Assembly (NCBI RefSeq): GCF_000019905.1
Contig: NC_010556.1
Location: 832,001 to 896,000 of the forward strand
DNA: 64,000 nt
Source of the DNA: Exiguobacterium artemiae 255-15
Lineage (GTDB): Bacteria; Bacillota; Bacilli; Exiguobacteriales; Exiguobacteriaceae
Direction of reading: 5' to 3'
The position numbers were made by a program, and so were the translations under genes. The notes beneath the pieces are model-generated. The model searched no databases. It was not told where the DNA came from and was given only the letters and a program-made list of their open reading frames with translations. Positions 1 through 64,000 of this stretch are shown piece after piece. Each line of letters begins with the position of its first letter. Position 1 is the first letter of the stretch.

Positions 1-1
1 C

Positions 2-472
2 AAGATTCCAGCCGGGATTGACAACGGTCAACAGATTCGTCTGGCAGGTAAAGGGGAAGCCGGCGTCAACGGCGGACCATTCGGAGATCTGTACGTCGTC
101 GTCCGTGTCCGCGAACATGAATTGTTTGAACGGGTCGACGATCATATCGTGATGGATATGCCGCTTACGTTCGCCCAAGCGACGCTTGGCGATGAAATTG
201 AAGTGCCGACGGTTCATGGGAAAGTCAGCTTAAAGATTCCGGCCGGAACACAAACCGGTTCACGATTCCGTCTGCGCGGCAAAGGGATGCCGAACGTCCG
301 TTCAGGCCATCACGGGGATCAATATGTCAACGTCGTCATCATCACACCAAAAAATCTGACAGACCGTCAAAAAGAACTACTCCGTGAGTTCAATGAGATC
401 AGTGATGAAAAAGGTGTCGAAGAACAACACGAAGGCGTATTCAGCCGGATTAAAACATTCTTTACAGGGTGA
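2..472 (+). CDS. dnaJ: Chaperone protein DnaJ, C-terminal part (5' end outside window)
   Basis: Last 156 residues of the Hsp40 co-chaperone that delivers unfolded clients to DnaK and stimulates its ATPase. The visible part is the C-terminal substrate-binding and dimerisation region. It opens with the [21 protein letters not shown] stretch of C-terminal domain I and later repeats the same type of element ([20 protein letters not shown]) in domain II, which is characteristic of DnaJ. The J domain and zinc-finger region lie upstream of the window. The reading frame is open from base 2 to the TGA at 470-472. prmA, rsmE and mtaB follow, the usual Bacillales order downstream of the hrcA-grpE-dnaK operon. 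Confidence 0.96.
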
Positions 473-495
473 TCACTAAAGGAGCGTGACAGGAA

Positions 496-1443
496 ATGAA
501 ATGGTCAGAAGTCTGTGTCCATACGACACAAGAAGCAATCGAAGCAGTCTCGAACATCTTACATGAAGCAGGAGCAAGCGGTGTCGTCATCGAGGACGTC
601 GAAGATTTCGAAATGATGTCACACCGTGAAGATAACTTCGGTGAGATTTGGGATGAGAAGAAGCGCGACGAATATCCGGACAGCGGTGTCCTCGTCAAAG
701 CGTATCTTGCGGAAAGCAGCGATTTGACGGATACGATCAAAGGAATCGAACGCGACATTCAGATGCTGACAAAATTCGGTCTGACGATTGGTGCAGGAAC
801 TGTCACGCTGACACAAGTCGATGAAGAAGATTGGGCCCATTCGTGGAAGCAGTTTTATAAACCGGTTAAAATCAGCCGTCATTTGACGGTTGTACCGATG
901 TGGGAAGAGTACACACCGCAACCGGATGAGAAAATCATCGAGCTCGATCCAGGCATGGCATTCGGGACAGGAACACACCCGACGACCGTCCTCTGTATTC
1001 AAGCCATCGAAAACTATCTTCAAGACAACGATCGTGTCGTCGATGTCGGGACCGGTTCGGGTGTTCTCGCGATTGCAGCGGCCAAACTCGGTGCCAAGGA
1101 TGTTTTTGCGCTTGATTTGGATGAAGTCGCGGTTCGTTCGGCAACAGACAATGTGGCGTTAAACAAAGTCAGCCAGCAAGTGACCGTCCGCCAAGGTGAT
1201 TTGATGAAAGAACTCAAAGAGCCGGTCGAGTTGATTGTCGCAAACATTCTGGCCGAAGTGATTTTGTTATTTGTCAACGATGCGTATGAACTAACATTAC
1301 CGGGCGGTCACTTCATCGCTTCCGGCATCATCGGTCAGAAAAAAGAGATGGTACGTGACGCCATGGTCGCTGCCGGATTCACGATCGTTGAGACGACGAA
1401 ACTCGAAGACTGGGTCGCGATTATCGCGAAACGCGAGGCGTAA
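496..1443 (+). CDS. prmA: Ribosomal protein L11 methyltransferase
   Basis: 315-residue SAM-dependent enzyme that trimethylates ribosomal protein L11 in the cytoplasm. The N-terminal substrate-recognition domain (about 1-125) starts MKWSEVCVHTTQEA. The catalytic Rossmann domain carries ELDPGMAFGTGTHPTT and the SAM-binding VDVGTGSGVLAIAA (about residues 180-195), then the NILAEV motif typical of PrmA. An AAAGGAG-type ribosome site lies just ahead of the ATG. It starts 23 bases after dnaJ and ends 4 bases before rsmE, so it belongs to the dnaJ-distal operon. Length and motifs are normal for the family. Confidence 0.96.
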   Translation: MKWSEVCVHTTQEAIEAVSNILHEAGASGVVIEDVEDFEMMSHREDNFGEIWDEKKRDEYPDSGVLVKAYLAESSDLTDTIKGIERDIQMLTKFGLTIGAGTVTLTQVDEEDWAHSWKQFYKPVKISRHLTVVPMWEEYTPQPDEKIIELDPGMAFGTGTHPTTVLCIQAIENYLQDNDRVVDVGTGSGVLAIAAAKLGAKDVFALDLDEVAVRSATDNVALNKVSQQVTVRQGDLMKELKEPVELIVANILAEVILLFVNDAYELTLPGGHFIASGIIGQKKEMVRDAMVAAGFTIVETTKLEDWVAIIAKREA

Positions 1444-1447
1444 GCCG

Positions 1448-2194
1448 ATGCAACGATATTTCGTCGAACAGACCGCACGTGCAGGAAATACCTTCACATT
1501 GTCAAAAGACGACGCCCATCACATAAAAAACGTCATGCGGATGGACGTCGGGGATGAGATTTTAGTATTGGACGGAACGGGATTGTTCCGTTGCCGGCTT
1601 GAGCAACTGGATAAGCAAACAGCCGTCGCAGAGCTGCTTGAAGAATTACCGATTGAGACGGAACTTCCGATTCATGTGACGATTGCCTATGCCCTGCCGA
1701 AAGGGGATAAAGTGGAGCTCGTTGCCCAAAAAGCGACAGAGCTTGGCGTTAGCCGGCTGCTTGTATTTGAGTCGGCCCGCTCGGTCTCGAAATGGGATGC
1801 GAAAAAGATTCCGAAGAAGCTCGAACGTCTTCAAAAAATCAGCAAAGAAGCAGCAGAACAATCGTACCGGGCACACTTGCCGACGATTGAGTATGTAACG
1901 TATGATGAAGTCCTACAATGTGCTGCCGATTATACAGCGTGTCTGATTGCCTATGAAGAATCGGCAAAAGAGGGAGAGGCGGCAGCCTTTGCTTCGACGT
2001 TGTCCCGGCTTCAGTCAGGCGACTCTTTATTGGTTGTGATCGGTCCGGAAGGTGGACTGACGGAAACAGAAGTAACGCGGTTAACCGCTGGCGGATTCGT
2101 GCCGGCATCACTCGGACGACGGATTTTGCGGACAGAAACGGCACCACTCTACGTCCTATCCGCCGTATCGTATCATTTTGAATTGAAAGGGTGA
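1448..2194 (+). CDS. rsmE: 16S rRNA (uracil-1498-N3)-methyltransferase
   Basis: 248-residue SPOUT-class methyltransferase that modifies U1498 of 16S rRNA. The N-terminal PUA-like part (MQRYFVEQ...KDDAHHIKNVMRMDVGDEI) is followed by the SPOUT domain with its SAM-binding trefoil knot, seen in VVIGPEGGLTETEV and LGRRILRTETAPLYVLS near the C-terminus. The frame is open further upstream inside prmA, but the ATG at 1448 gives the canonical MxRYFV start and directly follows the prmA stop. The end overlaps the start region of mtaB, suggesting translational coupling. Confidence 0.95.
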   Translation: MQRYFVEQTARAGNTFTLSKDDAHHIKNVMRMDVGDEILVLDGTGLFRCRLEQLDKQTAVAELLEELPIETELPIHVTIAYALPKGDKVELVAQKATELGVSRLLVFESARSVSKWDAKKIPKKLERLQKISKEAAEQSYRAHLPTIEYVTYDEVLQCAADYTACLIAYEESAKEGEAAAFASTLSRLQSGDSLLVVIGPEGGLTETEVTRLTAGGFVPASLGRRILRTETAPLYVLSAVSYHFELKG

Positions 2195-2199
2195 GTGAA

Positions 2200-3534
2200 A
2201 TGGCAACGGTTGCCTTTCAAACGCTTGGTTGTAAAGTCAATCATTACGAGACAGAAGCCGTCTGGCAACTGTTCAAGGATGCGGGATATGGACGTGTCGA
2301 CTTTGCAGATCATGCCGACGTTTACGTCGTCAATACATGTACAGTAACAAATACCGGTGATAAAAAGAGCCGCCAGGTCATACGGCGGGCAATCCGTCAA
2401 AATCCGGACAGCGTCATCTGCGTCACGGGATGTTACGCCCAGACATCACCTGCGGAAATCATGGCGATTCCAGGCGTTGATGTCGTCGTCGGCACACAGG
2501 ACCGTCATAAGATGATCGGTTATATCGAACAGTTCCGCGAAGAACGGATGCCGATCAATGCCGTCGGGAACATCATGAAGGCGAAAGTCTATGAAGAACT
2601 CGATGTGCCGGCCTTTACCGACCGGACACGGGCTTCCCTGAAGATTCAGGAAGGATGCAATAATTTCTGTACGTTCTGCATCATTCCTTGGGCACGGGGT
2701 CTGATGCGTTCCCGCCAACCGGAAGATGTCTTGAAACAGGCGCAACAACTTGTCGATGCCGGATATAAGGAAATCGTTTTGACCGGTATTCATACAGGCG
2801 GTTACGGGGAAGACTTAAAAGACTACAACTTGGCGAAGTTGCTGAAAGCGCTCGAGTCCGTGACAGGTCTTGAACGGCTCCGGATTTCGTCCATTGAAGC
2901 GAGTCAAATCACGGATGAAGTGCTGGATGTTCTGAAAGATTCGCCAATCGTCGTCCGCCACCTGCACGTTCCGATTCAATCGGGGTCGGATACGGTCTTA
3001 CGCCGGATGCGCCGGAAATATACGATGGCAGAGTTCGGAAAACGGATTACACGTCTGAAAGAAGTTCTGCCGGACTGTGCGATTACGTCTGACGTCATCG
3101 TCGGTTTCCCGGGCGAGACGGAAGAAGAGTTCATGGAGACATTTAACTTCATCAACGACCATAAGTTCAGCGAACTGCATGTCTTCCCGTACTCGAAGCG
3201 GACCGGAACACCGGCTGCAATGATGGACGATCAGGTTGATGAGCAGGTGAAGGAGCAACGTGTCGCACGTCTGATTGCGTTGTCGGATCAGCTGGCAAAG
3301 GAATATGCATCGAAGTACGAAGGAGAACTGCTGGAAATCATTCCGGAAGAATTTTCGGAAGAGGCAGGCGGTCGTCTTGTCGGTTATACAGACAATTACT
3401 TACGTGTCGCGATTGAAGGCGACGAATCACTGATTGGTCAACTCGTTCGCGTCAAAATCAGCAAAGCGGGTTATCCGATGAATGACGGACAATTTGTCCG
3501 CGTCATGGAAACGTTAAAAGAGCAAGCGATTTAA
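2200..3534 (+). CDS. mtaB: tRNA t6A37 methylthiotransferase MtaB
   Basis: 444-residue radical-SAM enzyme that converts t6A to ms2t6A at position 37 of ANN-decoding tRNAs. The order is an N-terminal UPF0004/MTTase domain (AFQTLGCKVNHYET with cluster-ligand cysteines, VNTCTVTN, VTGCYAQ), then the radical-SAM core with the CxxxCxxC cluster in EGCNNFCTFCIIPWARG (near residue 150), then a C-terminal TRAM domain. A GTG at 2191 is in frame, but the GAAAGGG ribosome site at 2183-2190 is better spaced for the ATG at 2200. It is the last gene of the dnaJ-prmA-rsmE-mtaB run and is followed by a terminator. Confidence 0.95.
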   Translation: MATVAFQTLGCKVNHYETEAVWQLFKDAGYGRVDFADHADVYVVNTCTVTNTGDKKSRQVIRRAIRQNPDSVICVTGCYAQTSPAEIMAIPGVDVVVGTQDRHKMIGYIEQFREERMPINAVGNIMKAKVYEELDVPAFTDRTRASLKIQEGCNNFCTFCIIPWARGLMRSRQPEDVLKQAQQLVDAGYKEIVLTGIHTGGYGEDLKDYNLAKLLKALESVTGLERLRISSIEASQITDEVLDVLKDSPIVVRHLHVPIQSGSDTVLRRMRRKYTMAEFGKRITRLKEVLPDCAITSDVIVGFPGETEEEFMETFNFINDHKFSELHVFPYSKRTGTPAAMMDDQVDEQVKEQRVARLIALSDQLAKEYASKYEGELLEIIPEEFSEEAGGRLVGYTDNYLRVAIEGDESLIGQLVRVKISKAGYPMNDGQFVRVMETLKEQAI

Positions 3535-3537
3535 AAG

Positions 3538-3575
3538 GGATTCGCCTTCCGGTTACAGGAAGGCGGATTTTATTT
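3538..3575 (+). terminator. Rho-independent terminator after mtaB
   Basis: TCGCCTTCC and GGAAGGCGGA pair around a short loop, followed by a T-rich run (TTTTATTTT). It closes the dnaJ-mtaB operon. The Bacillus-like gene order breaks off here and does not resume until rpsU at 36.3 kb. Confidence 0.85.
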
Positions 3576-3594
3576 TACAGTCCGACAAATTCTT

Positions 3595-3623
3595 TTGTTT
3601 TCAAGGAACGGATACGCTACACT
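3595..3623 (+). promoter_or_regulatory. Sigma-A-type promoter for the pseudouridine synthase gene
   Basis: TTGTTT at 3595-3600 and TACACT at 3618-3623 with exactly 17 bases between them. Placed 35 bases ahead of the start codon and after the mtaB terminator. Confidence 0.5.
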
Positions 3624-3658
3624 GAGTAAAGATTACACAAAAGAAAGAGGATAAGGAT

Positions 3659-4354
3659 ATGCGAATTAATAAATTCATCAGTGAAACAGGATATTGTTCC
3701 CGCCGCGCAGCCGATAAGCTGATCGATGCAGGACGTGTGACGATTAACGGCAACGTCGCCGAGCTCGGATCGCAAGTCGAAAAAACGGATGCTGTCGAAA
3801 TTGACGGACAGCCGCTTCAGCCAAAACCGGATCTCGAGTACTTGATTTTAAACAAACCGGTCGGTATCACGTGTACGACGGAACGTGACATCGAAGGCAA
3901 CATCATTGATTTCGTCAATCATCCGAACCGGATTTTCCCGATTGGACGACTCGACAAAGATTCGGACGGCTTGATTATCCTGACGAACGACGGAGATATC
4001 GTTAACCGGATTTTACGAGCGGAAAACAATCACGATAAAGAGTACATCGTGACGGTCGACGCACCGATTACGGAAACGTTTATCGAAGGCATGGCGGGCG
4101 GCGTCGATATTCTTGGGACGACGACGAAAGAATGTGTCGTCGAACAGCTCGAGTCGCGGACGTTCCGAATCGTTTTGACCCAAGGCTTGAACCGGCAAAT
4201 TCGCCGGATGTGCAAAGAGTTTGGTTACCGTGTCAAACGTCTGCAACGCGTCCGGATCATGAACATCGAACTCGGTGATTTACCGATTGGGGAATGGCGT
4301 GACTTGACGGAGTCGGAAATGAAAACATTGTTCGAGACACTCGATCAACAATAA
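3659..4354 (+). CDS. RsuA/RluF-family 23S rRNA pseudouridine synthase
   Basis: 231-residue pseudouridine synthase. An N-terminal S4 RNA-binding domain (MRINKFISETGYCSRRAADKLI, residues 1-60) precedes the catalytic domain with the GRLDKDSDGLIILTNDG motif; the aspartate of RLDKDSDG is the expected nucleophile. The QGLNRQIRRMC motif near the C-terminus is standard. The NHPNRIFPIGRLDKDSDG form and overall length resemble RluF (23S U2604) more than RluB, but the target cannot be fixed from sequence alone. It has its own promoter and terminator, so it is probably monocistronic. Confidence 0.88.
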   Translation: MRINKFISETGYCSRRAADKLIDAGRVTINGNVAELGSQVEKTDAVEIDGQPLQPKPDLEYLILNKPVGITCTTERDIEGNIIDFVNHPNRIFPIGRLDKDSDGLIILTNDGDIVNRILRAENNHDKEYIVTVDAPITETFIEGMAGGVDILGTTTKECVVEQLESRTFRIVLTQGLNRQIRRMCKEFGYRVKRLQRVRIMNIELGDLPIGEWRDLTESEMKTLFETLDQQ

Positions 4355-4360
4355 GCTGAA

Positions 4361-4391
4361 AAAAGTCGCCATGATGATGGCGGCTTTACTT
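4361..4391 (+). terminator. Terminator after pseudouridine synthase
   Basis: AGTCGCCAT pairs with ATGGCGGCT across a GATG loop, followed by TTTACTT. A modest stem with a short T-run. Confidence 0.7.
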
Positions 4392-4414
4392 GTATACATA
4401 TAAGGGGGTTCATC

Positions 4415-5290
4415 GTGGATAAACGGGGAATGAGTGCGACCTTCGTCGCCTATGTGATTGGGGGATTATTACCGATCTACAAACTGTTTGCGGATCACGT
4501 ACCGGCATGGACGGTCGTCTCGATTCGCATCATCAGTGCTTTTATTTTTGTTACGTTATTATTGCGACTGACCGGGAAATTTAAGCACGTCAAGCAACTT
4601 TGGCGAAGCAAACGTCAACGGAATACCGTTTTAACGGCAGGACTTGTCCTTGGGGGAAACTGGACCTTATATTTATACGCAATCGGTGAAGGGTATCTCG
4701 TCGAGTCTTCACTCGGCTATTACATTAATCCGCTCGTCAGTGTCCTGTTCGGTTTGCTGTTTTTCGGAGAACGCCTGAACCGGGCTCAACTTTTTGCGAT
4801 GGCGAGTGCCGTGACAGGTGTTTTGATTCTGACATTCGGATACGGAAAGTTTCCGATTATCGCCTTTTCACTCGCCATTTCGTTTGCTTTTTACGGGGTG
4901 CTGAAAAAGAAGGCGGCGGCAGAACCGTTATCCGGTCTGTTTCTTGAGACGCTCGTGACGTTACCGTTTGCCGTGCTGACGCTTGGTCTGACCGGAGCAA
5001 ATCCGATTGCCTTGCCGACGGAAGCACTGTTTGCCATCGTCATGCTTGGTGTAGCGACTGCGGTCCAATTGATGTTGTTCGGATACGGCATGCCGAAAAT
5101 TCCGTTCGTCTACGTCGGGATTTTACAATATATCGCCCCGACCTTGACCCTGATTCTCGGTGTCTTTTTATTCAATGACGTCTTTACACCGGTTCACTTC
5201 ATCGCCTTCCTGTTCATTTGGCTGGCTGTTGCGTTATTTACAATCAGTGGGATATCGAACGGACGGATGAAAATGAAAAAAGTATCGTGA
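4415..5290 (+). CDS. RarD/EamA-family permease, copy 1
   Basis: 291-residue polytopic membrane protein with about ten predicted helices in two five-helix repeats, the DMT (drug/metabolite) superfamily layout. The AYVIGGLLPIYKL start and the SSLGYYINPLVSVLFGLLFFGERL block match RarD proteins. Substrates of Firmicute RarD paralogues are unknown. GTG start with an AAGGGGG ribosome site at about 4402. The first helix has GGLLPIYKL where the neighbouring paralogue has WGLLPIYWKL. The second copy begins 22 bases downstream and is clearly homologous along its length, so the pair arose by tandem duplication. Confidence 0.88.
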   Translation: MDKRGMSATFVAYVIGGLLPIYKLFADHVPAWTVVSIRIISAFIFVTLLLRLTGKFKHVKQLWRSKRQRNTVLTAGLVLGGNWTLYLYAIGEGYLVESSLGYYINPLVSVLFGLLFFGERLNRAQLFAMASAVTGVLILTFGYGKFPIIAFSLAISFAFYGVLKKKAAAEPLSGLFLETLVTLPFAVLTLGLTGANPIALPTEALFAIVMLGVATAVQLMLFGYGMPKIPFVYVGILQYIAPTLTLILGVFLFNDVFTPVHFIAFLFIWLAVALFTISGISNGRMKMKKVS

Positions 5291-5312
5291 CCGAGAAAAG
5301 AGGAAATGAATC

Positions 5313-6197
5313 ATGAATAAATCAGGTTTTATCGCGACATTAGCCGCTTATGTCATTTGGGGACTGTTGCCGATCTACTGGAAGTTACTTGCGACCGTCT
5401 CGAGTGAGGAGATTTTAGCACACCGGATCGTCTGGTCGTTTATTTTCTTATTGTTATTATTATCACTTCAAAAAGCATTGCCGAAGTTTACCGGTGCGCT
5501 GAAGAATCCCTTTACCCGGCGTTTGTTTTTCCTGAACGGGCTGATCATCAGCATGAACTGGTTCATCTACATTTGGGCGGTCAATCATAATTTTATCGTT
5601 GAAGCATCGCTCGGTTATTACATCAATCCGATTGTCAGCATTATTTTCGGGGTGTTCTTTTTCCGGGAAAAACTGTCGCGGATCGAGTGGCTTGCGATTC
5701 TGCTTGCAACGATCGGTGTCTTGATCCTGACGATCGGCTATGGGAAATTCCCTTGGATTTCCTTGGCACTAGCCTTCAGCTTTGGTTTTTACGGTGTCGT
5801 CAAAAAACAACGGCCGCTTGAGTCAACCGTCAGTCTGACGATCGAAACACTGGCTCCGTTACCGATTGCTTTATTATTTTTAGGATACATGGGGGTCAGT
5901 GGACAAGAGACCTTTACCTCTTCTCCGTTTGTGATGATTGGACTTTTCTTAACCGGTATCATCACGGCCGTTCCGTTATTATTGTTCGGATTTGGTGCCC
6001 AACGGATTCCGTTTACGGTCGTCGGTTTCCTGCAATTCGTTGCCCCGACCTTGTCGCTTGCGATCGGTGTTCTTCTGTATAACGAACCATTTACGAGAAC
6101 ACACTTGATTGCGTTTACATTCATTTGGTCCGCGGCACTCGTCTTTACATTAAACGGTTTACTGATTCGAAAAAAACAGCTACGAAAAGTCGCGTAA
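5313..6197 (+). CDS. RarD-type EamA-family permease, copy 2
   Basis: 294-residue DMT-superfamily transporter. It keeps the canonical RarD N-terminus (AYVIWGLLPIYWKLL, then EILAHRIVWSF) and the SLGYYINPIVSIIFGVFFFREKL block in the central helices. It shares the GYGKFP..SLA..FSFGFYGV segment with the upstream copy. An AGAGGAAAT ribosome site precedes the ATG. Tandem RarD-like genes raise the possibility of a two-subunit transporter, but single-copy RarD proteins are common, so divergence after duplication is equally likely. Confidence 0.9.
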   Translation: MNKSGFIATLAAYVIWGLLPIYWKLLATVSSEEILAHRIVWSFIFLLLLLSLQKALPKFTGALKNPFTRRLFFLNGLIISMNWFIYIWAVNHNFIVEASLGYYINPIVSIIFGVFFFREKLSRIEWLAILLATIGVLILTIGYGKFPWISLALAFSFGFYGVVKKQRPLESTVSLTIETLAPLPIALLFLGYMGVSGQETFTSSPFVMIGLFLTGIITAVPLLLFGFGAQRIPFTVVGFLQFVAPTLSLAIGVLLYNEPFTRTHLIAFTFIWSAALVFTLNGLLIRKKQLRKVA

Positions 6198-6273
6198 AAA
6201 GATAGAAGTCTGACCTCTCACGTGATAGAATGAAAACAGAGTCTAAGGGATATCCTTAAGGAGGAACTGAATC

Positions 6274-6939
6274 ATGAATTTAGCAGGAATGATCGACCAT
6301 ACCGCTTTAAAAGCAGAAACGTCACGTGCCCAAATCGAAACACTTTGTAAAGAAGCGCTCGAATACAAATTTGCCAGTGTTTGTGTCAACCCGACAAACG
6401 TAGCACTCGCGGCAGAACTCTTGAAATCAGACGATGCGGTCAAAGTATGTACAGTTATCGGCTTCCCACTCGGTGCAAACACACCGGAAGTAAAAGCATT
6501 TGAAACACAAGATGCCATCAAAAACGGCGCAACAGAAATCGATATGGTCCTAAATATCGGTGCATTAAAAGACGGCGACCTTTCACTCGTTGAACGCGAC
6601 ATTCGTGCAGTTGTCGAAGCGGCAAACGGCACACTCGTCAAAGTCATCTTCGAGAACTGCCTCTTAACAAAAGAAGAAATCAAAACAGCTGCTGAGTTAT
6701 CAGTCAAAGCCGGTGCGGATTTCGTTAAGACGTCTACTGGTTTCTCAACAGGCGGCGCAACGGTAGAAGACATCCGTCTCATGCGCGAAACAGTCGGACC
6801 TGACATCGGTGTCAAGGCTTCAGGCGGCGTTCGTGATTTTGAAGGAGCAAAAGCAATGATCGATGCCGGCGCAACACGTATCGGTGCTTCTGCCGGAATT
6901 GCCATCGTTACAGGTGGAACTTCAGACAGCGACTACTAA
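6274..6939 (+). CDS. deoC: Deoxyribose-phosphate aldolase
   Basis: 221-residue class I aldolase that splits 2-deoxyribose-5-phosphate into glyceraldehyde-3-phosphate and acetaldehyde in deoxynucleoside catabolism. Diagnostic motifs are MIDHTALK at the N-terminus, [22 protein letters not shown], the Schiff-base lysine in FVKTSTGF (near residue 152) and [10 protein letters not shown]. Length is normal. An AAGGAGG ribosome site at about 6259 precedes the ATG. No deoR, pdp or nupC gene adjoins it. cdd, another nucleoside-salvage gene, is far away at 43.3 kb in its usual era context. Confidence 0.96.
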
Positions 6940-6956
6940 TTTAATTTGATAAAACC

Positions 6957-7213
6957 AGAGGCTGACTTAAAAGTCACTCTCGATAAAGATCAGGGTGGCG
7001 GAGTGATAATCTGCCACCCTGATTTCGTAAAAAAAGAATCACTCTCTTCACGCAACTCCTACAGGAAAAGCGCATTTTGCGCTGTCAGAGACAAACAAGA
7101 CCCGATTTCCTGCCTCAATAAGGCAGGGAAACTGGCTTGTGTCTCGCCTGAGGAAAGGGTGTGAAAGAACGAGTGATTCTTTTTTGATTCAGCCACTTTT
7201 TGTTTTAAAACAA
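6957..7213. repeat. Nested inverted-repeat element, candidate structured RNA or palindromic intergenic repeat
   Basis: A non-coding stretch full of complementary segments. (1) ATCAGGGTGGC (6989-6999) pairs perfectly with GCCACCCTGAT (7013-7023). (2) A 15-bp match AAAAAAGAATCACTC (7030-7044) pairs with 7171-7185. (3) Outer arms AGAGGCTGA...TCACTC (6957-6979) and GAGTGA...TTCAGCCAC (7171-7195) are related inverted copies. (4) Short hairpins lie inside (AGCGCA/TGCGCT around 7070; TGCCT/AGGCA around 7111-7125). GAGTGAT also occurs in the loop of hairpin 1, so several pairings exclude one another. TTGTTTTAAAACAA at 7200-7213 is a perfect palindrome. It lies between deoC and the lipoprotein-chemoreceptor pair. 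Confidence 0.6.
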
Positions 7214-7293
7214 TTCTGAATTTGATTTTCAGGTTAAGAAGTCAGACAACCCTTCCGATAATCCATTGTAGAACAAGGGAAGGAAGTGGAAAA

Positions 7294-8271
7294 GTGTCAA
7301 AACGATTCAGTTTGTCCATGCTGGCCTTAACCATCGGTCTGGCGGGTTGCGGCAGTATCATCGATCATCCTGAACAAGCAGTGAAGGAGCGCCGGAAAAT
7401 GGCAGTCGTCTTATCCGATGTCGGATTAGGGGATCAGTCGTTCAGCGATGCTGCCATGAGCGGTATGTCTTTACTACGTGAAAAAGAAGACTGGTTCATT
7501 GATTATAGAGAATTAAGTGAAACAAAGTCATATGAAACGGCATTTGCCACGTTAGCGAAACAACATCCGACCGTTGTCGTCGGTCTTGGGTTTATGGGAC
7601 AGGCGGACTTGGAAAAAGTCGCTAAACAGTATCCAAAACAGCAGTTTGCATTAATTGATGCCGTGTCGGAACTACCGAATGTATTATCCGTCACATTTAA
7701 AGAAGATGAAGGCAGTTATCTGGCGGGGGCAGCGGCAGCAATCCAATCCGACAGTGATACGATTGGTTTTATCGGCGGCATGAAATCACCGCTCATTGAG
7801 AAGTTTGAAAAAGGCTACCGTGCCGGTGCAACAGCCATTAATCCGGACATCCGTGTCCTTGTCGATTATGCAGAAGACTTTGCGGCGCCGGATAAAGGAC
7901 GTGAGCTCGCTAATGCCCAAATGAAAAAAGAGGCGGATGTCTTATACGCGGCAGCAGGACTGACCGGCAGTGGCGTTCTTGAGGCAGCAGAAGAAAAAGG
8001 AAACAAGGCGATTGGTGTCGACAGCGATCAAACGGCGATTGCACCGGACGCAGTCATGACATCGATGTTAAAACAGGTCGATCTTGCGATTACGAAAATT
8101 GGCGACAGCGTCAAAGCACCGGGTCTTCAAGCCGGTCAAATCGTATTAGGCGTGAAAGACGGAGCGATTCAACTCGCGCCGATTCGTAATACCAACTTTA
8201 CAGAAAAAGATTTACAACGACTCGAACAATTGAAACAAGACATACTGGAAGGCAAGGTGAAGGTCCAATGA
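7294..8271 (+). CDS. BMP-family (Med-like) substrate-binding lipoprotein
   Basis: 325-residue extracytoplasmic lipoprotein of the basic membrane protein family (PnrA/TmpC/Med type). The signal peptide [20 protein letters not shown] ends in a lipobox LAGC, so it should be lipidated on that cysteine. The periplasmic-binding fold shows [21 protein letters not shown] near the N-terminus, then [21 protein letters not shown] and [18 protein letters not shown], which are the usual nucleoside-binding family signatures. The GTG at 7294 is chosen for the GGAAGGAAG ribosome site just upstream; the longer frame from 7222 would bury the signal peptide. No ABC permease or ATPase is adjacent. Instead it overlaps a chemoreceptor gene by 4 bases. 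Confidence 0.88.
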
Positions 8272-9917
8272 CGTTACGACAACGATTTTTGGTTTCGACA
8301 CTCGTGACGATTGTCAGTGTTGTCGCCTTAATGGGCTGGACGTTATTTGAACTGCGTCAAATCCAGTCCTACAACGAGGATTACGGAAAGCAACTGGTCG
8401 AGATTTCAGAACTGGAGACTAAGTTACTGTATGAGCAGGCAGCCTGGAACCGGTTAGCGAGTCAGCCTTCAGAAAATCAAAAAGAACAAGCACTTGCCTT
8501 AAGTAAAAAAAATGAAAAAGCTCTTGATTCCTTACAAAAAACGTATTTGATTGATCGGTTTAAACCGGATTTGAATCGTGCCAAAATGAAATATACGACT
8601 TTGGCGGAGAAACGGACAACTTTATTAAATGAGCTTGATCCAATTGCAATCCGCTCCCACGCAGCCCAGGTGGAAGGAGTATTAAGCGATTTATATACGT
8701 TACATACGAAAAATGGTGAATTTTACGATGTATTGCAACAGGAAGCAAAAGATAAGACATTGAATCTGACGCGCTCGGTTTTAATCGCGACATTCATTCT
8801 TCTGATTGCATTAGCACTCTATAACTGGTACTTTGCGCGGAGCATCACCCGTCCGATCAGCCGGGTCGTTCAGACGGCGGAACAGATTTCGCAAGGGGAT
8901 GTCTCACAACAACTACAAATCTCGGGACGGACGGATGAAATCGGTCGTCTCGAGTCAGCGATTGCCCAGATGCAAGGAACATTGCATGGTGTCATCGGAA
9001 CGATCAGTCAGACATCGACGACCATCAATCAGATGAGCGAACAGGCGACAGCTGAAAATGCCAATATCGTCGAAGTATCAGGCAACATGACACATGCCAT
9101 CAATGAAATGGCCAGTGGGACACAAACTGTCTCGGATGATTTGCAAACGACAGTCAGTACCATTACGGATATGAGCACATTGTTTGAACAAAGCGAACAA
9201 CGGGCGCAACAAGCATTGAGTCAAGGTCAACTGGCGGATACGACGATGGGGAAAAGTGCAACCATCATGCAGGAACAAGCGGAATCACTGGCGGCAGCGA
9301 CACTTCAAAATCAGGAACTCGGTCGCAAGCTAGCCGGATTCTTACAACAAACCCAGCAAATCGAACAGATGGCGCAACTTGTCTCAAGTGTCTCGGCGCA
9401 AACGAATTTACTGTCATTAAACGCGGCCATCGAAGCGGCTCGGGCAGGAGAAGCAGGACGTGGTTTTGCCGTCGTGGCGAGTGAAGTGAAGAAGTTAGCG
9501 GACGAAACCCATCAAGCGACGCGTTCCATCTTTTCACTCGTTCGTTCGATTCGGGCAGACGGAGCGATTTTGCAGGAAGCATTGCTTCAATCTGAAAAGG
9601 AGCAAGCACATCAGGTTCAAAACTTTGCTGAGGTGACATCGTCATTCGAGGAAACCCGTGGTCACGTGACGGATGTAACGGAAGCCGTCCAGTTCATGAC
9701 GACACAGTTACTTCAGTCAAAAGACCAGGCGAATCAGGTCGTAAATCAAGTCAGCTCAGTCAGTGGCGTGATGGAAGAATTAGCCGCCGGGAACGAAGAA
9801 GTGGCGGCGTCGATGCGCGATCAGCAAGCATCATTCGAACAAATTCATCAACTGATGCTGGAACTGGAACAAACAACGACTTCACTGGATCAACAAACCA
9901 GCCAGTTTAAACTGTAA
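8268..9917 (+). CDS. Methyl-accepting chemotaxis protein
   Basis: 549-residue transmembrane chemoreceptor. TM1 is at about residues 8-28. An extracellular mostly helical four-helix-bundle-like sensor (about 30-165) is followed by TM2 (about 168-188), HAMP ([25 protein letters not shown]) and a long cytoplasmic coiled coil. The signalling tip [35 protein letters not shown] sits near residues 376-410. The ATG overlaps the lipoprotein stop (ATGA), so the two are translationally coupled. The small helical ectodomain and the coupled binding protein suggest indirect sensing through the lipoprotein (inference). No CheA/CheW gene is nearby. Confidence 0.95.
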
Positions 9918-9931
9918 TATGAACAAACAGC

Positions 9932-9971
9932 AAAACCCCCTCAGCGAGTCAGTCCGTTGAGGGGGTTTTCG
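9932..9971. terminator. Bidirectional terminator between chemoreceptor and M23 peptidase genes
   Basis: AAAACCCCCTCA pairs perfectly with TGAGGGGGTTTT around a 14-base loop. A/T runs on both sides let it serve both convergent genes. Confidence 0.9.
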
Positions 9972-9981
9972 TCAAGTATGC

Positions 9982-11238
9982 TTAGAAGAAGTCACTTGGA
10001 TTCAATTCGTTTGTCCGGCCGTTGGCATTATACTGATACCCACCGTCATGAATCTCAAAGTGAAGGTGGGGACCGGTTGAGTTTCCGGTACTGCCAAGGT
10101 TACCGATTTGTTGTCCCTGTTTCACCTGTTGACCTTGTTTGACGGTCAGAGAATTCATATGCGCATAAACGGTCGTATACGTTTTTCCACCGATGTTGTG
10201 CGAGAGATAGACGTGATTACCGTAAGGCCCGCCGGAGCTTGCCAGGATGACGGTTCCGCTTGCGGAAGCAACGACCGGGGAGTTCAGTGGTCCGGCAAAG
10301 TCAATCCCGTTATGGTACGCGTATCCGTTACTTCCACTGGCAGCGCCCATTCCTTGTGAAATGGAACCAGCAGCCGGTTTGATGAACTTGCCTGTCGCTT
10401 TTGAAAGGACTTTTGTGCTTGCTTTTGTAACAGAAGCAGGTTGCGCCGATTGCGCGGCTGCTTGTTTTTCGGCTAATCGTGCAGCTCGAGCGGCTGAACG
10501 GGCAGCAGCTTCCTGCGCCTTCAGTTGAGCGGCAGCATCTTTTAAGCTCAAGATGTTAGTTTCGATGGAACGTTTTTCTGATTTTAATCGATTCAGTAAG
10601 GCCGTTCGTTTAATCTTTTCTGCTTTTAATTCACGCTGTTTCTTTTTTAGAAGAGTACGATCCTCAACCAAATCAATACGTGTTTGTTTCAATTCTTTTT
10701 GAGCCAGTGCCAATTGATGTTTGTTTTGTTCGTAATCTTTTAATAAAGAAGCATCGCTTTCGGCAATCGTATTAAAAGCATTAAAACGGCTGATCATATC
10801 TCCGACATCTTTAGCGCCAAAAACAGCCTCGAGAAATGGATCGTCATCTGCTTTTGCTTGTCGGACAGCTAAACGATCTCCGAGCATTTTTTCCTGCTTG
10901 CTGATTTTTTCGCGTAAGGCATCGATTTTTTGTTCCAATCGTTTAATCTGCTGACGGTTTTGATCAATTTTTTGTTGGTTTTCGACGACCTGCAACGTCA
11001 GTCCATTAATCTGTTGATCGAGCGCATAGACTTTTTGCTGTGCTTTGGACAGTTGGGTGGTCTTTTTCGAGAGGGCTTGCTTTTGCTTGGACTGCTGTTG
11101 TTGATTTTGCTGCTGTTTTTCCTTATAAGAACTTGCTGCACCGACGGGGTGGACAAGTGGGCTGAAAAGTAAGGTCATCGTCATCAGTGAGAGACCGAGT
11201 GTTTGTTTTAAAGATGATTTCATAGTTGAATCAATCAT
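9982..11238 (-). CDS. Secreted murein hydrolase activator / M23 endopeptidase (EnvC-like)
   Basis: 418 residues. A Sec signal peptide (MKSSLKQTLGLSLMTMTLLFSP..GAAS) is followed by a very long coiled coil (about 40-265), rich in Q/K at its start, and a C-terminal LytM/M23 domain. The zinc-site motifs YHNGIDFAGP, YAHMNS and the HxH of GPHLHFEIHDGG are all present, so the peptidase should be catalytically competent. The domain order matches EnvC/NlpD-like or CwlO-associated cell-separation factors; the exact role is not known. The first ATG has an AGGAAGG ribosome site. Transcribed toward the chemoreceptor, sharing its terminator. Confidence 0.9.
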   Translation of the reverse strand: MIDSTMKSSLKQTLGLSLMTMTLLFSPLVHPVGAASSYKEKQQQNQQQQSKQKQALSKKTTQLSKAQQKVYALDQQINGLTLQVVENQQKIDQNRQQIKRLEQKIDALREKISKQEKMLGDRLAVRQAKADDDPFLEAVFGAKDVGDMISRFNAFNTIAESDASLLKDYEQNKHQLALAQKELKQTRIDLVEDRTLLKKKQRELKAEKIKRTALLNRLKSEKRSIETNILSLKDAAAQLKAQEAAARSAARAARLAEKQAAAQSAQPASVTKASTKVLSKATGKFIKPAAGSISQGMGAASGSNGYAYHNGIDFAGPLNSPVVASASGTVILASSGGPYGNHVYLSHNIGGKTYTTVYAHMNSLTVKQGQQVKQGQQIGNLGSTGNSTGPHLHFEIHDGGYQYNANGRTNELNPSDFF

Positions 11239-11563
11239 TCCTTCCTTCCTGAATTCAGATACATATTCTGAAATGTTACTTGTTCTACTCTAACAAGAAA
11301 TGACGGGAATCACCGTTACAGTTTCGTTAAAAATATTATATGGAAATTATCAGGTGATCGAGATTCTTTATGTAAATTATTTTTTAGACACTTTCAAAAA
11401 AGTGAGAGAACCGTTGATAATCCGCGAAAGAAGACACAATAAAAAAAGTGAATCCAAGGATTCACTTCTAAAAAAGAGCTGATATGTTTTTGTAATATGA
11501 AGAAGAGGAATAAAAGTAAGGGTTTAATGAATCAAGAAACAGGATATACAAATTAGTTTTAAT
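11239..11563. other. 325-base intergenic stretch
   Basis: Holds the upstream region of the M23 gene (with TTCAGA/TCTGAA inverted halves at 11254-11272, 7-base spacer, just ahead of its ribosome site) and the terminator of the SDR gene at 11439-11475. No convincing coding frame: the only open frames are short, start without a ribosome site and have AT-rich random-looking composition. Confidence 0.6.
11439..11475 (-). terminator. Terminator of the SDR gene
   Basis: AAGTGAATCC and GGATTCACTT form a tight 10-bp stem. On the minus strand it is followed by seven T residues, matching the end of the SDR gene at 11564. Confidence 0.75.
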
Positions 11564-12313
11564 TTATTCTTCGTAGATCATTTTTCGTGTCATTCCGCCG
11601 TCAAGAACCAACGTTTCTCCCGTTAAGAAGTCGTTATCGGTATTCGTTAAAAACAAAGCAGCCCGGGCAACATCTTCCGGTTTTCCGACTCGTCCAGCCG
11701 GATGCTGGCTGTGGTCTTCCGGTGAAAGTTCATGGTAATTTCCGGTTTCAATCCAACCGGGTGCAATCGCATTAACTAAAATCCGATCGGGTCCTAAAGA
11801 AACGGCTAAAGCATGCGTCAACGCGACAATGCCGCCTTTGGTAGCCGCGTAAGATTCCGTATCCGGCTCGGACATGAACGCGCGGGTGGAGGCCAGATTG
11901 ACAATCCGTCCGCCTGCTGGGTTTTTCTTCAAATAAGGCGCCGCGGCTTTTGTCGTTAAAAAGATGCTCCGCAGATTGGTATGTTGGACACGGTCCCATT
12001 CCTCAAGCTCTAATTCAAGTAACGACTTGCGCACCATGATGCCGGCATTGTTAATCACGATATCGATCCGGCCGGTATGCTCAATGGCTTTATCAATCAG
12101 CAGGTTGACATCTTTTTCATCCTGGACATCTAGATGATAAAAGTAAGCGGTCCCGCCGTCAGCTTCGATTTCTGCCGCAAGATCGTCACCGGTCATTTGA
12201 TCAATGTCGGCAAGAATGACGGTGGCGCCTTCTTTGGTATAAGTCTTGGCAAGCGTTGCTCCAATGCCATTGGCGGCACCTGTGATGATGACAGTATGAT
12301 TGATATGGTTCAT
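11564..12313 (-). CDS. SDR-family NAD(P)-dependent oxidoreductase
   Basis: 249-residue classical short-chain dehydrogenase, length typical. The cofactor motif TGAANGIG is at residues 11-18, the structural NNAG motif near 88, and the catalytic Ser-Tyr-Lys set in NLAST...SYAATKG (tyrosine near 154). An acidic residue at the end of strand 2 (LADIDQ) points to NAD rather than NADP preference. The C-terminal GGMTRKMIYEE suggests a glucose-dehydrogenase-like subgroup, but the substrate cannot be named. A GGAGGAA ribosome site precedes the ATG. Transcribed alone. Confidence 0.92.
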   Translation of the reverse strand: MNHINHTVIITGAANGIGATLAKTYTKEGATVILADIDQMTGDDLAAEIEADGGTAYFYHLDVQDEKDVNLLIDKAIEHTGRIDIVINNAGIMVRKSLLELELEEWDRVQHTNLRSIFLTTKAAAPYLKKNPAGGRIVNLASTRAFMSEPDTESYAATKGGIVALTHALAVSLGPDRILVNAIAPGWIETGNYHELSPEDHSQHPAGRVGKPEDVARAALFLTNTDNDFLTGETLVLDGGMTRKMIYEE

Positions 12314-12481
12314 TGTAAATTCCTCCTGGGGAATGTGTAGTTGGGTAGACTGCTATAATCAGATAGCCGAAAATGAATCGATTAAAACATATTGTATCCT
12401 TGAAGAAAGGATTATCCAGATAGGCATTAGGGAACATAAAAGGTAGCTAACGCTACTATTATGTTGAATGGGGGATTTTTG

Positions 12482-12916
12482 ATGGATTTATCAAATCAAA
12501 AGCTCGAAACAGAACAAGAAAAATATGCAGATGAAGCTAAAGCGTATATCAATCAACCTAAAAAAACAAATTCAATGTTACGACGTGCAAGTGAAAAAAT
12601 AAATAAGAATTCGACGCTATCGATCGTTTTTTCTCCCGTCCGTTTATTTATCGATATGGTTCGTGCCTATCAATCCGGTGAATACCGAAATATTCGCAGG
12701 ACGACGATTTTGAAAGTAATCGGGGCCTTGATTTATCTCGTTTCACCGATCGATTTAGTGCCGGACTTTGTGTTAGGTTTCGGATTTGCGGATGATATCG
12801 CCATCATCCTGTTCGTGACGAAAACGATTTTCGAAGAGTTGACACGATTCAGTGATTGGCAGGATGAGCAACAAAAAGCAAGTACGCAGCCGCTTCAAAG
12901 TGAAGATGCTTACTAA
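12482..12916 (+). CDS. DUF1232 (YkvA-like) membrane protein
   Basis: 144 residues. The DUF1232 core is unmistakable: ILKVIGALIYLVSPIDLVPDFVLGFGFADDIAIILFV at about 85-120, two hydrophobic segments around the SPIDLVPD signature. The N-terminal 40 residues are charged and probably cytoplasmic. Members are widespread and of unknown function. The start at 12482 is chosen over the in-frame ATG at 12461 because GGGGGA lies 7 bases upstream of 12482. It is monocistronic with its own terminator. Confidence 0.85.
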   Translation: MDLSNQKLETEQEKYADEAKAYINQPKKTNSMLRRASEKINKNSTLSIVFSPVRLFIDMVRAYQSGEYRNIRRTTILKVIGALIYLVSPIDLVPDFVLGFGFADDIAIILFVTKTIFEELTRFSDWQDEQQKASTQPLQSEDAY

Positions 12917-12956
12917 TTTCATGAGACAACCGGACTGAGACAGTTGGTCCTCATAT

Positions 12957-12993
12957 AAAACAGAAGGTGGATTTTGAATCCGCCTTCTGTTTT
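12957..12993 (+). terminator. Terminator after DUF1232 gene
   Basis: ACAGAAGGTGGATT pairs with AATCCGCCTTCTGT (one G-T pair) around a three-base loop, flanked by A and T runs. Confidence 0.88.
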
Positions 12994-13141
12994 CGTTTGG
13001 ATGAAAGTCCTCGTTTCATGTACTTGCGGTCAATCGAAACTAGCTCTTGTTTTGCAGGAAACAAAAACGTCATTTCTGTACGCGTCCTTGAAAGTTCGTT
13101 ACACTAGAAGCAGAGAAACTTTTTTGGGAAGGAGGTATGGA

Positions 13142-13726
13142 ATGGCTTGGCATTCATGGATTGAATCATACGGTTATTTTGGAATCATGTTGAGTTTGAT
13201 GTTTCCCTTTTTACCGAGTGAAGTGCCGCTTGCGTATGCAGGCTATCTGGTCCACACAACGGAGTTTAACCTGATTGTCATGTTGATCGTGGCCGTCATG
13301 AGTTTTGTGATCAGTCAAAATATTTTCTTTACAATCGGGCGTCTCGGAAGTGACCGTTTACTAAAACGAATTTTTAGATGGTTTCGTATTTCTGAAACGA
13401 AGATGGTGCGATTCCAACGTCAAATGGATACGCGCGGTCGTTTCATCTTATTGCTGTCACCGATGTGGCGGATGGGATTTGCGATAGGGGCAGGGTTGAC
13501 CGGTGTCTCGCGTCTCACTTTTACGATTGCGACGACGATTTCTTTTTTTATGTGGTCCACTTTTTTTATCTGGGGCGGAAAGAAACTTGGACATGGCATG
13601 ATGGGGCGGCATCCTGAATTCCACCATTACCTTCCCTGGATAATCGGTCTCATCGTATTTGGTGCAGGTTATCTGTATTTCCGAAAAAAAACGCTCATGA
13701 AAAAACAAAGTATATCTAAAAAATAG
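13142..13726 (+). CDS. DedA-family (VTT-domain) membrane protein
   Basis: 194 residues with four to five membrane segments. The DedA/VTT family is recognised by the amphipathic FPFLPSEVPLAYAGYLV segment near the N-terminus and the conserved glycine-rich SPMWRMGFAIGAGLTGVSRLTFTI region, equivalent to the family's RFxPxxR..xxxxAGxxxMxxxxF motif. DedA proteins move lipid carriers or phospholipids across the membrane. The start at 13142 is chosen because GGGAAGGAGGT ends 6 bases upstream. Twelve bases separate it from the downstream HAD gene, so the two probably share a transcript. Confidence 0.82.
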   Translation: MAWHSWIESYGYFGIMLSLMFPFLPSEVPLAYAGYLVHTTEFNLIVMLIVAVMSFVISQNIFFTIGRLGSDRLLKRIFRWFRISETKMVRFQRQMDTRGRFILLLSPMWRMGFAIGAGLTGVSRLTFTIATTISFFMWSTFFIWGGKKLGHGMMGRHPEFHHYLPWIIGLIVFGAGYLYFRKKTLMKKQSISKK

Positions 13727-13738
13727 AGGAGTGTTCAC

Positions 13739-14365
13739 ATGGCAGTGATTTTATTTGATATTGACGGTACATTGATCGACTCGACCGATCAGATGACAGA
13801 GGCAATTCATCTTGCGATGGAAGATATGCCGCATCTGGTCAAACCATCCAAAGCAAGTGTCCAGTCGAGTTATGGTTTGGCGGGTAATGCTTTTTGGAGA
13901 AAAGCAATCCCGGATGCTTCTGAAAACGACATTAAAGAGATTCGTAGAAAACGTCATCATCACTTGGAGCAAACGATGCAGAATCAAGATGTTCTGTTTG
14001 ATGGCATTCGAGAATTATTGGAACAATTGACGAATCAGGGACATATCGTATCAACAGCAAGCAATTGCGGGGTACATTATTTAAATCTTGTTCTCGACAG
14101 CCAAAACATTCGATCTTATTTTACAAGTCCAAAATGTTTGGAGTCGGTGAACGGGAAACAAAAAGCAGACATTTTAGCCGCACATCGTGAAGAGTTTAGC
14201 GAGGTCGACTATCTGATGGTCGGCGACCGTTCGTCGGACGTTGAGGCGGCCAGACTACAAAATATGCCGGTAGCGATTTGTTGCTTCGGTTTTGGAACAG
14301 AACAAGAATGGAAGACGGCTGACCATCAGCTGGAGACACCGCTTGATTTGTTGAAGTTTGTATAA
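13739..14365 (+). CDS. HAD-superfamily hydrolase (PGP-like phosphatase)
   Basis: 208 residues with all four HAD motifs: I FDIDGTLIDS (nucleophile and acid/base aspartates at residues 7 and 9), II STASN, III a lysine in GKQKADI, and IV VGDRSSDVEAA. A helical cap (about 18-85) makes it a C1-cap phosphoglycolate-phosphatase/beta-phosphoglucomutase-like member. Substrate unknown. Follows the DedA gene by 12 bases with a GAGGAG ribosome site. Confidence 0.88.
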   Translation: MAVILFDIDGTLIDSTDQMTEAIHLAMEDMPHLVKPSKASVQSSYGLAGNAFWRKAIPDASENDIKEIRRKRHHHLEQTMQNQDVLFDGIRELLEQLTNQGHIVSTASNCGVHYLNLVLDSQNIRSYFTSPKCLESVNGKQKADILAAHREEFSEVDYLMVGDRSSDVEAARLQNMPVAICCFGFGTEQEWKTADHQLETPLDLLKFV

Positions 14366-14375
14366 CGGAATGAGC

Positions 14376-14422
14376 AAAAAAACAAGTAGCGCTGATGAGT
14401 CAGCGTCTGCTTGTTTTTTTTT
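14376..14422. terminator. Terminator between convergent HAD and PTS_EIIC_2-like genes
   Basis: AACAAGTAGCGCTGA and TCAGCGTCTGCTTGTT form an imperfect stem around TGAG, flanked by seven A residues on the left and ten T residues on the right. Confidence 0.85.
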
Positions 14423-14424
14423 TG

Positions 14425-15486
14425 TTAATCAAAATCAAGTCGGTACTGCTCGTGATTCGTCCAAGGACGAAAACGGCGGAAGAGCTGATGGAACAGAAGA
14501 CACAGGATCACCGGCAAAACAATAAACAGTCCGAAGACAAGCGAAATATTGATCCACGTCCATCCTCCTGCCATCAAGTGAAGCGCATTGATTGGACCAA
14601 TCAGACCCGACATACCGAATCCGGCACTGAAGGGGGTCCCTTGAATACCGAGTACACCTGCGAGTCCGCCAAGTACGGCGGCACTGCACATGACGGGCAG
14701 AATCATGATCGGATTGCGAATGAAATTCGCCATTTGAATTTTAGGAGATCCTAAAAAATGAGCGATGGACGTGCCGCGGGAATTGGCCTGCCACCCGGCA
14801 ATCGCGAGTCCGAAACCTGCCGCACAAACACCAAGGTTAGCGGCTCCTGCTGCAACACCGGATAAACTGATGGCTGTTGCAATCCCGACCGTCGAAAGCG
14901 GTGATACGATGAGGACCGAAAAAGTAACGGCTAAGGCAATGCCCATCAACACCGGTTGAAGAACGGTAAAGTGTGTAATCACTTGACCGATCGTGGCCGT
15001 GATCTTCGTGACAAACGGATAGGTCAGGACACCGATTCCGCCGGCTCCGACGATGATTAAGGTTGGAATGACGAGAACCGTATACGTCTTAAAACGACTT
15101 CCGAGCCAGATGACGAGGGCAGTTGCGACTGCGGCTGTCAATCCGGCATTGATGACATCACCGGTTCCGATGAATAAGTAACCGGCGGTCTCGGTTCGGT
15201 TTGCGACACCGGATCCGACGACAGTCGCAAGACCAATCGAGGTCGCTTCAATCGGGGTTGCCTTGAACTGCATGGCAACGGCGACACCGATGACCATCGG
15301 CAAGAGCCGCATCGCAAGAGCAGTCGAGTCGATGATATGTTGCGCAGGAGAAAAATAGGGAAGCAAGGCTTTGGCAAGTTCACCAAGCAACGCTCCCGGG
15401 ATAAGAGCAACTAAGATGCCGATACTGAGTCCGTTTAAGACATGGACACCGAATTGGCGGTCAAAACGTTTTAAGGTCGTATTCAA
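14425..15486 (-). CDS. PTS_EIIC_2-family membrane protein (putative sugar transporter subunit IIC)
   Basis: 353 residues, about ten hydrophobic segments. The glycine-rich IGLATVVGSGVANR and the AAGAANLGVCAAGFGLAIAGWQANSRGT segment are typical of the PTS_EIIC_2 family (stand-alone IIC-like membrane proteins). No EIIA or EIIB partner, sugar kinase or regulator is adjacent, so phosphotransfer-linked transport is not supported by context. The ATG is preceded on the minus strand by an AAGGAGT ribosome site. The coding strand is opposite to both neighbours. Confidence 0.75.
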   Translation of the reverse strand: MNTTLKRFDRQFGVHVLNGLSIGILVALIPGALLGELAKALLPYFSPAQHIIDSTALAMRLLPMVIGVAVAMQFKATPIEATSIGLATVVGSGVANRTETAGYLFIGTGDVINAGLTAAVATALVIWLGSRFKTYTVLVIPTLIIVGAGGIGVLTYPFVTKITATIGQVITHFTVLQPVLMGIALAVTFSVLIVSPLSTVGIATAISLSGVAAGAANLGVCAAGFGLAIAGWQANSRGTSIAHFLGSPKIQMANFIRNPIMILPVMCSAAVLGGLAGVLGIQGTPFSAGFGMSGLIGPINALHLMAGGWTWINISLVFGLFIVLPVILCLLFHQLFRRFRPWTNHEQYRLDFD

Positions 15487-15678
15487 CTAAATTCACTCCT
15501 TATGTATCGCTTTTATGCATAACAGTATAAAAGTGATGAATTGTGTTTAATCATACGAAAGAGCGTTCAAAACGTCAAGCAGAAAATGGAATTTTCTGAA
15601 AAAATAAAAGCAAACTATTCGCACTGAAACAAAAGGACTGCTAGAGTGGAGAGGTAAAAAATCGGGGAGGGAACAGTT

Positions 15679-16671
15679 ATGTCAGAACAACAAATCGTAT
15701 TAGCCAGCAGACCAGAGGGACGTCCAACACGGGACACGTTCCGTTATGAGACGATCGAATTGGACGCCTTAAAAGCGGATCAAGTTTTAGTAGAGACGCT
15801 CTATATCTCAGTCGATCCTTATATGCGCGGGCGAATGAATGATGCACGTTCTTACTCGCAACCATTCGACCTGGATGCACCCATCCAAGGTGGTGTCGTC
15901 GCGCGGGTCGTTGAATCAACAAGTGATCTGTTAACAGTGGGTGACACCGTTGTCGGAATGCTCGACTGGGCGACGAAATCCGTGGTCGATGCAAAACAAG
16001 TCCGTAAAATCGATGCAACATTGGCGCCTGTCTCAACGGCACTGGGTGTGCTCGGAATGACAGGTATGACCGCTTACTTCGGTCTGCTCGACATCGGGAA
16101 CCCGCAATCTGGCGAAACGGTCGTCGTCTCGGCAGCAGCAGGAGCCGTTGGATCAATTGTTGGTCAAATCGCTAAAATTAAAGGCGCACGAGTCGTCGGG
16201 ATTGCTGGAAGTGCTGAAAAGATTCAGTATCTAAAAGAGGAACTTGGATTTGATGAAGTCATCAATTACAAAACGGAGCAGATCGGCGAAGCCTTAGATC
16301 GGACTTGTCCGGACGGGATCGATGTCTACTTTGAAAATGTAGGCGGTGCAATCGGGGATGCCGTTCTTGATCGATTGAATCCTTTTGCCCGTATTCCAGT
16401 CTGTGGGGCGATTTCCGGCTATAACGAACAGGCGGATTTAGGTCCACGGGTCCAATCGAAATTGATCATTGCGCGCGCACGGATGCAAGGTTTCTTGGTC
16501 GGAGACTATGGCAAACGGTTTAAAGAAGCAGCGGAACAACTTGGTAAATGGGTCAGCAATGGTGAGTTGAAGTACGAAGAAACGATATTTGAAGGGTTTG
16601 AACAAGTCCCGGACGCCTTTCTTGGTCTGTTTGACGGGTCGAACACGGGAAAACTGTTGGTCAAATTATAA
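15679..16671 (+). CDS. NADPH-dependent MDR oxidoreductase (CurA/YfmJ-like)
   Basis: 330-residue zinc-independent medium-chain reductase of the leukotriene B4 dehydrogenase / 2-alkenal reductase group. Signatures are YISVDPYMRGRM, GMTGMTAYFGLLDIG and the cofactor loop VSAAAGAVGSIVGQIAKIKG (about 145-165), then YFENVGG. No zinc-ligand cysteines. Enzymes of this group reduce enone double bonds and help detoxify reactive aldehydes. GGGAGGGA ribosome site 9 bases before the ATG. Monocistronic, with a terminator downstream. Confidence 0.92.
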   Translation: MSEQQIVLASRPEGRPTRDTFRYETIELDALKADQVLVETLYISVDPYMRGRMNDARSYSQPFDLDAPIQGGVVARVVESTSDLLTVGDTVVGMLDWATKSVVDAKQVRKIDATLAPVSTALGVLGMTGMTAYFGLLDIGNPQSGETVVVSAAAGAVGSIVGQIAKIKGARVVGIAGSAEKIQYLKEELGFDEVINYKTEQIGEALDRTCPDGIDVYFENVGGAIGDAVLDRLNPFARIPVCGAISGYNEQADLGPRVQSKLIIARARMQGFLVGDYGKRFKEAAEQLGKWVSNGELKYEETIFEGFEQVPDAFLGLFDGSNTGKLLVKL

Positions 16672-16680
16672 GAGTACGTC

Positions 16681-16722
16681 AAAAAGGTGTTGCTTTCCTG
16701 AGCGGAGAGCAACACCTTTTTT
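16681..16722. terminator. Terminator after the MDR oxidoreductase
   Basis: AAAAAGGTGTTGCT pairs with AGCAACACCTTTTT around a 13-base loop, with A and T runs on both sides. Also correctly placed for the small minus-strand gene ending at 16733. Confidence 0.9.
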
Positions 16723-16732
16723 GTGCTTGAAT

Positions 16733-16894
16733 TTATTGATCAGCAGGATCTTTTTTTAATTCTTCGACATCAGGATCCGGATGCTGTGTTTCGGCCGGTT
16801 TGATTCCCGGATCAGATGTTTTGGCTGGTTCTGGATCCGGATGTAAGCCGACATCCGCTGTTTCGTTTGGTGTATCTTGTTTTTTATCCATCAT
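16733..16894 (-). CDS. Small acidic hypothetical protein with HPDP repeats
   Basis: 53-residue frame reading MMDKKQDTPNETADVGLHPDP, then a Pro/Asp/Glu-rich body that repeats HPDP twice and ends in EELKKDPADQ. No hydrophobic segment, no cysteine, so it should be soluble and largely disordered. Support for being real: a strong AAGGGGGA ribosome site 9-10 bases ahead of the ATG, coding-like codon choice, and a terminator correctly placed downstream. I do not recognise a family. Similar short, acidic, proline-rich proteins are common and unannotated in Bacillales. Confidence 0.6.
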   Translation of the reverse strand: MMDKKQDTPNETADVGLHPDPEPAKTSDPGIKPAETQHPDPDVEELKKDPADQ

Positions 16895-17169
16895 GAGTGT
16901 TTATCCCCCTTGTATTCGATATTTTATATGTACCCGAATTATCGATTCTAAAAACGAAACGGACACTTTGATGAGATTGAGGTTTTGTAGCAAAACAAGA
17001 TACGAACAAACTCGACTCCACGCAAACTCCTCTTCATTTGATGGTGAATGTAAGGAAAAAGGACAATTGCTTCATCAACTCTTTACAAAAACCTTGCATG
17101 ACCTTTAAGTCCTCTTTGAACTGGTCTCGTAGACTGAAACAGAGATGAATGAAGGAAGGGTGTATACGT

Positions 17170-19812
17170 GTGAGTGAACAAAAGTGGAAAAAAAGTATCA
17201 TTGAACAATTAAACTGGGTGCGGACTGAACAGAAGCGAATCCAATCCGCACCGGCAGCAAACCGTGCGTCCATCGAGGGTCTAAAACAACTCGAGGTCTT
17301 GCGGATGAAAACGACGGTTCGCCCTAAGTCATCCCCACTCGAAGCCAAAACGAAGCGTTACCATCAGGACAGCAACAGAGAGTTGCTGAAAGAGATTGCG
17401 TACGAAGACATCCCTGTGACGGGCGGTTCACGTTATTATGAACGCCGCCCGCTTGAGGTGGCGATCGTGTGCTCAGAGTTCATGCATGCCTACTATCAGG
17501 ACGCGTTACATTTACATTATGTTAATCCGGCAACGTTTACGGACGTCTTTGAAAAGCCGATTGATCTCTTTCTTGTCGTCACGTCCTGGAAAGGTCTGCA
17601 CGGTGATGATTGGAAAGGAGTCGCGACGCCGACTTCTAAAAAACGGCAGCGTTTGCTCGACATGATGGAACAGGTGAAAGCAAAAGGAATCCCGGTCGTC
17701 TTCCAGTCGACGGAAGACCCGAGCAATTTTGACCGGTTCAGTGATCTGGCGAAAGTTGCCGACTATATTTTAACATCAGACGAAGCGATGATTCCGGAAT
17801 ACCAAGTACTCTGTGGACACGACCGGATTGAAGCAACGTCGTTTGGTGTTAATCCGATCATCCACAATCCGGTCGGAGCGACGAGAAGCCGCAAAAAACA
17901 CGTGCTGTTTGCCGGCAGCTGGATGGCGAAATATCCGGAGCGTGTCAAAGATACGGAGATGTTATTTGATGGTGTCTTACGCTCAGATCATACACTCGAT
18001 ATCGTTGACCGCAACTATCAGTTAAACCTACCGGACTATCATTTTCCGGAACGTTACGTCCCGCGTGTGGCTCCTGCGATTCCCTATGACGCATTGCAAC
18101 AGGTCAGTAAATGTTATGACTGGGTGTTGAATCTAAACAGTATCAAGTACAGCAAGACGATGTGTGCGCGTCGGGTCTATGAATCACAAGCGCTCGGCAA
18201 TCTGATTTTGTCGAACTACAGTATCGCCGTCAATAACGATTTCCCGAACGTCTTTACCATCCATGACCACCAAGAAGTACAGGCGATTCTAGAGCGGACG
18301 ACACAAGAGGAGATTGATCGACTCCGGGCTGAAGGCATTCGTTCTGTCATGTCGTTGCATACGGTCTATGACCGGATTGATCAATTGACGCGGCTTCTGC
18401 AACTGGACATGCCGCCGGTCAAACGGACGCTTCTCGTCGTCTTACGCAATGCGACGCCGGAACTTGAACAACTGCTCGCACGTCAATCAATCACCGCTGA
18501 TGTAATTTGTCACGAATCAGAGTTGACCGGAGCGCTTTATGTCTCAGCCGATCTCGTCACTGTGCTCGACGGGGCTGAATCATACGGAGAGTACTACTTG
18601 GAAGATTTGGTGAACGGGTTCAAATACAGTGATGTGTCAATCACCCGCAAAACGCGGACTGAAGAAGCTCATTTTGTAATCCGGGAAGCGGAAGGGTCGA
18701 CAGTGAACGCCATGATTTGGCGTGAAGCGTTCCCGTATGAGCAGTTCTCCGAAGGAAAGATTGAGGGAGAGACGTTGTTCCTGGACGCGCTGGAGTGGAA
18801 CGAAGGTGGTGGCACCGCAATGGTCAAGGCTCCTGTGCTGTCTGTCATCGTCCCGATCTTCAACAATGGCAGGCATTTGACGTATAAATGTTTTGCCAGC
18901 CTCAAACGGATGGATCGGTTTGAAGAGTCGGAAATTATCTTGGTCGACGATGGATCGACGGATCGATTCACCCGCCAAGCGATTGACCGCCTGGCACGAC
19001 GTCACGGGAATGTCGTGACCTATCTGTTTCCGACGGGCGGCAGCGGCAGTGCGTCACGTCCGCGCAACAAAGGGGTGGAACTGGCGCGCTCGGAACGGAT
19101 CGCTTTCCTTGATCCTGATAATGAAGTCTTGAGTGACCGGTATGCCGAACTGTTGGCTGAGTTGGATCAAGATCCGACACTCGACTTTGCTGTCGGCCAC
19201 ATGAAGAAACTGGCGGAAAAAACAAGCATCATTGCGTTGCCGAAGATTCGTAAACAAGGACGGACGGTGTGTGATCAACCGAAAGCCTACTTATTGGAAA
19301 ATCGCTTTTCCGTTCAAAGTATTCAGGCGCTGGTCGTCAACCGACGTTTTCTGCAGGAACATCAGCTGGAGCAGGTGGTAGGTGCCGTCGGACAAGATTC
19401 CCTGTTTTTCCAAGAGATGATGTTGCACGCAAATCGTGTCTTGCTCGTAAATCGTGTCATCCATTATTACTATGCCGCGGTTGCCGGTTCAACCGTCAAC
19501 TCCTTGACGGTTCGTTTCTTCGAACGAAGTGTTGTCCGGGAAAAGGCACGGGCAGAGAAATTTGCCCGTTACGGTGTGCTCGATGCGTATAAGACAACAC
19601 GTTTTGAGCATTTCTTTGAACACTGGTATTTAGTGAAGCTTTGGTATTGCAGCGACAAGGATTTTGCCCCGAGTGTCGCATTACTGCGTATGATTGTTGC
19701 TTTTTATGAACCAATGAACCTGACGAACCCGCTGATCCGTCAATTCGTGGAGTTGGCGGACATGAAACGGACGGATGCGATTCAAACATTGTTACTGGAG
19801 GAGGTCAGATGA
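17170..19812 (+). CDS. Bifunctional glycosyltransferase: CgeB-like domain fused to GT2 domain
   Basis: 880 residues, cytoplasmic. After a basic N-terminal region (1-90), residues about 90-415 resemble the spore-maturation CgeB / glycosyltransferase-1-like fold (VAIVCSEFMHAYY, FQSTEDPSNFDRF, VLFAGSWMAKYPER, CARRVYESQALGNLILSNY). A linker of about 130 residues follows. A GT2 domain runs from about 556: LSVIVPIFNNG, ILVDDGSTD with the nucleotide-binding aspartates, and FLDPDNE as the DxD-like motif. First gene of the polysaccharide operon. The GTG at 17170 lies 9 bases after AGGAAGGG; an in-frame ATG at 17149 sits too close to that site. Two sugar-transfer reactions in one chain are expected; donors are unknown. 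Confidence 0.85.
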   Translation: MSEQKWKKSIIEQLNWVRTEQKRIQSAPAANRASIEGLKQLEVLRMKTTVRPKSSPLEAKTKRYHQDSNRELLKEIAYEDIPVTGGSRYYERRPLEVAIVCSEFMHAYYQDALHLHYVNPATFTDVFEKPIDLFLVVTSWKGLHGDDWKGVATPTSKKRQRLLDMMEQVKAKGIPVVFQSTEDPSNFDRFSDLAKVADYILTSDEAMIPEYQVLCGHDRIEATSFGVNPIIHNPVGATRSRKKHVLFAGSWMAKYPERVKDTEMLFDGVLRSDHTLDIVDRNYQLNLPDYHFPERYVPRVAPAIPYDALQQVSKCYDWVLNLNSIKYSKTMCARRVYESQALGNLILSNYSIAVNNDFPNVFTIHDHQEVQAILERTTQEEIDRLRAEGIRSVMSLHTVYDRIDQLTRLLQLDMPPVKRTLLVVLRNATPELEQLLARQSITADVICHESELTGALYVSADLVTVLDGAESYGEYYLEDLVNGFKYSDVSITRKTRTEEAHFVIREAEGSTVNAMIWREAFPYEQFSEGKIEGETLFLDALEWNEGGGTAMVKAPVLSVIVPIFNNGRHLTYKCFASLKRMDRFEESEIILVDDGSTDRFTRQAIDRLARRHGNVVTYLFPTGGSGSASRPRNKGVELARSERIAFLDPDNEVLSDRYAELLAELDQDPTLDFAVGHMKKLAEKTSIIALPKIRKQGRTVCDQPKAYLLENRFSVQSIQALVVNRRFLQEHQLEQVVGAVGQDSLFFQEMMLHANRVLLVNRVIHYYYAAVAGSTVNSLTVRFFERSVVREKARAEKFARYGVLDAYKTTRFEHFFEHWYLVKLWYCSDKDFAPSVALLRMIVAFYEPMNLTNPLIRQFVELADMKRTDAIQTLLLEEVR

Positions 19813-20816
19813 TGCAGACAAAACAGATGATGCGACCGAAAGATGAAATTCGGGCCGCTTATTATGATCAACTCGGCGTCGCATTCGGGAAAAAGGTCCG
19901 GTCTCGGGTCCACTGGATCGTCCGGGAAACAAAAGGCAGTCAAATTCTCGATATCGGCTGTTCCGGTGGACTGGTTCCGATTTTGCTCGGGCGCGAAGGC
20001 AAGCAGGTAGTCGGTATCGATGTCTCGCCGGAAGCAATCGTGGAAGCGACGGCGGCACTAAGAGAAGAAGCACACTCCGTTCAAGAATTGATTCAATTGG
20101 AAGAAGCCAATCTGATGACCTTCCAAACGTCCCAACGATTCGACACGGTATTGATGACGGAAGTCTTAGAACATATCGGGGAACCGGAGCGGTTTGTCGA
20201 AAAAGCCTGTGCGTTCTTAAAACCCGGTGGTCGGCTCGTCGTGACCGTTCCATTCGGTGTGAACGATTATGCCGATCATAAACGGACGTATTATTTACAG
20301 CATCTGCTGGAACAATTGACACCATACGGGACGATTGAGCAGTTGGAACGCATCGATAAATGGCTCGGTGTGACGTTGACGCTTCATCCGGAGAAACAAC
20401 CGTCACGCCCGGTAACGGAACAAGAAGTCAGTTGGCTCGAAACAGCTTTTGAAGCGGTTGAACGGTTGCATCTTACTGAAATCGTCCGCTTGAAGCAACT
20501 GAATAAAAAGTGGGAATTGAAGCAGCAAAAACAGCAGGACATCGAACAGGAACAAGCGGAGTTGGTGTCAGAGCGGGATCAGCTCACGCGGCAACTCGCA
20601 GAGAAGGAAGACGAAATTGAGTTGCTGACGCAACAGTATCAAATGGTGCTCGCGCGATACGAAGGGGCGCTTGTGTCGAATCTGGATGTCTTGGAGGCGA
20701 ATGCAGAATGGAAATCAAAGTACCGGTCACTCGCAAATTCAAAGCTCGGAAAAATCGTCATCCGTTACTGGAAGTTCAGACGAAAGGTAAAGAAACGACG
20801 GGCCCGGAGACGATGA
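19809..20816 (+). CDS. SAM-dependent methyltransferase with C-terminal coiled coil
   Basis: 335 residues. Class I methyltransferase domain (about 40-200) with SAM motif ILDIGCSGGLVPILL, acidic strand-2 end VVGIDVSPEA, TEVLEHI and LKPGGRLVVTVPFG. Residues about 220-300 are a charged coiled coil (KQLNKKWELKQQKQQDIEQE...), then a very basic tail (KFRRKVKKRRARRR). This fusion is seen in O-antigen and glycan-capping methyltransferases, where the coiled coil acts as a length ruler or docks the enzyme. GGAGGAGG lies 4 bases before the ATG. Overlaps both neighbours by four bases. Confidence 0.82.
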   Translation: MMQTKQMMRPKDEIRAAYYDQLGVAFGKKVRSRVHWIVRETKGSQILDIGCSGGLVPILLGREGKQVVGIDVSPEAIVEATAALREEAHSVQELIQLEEANLMTFQTSQRFDTVLMTEVLEHIGEPERFVEKACAFLKPGGRLVVTVPFGVNDYADHKRTYYLQHLLEQLTPYGTIEQLERIDKWLGVTLTLHPEKQPSRPVTEQEVSWLETAFEAVERLHLTEIVRLKQLNKKWELKQQKQQDIEQEQAELVSERDQLTRQLAEKEDEIELLTQQYQMVLARYEGALVSNLDVLEANAEWKSKYRSLANSKLGKIVIRYWKFRRKVKKRRARRR

Positions 20817-22030
20817 ACGTTCTGATGATTTGCCAAAATTTTTATCCGGAGATCGGGAGTGCTGCGAACCGGATGAAAAATATCTTCAAACGGATGGAGC
20901 AACAGGGGAGTGAGGTCCACGTCTTGACGTCGGAACCACTCTATCCGACAGCTGAACTGTATACGGATGCCATGTTTTGGGACGAGCCGAGTCTGGATGC
21001 TGCGAAGATCACCCGAATTCAACCACGTGATCTTCGGGCGACGACGAATTTATGGCGCAGACTCCGTTTGTTCATTGAACAATTTGTCCTGGCAGTCCAG
21101 GAAGTACGGCACGATACTAAACAATACGCTTACATCTATGCGACGACGCCGTCGATCTTCATGGGTCTTGTCGGAGTCGTTGCCAAACACCTGAAAAAAG
21201 CACCGCTGATTCTGGACGTTCGCGACTTATGGCCGGAATCACTGGTCGGAGTCGGGATTACGAAATCACGGTTGTTGCTTGCGCCACTCTATTGGCTGGA
21301 AAAATGGATGTACCGCCAAGCCGATCAAATCGTCATCAACAGTGAAGGGTTTCGTTCGTATATCGAAAAGAAAGGGATTGCACCAGAAAAGATTCACTAC
21401 ATCCCGAATTCGATTGAGGAAAATGAATGGTTGATTAAACGGCGGAAAGTATCGGAGCAGGTCCGTGTCGTCTACACCGGCAACATCGGTCTGGCGCAGG
21501 ATGTTTTTTTACTACTTGATGTCGCGGAACAACTAAAAGAGGATAAACACATTGAATTCCATGTCGTCGGATACGGGTATCACAAGGAAAAATTCGAAGC
21601 CCATGTTCTCGAGCGGGGACTGACGAACATTCACTTCATGAACGCGATGCCACGATGGGATGCGCTGAAACAATTGGCGAAGAGTGACATCGCCTTTGCA
21701 ACGTTGGTCGAGAGTACAGCGTTCGACACGGTGACACCCGGAAAAATCATCGACTACATGGCGATGGGGTGTGCGATTGTCGGAGCCGTTTCGGGGCATG
21801 CCGCCAAAGTCATCGAAGATGCGGGAGCGGGTTTTGTCTCCCGCGAGCGGAGTCGTGAAAAGATCGTCAAGCATATCCGGTACTTGGCTGAACATCCCGA
21901 AGCACGCAGCGCCATGGGGCAGTCCGGTGTGAAGTATGTCCAGGCGCACTTTGACTGGGAACAAAATCAAGAGCGGTTGTTTGAGGCGATTCGTCAAACC
22001 GATCTTCGAGTATTAGGGGTGAGTAAATGA
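20813..22030 (+). CDS. Glycosyltransferase family 4 (WbuB-like)
   Basis: 405-residue GT-B enzyme. N-terminal acceptor domain MNVLMICQNFYPEIGSAANRM (GT4 glycine-rich start) and LILDVRDLWPESLVGVG. C-terminal donor-binding domain with VVYTGNIGLAQDV, FHVVGYG and the loop ATLVESTAFDTVTPGKIIDYMAMGCAIVGAVSG, equivalent to the EX7E region. This pattern matches WbuB/WcaI-type enzymes that add an N-acetylated or fucosamine-type residue. The ATG at 20813 overlaps the upstream stop as ATGA; the frame is open further upstream, but inside the methyltransferase gene. Confidence 0.88.
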   Translation: MNVLMICQNFYPEIGSAANRMKNIFKRMEQQGSEVHVLTSEPLYPTAELYTDAMFWDEPSLDAAKITRIQPRDLRATTNLWRRLRLFIEQFVLAVQEVRHDTKQYAYIYATTPSIFMGLVGVVAKHLKKAPLILDVRDLWPESLVGVGITKSRLLLAPLYWLEKWMYRQADQIVINSEGFRSYIEKKGIAPEKIHYIPNSIEENEWLIKRRKVSEQVRVVYTGNIGLAQDVFLLLDVAEQLKEDKHIEFHVVGYGYHKEKFEAHVLERGLTNIHFMNAMPRWDALKQLAKSDIAFATLVESTAFDTVTPGKIIDYMAMGCAIVGAVSGHAAKVIEDAGAGFVSRERSREKIVKHIRYLAEHPEARSAMGQSGVKYVQAHFDWEQNQERLFEAIRQTDLRVLGVSK

Positions 22031-23265
22031 AGCGGATTGGAATGTTTGTTTGGAATACGTTTACGAACGATGCACGTGTTTTACGGGAATGTACGGCGCT
22101 TTCGGAAGCCGGGTATCACGTTGATCTGTATTGCCTGAATGATGGGAGCTTGCCGAAACTCGAACGACACCAGGCAGGTTTTCAGATTCTTCGAATCGAT
22201 CGGACACCTCCACTTGAATCCGTGCTGCGCCGGATCCGGAAGCGTAATCCTCTTACGCTGATGGCCGGCGCAGGCGTGTTCTTGCTGTTTCCATGGCTGA
22301 TTCCGGTCTTGGTGCTACTGTTTCTCTTACAGAAAAGCCGGTTTGTCCGCTATGCACTGTACAACAGCTTTGGAATCATCCGCATGACGCGGGCGGCTCG
22401 CAAACACACGTACGATATCATGCATGCGAACGATTTAAACACGTTGCCTCAAGCGATTTTTTCCGCAAGAGGGGCGAAGATCGTTTACGATTCGCATGAA
22501 GTGCAGACCGACCGGACAGGTTACGGAAAAGGACAGGGGTTGTTTGAGCGTTACTTGTTACGGTTTGTTGATCGAACGATGGTTGAAAATGACACACGGG
22601 CAGACTACCACGCATCACTTTATGGCGAATGGCCGGCTGTCCTGCATAATTATCCGTTTTATCACGAAGAAGTACCACAACCGCGATCCGTACATCAAGA
22701 AATCGGCATCAAGGAGGACGAACCCATTTTGCTGTACCAAGGCGGTATTCAGGAAGGGCGGGGACTTGAGCGACTGATTGAAGCGATGCCGTTTGTCCGG
22801 CGTGGGACTTTGCTGTTTGTTGGAGACGGAAAAATCAAACCGCGGCTCCAGGAGTTGGCGGCACAGTCCCCGGAACGGGAGCGGATCCATTTTATTGATA
22901 AAGTACCGCTTGATCAACTGCCGAGTTATACGGCGGCTGCGACGGTCGGTTTTCAAGTTCTGCAAAACATCTGCTTTAATCACTATTCGGCTTCTTCGAA
23001 TAAGCTGTTTGAATACATGGCGGCACTCGTGCCGGTCGTTGCGTCGGATTTACCGGAAATTCGGCGTGTCGTCGAAACGGAAGGCGTCGGCTTACTCGTT
23101 GACGTTGAATCCCCGGAAGCGATCGCTGTCGCCGTGAACCAAATCGTTGAGGAAGACGGCTTGCGTCAGGCGATGAAAGAACGGACAAAGCAGGCACGCC
23201 GGAAATACAACTGGGATAAAGAAAAACATCATTTATTGGACGTTTACCGTGAAATAACGAAGTAA
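22027..23265 (+). CDS. Glycosyltransferase family 4
   Basis: 412 residues, GT-B fold. The N-terminal half has a hydrophobic stretch (LMAGAGVFLLFPWLIPVLVLLFLLQ, about 80-105) that should anchor it in the membrane, then DIMHANDLNTLPQAI and KIVYDSHEVQTDRTGY. The C-terminal half shows ILLYQGGIQEGRGLERLIEAM, TLLFVGDGKI and NKLFEYMAALVPVVASDLPEI, the GT4 nucleotide-sugar site with its glutamate. Coupled by ATGA to the previous glycosyltransferase. Last gene of the first polysaccharide sub-operon; a 300-base gap follows. Confidence 0.9.
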   Translation: MKRIGMFVWNTFTNDARVLRECTALSEAGYHVDLYCLNDGSLPKLERHQAGFQILRIDRTPPLESVLRRIRKRNPLTLMAGAGVFLLFPWLIPVLVLLFLLQKSRFVRYALYNSFGIIRMTRAARKHTYDIMHANDLNTLPQAIFSARGAKIVYDSHEVQTDRTGYGKGQGLFERYLLRFVDRTMVENDTRADYHASLYGEWPAVLHNYPFYHEEVPQPRSVHQEIGIKEDEPILLYQGGIQEGRGLERLIEAMPFVRRGTLLFVGDGKIKPRLQELAAQSPERERIHFIDKVPLDQLPSYTAAATVGFQVLQNICFNHYSASSNKLFEYMAALVPVVASDLPEIRRVVETEGVGLLVDVESPEAIAVAVNQIVEEDGLRQAMKERTKQARRKYNWDKEKHHLLDVYREITK

Positions 23266-23566
23266 TTAAACACTGAATGAAGATGGAACAAGACAGATGC
23301 AGGCAAATCCACGACAGGAAACAGCGGAAGTGACCGGATTCGGTTGTTTGTTTGCCGAATGCGATGAATGTTTGTTGATTATTTACAAGCTTTACAAAAA
23401 GTACAGGAAACGCCTTGAATGTAAGGTCTGTGAAGAATGGTTTAAGAGATGGTTAGAACCATTGGAAACACAAGCAATTGTCGTTATGGTCTAGTTACAG
23501 CCACGACACAGTCGGTAATTTGCTGACGTGAAGGACTAACTCGTAACTAGATGGAGGAATGACAAA
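23266..23566. other. 301-base gap inside the polysaccharide locus with inverted repeats
   Basis: Separates the glycosyltransferase block from the nucleotide-sugar/export block. CTAGTTAC (23492-23499) and GTAACTAG (23542-23549) are perfect inverted halves immediately ahead of the GGAGG of the next gene. CGAC/GTCG and AATGGTT/AACCATT hairpins lie inside or just upstream. A 65-codon frame (23297-23494) carries two CxxC pairs but only a weak ribosome site and several rare codons, so I do not call it a gene. No clear -35/-10 pair was recognised. Confidence 0.45.
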
Positions 23567-24859
23567 ATGAAACTTTGTACAATCGGACTCGGATATATTG
23601 GATTACCTTCTTCAGCCATGTTTGCAGATCACGGAACGGACGTCGTCGGGGTCGACATCGACCCGCGCATCGTTAAGATGTTGAATGCGGGAGACATTCA
23701 TATTGAAGAACCGGGACTTGAAGATGTCATCAAGCGTGTCGTCGCAAACGGAAAGTTTCGGGCAACACTGACACCGGAACCCGCAGATGTCTTTTTAATT
23801 GCTGTTCCGACACCGAATTTAAATGACACCTATAAATCGTGTGACTTGAAGTATGTCCTGTCAGCTGTTCAGAATATGTTGCCGCACGTTCAAAAAGGCA
23901 ACGTCATCATCGTCGAATCAACAATCGCTCCGCGGACGATGGATGATCATGTCCGACCATTGATTGAAGCAGCCGGGTTCGTCATTGGTCAAGACGTCTT
24001 CGTCGTTCATTGTCCGGAGCGGGTGCTTCCGGGACAAATCTTACATGAACTCATTCACAATAACCGGATTGTCGGCGGATTGACATTGGCTTGCGCGGAT
24101 GCAGGTGCAGCGGTATATAAAACATTCGTTCAGGGCGAAATCGTCAAGACGGATGCGAAGACGGCAGAGATGTCGAAATTGATGGAAAACACGTTCCGCG
24201 ATGTCAACATCGCCCTAGCCAATGAACTGACGCAAGTGTGTCACAAACTCGAGATCAACGTGCTCGACGTAATCGAGATGGCGAACATGCACCCGCGTGT
24301 TAATCTACATCATCCGGGACCGGGTGTCGGCGGACACTGTCTTGCGGTGGATCCATACTTCATCGTTGCTAAGGCACCGTCCCTTGCCCGGATCATTCAT
24401 ACGGCACGGGAAACAAACGTCAACATGCCGCACTTCGTCGCTGAACAGGCAGAGCGCCTAGTTGCGTCTCACGTCCGGCCCAAAATCGCAGTGTTCGGCG
24501 TCACATACAAAGGGAACGTCGACGACATGCGTGAAAGTCCGGCTGTCGATGTCATCGAGCAACTGATTGACCGCGGCATGGATGTAGCAGTCTGTGATTC
24601 ACACGTCGAACGTTCGATTTCGTCACGCTTTGAGCTTGTCGATGAGATTGATGCGATCCAAGGTGCGGACCTGGCACTGGTGCTCGTCGACCATGACGAG
24701 TTTAAACAGTTTGACTCACGGCGTCTTGCGAATCAGATGCGGACACCGGTCTTGTTTGATACAAAAGGAATCGTTCAACCGCTTGAGGACATCACGGTCC
24801 TGAACTTTGGTAACCTGCATACGTATCAAACGACGGAAGTGGATGCGAAGGCGATATGA
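23567..24859 (+). CDS. wecC: UDP-N-acetyl-D-mannosamine dehydrogenase
   Basis: 430-residue NAD-dependent enzyme oxidising UDP-ManNAc to UDP-ManNAcA. N-terminal Rossmann motif TIGLGYIGLP (residues 4-13), AVPTPN, the central VESTIAPRT, HCPERVLPG, and the catalytic cysteine in GVGGHCLAVDPYF (near residue 258). The C-terminal domain has AVFGVTYKGNVDDMRESPA. The HCPERVLPG form and the partner epimerase at 26.5 kb favour ManNAc over UDP-glucose as substrate. ATGGAGG-type ribosome site; a four-base overlap joins it to the ABC permease. Confidence 0.9.
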   Translation: MKLCTIGLGYIGLPSSAMFADHGTDVVGVDIDPRIVKMLNAGDIHIEEPGLEDVIKRVVANGKFRATLTPEPADVFLIAVPTPNLNDTYKSCDLKYVLSAVQNMLPHVQKGNVIIVESTIAPRTMDDHVRPLIEAAGFVIGQDVFVVHCPERVLPGQILHELIHNNRIVGGLTLACADAGAAVYKTFVQGEIVKTDAKTAEMSKLMENTFRDVNIALANELTQVCHKLEINVLDVIEMANMHPRVNLHHPGPGVGGHCLAVDPYFIVAKAPSLARIIHTARETNVNMPHFVAEQAERLVASHVRPKIAVFGVTYKGNVDDMRESPAVDVIEQLIDRGMDVAVCDSHVERSISSRFELVDEIDAIQGADLALVLVDHDEFKQFDSRRLANQMRTPVLFDTKGIVQPLEDITVLNFGNLHTYQTTEVDAKAI

Positions 24860-25656
24860 ACGGGGTCGGTACAATCGGGAAAGAGCTGAAAGATCATTTT
24901 TATCTGATCTTTCGCCTTTCGCTTTATGAAACAAAAAGTCAATACAGCATGCAATATCTCGGATGGTTCTGGGAAATCATGACGCCGCTCCTGCAGATTG
25001 GCGTTTACTGGGTCGTGTTCGGTTTCGGAATCCGTGGCGGAAATCCGGTCGACGGGATTCCATTCGTCTTTTGGTTGGTCAGTGGACTAATTGCCTGGTT
25101 TTTCATCGGCAGTACGATTCCAAGCGGCTCACGATCGATTTACGGTCGGGTCGCCCTTGTTTCGAAAATGCACTTTCCGCTCAGTACGATCCCGGCCTAT
25201 GTCATCTTGGCGCAATTTTACCGCCATGTCGCAATGATTGCCTTGACGATTGTTCTCGGAATGGCATTCGGTTATTTTCCGGGCTGGCATACGTTTGAAT
25301 TGTTGTATATCGTCCCGGCGGGTGTGATTTTTCTCTATGCCGTCTCACTTTTGTTGTCTGCTCTGGCAACGATGATTCGGGATGTCCAAAACATGGTGAC
25401 TTCGGCGATCCGGATGTTGATGTATTTGACGCCCATCATGTGGATTCCGCCGGATCACAGTCTGTTTAAGACGTTGTTGATGATCAATCCTCTCGTCTAT
25501 TTGATCGAAGGATACCGCTCGGCATTGATTGGGACCGGTTATCTGCTCGATCACGTCTGGTATGGAGTCTACTTCTGGACTGTGACGTCCGTTTTGTTAG
25601 TGGTAGGAGCAGCAGTTCATCTGCGGTTCCGGCGGTACTTCATTGATTATGTCTAG
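24856..25656 (+). CDS. Polysaccharide ABC exporter, permease subunit (TagG-like)
   Basis: 266 residues, six predicted membrane segments, ABC-2 type. Typical features are the amphipathic N-terminal helix with SQYSMQYLGWFWEIMTPLLQIGVYWVVFG, GIPFVFWLVSGLIAWFF, and MLMYLTPIMWIP near the C-terminus. Same family as TagG/RfbD/Wzm, which export undecaprenyl-linked teichoic acids or O-polysaccharides. Overlaps wecC (ATGA) and is 11 bases from its ATPase. Presence of this exporter implies the polymer is completed in the cytoplasm before export. Confidence 0.92.
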   Translation: MNGVGTIGKELKDHFYLIFRLSLYETKSQYSMQYLGWFWEIMTPLLQIGVYWVVFGFGIRGGNPVDGIPFVFWLVSGLIAWFFIGSTIPSGSRSIYGRVALVSKMHFPLSTIPAYVILAQFYRHVAMIALTIVLGMAFGYFPGWHTFELLYIVPAGVIFLYAVSLLLSALATMIRDVQNMVTSAIRMLMYLTPIMWIPPDHSLFKTLLMINPLVYLIEGYRSALIGTGYLLDHVWYGVYFWTVTSVLLVVGAAVHLRFRRYFIDYV

Positions 25657-25667
25657 GAGGAAAAAAC

Positions 25668-26498
25668 ATGAGTCACGTCGTATTCGAGAATGTTTCAAAA
25701 CGCTACGTCTTGTATGCCCGACCAATTGATAAATTAAAAGAAGTGTTGTTCGGTAAAGTCAGCGGTAAACCGTTTTATGCTTTAAAAAATATCTCGTTCT
25801 CCGTCGAACAAGGCGAAATCGTCGGTGTGGTCGGAATCAACGGGAGTGGGAAGTCGACTTTGTCGCATCTGCTCGCCAACGTCACGCCGCCGACATACGG
25901 TCGTGTGACGCTTGGCGGTAAATCGGCATTAATCGCGATTTCCAGTGGTCTCAATAATCAGCTGACCGGACGGGACAACATCGAATTAAAAGGATTGATG
26001 ATGGGGCTGACCAAAAAACAGATCCAGGCGATTACACCGGAAATTCTGGAGTTTGCGGACATCGGAGATTTCATCGATCAACCCGTCAAAACATATTCAA
26101 GCGGGATGCGGGCGCGTCTTGGTTTTGCCATCTCAATTAATATCAATCCGGATATCCTGATCATTGATGAGGCGCTGTCGGTCGGTGACCAGACCTTTAC
26201 GGAAAAATGTCTCGATAAGATGCGGGAGTTTCGCGACCAAGGAAAAACGATCTTTTTTGTCAGCCATTCCTTGAATCAAGTCAAAAGTTTTTGTACAAAA
26301 ATCCTTTGGCTCGAGTATGGAGAAGTTCGGATGTTTGGACCGACAGCGGAAACGATGGCGGAGTATAACAAATATTTATATTGGTACAAGCAGCTGACGA
26401 AAAAACAAGCTGCACATTATGTCATGAAAAAAAGAACAGGACGAAGTGATGAAATCGAGCGTTCGGCACGCGGTGAAACGATTGAATTGTCGTCATGA
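25668..26498 (+). CDS. Polysaccharide ABC exporter, ATPase subunit (TagH-like)
   Basis: 276-residue ATPase. Walker A GINGSGKST (near residue 60), signature YSSGMRARLGFAI, Walker B ILIIDEALSVGD and switch histidine FVSHS. The N-terminal FENVSKRYVLYARPIDKLKEVLFGK is typical of the Wzt/TagH subfamily. It is much shorter than B. subtilis TagH (about 530 residues): it lacks the membrane/extracellular tail and any Wzt-type carbohydrate-binding domain. Export should therefore not depend on terminal-residue recognition by the ATPase (inference). AGGAGG ribosome site. Confidence 0.93.
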   Translation: MSHVVFENVSKRYVLYARPIDKLKEVLFGKVSGKPFYALKNISFSVEQGEIVGVVGINGSGKSTLSHLLANVTPPTYGRVTLGGKSALIAISSGLNNQLTGRDNIELKGLMMGLTKKQIQAITPEILEFADIGDFIDQPVKTYSSGMRARLGFAISININPDILIIDEALSVGDQTFTEKCLDKMREFRDQGKTIFFVSHSLNQVKSFCTKILWLEYGEVRMFGPTAETMAEYNKYLYWYKQLTKKQAAHYVMKKRTGRSDEIERSARGETIELSS

Positions 26499-26521
26499 AT
26501 AACGGATAGGGGATGGAACGA

Positions 26522-27622
26522 ATGAAACGAATCATGCTAGTGTTCGGAACGAGACCGGAAGCCATCAAGATGGCGCCTGTCGTCAAAGCATTGGAAAAAC
26601 GAGAAGGGGTCAAACCGATCGTCGTCGTGACGGCACAACACCGGGAAATGCTCGATCAAGTCCTTGAACTGTTTCAGATCGTTCCCGACCATGATTTAGA
26701 CTTGATGCGTCCACGTCAGACACTCGAAGAGATGACGGCACGGATTTTAAATGCGATGCGTCGTGTCTTGGAAAAAGAGCAACCGGATTTGGTGTTGGTC
26801 CATGGGGATACGACAACGACATTCGCGGCTTCACTTGCGGCTTTTTACCAACAGATTCTGGTTGGTCATGTCGAAGCCGGCTTACGGACGTATCAGAAGT
26901 ATGCCCCATTCCCGGAAGAGATGAATCGTCAATTGACGGGTGTACTCGCTGATTACCATTTTGCACCGACCGATCAGGCAGCAGAAAATCTACGGCTCGA
27001 GAACAAACAGAGTCCGATTATCGTGACGGGAAATACAGTCATCGACGCGTTAAAAACAACGGTTTCGAAAGACTACACGCACCCGGTGTTGACGGATCTT
27101 ACAGCAAGCGGACGGAAACTGGTTTTGTTGACCGTTCACCGACGCGAAAATCACTTGCAATTATCGCAAATTTTTGATGCCGTCGAACGATTGGCGGACA
27201 GTCATCCGGATATTGAAATCGTCTATCCGGTCCATCCGAATCCGATTGTCCTCGAGGCAGCGGAACAGTTGAACGATCATCCGCGCATCCGATTGATTGA
27301 ACCGCTCGATGTCTTTGATTTTCATAACTTGGCAGCCCGGGCGACACTGATTTTGACGGATTCTGGCGGTATTCAAGAAGAAGCACCTTCGCTTGGCGTG
27401 CCGGTCCTCGTCTTGCGTGATACGACCGAACGTCCGGAAGGTGTCGCGGCCGGTACGTTGAAGCTTGTCGGGACGGATCCGGAACGTATTTATGAAACGG
27501 GTCATCTGTTACTGACGGATCAAGGGGCTTATGACGCGATGGCACAAGCGGCGAATCCATACGGAGACGGTCATGCGGCAGAACGTATTGTTGATGCGAT
27601 TTTAAGCGAGGTACCGGTATGA
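26522..27622 (+). CDS. wecB: UDP-N-acetylglucosamine 2-epimerase (non-hydrolysing)
   Basis: 366 residues, interconverts UDP-GlcNAc and UDP-ManNAc in the cytoplasm. Family motifs: MLVFGTRPEAIKMAPV, VHGDTTTTFAASLAAF, GHVEAGLRTYQKYAPFPEEMNRQLTG, TVHRRENH (near 205) and DSGGIQEEAPSLGVPVLVLRDTTERPE. Together with WecC it makes UDP-ManNAcA. The ATG at 26522 is used because GATAGGGGATGG ends 6 bases upstream; an earlier in-frame ATG at 26513 falls inside that ribosome site. The end overlaps the next gene by four bases. Confidence 0.95.
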   Translation: MKRIMLVFGTRPEAIKMAPVVKALEKREGVKPIVVVTAQHREMLDQVLELFQIVPDHDLDLMRPRQTLEEMTARILNAMRRVLEKEQPDLVLVHGDTTTTFAASLAAFYQQILVGHVEAGLRTYQKYAPFPEEMNRQLTGVLADYHFAPTDQAAENLRLENKQSPIIVTGNTVIDALKTTVSKDYTHPVLTDLTASGRKLVLLTVHRRENHLQLSQIFDAVERLADSHPDIEIVYPVHPNPIVLEAAEQLNDHPRIRLIEPLDVFDFHNLAARATLILTDSGGIQEEAPSLGVPVLVLRDTTERPEGVAAGTLKLVGTDPERIYETGHLLLTDQGAYDAMAQAANPYGDGHAAERIVDAILSEVPV

Positions 27623-28113
27623 GTTCACGTCCACTGGAACTGGCAAGTTATCAGTTTTTTCCGCAAGGGGACCGGGATAAGATTCTGCTCGAAGAAGATG
27701 CGGACGGTGTTTGGTTCGATTTTCAACAGGCGGATCCGACCGATAAGCTGTACATTCAATTGTTTGATCAGGGCTTTCAATATCCTCCCTCGAAGTTGTA
27801 TCGTGCCGACGCTTCTTTTGGACAGGCCGAGTCCGTCACATTGACGTGCGAACTGGAAGCGGAAACGTCATGCGACGTTCAGATGTTCAAGATGCAGTAC
27901 GGGCAAAAAAAACGGATGCATTCCGAGACGGAATGGCTGACGGTAAACGGAAAAACAACGTGTTCCTTACAACTGAAACGAGTCAAAGGCGCCGACTATT
28001 TTAAAATTGCATTCAAGTTTCTACTCGAAGGGGACAGGCGGGTTCGGTTGACAGCGTTACACGTCAACCGGCTTGTTCCGATCAAGCAGGAGGAATCCTA
28101 TCATGTTATTTAG
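27619..28113 (+). CDS. Conserved-looking hypothetical protein of the polysaccharide locus
   Basis: 164 residues, no signal peptide or membrane segment, no motif I recognise. The sequence alternates hydrophobic and polar residues (KLYIQLFDQGFQYPP, SVTLTCELEAET, TTCSLQLKRVKGADYFKIAFKF), as expected of an all-beta sandwich, possibly carbohydrate-binding-like. It overlaps wecB by four bases at its start and the MBOAT gene by 11 bases at its end, so it is embedded in the operon and almost certainly translated. Position between nucleotide-sugar synthesis and acylation suggests a role in polymer modification or chain handling, but this is context only. Confidence 0.7.
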   Translation: MSSRPLELASYQFFPQGDRDKILLEEDADGVWFDFQQADPTDKLYIQLFDQGFQYPPSKLYRADASFGQAESVTLTCELEAETSCDVQMFKMQYGQKKRMHSETEWLTVNGKTTCSLQLKRVKGADYFKIAFKFLLEGDRRVRLTALHVNRLVPIKQEESYHVI

Positions 28114-29491
28114 TTCGACGATTTTTTTATTTCTATTTTTACCGTTCGTGTTGCTTGTCTACCACTTGTTGCCACGCACGTTTCGGAACGGCTGGCTCTT
28201 GGTAGCGAGCCTTTTCTTTTATGCCTGGGGTGAACCGAGATTCGTCCTATTGATGTTGACGAGCATTTTGATCAACTACCTGTTTGCCTTGGCCGTCCAC
28301 GCGTACCGGACACGAATCGGTGTCAAATGGATCATGTTCAGTATGATTGTCGTCAATCTGGGATTGCTCGGCTGGTTTAAATACAGCGGTTTTTTTGTGA
28401 CGTCAATCAACGAGACGTTTCAAACGACGCTGTTTGTCCCGGAAGTCGTTTTACCAATCGGAATTTCCTTCTTTACGTTCCAAGCGATGAGTTATGTCAT
28501 CGATGTGTATCGTCAAGCGGGACAGGTCCAAAAAAACCCGCTCAATCTTGCTTTGTACATCGCGTTGTTTCCGCAGTTGATTGCCGGTCCGATTGTCCGC
28601 TATGAGACGGTTGCGGACGAAATCAACCACCGGCGGGAAACCTTGCCTGAATTTGCACAAGGTGTCCGTCGCTTTATCATCGGTTTATCCAAAAAATTGA
28701 TTTTAGCGAATGGATGCGGACAAGTCGCGGATACGATCTTTAACATGAAAGATCTGTCGATGGGTCTCGCCTGGATTGGAATCATCGCCTATGCTCTGCA
28801 AATTTATTTTGATTTTTCCGGATACAGTGACATGGCGATTGGACTGGGGTTGATGTTTGGCTTTCATTTTCTTGAAAACTTTAACTATCCGTATATCTCA
28901 AAATCAGTCTCTGAATTTTGGCGCCGGTGGCATATTTCTTTAGGCTCTTGGTTCCGGGATTATGTTTACATTCCTCTTGGAGGAAACCGGGTGTCGCCAT
29001 GGAAACAGTATCGCAATCTCGGAATCGTCTGGATATTGACCGGACTTTGGCACGGCGCAAGCTGGACGTTTGTTGCTTGGGGCGTCTACTACGGAATCTG
29101 GATCATGCTCGAAAAAGCATTTCTCGGGAAATTATTGGCGCGGGTTCCCGTGTTCGCAACGGTATGGACACTGGTGCTCGTTTTGGTCGGGTGGGTCTTT
29201 TTCCGGGCGGAAACGTTCCCGGAAGCGATTACGTACATTCAAGCGATGTTCGTCCCGGATGTGCTGTGGGATGACCGAGCGAGTTATCAGCTCGTCCAAA
29301 ATGGTGTCATTTTAGCGCTGTCGTGTCTTGCTGCGACCCCGATTCCAAAACGGATCGGTGAACGATTTGTCGAATCATCGGGCAAAGTCGGACAGACGAT
29401 GCAATATGGATACGCGATGGTCTTGTTGTTCCTCGCAACATCGGCACTCGTCGCAAGTACATTTAATCCCTTTATTTATTTCCGTTTCTAG
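28103..29491 (+). CDS. MBOAT-family O-acyltransferase (AlgI/DltB type)
   Basis: 462 residues, about ten to twelve membrane helices. Motifs: FFYAWGEPRFV in the first loop, LPIGISFFTFQAMSYVIDVYR, LFPQLIAGPIVRY, DFSGYSDMAIGLGLMFGFHF, EFWRRWHISLGSWFRDYVYIPLGGNR, and the catalytic histidine in LTGLWHGASWTFVAWG (near residue 320). This set is diagnostic of AlgI/PatA-like polysaccharide O-acetylation proteins. GCAGGAGGA is 9 bases before the ATG at 28103. It is paired with the DHHW protein that follows, the usual two-protein acetyl-transfer arrangement. Confidence 0.95.
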   Translation: MLFSSTIFLFLFLPFVLLVYHLLPRTFRNGWLLVASLFFYAWGEPRFVLLMLTSILINYLFALAVHAYRTRIGVKWIMFSMIVVNLGLLGWFKYSGFFVTSINETFQTTLFVPEVVLPIGISFFTFQAMSYVIDVYRQAGQVQKNPLNLALYIALFPQLIAGPIVRYETVADEINHRRETLPEFAQGVRRFIIGLSKKLILANGCGQVADTIFNMKDLSMGLAWIGIIAYALQIYFDFSGYSDMAIGLGLMFGFHFLENFNYPYISKSVSEFWRRWHISLGSWFRDYVYIPLGGNRVSPWKQYRNLGIVWILTGLWHGASWTFVAWGVYYGIWIMLEKAFLGKLLARVPVFATVWTLVLVLVGWVFFRAETFPEAITYIQAMFVPDVLWDDRASYQLVQNGVILALSCLAATPIPKRIGERFVESSGKVGQTMQYGYAMVLLFLATSALVASTFNPFIYFRF

Positions 29492-29506
29492 AAAGGAGAA
29501 GACGAC

Positions 29507-30697
29507 ATGGCACAACCAATCGAACGCAAATTAAAGCCGAAAGCGGACGGTCAACCGTCCTCATCCTTTGAACGGAAGATGATGTGGCTGACGACGATCA
29601 GTTTTTTCGTCATCTTGATGGCGATTGGCGCGGGGACAATCCTTCGGGAAGACCGCGTCAGTTCCCAACTGGAAAATCGAGCCCTTGCACAGGCGGTCAA
29701 ACCGACCGTCCAAGGCGTGATTTCGGGTGACGACATGGTGAAGATGGAAAGTTATTTCACTGATCAATTACTGATTCGAGGTACGTTTGTTGAAATGCAG
29801 GCCCGATTATCAAAAAATGTCCTTCGGCAACCGTTCCGTAACGGCATTTATACGGCAGAAGACGGTTACTTGATTGAGCCGAGTCAAGCGGCGCAACCGA
29901 TCGTCCCGGACGCTTTCCGACAGTTCACGCAAGAGGTCGACCGTCCGGTCTACTTTGCCCTGGCACCGTCGAAAACCGTCGTCGCGGAACGCGATGGAAT
30001 CATTCCGGATTATGTCGCGTCGAATGCAATACAGCGGCATAAGACGATGCAGGCCGGCTTTACAAAAGCGGGCATCACATCAATTTCACTGGACCGTTTA
30101 CAGTTGTCCGATTATTTTAAAACGGATCATCACTGGAATATAGACGGTGCCTATCAAGCATATGACGAGATTGTGCGGACCATCGGAAAAACAGAACCGG
30201 CCTTAAAAAAGGTCGAAGTGAACCCCGGGTCGAAACGGTCTTCGGAACATCCGTACTTCGGATCCCTTGCACGCAAGACGACACTGGCATATGCAAGCAC
30301 AGGTGACACGATTGAATACTATGGTGCGGATCAGTTTAAAGGAATCGATGTCTGTTATGACAACACATGCGGACAGCCGTTGATTGATGAAAAATTCATT
30401 AAGGAAGAGGGCGATTATGCCGATCGATATGAAGTGTTCATGCGCGGTAATCATGGAATTTTATCGATGACTTCAAAGACGAAGGGTCCTAAATTACTTG
30501 TCCTTAAGGACTCGTTTGCCAATCCCGTCCTGCCGTTTCTCGCGAGGAGCGCAAATCTCGAAGTGGTGGATGTCCGGTACGTCAACAAAGACTTTGATGC
30601 TTCCGAGTTCGCGAAGCAACAGAACGTTGATGCGGTTCTCTTTTTACACAATTCCAATATTGCCGGACTGATGAAGACGTATCAGCAGAAACTATAG
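29507..30697 (+). CDS. DHHW-family protein (AlgX/AlgJ-like acetyltransferase partner)
   Basis: 396 residues. One N-terminal membrane helix (about 26-47, LTTISFFVILMAIGAGTIL) leaves an extracytoplasmic domain. The family-naming motif is visible in LSDYFKTDHHWNIDGAYQAYDE (near 200-222). The SGNH-type nucleophile block is likely LLVLKDSFANPVLPFLA (near 328-344). Such proteins complete O-acetyl transfer begun by an MBOAT partner, here encoded 15 bases upstream. AAAGGAG ribosome site. Confidence 0.88.
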   Translation: MAQPIERKLKPKADGQPSSSFERKMMWLTTISFFVILMAIGAGTILREDRVSSQLENRALAQAVKPTVQGVISGDDMVKMESYFTDQLLIRGTFVEMQARLSKNVLRQPFRNGIYTAEDGYLIEPSQAAQPIVPDAFRQFTQEVDRPVYFALAPSKTVVAERDGIIPDYVASNAIQRHKTMQAGFTKAGITSISLDRLQLSDYFKTDHHWNIDGAYQAYDEIVRTIGKTEPALKKVEVNPGSKRSSEHPYFGSLARKTTLAYASTGDTIEYYGADQFKGIDVCYDNTCGQPLIDEKFIKEEGDYADRYEVFMRGNHGILSMTSKTKGPKLLVLKDSFANPVLPFLARSANLEVVDVRYVNKDFDASEFAKQQNVDAVLFLHNSNIAGLMKTYQQKL

Positions 30698-30708
30698 GAG
30701 GTATCCCC

Positions 30709-31641
30709 GTGAGATCACGTGTAAGAAAAAAACGGCCCTCGGTCGGCTGGCGTATGATCAGTGCCTTGTTACTGGCCGTCATCCTGATTGCGAGCGGCAC
30801 GACAGGATATGCTTTTTTGCGCTTGCAACAAACAGCAGATGGTTTCATTACACCGCTGAAAGGAAAAGAGAAGCTCCCGCTTGAAACGATGCGACCGGCC
30901 AATGTCTTGCTGATTGGCGTCGATGAACGGAAAAACGATCCGGGGCGGGCGGATGCGATCATGTTATTATCGTTTAACCCGAAAACAAAACAGGCGACGT
31001 CGCTGTCCATTCCACGGGACATGCAGGTGACACTAAAAGATGGGGCAAAGACGAAAATCAATCATACCTATGCGTATGGCGGGGTGGAAGAGACGATTGA
31101 AACCGTCGAACAGACATTTGATGTCAAGATTCCGTACTATGCCAAAATCAATATGGAAGGTCTGATTGAACTTGTGGATGCCGTCGGCGGAGTCACCGTG
31201 GATAACCCGTCCGCATTTAGTTGGAACGATCGACGCTTACAAAAGGACTATGCGGAAGGGGAAATCAAACTGGACGGACTCGAGGCGAGCGGATACACGC
31301 GAATGCGAAAGCAGGATCCGCTCGGTGATATGGGCCGGCAAATCCGGCAACGTCAGGTACTTGAAGCCGTCGGTATGAAACTTGCCGGACCGGATATCCT
31401 GACGAACTTAGAAGAGGTCAGCCGGGTCCTGAAAAACAATTTCAATACAAACATCACGTTTTCCGAAGCAGCCCAACTCACACAGGAAAATCAGCCGGGA
31501 TTCGAGCGGTTGAAGCCGCTGAAACTTGAAGGAGAAGGGTATATCGCCAGTGACGGAGTCTGGTACTTCTTTGCTTCGGATCACTCGATGCAAGCCACGA
31601 AACAAACAATCCATGAAATTACGGATCAACAAGCAAAATGA
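30709..31641 (+). CDS. LCP-family (LytR-CpsA-Psr) glycopolymer ligase
   Basis: 310 residues, type II membrane protein (TM about 14-36). The LCP core has VLLIGVDERKNDPGRADAIMLLSFNP, LSIPRDMQV with the conserved pyrophosphate-binding arginine, KINHTYAYGG, AVGGVTVDNP, and DMGRQIRQRQVLEA. These enzymes move lipid-linked glycopolymers onto peptidoglycan. Being the last gene after the ABC exporter and acylation pair, it likely attaches this locus's polymer to the wall. GTG start with AGGAGG 9 bases ahead; a terminator follows. Confidence 0.94.
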   Translation: MRSRVRKKRPSVGWRMISALLLAVILIASGTTGYAFLRLQQTADGFITPLKGKEKLPLETMRPANVLLIGVDERKNDPGRADAIMLLSFNPKTKQATSLSIPRDMQVTLKDGAKTKINHTYAYGGVEETIETVEQTFDVKIPYYAKINMEGLIELVDAVGGVTVDNPSAFSWNDRRLQKDYAEGEIKLDGLEASGYTRMRKQDPLGDMGRQIRQRQVLEAVGMKLAGPDILTNLEEVSRVLKNNFNTNITFSEAAQLTQENQPGFERLKPLKLEGEGYIASDGVWYFFASDHSMQATKQTIHEITDQQAK

Positions 31642-31646
31642 GCAGT

Positions 31647-31680
31647 GGGAGGGTGGCGGACATGCCATTCTCTTTTTTTA
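31647..31680 (+). terminator. Terminator of the polysaccharide operon
   Basis: GAGGGTGGC pairs with GCCATTCTC (two G-T pairs) around a six-base loop, followed by seven T residues. Confidence 0.75.
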
Positions 31681-31739
31681 TTGTTATTTGTCGCTGTTGG
31701 TCCAAAAGTCTTATTTTCTTTAGTGAACTAAAATAAGCT

Positions 31740-31768
31740 TTGACAGATAAGTCGAACGAATGGAGAAT
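31740..31768 (+). promoter_or_regulatory. Promoter of the pullulanase gene
   Basis: Perfect -35 TTGACA at 31740-31745, 17-base spacer, then GAGAAT at 31763-31768 as a 4/6 -10 match. Predicted start falls on the cre site immediately downstream. Confidence 0.5.
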
Positions 31769-31773
31769 GGAAA

Positions 31774-31787
31774 TGAAAACGATTACA
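31774..31787 (+). promoter_or_regulatory. CcpA binding site (cre) at the pullulanase promoter
   Basis: TGAAAACGATTACA matches the degenerate cre consensus TGWAANCGNTNWCA at every fixed position. It lies at about +1 to +14 relative to the predicted start and 22 bases before the start codon, where CcpA-HPr(Ser-P) binding would repress transcription in glucose. Confidence 0.8.
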
Positions 31788-31808
31788 TAAATCCAAGGAG
31801 GATATAGC

Positions 31809-34721
31809 ATGAATCGATGGAAATCAGTCTGTGCAGTTGTGCTAACGTTTGCACTGATCTTTAGTTTATTCCCGGTAAACGGTTTGGCACTGGAAAAAGG
31901 GAAGTCGACACTCGTCATCATTCACTACAAGGAAGATAAAACAGCACCAAAAGATTGGAATCTCTGGTTATGGGCAAATGGACCGGATTACTTCCCGAAT
32001 AAAGCACATGCCTTTAACGGACAAGATGCATACGGGAAAATTGCCGCTTACGAATTTCCGGTGGATCAGCCGGAAAAAATCGGTTTTATCGTCCGCGATG
32101 ATTCCTGGAACAAAGATGCGGGGTCAGAAAACGACCGCTTCATTACAAAAGACATGATCAAAGACGGTGTGGCGGAAGTCTGGATTGAATCAGGCAGCAA
32201 AGACGTTTCACCGGTCAATCCAACAGGCGGCAGTGACGTTGAGTCCGTCAACACGAACATTCATTATTACCGCTATGACAATGACTACGACAAGTACGGG
32301 GTGTGGGCATGGCCGAATGCGCAGGACGGAAAACGATTTGAATTTGACGGACAAGATGCGTTTGGAGCTGTAGCAAACGTCACCTTGACGAATACGACGA
32401 AAGAACGTCTCGTCGGAATCATTCCTCACATCGAAGGATGGTCGGAAAAAGACGGGGCTGATCGTTTTTACTACGCGGGAGCCAAGGATATCTGGTTGAT
32501 TGAAGGCGATCAAACCGTTTATTACAGCCAACCGGATATCGATCGGACACCAAAGTTTACTAGTTTCCTGGCAGACGATTTTAAGACGATGACATTAAAA
32601 ACGAATTCACCGATCGCAGCAGAAGATGTAAAAACGCTGACATTCAAAGGTCTGGTCAATCCGGTTGTCACACAAGTGGACGCGAAGACGTTACACGTGA
32701 CTGTCGCGTCGGATATTGATTTAGCAAATGTCGTCACGGTCTCACACCCGGTATTCGGGGAAGGGATTTTAGAAGCAGGAAAAGTATTGCGGTCTGATGC
32801 TTTTGACAAAAAATATGCGTACGACGGTAAACTCGGTACGGCGTATCAAAAAGGCAAAACGACATTCCGCGTCTGGGCACCGACTGCGCAGTCCGTTGAA
32901 CTGGAACTTTACAAATTGCCGAAAAAACAAGCAGCCACAACGAAGGATATCGTCCGTGAAGTGAAGATGGTCCGCGGTGACCGCGGTGTCTTCAGCATCA
33001 CAGTCAATGGTGACCTCGACGGAACAGGCTACACCTATGAAGTCAAGCACGCCAAAGAAACGACACGGGCCGTCGATCCGTACACGACAGCTGTGGCGGT
33101 CAACGGAGATCAAGGCGTCGTCGTCGATTTGAGAGAGACGAACCCGAAACGCTGGACAAAAACAAAAATGCCGCTGAAACAAGCGACAGACGCCATCATT
33201 TACGAGACACACGTCCGTGACCTGTCGATGTTTGACGTCACGGGAGATACGTATGATTCAGGTATCGAGCAAAAAGGGAAGTATCTTGGTGTCGTCAAGC
33301 CGGGAACACGTCTGATGAAAGACGGTAAGAAAACAAAGACGAAAACGGGACTCGATCATTTGAAGGAGCTCGGCATCACACATGTCCAGTTCATTCCAGT
33401 CTATGATTTCAATACGGCTTCTGTCGACGAGACGAATCCGCTCAAAACATACAACTGGGGATATGATCCGAAAAACTACAATGCACCGGAAGGCTCTTAT
33501 TCAACGAATCCGTACGATCCGAAAGTCCGGATCAAAGAAATGAAACAAATGATTCAAGGGCTACATGATAACGGACTCCGCGCCGTCATGGATGTGGTCT
33601 ACAATCATATGTTTGACGCGAAAGCATCAAACCTCGATAAAATCGTGCCGGGTTACTACTACCGTTATACGGAAGGCGGTGATCTCGCCAACGGCACAGG
33701 TGTCGGAAACGATACCGCTTCTGAACGGAAAATGATGCATAAACTGATTGTCGATTCTGTCGGCTACTGGGCAAAAGAATACCGTTGGGACGGATTCCGA
33801 TTTGATTTAATGGGGATTCATGACGTGAAGACGATGAATGCCGTCAAAAAAACGACGACAAAAATTGATCCGTCAATCCTTGTCTTCGGAGAAGGCTGGA
33901 GTCTCGGAACACCGCTTCCGGAAGCCGACAAAGCCAACCAGACGAATGCCAAACAGATGCCGGGTATCGCTCACTTCAACGATAACTTGCGTGATGCACT
34001 GAAAGGAAGTGTCTTTGAAGACACGGATGCCGGTTTCATCAACGGGAAAACAGGTCTTGAAACACGGATCAAACGCGGAATCGTCGGTGAGATTGCGTAC
34101 AACAAAGACATCACCGGCTTCGCAGCAGAACCGAACCAAGCAATCACGTATGTCGAAGCTCACGATAACCACACGCTGTGGGACAAGCTGAACTTAACGA
34201 ATCCGAATGATACGGATGCGACGAAAACCAAGATGCACCGCTTGGCGTCAAGCATTCTGCTGACTTCACAAGGCACGACATTTATTCATGCCGGTCAAGA
34301 TTTCATGCGGACAAAAGGCGGCGATCATAATTCATACAAATCACCGGATGCTGTCAACCAGCTCGACTGGAAACGCAAAATGGACCGTCAAGCCGACGTC
34401 GATTACATGAAAGGACTGATTCAAGTCCGTAAAGCGAACCCTGTTCTTCATTTAGGGACAGCAAAAGACATCCGACGTTACCTGACGTTTAAAGATGTAC
34501 CGGAGCAAGTGGTGGCGTATCAATTATCAGACGATGCCCCCCAACAAAAAACGGATCTTTACGTCGTTCATAATGCGAAACGTCAAGCTGTCAAGATGAC
34601 GTTACCAAAAGGAACATGGAGTGTCATCGTCGACGGGAAAACCGCCGGAATGAAAACACTGAAAAAAGTCTCGGGCAGTGTGACGGTTGATCCGCTCAGC
34701 TCGTATGTCTTAAAAAAATAA
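31809..34721 (+). CDS. Secreted type I pullulanase (GH13) with two CBM41-like modules
   Basis: 970 residues; cleaves alpha-1,6 links in pullulan and branched starch outside the cell. A Sec signal peptide (to about residue 27) is followed by two pullulanase-type CBM41 modules (about 33-130, NLWLWANGPDYF; about 148-238, YGVWAWPNAQDG), a short beta domain, and a CBM48-like N-domain (FRVWAPTAQSVELELY). The GH13 barrel has YNWGYDPKNYNAPEGSY, VMDVVYNHMF, DGFRFDLMG with the nucleophile (near 663), FGEGW with the acid/base (near 694) and VEAHDNHTLWD. No LPXTG or SLH anchor is seen, so it should be released or held by its CBMs. AAGGAGG ribosome site. Confidence 0.95.
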   Translation: MNRWKSVCAVVLTFALIFSLFPVNGLALEKGKSTLVIIHYKEDKTAPKDWNLWLWANGPDYFPNKAHAFNGQDAYGKIAAYEFPVDQPEKIGFIVRDDSWNKDAGSENDRFITKDMIKDGVAEVWIESGSKDVSPVNPTGGSDVESVNTNIHYYRYDNDYDKYGVWAWPNAQDGKRFEFDGQDAFGAVANVTLTNTTKERLVGIIPHIEGWSEKDGADRFYYAGAKDIWLIEGDQTVYYSQPDIDRTPKFTSFLADDFKTMTLKTNSPIAAEDVKTLTFKGLVNPVVTQVDAKTLHVTVASDIDLANVVTVSHPVFGEGILEAGKVLRSDAFDKKYAYDGKLGTAYQKGKTTFRVWAPTAQSVELELYKLPKKQAATTKDIVREVKMVRGDRGVFSITVNGDLDGTGYTYEVKHAKETTRAVDPYTTAVAVNGDQGVVVDLRETNPKRWTKTKMPLKQATDAIIYETHVRDLSMFDVTGDTYDSGIEQKGKYLGVVKPGTRLMKDGKKTKTKTGLDHLKELGITHVQFIPVYDFNTASVDETNPLKTYNWGYDPKNYNAPEGSYSTNPYDPKVRIKEMKQMIQGLHDNGLRAVMDVVYNHMFDAKASNLDKIVPGYYYRYTEGGDLANGTGVGNDTASERKMMHKLIVDSVGYWAKEYRWDGFRFDLMGIHDVKTMNAVKKTTTKIDPSILVFGEGWSLGTPLPEADKANQTNAKQMPGIAHFNDNLRDALKGSVFEDTDAGFINGKTGLETRIKRGIVGEIAYNKDITGFAAEPNQAITYVEAHDNHTLWDKLNLTNPNDTDATKTKMHRLASSILLTSQGTTFIHAGQDFMRTKGGDHNSYKSPDAVNQLDWKRKMDRQADVDYMKGLIQVRKANPVLHLGTAKDIRRYLTFKDVPEQVVAYQLSDDAPQQKTDLYVVHNAKRQAVKMTLPKGTWSVIVDGKTAGMKTLKKVSGSVTVDPLSSYVLKK

Positions 34722-34728
34722 TCAACAC

Positions 34729-34777
34729 AAAAACGCGCCGCCCCTGTGAATGATTCACGGAGGCGACGCGTTTTTTT
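34729..34777. terminator. Terminator between pullulanase and symporter genes
   Basis: AACGCG/CGCGTT outer stem with an inner GTGAAT/ATTCAC stem, flanked by A and T runs. It can act in both directions for the two convergent genes. Confidence 0.85.
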
Positions 34778-34789
34778 ATCGAGGAAACG

Positions 34790-36044
34790 TTAAGCGTAAC
34801 GCTCGTCTTCTTCCTCTTCTTCACTCAGGTTACCTTCTTCTGATTTGGCGACAATGACTGCACAAGCGGCGTCACCTGTGATATTGACCGCAGTCCGCAT
34901 CATATCAAGCAGACGATCAACCCCGATGATTAAGGCAATCCCTTCGACAGGCAGATTGACGGACTGAAGCACCATCGTCAGCATGACAAGCCCGACACCC
35001 GGTACGCCGGCTGTTCCGACGGACGCGAGAACGGCAGTCAGGACGACGGTTGCCAGTTGTGCCGGAGACAAGCTGATATCATAAACTTGAGCGATAAAGA
35101 CCGTTGCGACTCCCTGCATGATCGCTGTACCATCCATGTTGATCGTCGCGCCGAGCGGTTGGACGAAACTTGAGACGGAACGCGGTACTTTCAGTTCACG
35201 CTGTGCAGTCTGCATCGCGACCGGTAGCGTTGCATTCGACGACGAAGTCGAGAAGGCGAACAGCATGACCGGCGCAAACTTTTTGAAGAAGAAAAACGGA
35301 TTCATTTTTTCCGATCAGTGAGACGGTCGAACCGTACGTCAACAGGGAGTGGACGATCAAAGCCAGGATAGCGACTGCCATGTAGAGCCCCATTGCCTTT
35401 AAGGAATCAAACCCTTGTGCACCGACGGCGGAAGCAATCAATGCAAATGCGCCGAGCGGGGCCATCTTCATGACAAGTCCGATCAAATATGTCATCAAAT
35501 CATTTCCCTGTTCGATGAATGAACGTAATGTCGAGACCTTGTTGCCGAGGAATGTGATCCCGAAACCGATGAAGACACTGAAGACGATAATTTGCAGCAT
35601 ATTGCCTTCTGCCATCGACGTGATCGGATTGGTCGGGAACATCCCGACGATCGTATTGATCAAACTCGTATCCGGTAAGTTGCCTTGATCATACTTCAAG
35701 TTGTCTGTCGCAAAGTTCCCGAACGTACCCGGTTTGATCAGTAATGACAAACCAAGAGCGATGACGATGGCGACAGCGGTCGTCGTCATGAAATATGTAA
35801 TGGCTTTTCCGCCGACGCGACCCAGTTCTTTTGGATTTCCGAGTCCCATGACACCAAGGGAGATCGAGAAGAAGACGATCGGGACGACGAGCATCTTAAT
35901 CAGGTTGAAGAAAATCGTTCCGATTGGTTGAAGTGCATACTTATTCAATCCTTCATAGATCGATTTGTCTGGTAACAAAGCGAGAATGATTCCGAGGATG
36001 ACTCCGAGAATCAATCCGAAAATAATTCGTTTGGCTTCTTTCAT
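34790..36044 (-). pseudogene. Dicarboxylate/glutamate:cation symporter (DAACS), frameshifted
   Basis: Two overlapping frames together encode one complete DAACS-family (GltP/DctA-like) carrier of about 417 residues. The 5' frame (36044 to about 35306) starts MKEAKRIIFGLILGVILG and carries helices 1-6. The 3' frame (to 34790) carries APVMLFAFSTSSSNATLP (the serine-rich re-entrant loop), NMDGTAIMQGVATVFIAQ and the ASVGTAGVPGVG loop. They join at a run of six T on the plus strand (35305-35310); five would restore LIGKMNPFFFFKKFAPV. As written, translation runs on into about 37 unrelated residues and stops before the second half of the transport site. All other motifs are intact, so the change is recent or a base-call error. 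Confidence 0.85.
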
Positions 36045-36071
36045 ATCAGAACAACTCCTTTTTCAGATAAC

Positions 36072-36089
36072 TGTGTCTATTTTGACACA
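36072..36089. promoter_or_regulatory. Inverted repeat upstream of the symporter gene
   Basis: TGTGTC-N6-GACACA, perfect 6-bp halves, 28 bases before the symporter start codon. Half-site resembles that of the palindrome at the rpsU start on the other side of the same intergenic region. Confidence 0.45.
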
Positions 36090-36126
36090 TCATTCCCCAT
36101 TTTGACAAAACATTTCATGAAAAATT

Positions 36127-36140
36127 AGAAAACGCTTACA
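36127..36140. promoter_or_regulatory. Candidate cre site in the symporter-rpsU intergenic region
   Basis: AGAAAACGCTTACA matches 13 of 14 positions of TGWAANCGNTNWCA; only the first base differs. It lies about 85 bases upstream of the symporter start. Catabolite control of a dicarboxylate carrier is plausible (established for C4-dicarboxylate transport in Bacillus); the site could also be chance. Confidence 0.5.
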
Positions 36141-36263
36141 AAATATTTCGAATTTTTTCGTTGAATAATCATGAATTTGTTGTAAATACGGAAGCAACAT
36201 GAGACTATAGAAAAGAACAAAGAGGAACATATCAGGAGTGAAGCAAAACCGGTTAATCAACTA

Positions 36264-36292
36264 TTGACCATTTTGTATATTCCTACTATAAT
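36264..36292 (+). promoter_or_regulatory. Sigma-A promoter of rpsU
   Basis: TTGACC at 36264-36269, 17-base spacer, perfect TATAAT at 36287-36292. A strong housekeeping promoter, as expected for a ribosomal protein gene. Confidence 0.82.
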
Positions 36293-36300
36293 GTTGTATG

Positions 36301-36315
36301 ACGTGTCTGACACGT
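36301..36315. promoter_or_regulatory. Perfect palindrome at the rpsU transcription start
   Basis: ACGTGTC-T-GACACGT, 7-bp perfect halves around one base, beginning 8 bases after the -10 box, so it covers about +1 to +15. Could be an operator or the base of a short leader hairpin. The regulator is not recognised. Confidence 0.5.
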
Positions 36316-36352
36316 TTCCTTTAGTCGGTAATATCGGAGGGAGGGAAAACTA

Positions 36353-36526
36353 GTGGAAACTCGTGTACGTAAAAATGAATCACTTGAAGACGCACTTCGT
36401 CGCTTCAAACGTGGTGTTTCAAAAGATGGTACGCTTGCTGAAGTTCGTAAACGTAAACACTACGAAAAGCCAAGTGTAAAACGTAAGCTTAAATCGGAGG
36501 CTGCGCGTAAGCGTAAGAAGTTCTAA
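36353..36526 (+). CDS. rpsU: Small ribosomal subunit protein bS21
   Basis: 57-residue, very basic protein of the 30S subunit. It reads [20 protein letters not shown] at the start and ends in the usual RKRKKF tail; length is exactly that of Bacillales S21. GTG start with a strong GGAGGGAGG ribosome site at 36337-36345. Located 21 bases before yqeY, the standard rpsU-yqeY pair, with a perfect-consensus -10 promoter upstream. It marks the point where Bacillus-like gene order resumes. Confidence 0.96.
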
Positions 36527-36547
36527 CGTAAGAGAGGGTGTATCCTC

Positions 36548-36994
36548 ATGAGTCTTCAAGAGCGTTTGACAGTGGATATGAAGGAAGCCATGCGTTCGCG
36601 TGAGAAAGATCGTCTTACGACGATTCGGATGGTGAAGTCGTCCCTGCAAAATGAAGCGATTAAACTCGGTAAGCAAGAATTAACTGATGAGGAAGAGCTA
36701 ACTATACTCTCACGTGAGATGAAACAGCGCAACGACTCCCTCCGAGAATTCGAACGCGCTGATCGTCACGACCTCGTCGAGAAGATTCAAGCAGAGATAA
36801 TCGTGCTCGAAGCTTATATGCCAAAACAACTTTCGGAAGAAGAAGTTCAGGAAATCGTCAACGCAGCCATTGCGAAGACGGGTGCCTCAGCTCCTTCTGA
36901 TATGGGGAAAGTAATGGGTGTCGTCATGCCGCAACTTAAGGGTAAAGCGGACGGTGCTCTAATTAATCGCCTTGTTAAACAACAACTACATTAA
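36548..36994 (+). CDS. yqeY: GatB/YqeY domain-containing protein
   Basis: 148 residues, soluble, all-helical YqeY family. Motifs: [31 protein letters not shown] at the start, [13 protein letters not shown] in the middle and [26 protein letters not shown] at the C-terminus. The domain is shared with the C-terminal part of GatB of tRNA-dependent amidotransferase and may bind tRNA; no defined function. Co-transcribed with rpsU; a terminator follows directly. Confidence 0.93.
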
Positions 36995-37003
36995 CCCGTT
37001 TTG

Positions 37004-37032
37004 AAAGGCGTCCTCCGGGATGCCTTTTTTTC
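37004..37032 (+). terminator. Terminator after rpsU-yqeY
   Basis: AAAGGCGTCC and GGGATGCCTTT form a stem around a short TCC loop, followed by seven T residues. Confidence 0.85.
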
Positions 37033-37073
37033 ATGAGATAAAATCGGAAAAATTCGAAAATTGGTAAAAGTTA

Positions 37074-37102
37074 TGAAACCTTTTCTCAGATGAAAGCGTA
37101 TA
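37074..37102 (+). promoter_or_regulatory. Sigma-W-like (ECF) promoter of nfeD-floA
   Basis: TGAAAC at 37074-37079 followed by a T-rich spacer start (CTTTT), 17 bases, then CGTATA. This matches the B. subtilis sigma-W type (TGAAAC...CGTA), and the orthologous yqeZ-floA operon is a known sigma-W target. A TATAAT at 37102-37107 could give an overlapping sigma-A -10. Confidence 0.65.
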
Positions 37103-37184
37103 TAATAAAAGTAACAATGAGCCATGTTCAGAAAGATGAAACATGTTGTCGTCTGATTCTGATGAAAAAGGGGTGAACGAAGTA

Positions 37185-37694
37185 ATGTCTTTTAGCTTAG
37201 GGATGATTTTAGCGGTCTTCATGATCGGTGTCCTCATGTTGCTGGTCGAAATATTCGTGACAGGGTTTGGCATATTCGGTGTCCTTGGCATCGGTGCAGT
37301 CCTTGCCAGTTTGATCATGGCAGGTGCGACGGTCGGTCAAGTCGGTCTAGCGGTCGGTTTGGCAGTCTTTTTATCACTCGCTGCCGGATTTTGGGCATAT
37401 CGCCGGATCAAATCAAATCAATCATTATTATGGCGAGGTTTGATTTTGACAGATTCCACATCGTCGGAAAAAGGATATCTTTCTCATCAAGATAAAGAAC
37501 AACTGCGTGGCAAGGTCGGAATCAGTTTAACGCAGCTTCGCCCGGCAGGAACGATTGAAATTGATGGGAATCGCGTCGATGCGGTCACGGAAGGCAATTT
37601 CATTAATTCCGGCGAGCAAGTCGTCGTGCAAGACGTCACACACGGACGAGTCATCGTCCGAGTCCAAAAAACGAAGGAGGAGTCACTCACATGA
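37185..37694 (+). CDS. NfeD-family membrane protein (partner of FloA)
   Basis: 169 residues. Three or four membrane segments ([43 protein letters not shown] and on to about residue 85) precede a C-terminal OB-fold domain (about 105-165; [32 protein letters not shown]), the NfeD-C signature. It is the short NfeD1b type without the serine-protease domain found in YqeZ of B. subtilis. The ATG at 37185 follows an AAAGGGGTGA site; an in-frame ATG at 37143 has none. Overlaps floA by four bases; both probably act in membrane microdomains. Confidence 0.85.
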
Positions 37695-38674
37695 CACCCG
37701 AACTATTGACCGTTCTACTCATAACGGGAGGAATACTTATTTTCCTCGCTATCTTCTTTACACTTGTCCCGATCCCGCTCTGGATCAGTTCACTTGCAGC
37801 CGGAGTCCGTGTCTCTATCTTTACATTGGTCGGAATGCGGCTTCGTCGTGTTACACCGTCAAAAATTGTTAATCCGTTGATTAAAGCAGTCAAAGCCGGC
37901 ATCAACCTCAATACAAACCAATTGGAAAGTCACTATCTTGCCGGTGGTAACGTCGACCGTGTCGTTAACGCCTTGATTGCGGCACACCGTGCCAACATCG
38001 AACTCAGTTTCGAACGTGCGGCAGCCATTGATTTAGCAGGTCGGAACGTGCTTGAAGCCGTCCAGATGTCCGTTAACCCGAAAGTCATCGAAACCCCATT
38101 CATTGCCGGTGTTGCCATGAACGGGATTGAAGTGAAAGCAAAAGCACGGATTACCGTACGTGCCAACATCGACCGTCTTGTCGGTGGTGCAGGGGAAGAA
38201 ACCGTCATCGCCCGTGTTGGTGAGGGTGTCATCTCGACGATCGGTTCATGTCAAGATCAAAAAGAAGTCCTTGAAAATCCGGAAATGATTTCCCGGACGG
38301 TCCTCGCAAAAGGACTTGATTCAGGAACAGCATTCGAAATCCTCTCGATCGATATCGCGGACGTCGATATCGGCAAAAATATCGGTGCCGTGCTTCAGAC
38401 GGATCAGGCGGAAGCTGACAAAAACATCGCCCAAGCGAAAGCGGAAGAACGTCGGGCGATGGCGATTGCAAGCGAACAAGAGATGAAATCACGTGTCGAA
38501 GAAATGCGTGCGAAAGTCGTTGCGGCAGAAGCGGAAGTTCCACTTGCGATTGCCGAGGCATTACGTGACGGCAACTTCAGCGTAATGGATTACGCCAACT
38601 ATTTGAACGTGACGGCTGATACGAAGATGCGTCAAGCGATTGGTGGTCAATCTTCGCCGAACGACACACAATAA
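37691..38674 (+). CDS. floA: Flotillin-like protein FloA
   Basis: 327 residues. A membrane-inserted hairpin at about 10-45 ([28 protein letters not shown]), then the SPFH/PHB-like domain ([66 protein letters not shown]) and a C-terminal EA-rich coiled coil ([26 protein letters not shown]). Scaffolds functional membrane microdomains. ATGA-type overlap with the NfeD gene and a GGAGGAG ribosome site. Length and motifs are standard for FloA. Confidence 0.96.
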
Positions 38675-38687
38675 AAGGGTGATTTAG

Positions 38688-39155
38688 ATGGGGAGCTTAA
38701 TTTGGGTCGGACTGATGGTTGCCTTTGGTGTGATTTCGGTTATCTCGAAGGCGTCTGATCAGAAAAAGTCCAGCTCGACGACACGTGTCCCTTCAAAAGA
38801 ATTTGGGGACTATGTCAAGAAAATGGTTGACCAAGTGGAAACACGACTTCCGGAAGATCGGGATGTGCCACCTTCGATTAAACGGAAGCAGTCAAAGCCG
38901 GAGCAACCGGTTAAGCATCAACGAACCGAATTGCAACAGCGTTTGGATGAACGGGATCGTGTGAAAGCACAAAAACAGTCTAAATCAAACATTGGCCAGA
39001 TAACAGGCAGTATTGCGAGCGGTGAAATTGGCAAACGACGTAACCGGAAAAAAGGAATGCAGACGTCACAAGAAGAAATTCGCCAGGCGATGATCTGGAG
39101 TGAAGTCCTGGGTCCGCCGGTTTCGAAACGGTCTTCAAAATCTCCACATCGTTAA
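38688..39155 (+). CDS. Small membrane-anchored hypothetical protein downstream of floA
   Basis: 155 residues: one N-terminal helix (MGSLIWVGLMVAFGVISVIS), then a long basic, glutamine- and lysine-rich, probably disordered region, and a conserved-looking C-terminal patch SQEEIRQAMIWSEVLGPPVSKR. The same I.WSEIL.PP..KR type of ending recurs on otherwise unrelated Firmicute proteins and may be a docking tag. It takes the position of yqfB in B. subtilis but I see no clear similarity. Starts 13 bases after floA and is followed by a terminator, so it is part of the floA operon. Confidence 0.75.
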   Translation: MGSLIWVGLMVAFGVISVISKASDQKKSSSTTRVPSKEFGDYVKKMVDQVETRLPEDRDVPPSIKRKQSKPEQPVKHQRTELQQRLDERDRVKAQKQSKSNIGQITGSIASGEIGKRRNRKKGMQTSQEEIRQAMIWSEVLGPPVSKRSSKSPHR

Positions 39156-39158
39156 AGT

Positions 39159-39200
39159 AAAGGTTGGCTCTCGTTTACAATGAGAGCTGACCTTTTTTTT
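39159..39200 (+). terminator. Terminator of the nfeD-floA operon
   Basis: AAAGGTTGGCTCTC pairs with GAGAGCTGACCTTT (one mismatch) around a nine-base loop, then eight T residues. Confidence 0.9.
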
Positions 39201-39383
39201 AGATACGCAGCAGGAAAAAATCCGAAGCATGTTCGGTCAGGTAAAAGAAGCAGTTAAAATGAGGAAAACACGCTTAAAGGATGGGTTTTTCTTTCCATCT
39301 ATTCTGCTTAAATGATAAAGTGGACTAGAACAGATTTGTAGAGATGACGTACTGTTATCCATCATTAGGAGGCCAATCATAAC

Positions 39384-40346
39384 GTGATATTCAATGAAAG
39401 AATCCCATTCGTATTTTCGAATTCAGAACAGATTCAAGCATTCGTAGGACCGAACGATGCCGTACTAAAAACGATGGAAGCGGAGCTTGAAGTCCAACTC
39501 ACCCACCGCGGTGATGAATTGTTGGCGCAGGCAGAAGAAGAACGGTCTGTCGTGTTAGCGAAACAGGTCGTCGGTGTCTTAAAACAACTGGTTGATCGGG
39601 GAGCCGTCTTGACGGAACGTGACGCAACAAGCGCCATTCAACTGGCACGACAAGACCGGGTCGATGAATTGCTCGAATTATACGATACGGTCATTCATAC
39701 GAACCATAAAGGGAAACCGCTCCGGGCCAAAACACTGGGACAAGCCCGTTATGTCCGGGGAATTGAAAAGTGCGATTTGACGTTCGGGATCGGACCGGCC
39801 GGAACCGGCAAGACCTATTTGGCGGTCGTCATGGCGGCAAAGGCCTTAAAAGAAGGTTACGTCAAACGTTTGGTTTTAACACGACCTGCTGTTGAAGCAG
39901 GGGAGAATCTTGGGTTTTTGCCGGGAGACTTGAAGGAAAAAGTTGATCCGTATTTACGTCCGCTCTATGATGCACTACATGACGTGCTCGGCGTGGAACA
40001 CACAGCCCGTTTGCTGGAGCGGGGCGTGATTGAAATTGCGCCGCTCGCTTATATGCGCGGACGGACGCTTGAACACGCGTTTGTCATTTTGGATGAAGCT
40101 CAAAATACGACAAGAGAACAAATGAAAATGTTTTTGACGCGACTCGGTTTTCACTCGAAGATGATTGTCACGGGTGATTTGACGCAAGTCGATTTACCGC
40201 GCGGAAAAGCGTCCGGTTTACAAGAAGCGCTGAATCTTCTTGGACATGTCCGGGGAATTCATTTTGAACACTTTAGCTCGGCTGATGTCGTCCGGCATCC
40301 ACTTGTTCGGAAAATCATTGATGCGTACAGTCAAGAACTCGAGTAA
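39384..40346 (+). CDS. PhoH-like ATPase
   Basis: 320-residue P-loop ATPase (YbeZ/PhoH). Walker A GPAGTGKTYLAVVMAA (near 134), TRPAVEAGENLGFLPGDLKEKVDPYLRPLYDAL, RGRTLEHAFVILDEAQNTT (Walker B) and KMIVTGDLTQVDLPRGKASGL. The N-terminal 100 residues are the usual PhoH front domain. Linked across bacteria to YbeY and rRNA maturation, and here it lies two genes upstream of ybeY. GTG start, AGGAGG ribosome site. The B. subtilis sporulation genes yqfC and yqfD, normally upstream, are absent. Confidence 0.94.
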   Translation: MIFNERIPFVFSNSEQIQAFVGPNDAVLKTMEAELEVQLTHRGDELLAQAEEERSVVLAKQVVGVLKQLVDRGAVLTERDATSAIQLARQDRVDELLELYDTVIHTNHKGKPLRAKTLGQARYVRGIEKCDLTFGIGPAGTGKTYLAVVMAAKALKEGYVKRLVLTRPAVEAGENLGFLPGDLKEKVDPYLRPLYDALHDVLGVEHTARLLERGVIEIAPLAYMRGRTLEHAFVILDEAQNTTREQMKMFLTRLGFHSKMIVTGDLTQVDLPRGKASGLQEALNLLGHVRGIHFEHFSSADVVRHPLVRKIIDAYSQELE

Positions 40347-40387
40347 AGCGCAACAGGTGAGTCTTGAAGTGGAAAGGAGACGAGCGG

Positions 40388-42445
40388 ATGCGCAGAGTAG
40401 GTATGTGGATCAGTCTGCTGACACTGACATTTTACATCATCGTGTCGACGATGATGTATGTCAGCGTCCGGCCTGAAGCCTTGGCAGCAGCTCCATTTTC
40501 GATTGCAGAAGAAGATATTCGATCGCCGTTGACGATGGAGGATCGAGAAGCAACCCGGTTACTAAAGGAAAACACGGTAGCCGCGATTGACAGTCAGTAT
40601 ACGATTAAGCAGGAATACGCGGCACAACAAATTGATAAAGTCGAACAGCTTTTTGCAAGTCTCAAAGGAATCAAAAAAGCAGAAGACATCGGTCAGATCA
40701 AACAACGTCTTCGCGGAACGGAAGCTGCAGATTTACTGCAAGACGATGAATTACGATTGCTTGCGACATCCTCTTCGTCTGTACGGACGACGACACGCGA
40801 TGTCGTAATCACAGCGATTGAGGAAGCGATGCGTCAACGGATTTCTTCCGATGGCGGTGAAGTGGCGGAAGCACGGGAAAATGCGCGGCTCGATATTGAA
40901 CGGTCTGCCTTGTCGTTTTCAATGAAGGCTGTCGGAAAAACATTGACGGATCAATTAATCGTGACGAATTATGTTTACGATCCAGCGAAAACAGAACAGT
41001 TGCGGAAGCAAACAAGTGATAAGGTGGAGCCGGTCTTGATTTCCGAAGGAGAAGTCATCGTCAAACGGGGGGAAGTCATTTCCCAGGATGCCTACCGCCA
41101 ATTGCAACTCGTTGGTCTGATTTCTGATCGTCAATCACTGAAGCCTCTGTTCGGAACGTTGATTGTCAGTGCGCTGATGACGTTGCTGTTATTTGGATTC
41201 ATCAGTCGCTCCAACTTACGTTATGCAAAGATGGGTAAAGTGAAATTATTCAGTTTGGTTTATTTAGTTGTTATTTTGCAACTCGTCGTGACGTACGGAA
41301 TGGCCTTCTTGGCGGATGATATCAATCCGGCGCTTTATTTGCTTACGCCGACAGCATTTTCGGCATTAGTGTTACGCAACTTATTAAATGAGCGGATTGC
41401 ATTATCGAGTACCCTGTTCATGGCACTGGCAGGAACTTTTTTCTACAGCACGAATCAGAATTTCAGTTTTAACATTGCGATTTACTTATTGGTCGGTGGA
41501 CTGGTGGCGACCTACTTCCTGCGTTCGAGCTTGTCACGCCGGCGGATTTTCGTCAGCAGTTTGACGATTGCTTTAGCGAACGTAGCTGTTTTCCTCGCTT
41601 TTGTACTCATGCGCAGTGGACAGTTGGAAGTAAAAGAGACGGCGGTTTTAATAGGATTTGCCGTTGCCAGCGGTGTTTTCAGTGCCATCTTGGCAATCGG
41701 ATTATTGCCGTTCCTTGAGATGACGTTCGGTATTTTAGCCCCGACACGTTTGTTGGAATTATTAAATCCGACCCATCCTCTGCTGAAAAAATTATTGGTC
41801 GAGGCTCCAGGAACCTATCATCACAGCATGATGGTCGCGAATCTTGCCGAGACGGCATGTGAAGCAATCGGCGCTGACGGCTTGCTCGCACGGGTCGGTG
41901 CATATTATCATGATTTAGGAAAAACGCGGCGTCCGCTCTATTTCATTGAAAATCAGCATGGTCTCAATCCGCATGACCGTCTGACGCCGCCCGAATCCGC
42001 CCGAGTCATTCTTGCCCATACCGATGACGGCGTGGAATTGCTTGAAGAAGCAAAAATACCGAGTGTTATTGTCGATATTTGCCGGGAACATCACGGAACG
42101 TCCTTACTCCGTTATTTTTACGTCAAGGCAACAGAACAAGGGGAAGTCAATGAAGCGGACTTCCGGTACTCAGGCCCGAAACCGCAAACACGTGAAGCGG
42201 CCGTGATCATGATTGTCGATTCCATCGAGGCGGCGGTCCGGTCCATGAAGTCTCCAACGGAATCAGGGATTCAGGAACTGGTCAAAAAAATCATCCGTGA
42301 AAAACTGCTCGACGATCAATTTTCGGACTGTGAAATGACGACACGTGATATTTACCGGGTCGGTGAGAGTGCCTGCCATACGTTATCCGGGTTATTCCAT
42401 GAACGGATTGAATATCCTGAATTAAAGAAAGAGGAACTCAAATGA
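40388..42445 (+). CDS. pgpH: Cyclic-di-AMP phosphodiesterase PgpH (7TM-HD family, YqfF)
   Basis: 685 residues. N-terminal helix (about 5-25), extracellular 7TMR-HDED domain (about 30-260), seven-helix membrane domain (about 265-460), and a cytoplasmic HD phosphodiesterase domain with PGTYHHSMMVANLAE, YYHDLGKTRRPLYFIENQ and SARVILAHTDDGVE, giving the His/Asp metal ligands. It hydrolyses c-di-AMP to pApA. The ATG at 40388 follows AAAGGAGA with 8 bases spacing. Ends in a four-base overlap with ybeY, the usual Bacillales arrangement. Confidence 0.94.
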   Translation: MRRVGMWISLLTLTFYIIVSTMMYVSVRPEALAAAPFSIAEEDIRSPLTMEDREATRLLKENTVAAIDSQYTIKQEYAAQQIDKVEQLFASLKGIKKAEDIGQIKQRLRGTEAADLLQDDELRLLATSSSSVRTTTRDVVITAIEEAMRQRISSDGGEVAEARENARLDIERSALSFSMKAVGKTLTDQLIVTNYVYDPAKTEQLRKQTSDKVEPVLISEGEVIVKRGEVISQDAYRQLQLVGLISDRQSLKPLFGTLIVSALMTLLLFGFISRSNLRYAKMGKVKLFSLVYLVVILQLVVTYGMAFLADDINPALYLLTPTAFSALVLRNLLNERIALSSTLFMALAGTFFYSTNQNFSFNIAIYLLVGGLVATYFLRSSLSRRRIFVSSLTIALANVAVFLAFVLMRSGQLEVKETAVLIGFAVASGVFSAILAIGLLPFLEMTFGILAPTRLLELLNPTHPLLKKLLVEAPGTYHHSMMVANLAETACEAIGADGLLARVGAYYHDLGKTRRPLYFIENQHGLNPHDRLTPPESARVILAHTDDGVELLEEAKIPSVIVDICREHHGTSLLRYFYVKATEQGEVNEADFRYSGPKPQTREAAVIMIVDSIEAAVRSMKSPTESGIQELVKKIIREKLLDDQFSDCEMTTRDIYRVGESACHTLSGLFHERIEYPELKKEELK

Positions 42446-42918
42446 ATATTTACATGACTGATGAAGGCAAATTGTTGACGGAAGAACAACTGAAATTAGT
42501 GGAAGCGATTTTAGTCTATACGGCAACAGAAGAAAAGATTGAAGCAAACAGTGAGCTATCCGTCACGTTCGTGACGAATGATGAGATTCAGCAAATCAAT
42601 CGGGAATGGCGCGGGAAAGATCAAGCGACGGATGTCATCTCGTTTGCGATGGATGAGCTCGGAGAAGACGAGATTGATTTTGAATTGCTTGAAGATGAGC
42701 CTGTTGTTCTCGGCGATCTGATCATTTCAGTGGAACGCTGCCGTGAGCAGGCTGCGGAATACGGGAATCATTTTGAACGGGAACTTGGATTTCTCGCTGT
42801 TCACGGCTTCCTGCATCTTCTCGGTTACGACCATATCGAAAAAGCAGATGAAGACATCATGACGAAGCGTCAGGAGGAAATCCTGCATCACTTTGAACTG
42901 TACCGAGGAAAATTGTGA
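42442..42918 (+). CDS. ybeY: Endoribonuclease / rRNA maturation factor YbeY
   Basis: 158 residues. The zinc motif HGFLHLLGYDH near residue 120 holds the three histidines. TDVISFAMDE and LGDLIISVERCREQAAEYGN are the other conserved blocks. Acts in 16S rRNA 3'-end maturation and ribosome quality control. Coupled by four-base overlaps to pgpH upstream and dgkA downstream. Confidence 0.95.
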   Translation: MNIYMTDEGKLLTEEQLKLVEAILVYTATEEKIEANSELSVTFVTNDEIQQINREWRGKDQATDVISFAMDELGEDEIDFELLEDEPVVLGDLIISVERCREQAAEYGNHFERELGFLAVHGFLHLLGYDHIEKADEDIMTKRQEEILHHFELYRGKL

Positions 42919-43265
42919 AGACGTGGTGGTTACCTTTCACCCATGCGATGAACGGGATTCGTCAGGCGGTGAAGGAAGAACGGCATATGAAAGTCCATTT
43001 TACGATTGGACTGATTGTCTTGGCGGTTGCCCTGTATTTACCGCTGACATGGATGGAACGGGCGATTTTATGTTTAACGATCGGTGCGGTTCTAAGTGCG
43101 GAAATGTTCAATACCGCCTTTGAGCGGACTGTCGATCTCGTTACGGAAGAATGGCACCCGCTTGCAAAAGCGGCAAAGGATATCGCAAGCGGAGCAGTTC
43201 TTGTGTTGGCGCTTACATCAGTTGCGATTGCACTATGCATCTTCGTTCCATATTTGGTACAATAA
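42915..43265 (+). CDS. dgkA: Undecaprenol/diacylglycerol kinase
   Basis: 116 residues with three membrane helices. The conserved AEMFNTAFERTVDLV (catalytic glutamate of ExxNTAxE) and HPLAKAAKDIASGAVLV are typical of Gram-positive DgkA, which phosphorylates undecaprenol to recycle the cell-wall lipid carrier. GTG start overlapping the ybeY stop. An extended -10-like TGGTACAAT sits at its 3' end and may drive cdd. Confidence 0.93.
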   Translation: MKTWWLPFTHAMNGIRQAVKEERHMKVHFTIGLIVLAVALYLPLTWMERAILCLTIGAVLSAEMFNTAFERTVDLVTEEWHPLAKAAKDIASGAVLVLALTSVAIALCIFVPYLVQ

Positions 43266-43300
43266 GAATCCGGCCTTTTTTAGGCCAATACCGTTCCTAA

Positions 43301-44615
<1,315 letters not shown>

Positions 44616-44618
44616 GCG

Positions 44619-45368
44619 ATGATTGATAAGGCGGAAGGGCTTGTTTTACGGACGGTCGTGTATGGTGAATCGAATAAAATCATTACACTGTTAACGCGTG
44701 AATATGGCAAGCTCGCCGTCATGGCCCGTGGTGCTAAAAAACCCGGCAGCCGTTTTAACGCAGCGAGCCAGCCGTTCGTCCGAGCGATTTATGTCTACCC
44801 GCGTTCGCGGGGTCTCGGTCAATTGAAATCAGCAGATGTCATCACAGGGTATTCAAAGATTCGTCAGGACGTCTTTTTGATGGCTTATGCGATGTACCTC
44901 CTTGAACTGGCGGACAAAGCACTTGATGAACGGGTGCCGCAACCGGCACTGTATGATTTGTTCGTCGATGGTCTTGAGGCAATGGATGAAGGGCTCGATC
45001 CGGATGTCGTGTCCTTTATAGTGGAACTCCGCTTACTGCGTCATCTGGGAATCGCACCGCACTTAAACGGCTGTACGGTTTGCGGCAGTGTGGAAGCACC
45101 GTTCGCCTTCTCATTGAACCACGGTGGTTTGCTTTGCAGACGACACCGTCAGGAAGATGAACATGCTGTTTCTTTGACGGAATCCGTGGCCAAGATGCTG
45201 TATGTTTTTTCTGTGTATGATTTTTCCCGGATCGGGACAGTCGATGTGAAGCCGGAGACGAAACGTTTGTTGCGTCAAATCATGGATGCCTACATGGAAC
45301 GGTACAGCGGACTCCGCCTCCGTTCAAAACGGGTTCTCGATCAATTGCTGAATCTTGGAGACGATTGA
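44619..45368 (+). CDS. recO: DNA repair protein RecO
   Basis: 249 residues. N-terminal OB fold (AEGLVLRTVVYGESNKIITLLTREYGKLAVMARGAKKPGS) and a helical C-terminal part with a zinc finger, CTVCGS...GGLLCRRH. Loads RecA onto SSB-coated single-stranded DNA together with RecR. Three bases after era. Its stop codon overlaps the -35 box of the glyQS promoter. Confidence 0.95.
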   Translation: MIDKAEGLVLRTVVYGESNKIITLLTREYGKLAVMARGAKKPGSRFNAASQPFVRAIYVYPRSRGLGQLKSADVITGYSKIRQDVFLMAYAMYLLELADKALDERVPQPALYDLFVDGLEAMDEGLDPDVVSFIVELRLLRHLGIAPHLNGCTVCGSVEAPFAFSLNHGGLLCRRHRQEDEHAVSLTESVAKMLYVFSVYDFSRIGTVDVKPETKRLLRQIMDAYMERYSGLRLRSKRVLDQLLNLGDD

Positions 45369-45394
45369 CAGATACGCCGTACGTTCGGTAGAAT
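45365..45394 (+). promoter_or_regulatory. Promoter of the glyQS T-box leader
   Basis: Perfect TTGACA at 45365-45370 and TAGAAT at 45389-45394, spacer 18. Transcription would start at about 45401, at the beginning of the T-box leader. Confidence 0.78.
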
Positions 45395-45399
45395 AAGTG

Positions 45400-45620
45400 C
45401 GGAAGAACTAACTAAACGAACACGATGAGAAAAAGGAGTAACACCTGATGTTCAGTCAAGCGATTTCGGGATAGTGCGAGCCGGAAATGAAGCAGGTGTG
45501 AACGGCATTTTTGAGTGTTCCTGATCAAAGAGTGGCATGCGGACGCATGCAAGTAGGGTGGAACCGCGGGCTCGTCTCGTCCCTATGTACAACCTTGTTG
45601 TACATAGGGACGTTTTTGCG
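45400..45620 (+). ncRNA. Glycine T-box riboswitch leader of glyQS
   Basis: The conserved T-box sequence AGGGTGGAACCGCG is present at 45555-45568, followed by a strong terminator (GTCCCTATGTACAAC / GTTGTACATAGGGAC then TTTTT, 45579-45617). Upstream is the stem I region with GGGATAGTGCGAGCC-type bulge sequences. A GGC at 45504-45506 in the context GAACGGCA is the likely glycine specifier codon. Uncharged tRNA-Gly would pair at both sites and disrupt the terminator. The downstream gene, glyQ, agrees with the specifier. Confidence 0.93.
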
Positions 45621-45654
45621 TTCCCGCATAAATTTGGAGGTGGAAGTCTTGAAG

Positions 45655-46545
45655 ATGACAGTACAGGAAATGATCTTAACACTGCAAAAATTTTGGGCTG
45701 AGCAAGGGTGCTTGACGATGCAGGCCTATGACGTCGAGAAAGGTGCCGGAACAATGAATCCGATGACATTTTTACGGAGTCTTGGACCAGAACCATGGAA
45801 CGTCTGTTATACAGAACCATCACGCCGTCCGGCGGATGGACGTTACGGGGAAAACCCGAACCGTTTGTATCAACATCACCAGTTCCAAGTCATCATGAAG
45901 CCGTCGCCGGACAACATTCAGGAGCTGTACTTACAAAGTCTTGAACTGCTCGGGATTAATCCGCTTGAACATGATATTCGTTTCGTTGAAGACAACTGGG
46001 AAAACCCGACGTTCGGTGCAGCCGGACTCGGATGGGAAGTCTGGTTAAACGGAATGGAAATTACACAGTTCACATACTTCCAACAAGTCGGTGGGATTGA
46101 ATGTAATCCGATTGCCGTTGAAATCACATACGGAATCGAACGCCTCGCGTCGTATATCCAGGATGTCGAAAGTGTCTTTGATTTGGTTTGGACAGACGGC
46201 TTTAAATACGGCGATATTTTCTATCAACCGGAATTCGAACATTCGAAGTACACGTTTGAGACATCGGATGTCGATCTCTTGTTCACATTGTTCGATCAGT
46301 ATGAAAAAGAAGCGAACCGGGCACTCGATGAGAACCTGGTCTTCCCAGCGTATGACTACATCTTAAAATGTTCTCATACGTTTAATCTGCTGGATGCCAA
46401 AGGAGCGATTTCCGTTACGGAACGGACTGGGTTCATTCACCGCGTCCGGAACATGTCGCGCCGTTGTGCGCAAAGCTTCATCGAAGAACGGGAACGTCTA
46501 GGCTTCCCATTGATTAAATCGAAAGCTGGTGAATCGCATGCATGA
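45655..46545 (+). CDS. glyQ: Glycyl-tRNA synthetase alpha subunit
   Basis: 296 residues, class II catalytic subunit of the heterotetrameric enzyme. Conserved blocks: [69 protein letters not shown] and the [29 protein letters not shown] run. The ATG at 45655 matches the family start; a TTG at 45649 is better spaced from GGAGGTGG and would add two residues. Longer upstream frames are only T-box sequence. Overlaps glyS by 8 bases. Confidence 0.96.
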
Positions 46546-48598
46546 GTTATTACTTGAAATCGGTCTTGAAGAAATGCCGGCCCGTTTTGTCTTACAATCC
46601 GAGACACAATTAAAAGAACGTGTGACGACATTTTTAAATGAAGCACGCATTACGTTCGATACGATTGAGTCGTTTTCAACTCCACGTCGTTTAGCCGTTC
46701 TCGTAACCGGAATGTCTGAACGTCAGACGGACTTAGAAGAGACGCTCAAAGGACCGGCGAAGCGGATTGCTCAGGATGAAGACGGCAACTGGACAAAAGC
46801 CGCACAAGGATTTGCGCGCGGTAAAGGTTTGACAACGGATGATCTGTTCCTTCAAGAAGAAAAGGGTGTGGAGTATATCTTCGCGACCCGCAAAGAGTCG
46901 GGACAAGAAACAGCAACACTTCTGCCGGGATTGAAACAAATCGTCGAAGCGATGTCGTTCCCGAAAAACATGCGTTGGAGCACACAATCGTTACGCTACA
47001 TGCGTCCGATTCGTTGGATGATCGCCTTACTGGACGATCAAGTAATTCCGTTTGAAGTGGCAGATGTGGCAACCGGGCGGACGTCACGCGGACACCGTTT
47101 CCTCGGACAGGATATTACGATTTTACGACCGAACGCCTACGTCGAAGCGCTGGCGGGAGAACATGTCATCGCCAGTTATGAACAGCGTCGTCAGCTGATT
47201 GAAGAGCAAATTCAACAGCTCAGTGAACAAGAAGGCTTTGAAGTCCCGATTGATCCGGCGTTGCTTGAAGAAGTCACGAATCTCGTCGAATACCCGACAG
47301 CATTATTCGGAGCATTTGACGAAGCTTATCTCGAACTTCCGGAAGAAGTCCTCATTACGACGATGAAGGAACACCAGCGTTACTTCCCGGTTAAAAAAGA
47401 CGGGACGTTACTCCATTATTTCGTTACGGTCCGTAACGGGAATGCGACACATATCGAGAATGTGGCCCGCGGAAATGAGAAAGTCATCCGGGCACGTCTT
47501 GCCGATGCCCAGTTCTTCTATGAAGAAGATAAAAAAGCCGACATCGATGCCCAGGCAGCGCGACTTGATAAAATCGTCTTCCATGAAAAACTTGGAACGA
47601 CAGGTGAAAAAGTTCGTCGTGTGCGTGAGATGGCTTTACAGTTGGCGGAACGATTTAATGCCGATTCGACGAAAGTCGAGCGGGCGGGAACGATTTATAA
47701 ATTCGATCTCGTCAGCCAGATGGTATATGAATTTACAGAACTGCAAGGGATGATGGGCGAACGTTACGCCAACATGAAAGGCGAAGACGTTGAAGTCGCG
47801 GCAGCAATCCGGGAACACTACTTACCGCGCTTTGCCGGAGATGAAAGTCCAAGCACACCAACCGGTACGGTATTAGCGGTTCTTGACAAAATGGACAGTG
47901 TGGGCGGCTTCTTCGGTGTCGGTATGATTCCAAGCGGTTCTGCTGATCCGTATGCCTTACGCCGTCAGGCACAAGGAATCGTTCAGATTCTTTCGGACCG
48001 TCAGATTGAGATGACGTTGTCGGAACTGATTGATTTCGTCGTATCTGCTCAATTAAAAGCAGGTCTTTATCAAGCAGATGCAGAAACAGTTAAAGCAGCA
48101 ATGGAAGACTTCTTTAATCAGCGTTTGAAGTTCCGCCTGTCGGAAAAAGGATATCGTCATGATGTCATCGAAGCGGCTCTTGATCCGAAGCTGACGGTCG
48201 AAGCCAATGAAAAACGGGCATCGATGCTTGAACAGGCCACACAACAACCAACCTTTAAGAAGACCGTGGAGCAACTCAGCCGTGTCTTAAACATCTCGAA
48301 AAAAGCCGAAACGGTTGTTGCAGTAAACCCGGCGCTCTTTGAAAATGATGCCGAACGTGACTTGCATGAACAAATCGAGCAACTGATTCCGAAAGTCGAA
48401 GCCGCTGTACAAGCTTCTGACTATGACCAGGCGATTCAAGTCCTTGAATCGAGTGTTCCGGCCATCACGGCTTATTTTGACGGAACGATGATCATGGCGG
48501 ATGACGAAGCAGTTCGCACGAATCGTCTCAGCGAGATGAAACGATTTGCGACGGCAATCGAACAAGTCGCACGATTCAATGCACTCACTTTAGTGTGA
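46538..48598 (+). CDS. glyS: Glycyl-tRNA synthetase beta subunit
   Basis: 686 residues. N-terminal [22 protein letters not shown] and [14 protein letters not shown], central [10 protein letters not shown] and [40 protein letters not shown], and a C-terminal anticodon-binding DALR-type domain. Needed with GlyQ for tRNA recognition and aminoacylation. The ATG at 46538 (MHELLLEIG) gives the family start; a GTG at 46529 is in frame. Shares the T-box-controlled transcript. Confidence 0.96.
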
Positions 48599-48617
48599 AT
48601 AAAGGACGGATGAGCCG

Positions 48618-49247
48618 ATGAAGTTAAATGAACGGCAGAAAAAAATACTCCAAATCGTCAAAGAAAACGGTCCGATCACAGGAGAGCAGATTGCATCTGA
48701 ACTCTCCTTGACACGGGCGACCCTGCGTCCGGACTTATCCATTTTGACGATGACTGGAATGCTGGAAGCACGTCCACGCGTCGGTTATATGTATGTCGGT
48801 AAAAAAAATACCTCCATGTTACATGAAAAATTGGATACGTTGACCGTTGGCGAATTCATGTCTTCTGCGAAAGTCATTCATGAAGGGATGATGGTTTATG
48901 ATGCGATCGTCCATTTGTTCCTCGAAGACGTCGGTTCGTTGTTCGTCGTCGGAAAAGATCATGCGTTAGTCGGTGTCCTGTCACGTAAAGATTTTTTACG
49001 GGCGGCAATCGGGAATCAGGAGTTGGACTCGTTACCGGTTAACATCATCATGACACGGATGCCGAATCTGACGGTTTGTGAGAAATCAGAGACGTTGATT
49101 GGAGCAGGGATGAAACTCATCGAAAAACAGATCGATTCCATGCCGGTCGTCGAACAGGTCGACGGGATCTTAAAAGTCGTCGGACGGATGACAAAGACGA
49201 ACATGACGAAAGTATTGGTCGCGTTGACACGAGATGAAGAACTTTAA
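48618..49247 (+). CDS. ccpN: Transcriptional repressor CcpN
   Basis: 209 residues. N-terminal winged helix (KLNERQKKILQIVKENGPITGEQIASELSLTRATLRPDLSILTMTGML) and a tandem CBS pair (about 75-205; VGEFMSSAKVIHEGMMVYDAIVHLFLEDVGSLFVV, VNIIMTRMPNLTVCEKSE) that senses ATP/ADP in the family. In B. subtilis it represses gapB and pckA during glycolysis. The adjacent yqfL gene is its usual partner, 14 bases downstream. Confidence 0.93.
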   Translation: MKLNERQKKILQIVKENGPITGEQIASELSLTRATLRPDLSILTMTGMLEARPRVGYMYVGKKNTSMLHEKLDTLTVGEFMSSAKVIHEGMMVYDAIVHLFLEDVGSLFVVGKDHALVGVLSRKDFLRAAIGNQELDSLPVNIIMTRMPNLTVCEKSETLIGAGMKLIEKQIDSMPVVEQVDGILKVVGRMTKTNMTKVLVALTRDEEL

Positions 49248-49261
49248 GAGGAGGTTCGCAG

Positions 49262-50071
49262 ATGAGACAACGTATTTATGTAGTGAGTGACTCGGTCGGT
49301 GAGACGTGTGAACTGGTCGTACGGGCAGCAGCGATCCAGTTTCCGGAGCAAGCGATTGAAACGGTCCGGATTCCATTCGTGGACGACGATCAGGTCATTT
49401 ACGATTTAGTGTTACATGCAAAAGAAGAGCAGGCGACAATCGTCTACACGATCGTTCATGCCACCCATCGCCGGCTTCTTGCGGAAACAGCACAAGCCCA
49501 TCAAGTTAAGGCAATCGATTTACTCGGACCGTTACTGGATACGATGGAGGGGCGTCTCGGGATGCAGCCGAAAGAAGAACCGGGACTGATTTATCGGTTG
49601 GATGAAGAGTATTTCCGGAAAATTGAAGCCGTTGAATTTGCCGTGAAATATGATGACGGTCGCGATCCGCGCGGCATCAAACGGGCGGATATCGTTCTGA
49701 TTGGTGTATCACGCACCTCGAAGACTCCGCTCTCTCAGTACTTGGCGCTGAAACGGTATAAAGTGGCGAATGTACCGCTCGTTCCGGAATCGATTCCACC
49801 GGAAGAACTGTTTGATATTCCAAAAGAAAAATGTTTTGGATTATTGATTTCTCCAGAGAAGTTGATTGATATCCGGATGGAACGGCTGCGGTCGCTTGGA
49901 CTGAAACCGGAAGCGGCGTACGCACAGATGGATCGAATCAACCGTGAACTCGATTATGCGAAAAAACTGTATGACCGGATCGGCTGTCAAGTCATCGATG
50001 TGACGAACAAAGCGGTTGAGGAAACGGCGAATCTCATTTTGACAGGAATTTCCGGCAAATCACATGACTAG
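49262..50071 (+). CDS. yqfL: Pyruvate, phosphate dikinase regulatory protein (bifunctional kinase/phosphorylase)
   Basis: 269 residues of the DUF299/PDRP family, which both phosphorylates and dephosphorylates a threonine of PPDK (or PEP synthase). Motifs: VVSDSVGETCELVVRAA at the start, the P-loop-like GVSRTSKTPLSQYLALKRYKVANVPLVPE (near 147) and the LISPEKLIDIRMERL block. GAGGAGG ribosome site. Together with CcpN it links glycolytic/gluconeogenic flux to transcription and enzyme state. No ppdK is in the window. The next B. subtilis gene, yqxD, is absent. Confidence 0.93.
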   Translation: MRQRIYVVSDSVGETCELVVRAAAIQFPEQAIETVRIPFVDDDQVIYDLVLHAKEEQATIVYTIVHATHRRLLAETAQAHQVKAIDLLGPLLDTMEGRLGMQPKEEPGLIYRLDEEYFRKIEAVEFAVKYDDGRDPRGIKRADIVLIGVSRTSKTPLSQYLALKRYKVANVPLVPESIPPEELFDIPKEKCFGLLISPEKLIDIRMERLRSLGLKPEAAYAQMDRINRELDYAKKLYDRIGCQVIDVTNKAVEETANLILTGISGKSHD

Positions 50072-50132
50072 TAAAGTATGGTTTCACGTAGTATACTAAT
50101 CTAGCTGCTTAATGAGATGATGCAAATTTTCT

Positions 50133-50166
50133 AATGAAACGGAACGAGTATTCGTTCCGTTTCATT
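50133..50166. repeat. Perfect 15-bp inverted repeat upstream of dnaG
   Basis: AATGAAACGGAACGA (50133-50147) and TCGTTCCGTTTCATT (50152-50166) pair without mismatch around GTAT. No T-run follows, so it is not a canonical terminator in the + direction. It lies 42 bases before the dnaG start and about 60 after yqfL. Confidence 0.8.
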
Positions 50167-50208
50167 GCGGGTATATGTATATAAACGTTCGAAAGGAGAG
50201 GTGACCAA

Positions 50209-52002
50209 TTGAAACGGCTTCCTGACGAATTGGTTGACCAAGTCCGACAAGCAACGGATATCGTTGAATTGATATCAGAACGTGTAGAATTAAAAAAACA
50301 AGGGAATCGTTATTCAGGGTTATGTCCATTTCACTCTGAAAAATCCCCTTCTTTTTCTGTTTCTCCGGATAAAGGCATGTATTATTGTTTCGGATGTGGA
50401 GCGGGTGGAAACGCCATTACTTTTGTCATGGAGACGGAAGGGATGAGTTTTCCGGAAGCGGTCGTCAAGCTGGCGGATCGAACAGACATCAAGTTACCGG
50501 AATTTGAACGGTCTGATCAAACGGAGTCAACACCCGATCAGGAAAAGAAATACCGAATGCGGGAAGCGCATCGGATTGTGGCGGATCTGTACCATGAAGT
50601 CATGTTGCAGACAGCCGCTGGTGACGCCGGAAGAGAATACCTTGAACAGCGGGGCATCCAAGAATCCGCGATGCGGGAGTTTAAACTCGGTTACGCACCG
50701 GATCAAGACCGGTTTACGGTGGATTCATTGGCACGGCGTAACTTCGACTTGGATGAGATGGTCGAAGCAGGACTGATTTCTATAGGCAGAGATGGCGATT
50801 ACCGCGATCGATTCAACGGACGGGTCGTATTTCCAATTTCAGATCGTGATGGCACGATTGTTGGATTCAGTGGTCGCTCCATTGACGGAAGAGACCCGAA
50901 ATATGTCAATACAGCGGAAACCCCTCTTTTTAATAAAAGCGAATTGCTGTTTGGTTTCGCACAGGCGCGTGGTGCCATGCGAAAAAATAAGCAAGTTGTG
51001 TTGGTGGAAGGGAATTTAGATGTTGTACGTGTCGCTCAAGCGGGTATACCCTATACGGTAGCTTCTCTCGGGACGGCACTGACTCCTGTACATGCTCAAA
51101 ATTTAGGGAGAATCGTCGATGAAGTCATAGTTTGTTATGACGGAGACAAAGCGGGACGTGCCGCGACACTAAAAGCATTACGCTTATTAGAGGATGTTGC
51201 GGTCGATTGTTCTGTGATTCGTCTTCCGGATGGAGAAGACCCCGATTCTTTTATCGGCGCACAATCGGAAGAGACCTTTCTTCGTGTCATCGAGCAGGAA
51301 CGGATTTCAAGCCTTGAATTCAAATCTTTTTATTTTCGCCAAGGAAAAAACCTTCGATTAGAAGGAGAACGGGTCCGTTATATTGAAACTATGCTTGAGG
51401 AGATTGGTCGAACGTCCAATCCATTGTTACGCGATATCTATTTAGGGAAACTGGCGGAAGAGTTTCACTTGTCGAAAGAATCCCTGTTGTCGCAAGTTAA
51501 GCCGTTGCAACTGCAACAAGCTAAACCGAAACAAGAGCGGCGGCAAGAGACGCAAGTCGTGACCTCTTCTCCTCAAGACCGGACCTTCTCGAATTGGAAA
51601 CGAGCTGAACGTTTTCTGCTTGCTTATATGATTCGTTCCGAGGAAGTGGGTCTTGAGGTACGTGATCAGCTTGGTGTGGCGTTTAATGATCCGGCTCATC
51701 AGTTGATTGCAGGGAAACTATATGAATTTTACGGAACAAACACCCCAGCGGATCCCGATCGTTTCCTGACGATGCTCCACGATGCATCGCTTCAGCGGAT
51801 CGTGGCGGATCTAGAGTTTATGTTAATGCCGGAATACGATCCGGATTTATTGAGTCATTATATTCGTGCCGTTCAAAATGAACGACAACGACGGACGCTG
51901 GACGAAGAAAAGTCACAGTTAAGTCAACAAACAGATATCCGTGCTCAAGCGGAGCTAATGCAGGCGATCATCGAACGGAAACGGCGTTTGAAAGATCGAT
52001 GA
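50209..52002 (+). CDS. dnaG: DNA primase
   Basis: 597 residues; synthesises RNA primers for replication. Zinc-binding domain with [30 protein letters not shown] (near 41-70), RNA-polymerase domain with TOPRIM blocks [12 protein letters not shown] and [13 protein letters not shown], and a C-terminal helicase-interaction domain. TTG start with a strong AAAGGAGAGGTG site 6-8 bases upstream. Heads the dnaG-sigA macromolecular-synthesis unit, 34 bases ahead of sigA. Confidence 0.97.
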
Positions 52003-52036
52003 CCTGTTGCATGATGTGGAAGGAGTGTATGGTTCG

Positions 52037-53122
52037 ATGGCAGAAAAAGCAAGATCAGAAGCAGAAATACTCCGTCTCGCGAAGGATGAACTAATCGCGC
52101 TCGGACACAAGAATGGTGAACTATCGCATCAAAAAATCGAGGATAAACTCAGTTCGTTTGAATCGATGGATGCACAACAATTCGAAGAATTCCTTCAACT
52201 GCTCGAAACTGAAGGCATCAAGGTCAACAATGACGGAACGGGTGATGACAAGGAAGAAGCGGATTTAAACGATCTTTCGGTCCCACCGGGCGTCAAAATT
52301 AATGACCCGGTCCGGATGTACTTGAAAGAAATCGGCCGTGTCGATCTGTTGAATGCAGAAGATGAAGTCGAACTCGCAAAACGAATCGAACAGAATGATG
52401 AAGAAGCCAAGAAGCGTTTAGCGGAAGCGAACTTACGCCTTGTCGTTTCGATTGCGAAGCGTTATGTCGGTCGCGGCATGCTGTTCCTTGATTTGATCCA
52501 AGAAGGAAACATGGGACTGATCAAAGCAGTTGAAAAGTTTGACTATACAAAAGGCTATAAATTCTCGACGTATGCGACCTGGTGGATTCGTCAGGCAATC
52601 ACACGTGCAATTGCCGACCAAGCACGGACGATCCGGATTCCGGTTCATATGGTTGAAACGATCAACAAACTGATCCGTGTCCAACGTCAGTTACTTCAGG
52701 ATTTAGGACGTGAACCGACTCCGGAAGAGATTTCGAAAGAAATGGAAATCACACCGGAAAAAGTACGCGAGATTTTGAAGATTGCACAAGAACCGGTATC
52801 GCTCGAGACACCAATCGGGGAAGAGGACGATTCACATCTCGGAGACTTCATTGAAGACCAAGATGCGACAGCTCCTCAAGATGCGGCTGCGTATGAGTTG
52901 TTAAAAGAACAGCTTGAAGATGTCCTCGATACGTTGACGGACCGTGAAGAAAATGTCTTGCGCCTTCGTTTTGGTCTAGACGATGGTCGGACGCGGACAC
53001 TTGAAGAAGTCGGGAAAGTATTTGGCGTTACACGTGAACGGATTCGTCAGATTGAGGCGAAAGCGTTACGGAAATTACGTCATCCAAGTCGTTCAAAACG
53101 TCTAAAAGATTTCCTCGATTAA
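52037..53122 (+). CDS. sigA: RNA polymerase primary sigma factor SigA
   Basis: 361 residues. Acidic region 1.1-like N-terminus, region 1.2 ([28 protein letters not shown]), region 2 ([62 protein letters not shown]), region 3 and region 4.2 ([32 protein letters not shown]). The ATG at 52037 lies 11 bases after GGAAGGAG. In-frame upstream codons sit on or before that site. Length and motifs are typical of Bacillales SigA. Confidence 0.97.
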
Positions 53123-53154
53123 TTCAAAGTGTGAAGAAAATATGAAATTTTAGT

Positions 53155-53202
53155 GAGAAGGGAGAAAAAGTTTTGTTTTTTTCTTCCTTCTCTGTTTTTT
53201 TT
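53155..53202 (+). terminator. Terminator of the dnaG-sigA operon
   Basis: GAGAAGGGAGAAAAA pairs with TTTTTCTTCCTTCTC (one G-T pair) around a short T-rich loop, followed by eight T residues. Confidence 0.88.
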
Positions 53203-53275
53203 ACAGTAGAATAGTAACGGGGAATACCATTCAGTCACCAACTTGGTTGGGTATAGAATATGGGGGGGAATCCAA

Positions 53276-53617
53276 ATGCGTAATCCGTTAGTACCGTTCG
53301 CATCGATTGCGATCATCGCCATCATCGCCATGATTTCATTGTCATACTTTGGGGTCGATCAGGTAAAACAAGCTGAAAAAGGTCCATCAACAGCTGAAAT
53401 GAAGCCGGAAGATCTGTTTGCATCTAAAGGATGTACCGGATGCCACGGTGGAAATCTTGAAGGTGGAGTCGGTCCGAACTTAACAAAGATCGGTTCGAAG
53501 CTGAAAGAAGAAGAAATTAAAGAAATCGCTATGAACGGTAAAGGGCAAATGCCTGGCGGTCTTGCGAACGACGAAGAAGCTGCTGCTTTAGCAAAATGGC
53601 TTGCTGCAAAGAAATAA
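53276..53617 (+). CDS. cccA: Membrane-anchored cytochrome c550
   Basis: 113 residues. N-terminal uncleaved anchor (PLVPFASIAIIAIIAMISLSYFG) then one class I haem domain with the GCTGCHGG site (CxxCH near residue 55) and the distal axial methionine in GKGQMPGG. An electron carrier on the outer face of the membrane. The ATG at 53276 follows GGGGGGGAATCC. Same position after sigA as in B. subtilis. Confidence 0.94.
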   Translation: MRNPLVPFASIAIIAIIAMISLSYFGVDQVKQAEKGPSTAEMKPEDLFASKGCTGCHGGNLEGGVGPNLTKIGSKLKEEEIKEIAMNGKGQMPGGLANDEEAAALAKWLAAKK

Positions 53618-53624
53618 GCGAATC

Positions 53625-53659
53625 AACATCCGTCTCTTCTCCGAGATGGATGTTTTTTT
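53625..53659 (+). terminator. Terminator after cccA
   Basis: AACATCCGTCTC pairs with GAGATGGATGTT (one G-T pair) around a short loop, then a run of T residues. Confidence 0.88.
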
Positions 53660-53747
53660 GTGGTGATTTTAATCAAGTCGACGGTTTCTTTTTTTCGCCA
53701 AGTCCGCTATTTTTAAATGAGAACATGAATCAGGAAGGATGAAAGAC

Positions 53748-54464
53748 ATGCAAACGAACGTCATACTCGATCAACGTTTACAAAAGGTTGTATCTTATAT
53801 TCCACAAGGGGCGGTACTCGCGGACATCGGATCCGATCATGCTTTTGTGCCTTGCTACTGTCTCCAACAAAACTTGATTGAACGCGCGATTGCCGGTGAA
53901 GTCAACGTCGGACCGATGGAAGCGGCGCAAGGACAGGTTGCGCTTGTCCAATTGGAAGATAAAATCGATGTCCGCCTTGGGAGTGGTCTGACGGTCTTGA
54001 CACCGGGAGAAGTGACGGCGGTAACGATTGCCGGAATGGGCGGTACGTTGATTGCTTCGATTTTGGAAGAAGGTAAAAATCACTTATCCGGAGAAGAACG
54101 GCTGATTCTCCAACCGAATGTTGATGCGGTCGATGTACGGAAATGGTTGCTCGCGAACGGCTATGCTCTGCTTTCGGAAGCAATTGTTAAAGAAAATGAG
54201 AAAATTTATGAAATTCTTGTCGCAGAAAAAGGAGAAGAATCTTTATATTCGGACGATAGCGAACAGCGGGACTGGGAATTGTATTTTGGTCCGCAATTGA
54301 CACGGGAAAAAGCACCGGCATTTATTGAAAAGTGGCAGACGGAACAGCAAAAGCGGCAATACATCTTGGAACAGATGCAACGCGGAAATGATTCGGACGT
54401 CTTACAGGAGAAAATGGCGAACATCGAACGGCTGATTGAAAAAATGAAAGAGGTGACGAACTGA
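53748..54464 (+). CDS. trmK: tRNA (adenine22-N1)-methyltransferase TrmK
   Basis: 238 residues. SAM motif ADIGSDHAFVPCYCL (near 27), GEVNVGPMEAAQ, VTIAGMGGTLIASIL (the NPPY-like region of the TrmK family) and LILQPNVDAVDVRKWLLANGY. Methylates N1 of A22 in tRNA. The ATG at 53748 is 9 bases after AGGAAGG; the ATG at 53739 overlaps the ribosome site end and is less likely. The stop overlaps the next start by one base. Confidence 0.93.
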   Translation: MQTNVILDQRLQKVVSYIPQGAVLADIGSDHAFVPCYCLQQNLIERAIAGEVNVGPMEAAQGQVALVQLEDKIDVRLGSGLTVLTPGEVTAVTIAGMGGTLIASILEEGKNHLSGEERLILQPNVDAVDVRKWLLANGYALLSEAIVKENEKIYEILVAEKGEESLYSDDSEQRDWELYFGPQLTREKAPAFIEKWQTEQQKRQYILEQMQRGNDSDVLQEKMANIERLIEKMKEVTN

Positions 54465-55579
54465 TGGCAAACGGTCAACAAGTCATCGAACAATTTGAGA
54501 CATTTGCGCCGAAAAAATTTGCCTTTGAAGGCGATCCGATTGGCTTACAAATTGGAACACTTAACAAAAAGGTCAAGCGGGTCCTTGTTACGTTAGATGT
54601 GCTTGAATCTGTCGTGGACGAAGCAATTGAAAAACAAATCGATTTGATCATTGCCCATCATCCGCCGATTTTTAGCAAATTACCAAAAGTGACAGATCAA
54701 TCAGCAGCGGGTCGTATCGTCATGAAATGTATCAAACACGACATCGCTGTCTACGCCGCCCATACAAACCTGGATGTCACACAAGGCGGCGTGAATGATC
54801 TGATGGCAACGGCATTAGGACTCACGGATACAACGGTTCTCGTTCCGTCATTCGAAAACACCCTCTATAAACTCGTTGTCTTCGTTCCTGAATCTGCCGT
54901 GGAAGAGGTCTCGAAAGCGTTAGGGCGAGCAGGAGCAGGCCATATCGGAGCATACAGCGATTGTCAGTTCCATACGACGGGAACCGGACAATTTAAAGCA
55001 ACGGCGGAAGCGAATCCGTATGTAGGACAACCGGGCCAACTAGAACATGTCAAAGAAGTGCGGATTGAAACGATTGTCACGGAATTAAACCAAAAGCAGG
55101 TCATTCGGGCAATGAAACAAGCTCATCCGTATGAGGAAGTTGCGTATGACGTGATACGTCAAGAGCTTACAGCTCCGTCTCTCGGACTCGGACGGATTGG
55201 CCGGTTAGAAGAAGCTGTTCCGTTGAAGACGTTTGCCGAGCAGGTACGATCAGCTTTTGGCGTCGAGAACTTACGGTTTGTCGGGGATGAGAATCGATTG
55301 GTTCAAAAAGTGGCAGTATTAGGAGGAGACGGCAATAAATATGTTTCGACGGCAGCCTTTGCCGGAGCAGATGTATTGGTGACGGGTGATTTATATTTCC
55401 ATGTCGCACACGATGCAATGGCACTCGGGCTTGCCGTAGTTGATCCCGGCCACCATGTCGAGTCGGTCATGAAACAGGGTGTCGTTGACCTGCTGACAGA
55501 ACGGTTTGAAAAACAGAACATCAAAGATGTCGAATTGTTTGTGTCAGAGACGAATACAAATCCGTTTCAATTCCTATGA
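54464..55579 (+). CDS. Nif3-like dinuclear metal centre protein (YqfO)
   Basis: 371 residues. Typical split: N-terminal Nif3 half with LIIAHHPPIFSKLP and YAAHTNLDVTQGGVND (metal-ligand histidines and aspartate), an inserted PII-like domain (about 130-230, KLVVFVPESAVEEVSKAL), and a C-terminal half with VLVTGDLYFHVAHDAMALGLAVVDPGHHVES. Forms hexameric toroids; biochemical role unsettled, suggested GTP cyclohydrolase-like. Directly coupled to trmK, the standard Bacillales pair. Confidence 0.92.
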   Translation: MANGQQVIEQFETFAPKKFAFEGDPIGLQIGTLNKKVKRVLVTLDVLESVVDEAIEKQIDLIIAHHPPIFSKLPKVTDQSAAGRIVMKCIKHDIAVYAAHTNLDVTQGGVNDLMATALGLTDTTVLVPSFENTLYKLVVFVPESAVEEVSKALGRAGAGHIGAYSDCQFHTTGTGQFKATAEANPYVGQPGQLEHVKEVRIETIVTELNQKQVIRAMKQAHPYEEVAYDVIRQELTAPSLGLGRIGRLEEAVPLKTFAEQVRSAFGVENLRFVGDENRLVQKVAVLGGDGNKYVSTAAFAGADVLVTGDLYFHVAHDAMALGLAVVDPGHHVESVMKQGVVDLLTERFEKQNIKDVELFVSETNTNPFQFL

Positions 55580-55622
55580 AAAAAGATTCCCGACCGTCAA
55601 ATACGGTCGGGAATCTTTTTTT
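55579..55622. terminator. Bidirectional terminator between the Nif3-like gene and ispH
   Basis: GATTCCCGACCGT pairs with ACGGTCGGGAATC around CAAAT, flanked by A and T runs. It overlaps the ends of both convergent genes. Confidence 0.93.
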
Positions 55623-56568
55623 AAAGAATTTTAACTTTTGGTAAGATACGGCGCAGTTCGAGGAATGGCGTCTTATCATGTGTGCTGATATCGGCAGGAT
55701 CATACTGTTGTAAGAAGTCGATGACTTTTTTAGTGATCGGCGTCGGCGTTGAAGCACCAGACGTTACACCGACCTGGTTGACTCCGTCGAGCCACGATAG
55801 ATCGAGTTCCGTTAAATCACCGATCCGGTGAGCCGGCGTTGCGGCAATATCGAATGAAACTTGTGCCAAGCGATTCGAGTTGTTGGAACGCGGATCGCCG
55901 ACGACGATGACGAGATCGCAATCACCGGCTTGTTCGGCAACAGCTTCCTGCCGGACTTGCGTCGCATTACAAATTTCATTGTGTACTTCGACGTGCGGAT
56001 ACTTTTTACGGACGTGTTCCATTAATGCCTGAACGTCCCATTGGCTCATCGTCGTTTGGTTCGTCACGATGATTTTTTTGTCGGCCAGGTGAGCCGGCAA
56101 CGCTTCGATGTCTTCGACTTTTTCAATCAAGTGAACATGTTCCGGCGCGACACCAACGGCGCCTTCCGGTTCCGGGTGACCGTGTTTGCCGACATAAATG
56201 ACTTCATAATCATCCGCGACGACACTGCGGATCAAGTCATGTGTCCGGGTGACGTCCGGACACGTCGCATCGACGACAGTCAGTTTTTTCTCGGCAGCGC
56301 GGGCATAGACAGCCGGCGAAATCCCGTGTGCTGTAAAGATGACGGTTCCTTCTTTGATGGTTTCGAGTGCTTCCAAGCGGTCGGGACCGTCTACGGTCAA
56401 CACACCCATCCGTTCGAATTCACGCGTGACGTGTGCATTATGGACAATCATGCCCAGGATATGAATTGGTCGTGGCAAGTTATCGTTTAGTGCAGCTTGT
56501 TGAGCAAGCTTCATTGCATCAACAACACCGTAACAATAACCACGGGGACTGATTTTTTTAACAAGCAT
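55621..56568 (-). CDS. ispH: 4-hydroxy-3-methylbut-2-enyl diphosphate reductase
   Basis: 315 residues; last step of the MEP isoprenoid pathway, making IPP and DMAPP. The three cysteine ligands of the Fe-S cluster are in [10 protein letters not shown] (near 12), [10 protein letters not shown] (near 103) and [10 protein letters not shown] (near 200). Also [10 protein letters not shown] and [15 protein letters not shown] rather than GFCAGV is the form seen in Bacillus YqfP. AAGGAGAA ribosome site on the minus strand. Confidence 0.95.
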
Positions 56569-56712
56569 AGTCTAAATTCTCCTTTTGTATGGAAAGAATG
56601 ATTATTTAGAGTGTACCATTGATTCAAGTTGAATGAAAATAGAGGAGTCTGCCGAAAGAGAATATCATGATATACTAATTGAGTTGTCTAGAAATAAGGG
56701 AGGGGTGAAAAG

Positions 56713-58476
56713 ATGGAGACGAAAAAGATGATGCGGTCCTATTTTTTCCAAATCACGGCTGTTTTATTTATTATTATTTGTCTTGTCATCTCGGCACTTG
56801 CCTTTACAGCAGACCGTGTCACGATTTCGCGAGTCGAACAGCAGACAGAAAAACAGAGTGAAAAAAGTGTCGAAGTCTCAAGTAATGCATTACGAGACAG
56901 CGTCGGGAACTTACATGAAAAAATTATGAGCCTTCAATTAAATGTCACGAATATGGACAATCTTGATCGAGCCATCCGTGATACGAATTTGCTGGATATC
57001 GATACCGGATTTAAGAGTTTCTTTTATTATGACCGTAAAACGGATAAAATCACCTGGTTTTCGAGTGAAGACCGGCGTATTCCGGATGCGGATATTCGCC
57101 GGGATGATTCTTTTTCACAAGCTTTGACGAGCACGGATTTTCATATGAGTCCGCGGTATGACATAGCGAACGATTCTCTGACGTATATGTATGTTTCTGT
57201 TCGAAACGGCAATGAGCGGGTCGGGGTCTTCGGCGGCGGACTCAGTCTCATGAATTCCATCGTTTTCCGCAACTCACTGGAATCATTTGATGATGATACG
57301 ATGGCTTATTTATTCAACAGTCAGGGAGAGCCGCTCGCAACCTCGAAAAATCTTGTGACCGATCAAGAGCGTCTGTTGAGTCAAAGTGTGGTTGACCGGG
57401 CTTTTAAAAGTACAAAGCCATACGAAATCTTTAGTACGAATAAAGATATGTACTATTTCGCACGTGATTTGAAAGTGACGGATTGGAAGATATTAGTACG
57501 GACACCTCGGAGTGTCTTTTATGAACCGGTGTATACGACGCGGCAACAATATTTGGTCATTGCGGCACTCACGCTGGTCCTGAGTCTGATTGTCGGGTAT
57601 TTGATGTCCCGTCAACTGACCGCACCTCTATTGGAACTTGTTCAAAAAATCGAAAAAAGTACTACGCCTCAACCGATCACTTTGGAGCGATCCGGTTCCA
57701 ATGAAATCAAGACGTTGGTTTCCGCCTACAACGAGTATGCGCAACGGATGGAACATGCGCGGGTTGAACAGTTGAGTCAGCAACAGGTTATCTTACATCA
57801 GGAGAAACTGGCCTCACTCGGACAACTGGCCGCAGGAATTGCGCATGAAATCCGCAACCCGTTGACACCGGTCAAGATGGCGTTGCAACTGCTGTCGGAA
57901 GAAAAACAAAATAATCCGGATATGATGAATATCGCCTTGTCCGAACTGGACCGAGCCAATCAGTTGATCCAGACGATGCTCGATTTATCCAAAAATGATA
58001 AAACGACGCTGGCGATGGCACAGATTGATATGAAAAAAATGATGGAAAAGTTAACGTTTATCCTCGAATCGAAATCGCACCCTTACGAAGTGGACTGTAA
58101 GATTTATACACCGGCACATATGCCGCCGTTGTATGCTTCGGAAAACGGATTGTTGCAAGTGTTATCGAATTGTATCGGAAACGCACTGGATGCCGTCGAA
58201 TCAAAAGGAACGGACGGAATTTGTCACGTTCACCTTCATGTCTATCCGGATCAGTTTGTGTTTATCGTCCAGGATAATGGTGTCGGAATGGACGAATATC
58301 AGATTCAGATGCTCGGTCAGGCGTTCAATACGTCGAAGATTAATGGCAACGGGTTAGGGTTGTTCATGTCCAATCAAATCGTCCGTCAGCATAACGGGCG
58401 AATCGAAGTCGACAGCAAGATGGGCGTCGGTACGACCGTACAACTCTTTTTCCCGAGACGGGAGGAGCAGGCATGA
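56713..58476 (+). CDS. Sensor histidine kinase with extracellular Cache-like domain
   Basis: 587 residues. TM1 about 10-31; extracytoplasmic PDC/dCache-like sensor (about 35-275; FKSFFYYDRKTDKITWFSSEDRRIPD, YVSVRNGNERVGVFGGGLSL); TM2 about 278-298; HAMP; HisKA with the phospho-acceptor in IAHEIRNPLTPVKMALQLL (near 379); HATPase_c with N-box NCIGNALDAVE, G1 DNGVGMDEYQ and G2 NGNGLGLFMS. AGGGAGGGG ribosome site. Overlaps the next gene (ATGA). No response regulator gene is adjacent, so its partner is encoded elsewhere. Inserted between ispH and cshB relative to Bacillus order. Confidence 0.92.
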   Translation: METKKMMRSYFFQITAVLFIIICLVISALAFTADRVTISRVEQQTEKQSEKSVEVSSNALRDSVGNLHEKIMSLQLNVTNMDNLDRAIRDTNLLDIDTGFKSFFYYDRKTDKITWFSSEDRRIPDADIRRDDSFSQALTSTDFHMSPRYDIANDSLTYMYVSVRNGNERVGVFGGGLSLMNSIVFRNSLESFDDDTMAYLFNSQGEPLATSKNLVTDQERLLSQSVVDRAFKSTKPYEIFSTNKDMYYFARDLKVTDWKILVRTPRSVFYEPVYTTRQQYLVIAALTLVLSLIVGYLMSRQLTAPLLELVQKIEKSTTPQPITLERSGSNEIKTLVSAYNEYAQRMEHARVEQLSQQQVILHQEKLASLGQLAAGIAHEIRNPLTPVKMALQLLSEEKQNNPDMMNIALSELDRANQLIQTMLDLSKNDKTTLAMAQIDMKKMMEKLTFILESKSHPYEVDCKIYTPAHMPPLYASENGLLQVLSNCIGNALDAVESKGTDGICHVHLHVYPDQFVFIVQDNGVGMDEYQIQMLGQAFNTSKINGNGLGLFMSNQIVRQHNGRIEVDSKMGVGTTVQLFFPRREEQA

Positions 58477-59426
58477 GGTTCAATAAGTCCTGGTTGTTGG
58501 TCTTAATCATTTGGATTGCATCCGTCCTCGTCATTTCCAATCTATTTGTCCAAAAGGAAACCAGTCCTAAACGGAATATCGTTGGATTTACGATTGTTAA
58601 CGACAAACATGAATTTGCACAGCGGTTGATCAATGCCTTTAAAGCGGAAGCGAAAGCAAATAAATATGAAGCACTAGTAGCGACGTCACAAAATTCCCGA
58701 ATCAGTGAACGGGAACAGATTTTAGAGTTCGTTCATTTGAAGGTCGATGCCATCTTCATCACGACACTCGATGATGTTTATATCGGAAGTGCGATTGAAG
58801 AAGCTAAGAAAGCAGGGATTCCTGTATTTGCGATCGATCGCATGATTCGCTCGGATGCGGTCGTCAGTTCGATTACCTCCAATAATCAAATGATCGGAGA
58901 ACAACTGGCTTCCTATATTAAGAATGAGTTGATTAAGCAGACCGGTCGATCAACGGGGCGTATCGTTGAAATTACAGGTACGGCAAATGTCTATACGACA
59001 AACGAACGACACCGGGGATTCTTGAAAGGAATCGAAAATGAGCCGACACTTTCCATCGTCGATTCGGTCAGCGGAAACTACGATCCGGTCACATCCGAAC
59101 GTGTCATGCGGCAAGTAATTGACTCCGGAATTCCGTTTGATGCAGTCTACTGTCACAATGACGATATTGCGATGGGTGTCCTCGAAGCATTGAAAAAAGC
59201 AAAGATTTCCGGAAAAATAGTTGTCGGAATCGATGGGAATCGTGCTATATTAGAAGCTGTTGACATGAAATCGATGGACGCAACAGTCGTCCAGTCCGCT
59301 GAAGAGATGATGAAAGTCGCCTTCAGCGCGTTGAAGCTTCATACGAAAAACAAAAAAATTCCCGATCGTTTCTATACGTATTCATATTTGTATGACGGTA
59401 GTAGACCAATACCCATGTTGAACTAA
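58473..59426 (+). CDS. Membrane-anchored periplasmic-binding (ribose/LacI type) protein, sensor partner of the kinase
   Basis: 317 residues. A single uncleaved N-terminal helix (SWLLVLIIWIASVLVISNLF) with no lipobox cysteine, then a Peripla_BP_4 domain: IVGFTIVNDKHEFAQRLINAFKAEAKANKY, VDAIFITTLDD, GIPVFAIDRMIRSDAVVSSITSNNQMIGEQLASYI, TTNERHRGFLKGIE, DAVYCHNDDIAMGVLEALKKA, VVGIDGNRAILEAVDMKSMDATVVQ. These are the classical RbsB blocks. With no ABC genes nearby and a start inside the kinase stop, it most likely presents a sugar-like ligand to the kinase rather than importing it (inference). Confidence 0.88.
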   Translation: MRFNKSWLLVLIIWIASVLVISNLFVQKETSPKRNIVGFTIVNDKHEFAQRLINAFKAEAKANKYEALVATSQNSRISEREQILEFVHLKVDAIFITTLDDVYIGSAIEEAKKAGIPVFAIDRMIRSDAVVSSITSNNQMIGEQLASYIKNELIKQTGRSTGRIVEITGTANVYTTNERHRGFLKGIENEPTLSIVDSVSGNYDPVTSERVMRQVIDSGIPFDAVYCHNDDIAMGVLEALKKAKISGKIVVGIDGNRAILEAVDMKSMDATVVQSAEEMMKVAFSALKLHTKNKKIPDRFYTYSYLYDGSRPIPMLN

Positions 59427-59495
59427 AGAAATAGATGGTGAAGGCGGACGATTCGCCTTTAATTGTTAAAGAGTAGAGAAAGGATGGTGACAAAT

Positions 59496-60848
59496 ATGAA
59501 TGGATTCAGCCATTTCGATTTGCACCCGTTCGTCGTCGAAGCACTCGAAGACGCACGTATTAAAAAACCAACCGATATTCAATCCCGGATCATTCCGGCA
59601 GCGCTCAAAGGGCGGGATATCATTGGACAATCACAGACAGGGACAGGGAAAACATTATCGTTCCTCTTGCCGATCGTCCAAAATGTCAATCCGGAGCTTC
59701 AGGAAATGCAAGCCATCATCGTTGCACCAACGCGCGAACTGGCTTGGCAAATTCACGAGGAATTGAAATCGATCCTCGTCAAACAACCGGATTACATCAA
59801 GACAAGCCTGATCACAGGCGGCATGGACCGTGAACGTCAAATCGGCCGTGTCAAAGTCTCACCGCAAATCGTCATCGGAACACCGGGACGAATTTTGGAT
59901 CTCTTTAAAGAGCAAGCTTTGAAACCACACTTCGTCAAACACTACATCATCGATGAAGCGGATCAGATGCTTGATATGGGATTCTTGCCGGAAGTCGACC
60001 GGATTGCTCAAGCACTTCCTGAGAAGTTACAGATGATGGTCTTCTCTGCGACGATTCCGGAAAAACTGCAACCGTTCCTGAAAAAGTACATGAACAATCC
60101 GCGTTATGCACACGTCGATCCAAAACAACAGACGGCGAAAAAAATCGTTCATCATACGGTTCCGGTCAAACACCGCGATCGTTCTGATTTGACGTTGAAA
60201 CTGGCGAAAGCTCTTAATCCGTATATCTGTCTCGTCTTTACGAACACAAAAACGGAAGCAATCGAACTCGAAGCTCTCTTCCTTGAAGCGGGACTCAACG
60301 TCGGTTCGCTTCATGGTGACTTACCGGCCCGCCGTCGGAAACAAGCCATCAAAGAAATCAACGAAGCGAAATATCAGTACGTCATCGTAACGGATCTCGC
60401 TGCTCGTGGTATCGATATCTCAGGCGTTTCCCACGTCATCAACCACGGGATTCCGAAAGATCTCGACTTCTACGTTCACCGTGTCGGTCGGACGGGTCGT
60501 GTCGATCAGGACGGATTGGCTTACACTTTATTTGAAGATCACGAAAATGGTTCGATCAACCGTCTCGAAGACCGCGGCATCGAGTTCATCAACGTTGATG
60601 TCAAGAGTGGTCAAGTCAGCGAAGTGAAAGAACGCCGTCGTGCTAAACCACACATGAAGACAGCCGTTTCGAAAACAGCCCACAGCCGTTTATCCGGTGA
60701 AGCGGCAAAAGCGAAAAAACGTGTCAAACCAGGCTACAAAAAGAAACACCAATATAAACTGAAAGAAACAGCAAAACGCGAACGGATCAAGGAACAACGT
60801 GGAATCGGACGCGCTGAACGTAAAGCAAACGCAAGTAAAAACAAATAA
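59496..60848 (+). CDS. cshB: DEAD-box ATP-dependent RNA helicase CshB
   Basis: 450 residues. Q-motif [31 protein letters not shown], motif I SQTGTGKT, Ia APTRELAWQ, Ib [25 protein letters not shown], then [20 protein letters not shown] and HRVGRTGR. The C-terminal 75 residues are strongly basic ([15 protein letters not shown]), as in cold-shock helicase CshB. ATG at 59496 with AAAGGATGG ahead; an in-frame ATG at 59484 overlaps the ribosome site. Next to nfo, as in Bacillus. Confidence 0.95.
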
Positions 60849-60885
60849 TCCGTTTTCGGCGTTCAAGTTGAAGCTGAACGGTTTG

Positions 60886-60923
60886 AACAAAGTCTGCGAT
60901 GTCATTCGTGGACTTTGTTTTTT
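60886..60923 (+). terminator. Terminator after cshB
   Basis: AACAAAGTC pairs with GACTTTGTT around a 16-base loop, followed by TTTTT. The loop is long, so the call is moderate. Confidence 0.65.
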
Positions 60924-60993
60924 AGTATCGCTAAAGGTTCTTGTTTTTTTCGACATTTGGTACACTAGAAGCAGAAGAAGGGTGGAATTTTTA

Positions 60994-61893
60994 ATGAAAA
61001 TCGGTTCACATGTATCGCTTTCAGGCAAAAAAATGTTACTCGGTGCGAGTGAAGAAGCAGCCTCTTACGGCGCAACAACTATGATGGTCTATACAGGAGC
61101 ACCTCAAAATACACGACGGAAACCCATCTCGGATTTGCGGATTCCGGAAGCCTTACTGCACATGGAAGAAAACGGGATTGAAGAAATCGTCGTCCATGCA
61201 CCATATATCATCAATTTAGGTAATACGACGAAGCCGGAAACGTTTGAATTGGCCGTTTCGTTTTTAGGAGAAGAAATCCGACGGGCGGAAGCACTCGAAA
61301 AAGCAAAACATATCGTGTTGCACCCCGGCGCACACGTAGGTGCCGGAGAAGAAGTCGGAATCAAACGAATCATTGAAGGCCTCAATGAAGTATTAACGGG
61401 AGACGAAAAAGTCAAAATCGCTCTTGAGACGATGGCCGGAAAAGGTTCAGAAATCGGGAAGACGTTCGAAGAAATTGCAGCAATCATTGCGGGTGTCACG
61501 CACAACGACCGTCTGTCCGTCTGTCTCGATACGTGTCACGTCCATGATGCCGGTTATGACCTGATCCATGACCTCGACGGAGTCTTGGAATCATTTGACC
61601 GGATTGTTGGCATCAATCGTCTCGGTGTGATTCATGTCAACGACTCGAAAAATATCCGCGGCGCTAAAAAAGACCGCCACGAAAATATCGGGTTTGGTGA
61701 AATCGGTTTTGATCCGTTGCATCGGATTGTCCATCACCGAGATTTAGCACACTTACCAAAAATTCTCGAAACACCTTATATCGGACTGGATCCGAGAAAG
61801 AAAGTCGCACCGTATCGTGAAGAGATTGCCATGTTACGTTCCGGAAACTTTGATGCCGAGTGGCGTTTGCCGCTGATCGGTACATCCATTTAA
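60994..61893 (+). CDS. nfo: Endonuclease IV (AP endonuclease)
   Basis: 299 residues, TIM-barrel zinc enzyme that cuts at abasic sites. [14 protein letters not shown] at the start, [79 protein letters not shown] supply the metal ligands. The ATG at 60994 has GAAGGGTGGA ahead; a -10-like TACACT lies at 60961. Frames open further upstream run through the cshB end. The next gene starts 21 bases downstream. Confidence 0.96.
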
Positions 61894-61913
61894 ACGAGAG
61901 AGGTGTCTGCCGC

Positions 61914-62540
61914 GTGTGCCATCTATTAGTCATTGAAGAATCTGAATTTGCCTTACGTCAAGCGGTCGTCTTATATTACGAAACGAAAGAACCGTTTTAT
62001 TTACCGGCGGAGCTAGCAGAAGGGGAAGAAGTCTTTTTGGCGACGAAAAATGGAATCGTTGCGTATGCCGAAGTTTTGTTCAGTGAATACACAACACGAC
62101 CGGCAGATCCTCATTGGTTAACAGAAGCGGATGAACAAGAACGCACGTATGCCTGCCTGGATTTAATCAGCGTGGATTTACGACATCCACTGTTAGGATC
62201 GCCTTTAGCGGGATTACAGGTAAATCCCGGACAAACGGACCTTAAAGTCAGACAACGGTTGGTGGAAGCCTGGCAAGCCGGTCATTTTGAATCAGATGTG
62301 ACAACGATTGATCAAGCAAAAAATCGCCGGATGGAACGTTTTCGCGAGCGAAATCATCTTGAGCCGCTAAAGGCGTGTTGTGAGATGTGTGGAAACACAC
62401 AACGATCGATTCTCGAATGGCATGAGTATCACGGACACTTCAAGACACTTTGCCCGACGTGTCATCGGCTCGCGCATCAAGGAATTGAAAAAAGGGAAGA
62501 CGTTGCCGCAACGTCAGATCATGCCTTACCTGAACAGTAA
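61914..62540 (+). CDS. HNH-motif protein with possible PUA/EVE-like N-terminal domain
   Basis: 208 residues. C-terminal CCEMCGNTQRSILEWHEYHG and TLCPTCHRLAHQG (about 165-200) form an HNH/treble-clef nuclease motif: two CxxC zinc pairs and the H...H pattern. The N-terminal 110 residues contain AEGEEVFLATKNGIVAYAEVLFSEY and DPHWLTEADEQERTYACLDLISVDLRHPLLGSPLAGL, resembling the beta-strand order of EVE/ASCH (PUA-like) domains, though I am not certain. Start is GTG at 61914, 9 bases after GAGAGAGGTG; earlier start codons fall inside nfo. Co-transcription with nfo is likely. DNA binding or cleavage is inferred, not shown. Confidence 0.7.
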   Translation: MCHLLVIEESEFALRQAVVLYYETKEPFYLPAELAEGEEVFLATKNGIVAYAEVLFSEYTTRPADPHWLTEADEQERTYACLDLISVDLRHPLLGSPLAGLQVNPGQTDLKVRQRLVEAWQAGHFESDVTTIDQAKNRRMERFRERNHLEPLKACCEMCGNTQRSILEWHEYHGHFKTLCPTCHRLAHQGIEKREDVAATSDHALPEQ

Positions 62541-62580
62541 GTGCCTCAGTGGGTTTTCTTGAGGTGCTTACTGTTTTTTA
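62535..62580 (+). terminator. Terminator overlapping the end of the HNH gene
   Basis: CAGTAAGTGCCTCA pairs with TGAGGTGCTTACTG (one G-T pair) around an 11-base loop, then TTTTTTA. The stop codon lies in the left arm. Confidence 0.9.
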
Positions 62581-62596
62581 GAGAGCGTCTCCATGA

Positions 62597-62602
62597 TATA
62601 AT
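62597..62602 (+). promoter_or_regulatory. -10 box of the feo promoter
   Basis: Perfect TATAAT (62597-62602). No good -35 match is found 17 bases upstream, where the terminator T-run lies. The Fur box begins five bases downstream. Confidence 0.55.
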
Positions 62603-62606
62603 CAAG

Positions 62607-62625
62607 ACTGATAATTATTATCAGT
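62607..62625. promoter_or_regulatory. Fur box controlling feoAB
   Basis: ACTGATAAT-T-ATTATCAGT is a perfect 9-1-9 palindrome containing the 7-1-7 Fur core TGATAAT-N-ATTATCA. It overlaps the predicted transcription start, so Fe(II)-Fur should block initiation when iron is plentiful. Confidence 0.92.
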
Positions 62626-62655
62626 GAAAATGGAGTAACTGAAAATGGAGTAACT
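62626..62655 (+). repeat. Tandem 15-base duplication in the feo leader
   Basis: GAAAATGGAGTAACT occurs twice head to tail (62626-62640, 62641-62655), between the Fur box and the GGGGGAAAA ribosome site. Each unit includes ATG GAG TAA, a two-codon mini-frame. Confidence 0.85.
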
Positions 62656-62667
62656 GGGGGAAAAGGC

Positions 62668-62904
62668 ATGACTGATTTAGCAATGATTCCGATTGGTAAA
62701 CCTGTAGTGATGACAGATTTAAATAAAATAGAAGACCGACTCCGGAGACGACTGCTTGCTCTCGGATTTTATGAAGGATGTCCCATCGTCGTCAGAAGAC
62801 GAGCCAGCTTTCAGGGTCCTTTGACAATAGAACAACGGGACCATCACCAAATGATTGCGATTCGCAAAAGTGATGCGAAAAACATCGGGGTGTTCTTACC
62901 ATGA
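62668..62904 (+). CDS. feoA: Ferrous iron transport protein A
   Basis: 78-residue SH3-like cytoplasmic protein. GKPVVMTDL, EDRLRRRLLALGFYEGCPIVVRRRASFQGPLTIE and MIAIRKSDAKNIGV match FeoA. Regulates or assembles the FeoB transporter. The ATG follows GGGGGAAAAGGC; the stop overlaps the feoB start by four bases. Expression should be iron-repressed through the upstream Fur box. Confidence 0.93.
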   Translation: MTDLAMIPIGKPVVMTDLNKIEDRLRRRLLALGFYEGCPIVVRRRASFQGPLTIEQRDHHQMIAIRKSDAKNIGVFLP

Positions 62905-64000
62905 CACAAAAAATCGCATTACTCGGAAATCCGAATACCGGTAAAACCTCCTTGTTTAACCGTTTGACCGGGTCATATGCCCATGTCGGAAACTGGTCCG
63001 GTGTGACGGTCGATAAAAAAGTCGGGAAATTACATGGAAACCGTGGACAATTGATTGATATGCCCGGTGTCTATGACTTAGATCCGTTATCTGCAGATGA
63101 AGCCGTCGTGGCACGTTTCTTGATGGAAGAGTCGTTTGACGGCATGATCAACATCATTGATGCGTCACAGTTGGAACGGAATTTGCAATTGACGGCTCAA
63201 CTTTTGGAAATTGGAAAGCCGATTCAAATCGGGCTGAATATGATGGATGTCGCCCGTACTCGCGGTACGACGATTGATGCTGAAGCACTAGCGAAGGAAC
63301 TCGGTGTCGATGTGTTTCCGATTGTCGCGCGGACGGGAGACGGCTGTGAAGTTTTGCTGTCATCGATTCCTGAAGCGGCAAAAAAATATACGCCGTTACG
63401 AATTGATTACGGACAGAAAACGGAACAGGCGATTACGGCGATCATCGAAATCGCCGATTTACAAGAACAGGAACGCTGGATGGCTGTTCAGTATTTAGCG
63501 GGAAATCGTGTCTTCGTAGAATATTTGGAGAAGAAATCCCCTCGAATCATCGAAGTGCGAAAAGAACTGGAACGTCAGCTTGGGCGATTCATCCATGCTC
63601 ATATTACAGAGTGTCGGCGAAACTGGGCCGTTGCGATTCGTGCCGGTTCGGTCGTCGAAGAGAAATCAGACCGTAAGACATGGACGGACCGGATTGACGC
63701 CGTCGTCACCCATCCGATTCTCGGATTGCCGATTTTCTTTGCTGTCCTATACGTGCTGTTTCATGTGACATTTAACTGGATGGGGGCCCCGCTCTCCGAT
63801 TTATTGGGAGCGTTTATCGAAGGACCGATTTCGACGGGAGTCGTCTTTGTTCTGACACAACTTGGTGCATCCGGATTCATTCAGGACTTGTTGATTGATG
63901 GTGTCATCGCAGGTGTCGGGGGTGTCCTGGTCTTCGTTCCGCAAATCTTTGTTCTGTTTTTCTTTATCTCGTTTTTGGAAGACTCGGGCTACATGGCGCG
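62901..64000 (+). CDS. feoB: Ferrous iron transport protein B, N-terminal part (3' end outside window)
   Basis: First 366 codons of the Fe(II) permease; no stop before the window edge. N-terminal G domain: G1 [34 protein letters not shown], G3 [10 protein letters not shown], G4 NMMD. A helical GDP-dissociation-inhibitor region follows, then the first membrane segments ([66 protein letters not shown]), which match the Gate/core region with its family motif. ATGA overlap with feoA. Confidence 0.95.
   Translation, partial: [366 protein letters not shown]

Follow-up and report, generated by a model that had tools for sequence, protein, structure and literature searches.

Within the 64,000-nucleotide stretch of the Exiguobacterium artemiae 255-15 chromosome analysed here (the window), two genes on the forward strand form a compact unit: an orphan sensor histidine kinase gene at 56713..58476 (587 aa; recognised from the open reading frame list, Pfam, hydropathy and AlphaFold2, and present in 38 of 38 genomes of the family), and a gene at 58473..59426 for a membrane-anchored sugar-binding protein of the RbsB fold (SBP, 317 aa), whose ectodomain corresponds to PDB entry 3L6U. 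The two reading frames share 4 nt (ATGA), the SBP start lying inside the kinase stop just as an earlier note on this DNA had it, and that start is preceded by a ribosome-binding site, GGGAGGAG; translation of the SBP is predicted to be coupled to that of the kinase. The conserved neighbours, seen in the flanking gene order, are ispH upstream (55621..56568, reverse strand) and a cshB-like DEAD-box helicase gene downstream (59463..60851, forward strand), names that we take from the earlier note and from general knowledge. No receiver gene lies near the unit, the closest in this genome being 70 kb distant, and the open reading frames are as the note described them: a kinase and a membrane-tethered sugar-binding protein without a response regulator. 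The GC content of the unit is 0.43-0.45, compared to 0.475 for the whole window.

Upstream of the kinase, the alignment of the genus reveals a putative extended -10 element, TGATATACT (56668..56676, forward strand), which went unreported by a generic promoter scan; its TATACT core is retained across the genus alignment. The sequence TGCCGAA at 56650-56656 matches the Spo0A-box consensus, and autoregulation of the kinase through such a box was considered and rejected, as the box is confined to the four closest genomes and is probably a chance match. In the sister genus the region upstream of the kinase contains a strongly conserved block around AACATTGTTTCGAAAATACGAAAAGA (L180, 7830-7974, and its sister-genus equivalents), which precedes a TATAAT box and is a possible candidate for a regulator site.

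The kinase has the architecture TM1 - dCache - TM2 - HAMP - HisKA - HATPase_c, all on the forward strand. Hydropathy places TM1 at residues 14-32 (56752..56808) and TM2 at residues 281-299 (57553..57609); between them, residues 33-275 (56809..57537) form an extracytoplasmic dCache sensor domain, assigned by AlphaFold2 and Foldseek/VIA. The HAMP linker (residues 297-347, 57601..57753) is a weak Pfam match below the gathering score (E 0.0054), and is followed by the HisKA dimerisation and phosphoacceptor domain (57817..57999, Pfam 4.8e-16), with the phosphoacceptor His378 in HEIRNPLTPVKMALQLL at 57844-57846, and by HATPase_c (residues 477-583, 58141..58461, Pfam 1.3e-22), in which the N, G1, F and G2 box residues are present. 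The catalytic motifs are invariant in the family alignment. Since the AlphaFold2 model of the full-length kinase was poor (pLDDT 61.7), a model of residues 1-346 built from 34 sequences was used instead (pLDDT 80.7); its structural matches are dCache sensor domains, among them the sensor of KinD (4jgr, Z 15.0, a score equalled by many chemoreceptor dCache domains), in line with the Cache-like domain surmised earlier. In the sister-genus orthologue, Pfam dCache_1 is matched at 9e-9, below the gathering score. The core combines a HEIRNPLT HisKA motif with an NtrB-like ATPase (DNGVGM, FNTSK..GNGLGL), and its best matches among solved structures are ZraS and sporulation kinase B. Orthology to KinD itself was rejected, with a score of 108.6 bits against model NF053867, where the cut-off is 775.

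The SBP is tethered by an N-terminal transmembrane anchor (residues 8-26, 58494..58550, forward strand; hydropathy) without a lipobox cysteine, as had been claimed before; in the 23 family SBPs that were aligned, the first 45 residues are free of Cys. The anchor is followed by a Peripla_BP_4 domain (residues 37-295, 58581..59357, forward strand; Pfam 1.6e-47). PDB entry 3L6U, deposited as the periplasmic component of a sugar-transport system, is identical to the SBP across 282 matched residues; a literature search found no paper on this entry. When the SBP is aligned with E. coli RbsB and the known contact residues of the latter are mapped, D122, R123, R179, N229, D254 and Q274 fall on ribose contacts and are invariant among the aligned family SBPs, and three further contacts are altered (N13 to His, F16 to Ala, N64 to Thr). 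The ligand is thus likely to be sugar-like, judged from the sequence, and probably other than ribose.

The SBP shares the Peripla_BP_4 fold and the sugar-contact residues with the RbsB/CUT2-type binding proteins of ABC transporters, but differs from them in having neither a lipobox nor a permease in its locus. Of the related SBPs from outside the family, 20 were inspected, and every one combines a lipobox with a neighbouring RbsC permease; no permease or transporter lies beside the kinase-SBP unit in any of the 37 genomes in which the flanks were read. Strain 255-15 also encodes a separate RbsB, which shares the fold at ~30% identity; this protein alone of the two is a lipoprotein beside an RbsC permease (G000:C1:2344 kb). 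Service to a transporter, which the earlier note had named as grounds for giving up its view, finds no support in these loci, and the features of the protein indicate that the SBP is part of a sensor and not of a transporter.

The arrangement is constant. The order rpoD-cccA-trmK-nif3-ispH(-)-HK-SBP-cshB-nfo is identical in 37 of 37 Exiguobacteriaceae genomes, 19 of the genus and 18 of the sister genus, and in the remaining sister-genus genome (G055) the kinase and SBP genes also occupy adjacent positions. This conservation across two genera rules out a chance pairing. A search of 398 Bacilli genomes detected the kinase sensor half in 38, every one of them an Exiguobacteriaceae genome, and in no other. 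The unit contains no response regulator in any of the 37 genomes; it is regulator-free throughout this set, and the idea that a regulator was lost here yet kept in relatives can be dismissed. The position between ispH and cshB is likewise as the earlier note gave it, but its description of the genes as inserted there holds for the position only: because both genera have the unit at the same site and its GC content is ordinary, recent insertion or transfer is not supported, and the unit has long been fixed in the family and is not evidently a recent arrival.

Sequence identity between the genera is about 44% for the kinase sensor half and 36-39% for the SBP, while it reaches 87% in DHp helix 1 and 71-75% in kinase residues 9-42, which comprise TM1 and the linker after it. 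The excess conservation around TM1, while no proof, would fit a contact with another membrane helix, for example the SBP anchor. The kinase reading frame is intact in 36 of the 37 genomes. In the one exception, G007 (L116, G007:C1:2464564-2483514, kinase region about 8225-10000), a frameshift within TM2 splits the kinase and leaves the SBP intact; this is presumably a mutation of the strain or an assembly error.

Strain 255-15 encodes 25 receivers and 23 HisKA kinases; 14 of the kinases lie near a receiver and nine are orphans, namely eight related kinases of the HELRTP type and the unit kinase, the sole one of the HEIRNP type. A search with an HE[x]RNP codon pattern matched the unit kinase in 38 of 38 family genomes; of the extra matches, 11 were read and proved to be short non-kinase ORFs rather than second Kin-type kinases (a few single matches fall outside that set). 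Among the nearest kinase cores outside the family in named genomes, none of the 52 from Bacillota has an adjacent receiver, whereas a receiver is adjacent or fused in 24 of 28 from other phyla; an RbsB-like SBP is found near none of these 80 cores. In an unrooted tree of kinase cores, the family kinases occupy a long branch of their own, with full support, and do not nest among the Bacillota orphans. Verified sporulation kinases are all orphans (PMC6136694).

Nine related kinases of the HELRTP type lie at 380, 779, 1014, 1100, 1203, 1255, 2648, 2739 and 2862 kb of the chromosome (C1; L088-L100); eight have no receiver nearby, and the one at 779 kb adjoins a single-domain response regulator, with which the group could possibly form a many-to-one network. 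At 1031 kb (L014, G000:C1) one protein joins a receiver to a PP2C-like phosphatase domain and has no kinase gene beside it, which makes it a candidate partner for orphan kinases.

The components of the Spo0 phosphorelay are all at hand: Spo0F, Spo0B and Spo0A are each encoded in 38 of 38 family genomes. The Spo0F gene adjoins fba in all 30 loci checked, in both genera, and the best PDB match of the protein is B. subtilis Spo0F (83 bits, vs 60 for the best natural protein that is not a Spo0F); in strain 255-15 the Spo0B gene lies between rpmA and obg, and Spo0A passes the equivalog model TIGR02875. This agrees with a report on the non-sporulating E. sibiricum, which has spo0A, spo0B, kinA, kinB and a Spo0F homologue and lacks spoIIA and spoIIG (PMC2615787); missing sporulation genes are also listed in PMC3533761. 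Two single-strain defects were seen: in G008, spo0B (L230, G008:C7:957882-958364) has an in-frame TAA seven residues past the phosphoacceptor histidine, and in G002, spo0A (L285, G002:C1:522900-525400) is broken by an insertion with two IS3-like transposase ORFs, in a genome where the kinase-SBP unit is intact.

At the positions that determine kinase-receiver specificity, verified phosphorelay kinases read TxGFQL, with TAGFQL in KinA (PMC6136694 Table 1); the unit kinase reads TPMAQL, which departs from TxGFQL and matches KinA at 3 of 6 positions, and so leaves room for a receiver other than Spo0F. Within the family, the kinase residues vary between TPMAQL, TPMTQL and TPITQM, the last being that of the sister genus. 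Those of Spo0F have drifted as well (EGILQLD vs QGILEVD), and the two sets change together: the deep-branching G005 combines kinase TPITQM with Spo0F EGILQMD, and the sister genus combines TPITQM with QGIMQVD. As there are about three phylogenetic states, this covariation may be a coincidence.

We suggest, with somewhat more confidence than doubt, that the kinase-SBP pair works as one sensor, modulated by the sugar-occupied SBP, whose kinase donates to Spo0F; the output step is inferred from genome content and kinase class. We infer the scheme at each of its stages, from ligand and SBP-kinase contact to Spo0F phosphotransfer and physiological output. The SBP, tethered by its N-terminal helix, would bind an extracellular sugar or sugar-like ligand and would touch the ectodomain of the kinase, its TM1 or both. 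A second ligand may act on the dCache domain, and it is plausible that the kinase receives two inputs, as proposed in the earlier note. SBP occupancy would then shift kinase activity through TM2, HAMP and HisKA, and the phosphoryl group would pass from the kinase to Spo0F, Spo0B and Spo0A. The unit would thereby be the KinA-E-class input of the Spo0 phosphorelay retained by a non-sporulating family, and it probably has no regulator of its own because it feeds this relay. Whether a complete Spo0F-Spo0B-Spo0A relay has here a single KinA-E-class input, namely a sensor of sugar and a dCache ligand made up of the tethered SBP and a KinD-like kinase, so that a sporulation switch has been kept as a carbon-source switch, seems to us a nearly even call, falling just short of one.

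The strongest challenge to Spo0F as the partner comes from the other orphans of the genome. It is conceivable, though we consider it unlikely, that the unit kinase addresses a different orphan receiver, either the 777-kb single-domain regulator by a GAF-type kinase or the 1031-kb receiver-phosphatase, and that the eight other orphan kinases serve Spo0F; with SSGFEL-like residues, near the Kin consensus TAGFQL, these may be alternative Spo0F donors in this genome, while TPMAQL departs from that consensus and orphan receivers are indeed available. However, the 777-kb regulator adjoins a kinase of the HELRTP group, making that group its natural partner, and the HEIRNP/DNGVGM core common to the Bacillota orphan kinases occurs in this genome in the unit kinase alone. 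The A, Q and L at the end of TPMAQL are also found in NISAQL, read at these positions by a C. acetobutylicum kinase that acts on Spo0A directly (PMC6136694 Table 1), and the kinase might accordingly phosphorylate Spo0A directly in the manner of clostridia, bypassing Spo0F and Spo0B. We regard this as improbable: pathways of direct phosphorylation operate without Spo0F and Spo0B (PMC6136694), and unless they have a donor, it is difficult to see why both are retained in 38 of 38 genomes.

Two further readings question the sensor itself. The preserved RbsB fold and sugar contacts would suit an SBP that works mainly in transport, or as a scavenger supplying some distant permease, and that overlaps the kinase incidentally; against this stand the missing permease in 37 genomes, the separate lipoprotein RbsB beside RbsC, and the contrast between related transport proteins, 20 of 20 with lipobox and permease, and the family SBPs, 0 of 23 with a lipobox cysteine, so that we give it very little weight. 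Least probable of all, in our view, is that the pair is a decaying remnant in which the SBP and the dCache domain have both degenerated. The breaks that might suggest decay (the G007 kinase frameshift, the G008 Spo0B stop and the G002 Spo0A insertion) are each found in a single strain, and they are set against strong conservation in both genera, catalytic and contact residues that do not vary, and a kinase ORF intact in all but one of the 37 genomes.

Few phosphorelay kinases have a known signal, and the reason for which bacteria that do not sporulate retain the relay is unclear. If the kinase-SBP pair does feed Spo0F, a single KinA-E-class kinase together with an SBP of solved structure (3L6U) would make ligand, input and output each testable, and a non-spore-former would offer a relay free of KinA-E redundancy.

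Compared with known systems, the unit has features of two classes. SBP-kinase-regulator three-component systems include XylFII-LytS, from which the unit differs in having a KinA-E/NtrB-like and not a LytS-like core. Others, as described in PMC7927077 and PMC10384115, are P. aeruginosa GltB/GtrS-GltR and CuaD of Ruminiclostridium cellulolyticum. In these systems, as in the unit, a gene for a sugar-type SBP lies next to that of a membrane histidine kinase, whose ectodomain there reads the SBP; they have a cognate response regulator, however, and the unit has none in 37 genomes. The three-component-like reading of the earlier note stands as to the adjacency of SBP and kinase, but the missing regulator is the normal state for kinases of the KinA-E type, and with all three relay proteins in the genome, a phosphorelay kinase of an unusual sort describes the unit better than a three-component system minus a part. 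KinA, KinB, KinC and KinE are likewise orphans with an HE[IV]RNPLT phosphoacceptor motif and an NtrB-like ATPase, but they have TxGFQ[LI] residues and PAS or multi-TM sensors, where the unit kinase has TPMAQL, a dCache domain and an SBP partner; it thus resembles phosphorelay kinases in orphan status, genome content and core motifs, and departs from them in specificity residues. Clo1313_1973 of Acetivibrio thermocellus, an orphan kinase predicted to have a periplasmic binding domain, influences sporulation (PMC11210211); its binding domain is fused to a kinase of another class, and its host forms spores. In B. subtilis, the dCache-bearing orphan kinase KinD of the phosphorelay depends on the lipoprotein Med, as summarised in PMC11210211 (citing Banse et al. 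2011). It has the same orphan TM-dCache-HisKA-HATPase layout as the unit kinase and feeds Spo0F/Spo0A with the help of an extracytoplasmic accessory protein; the partner in the unit differs in being a TM-anchored SBP of the RbsB family that shares an operon with its kinase, and the host in being non-sporulating. Med itself is a binding-protein-like lipoprotein of the BMP family. Of the systems compared here, KinD is the nearest functional counterpart of the unit kinase.
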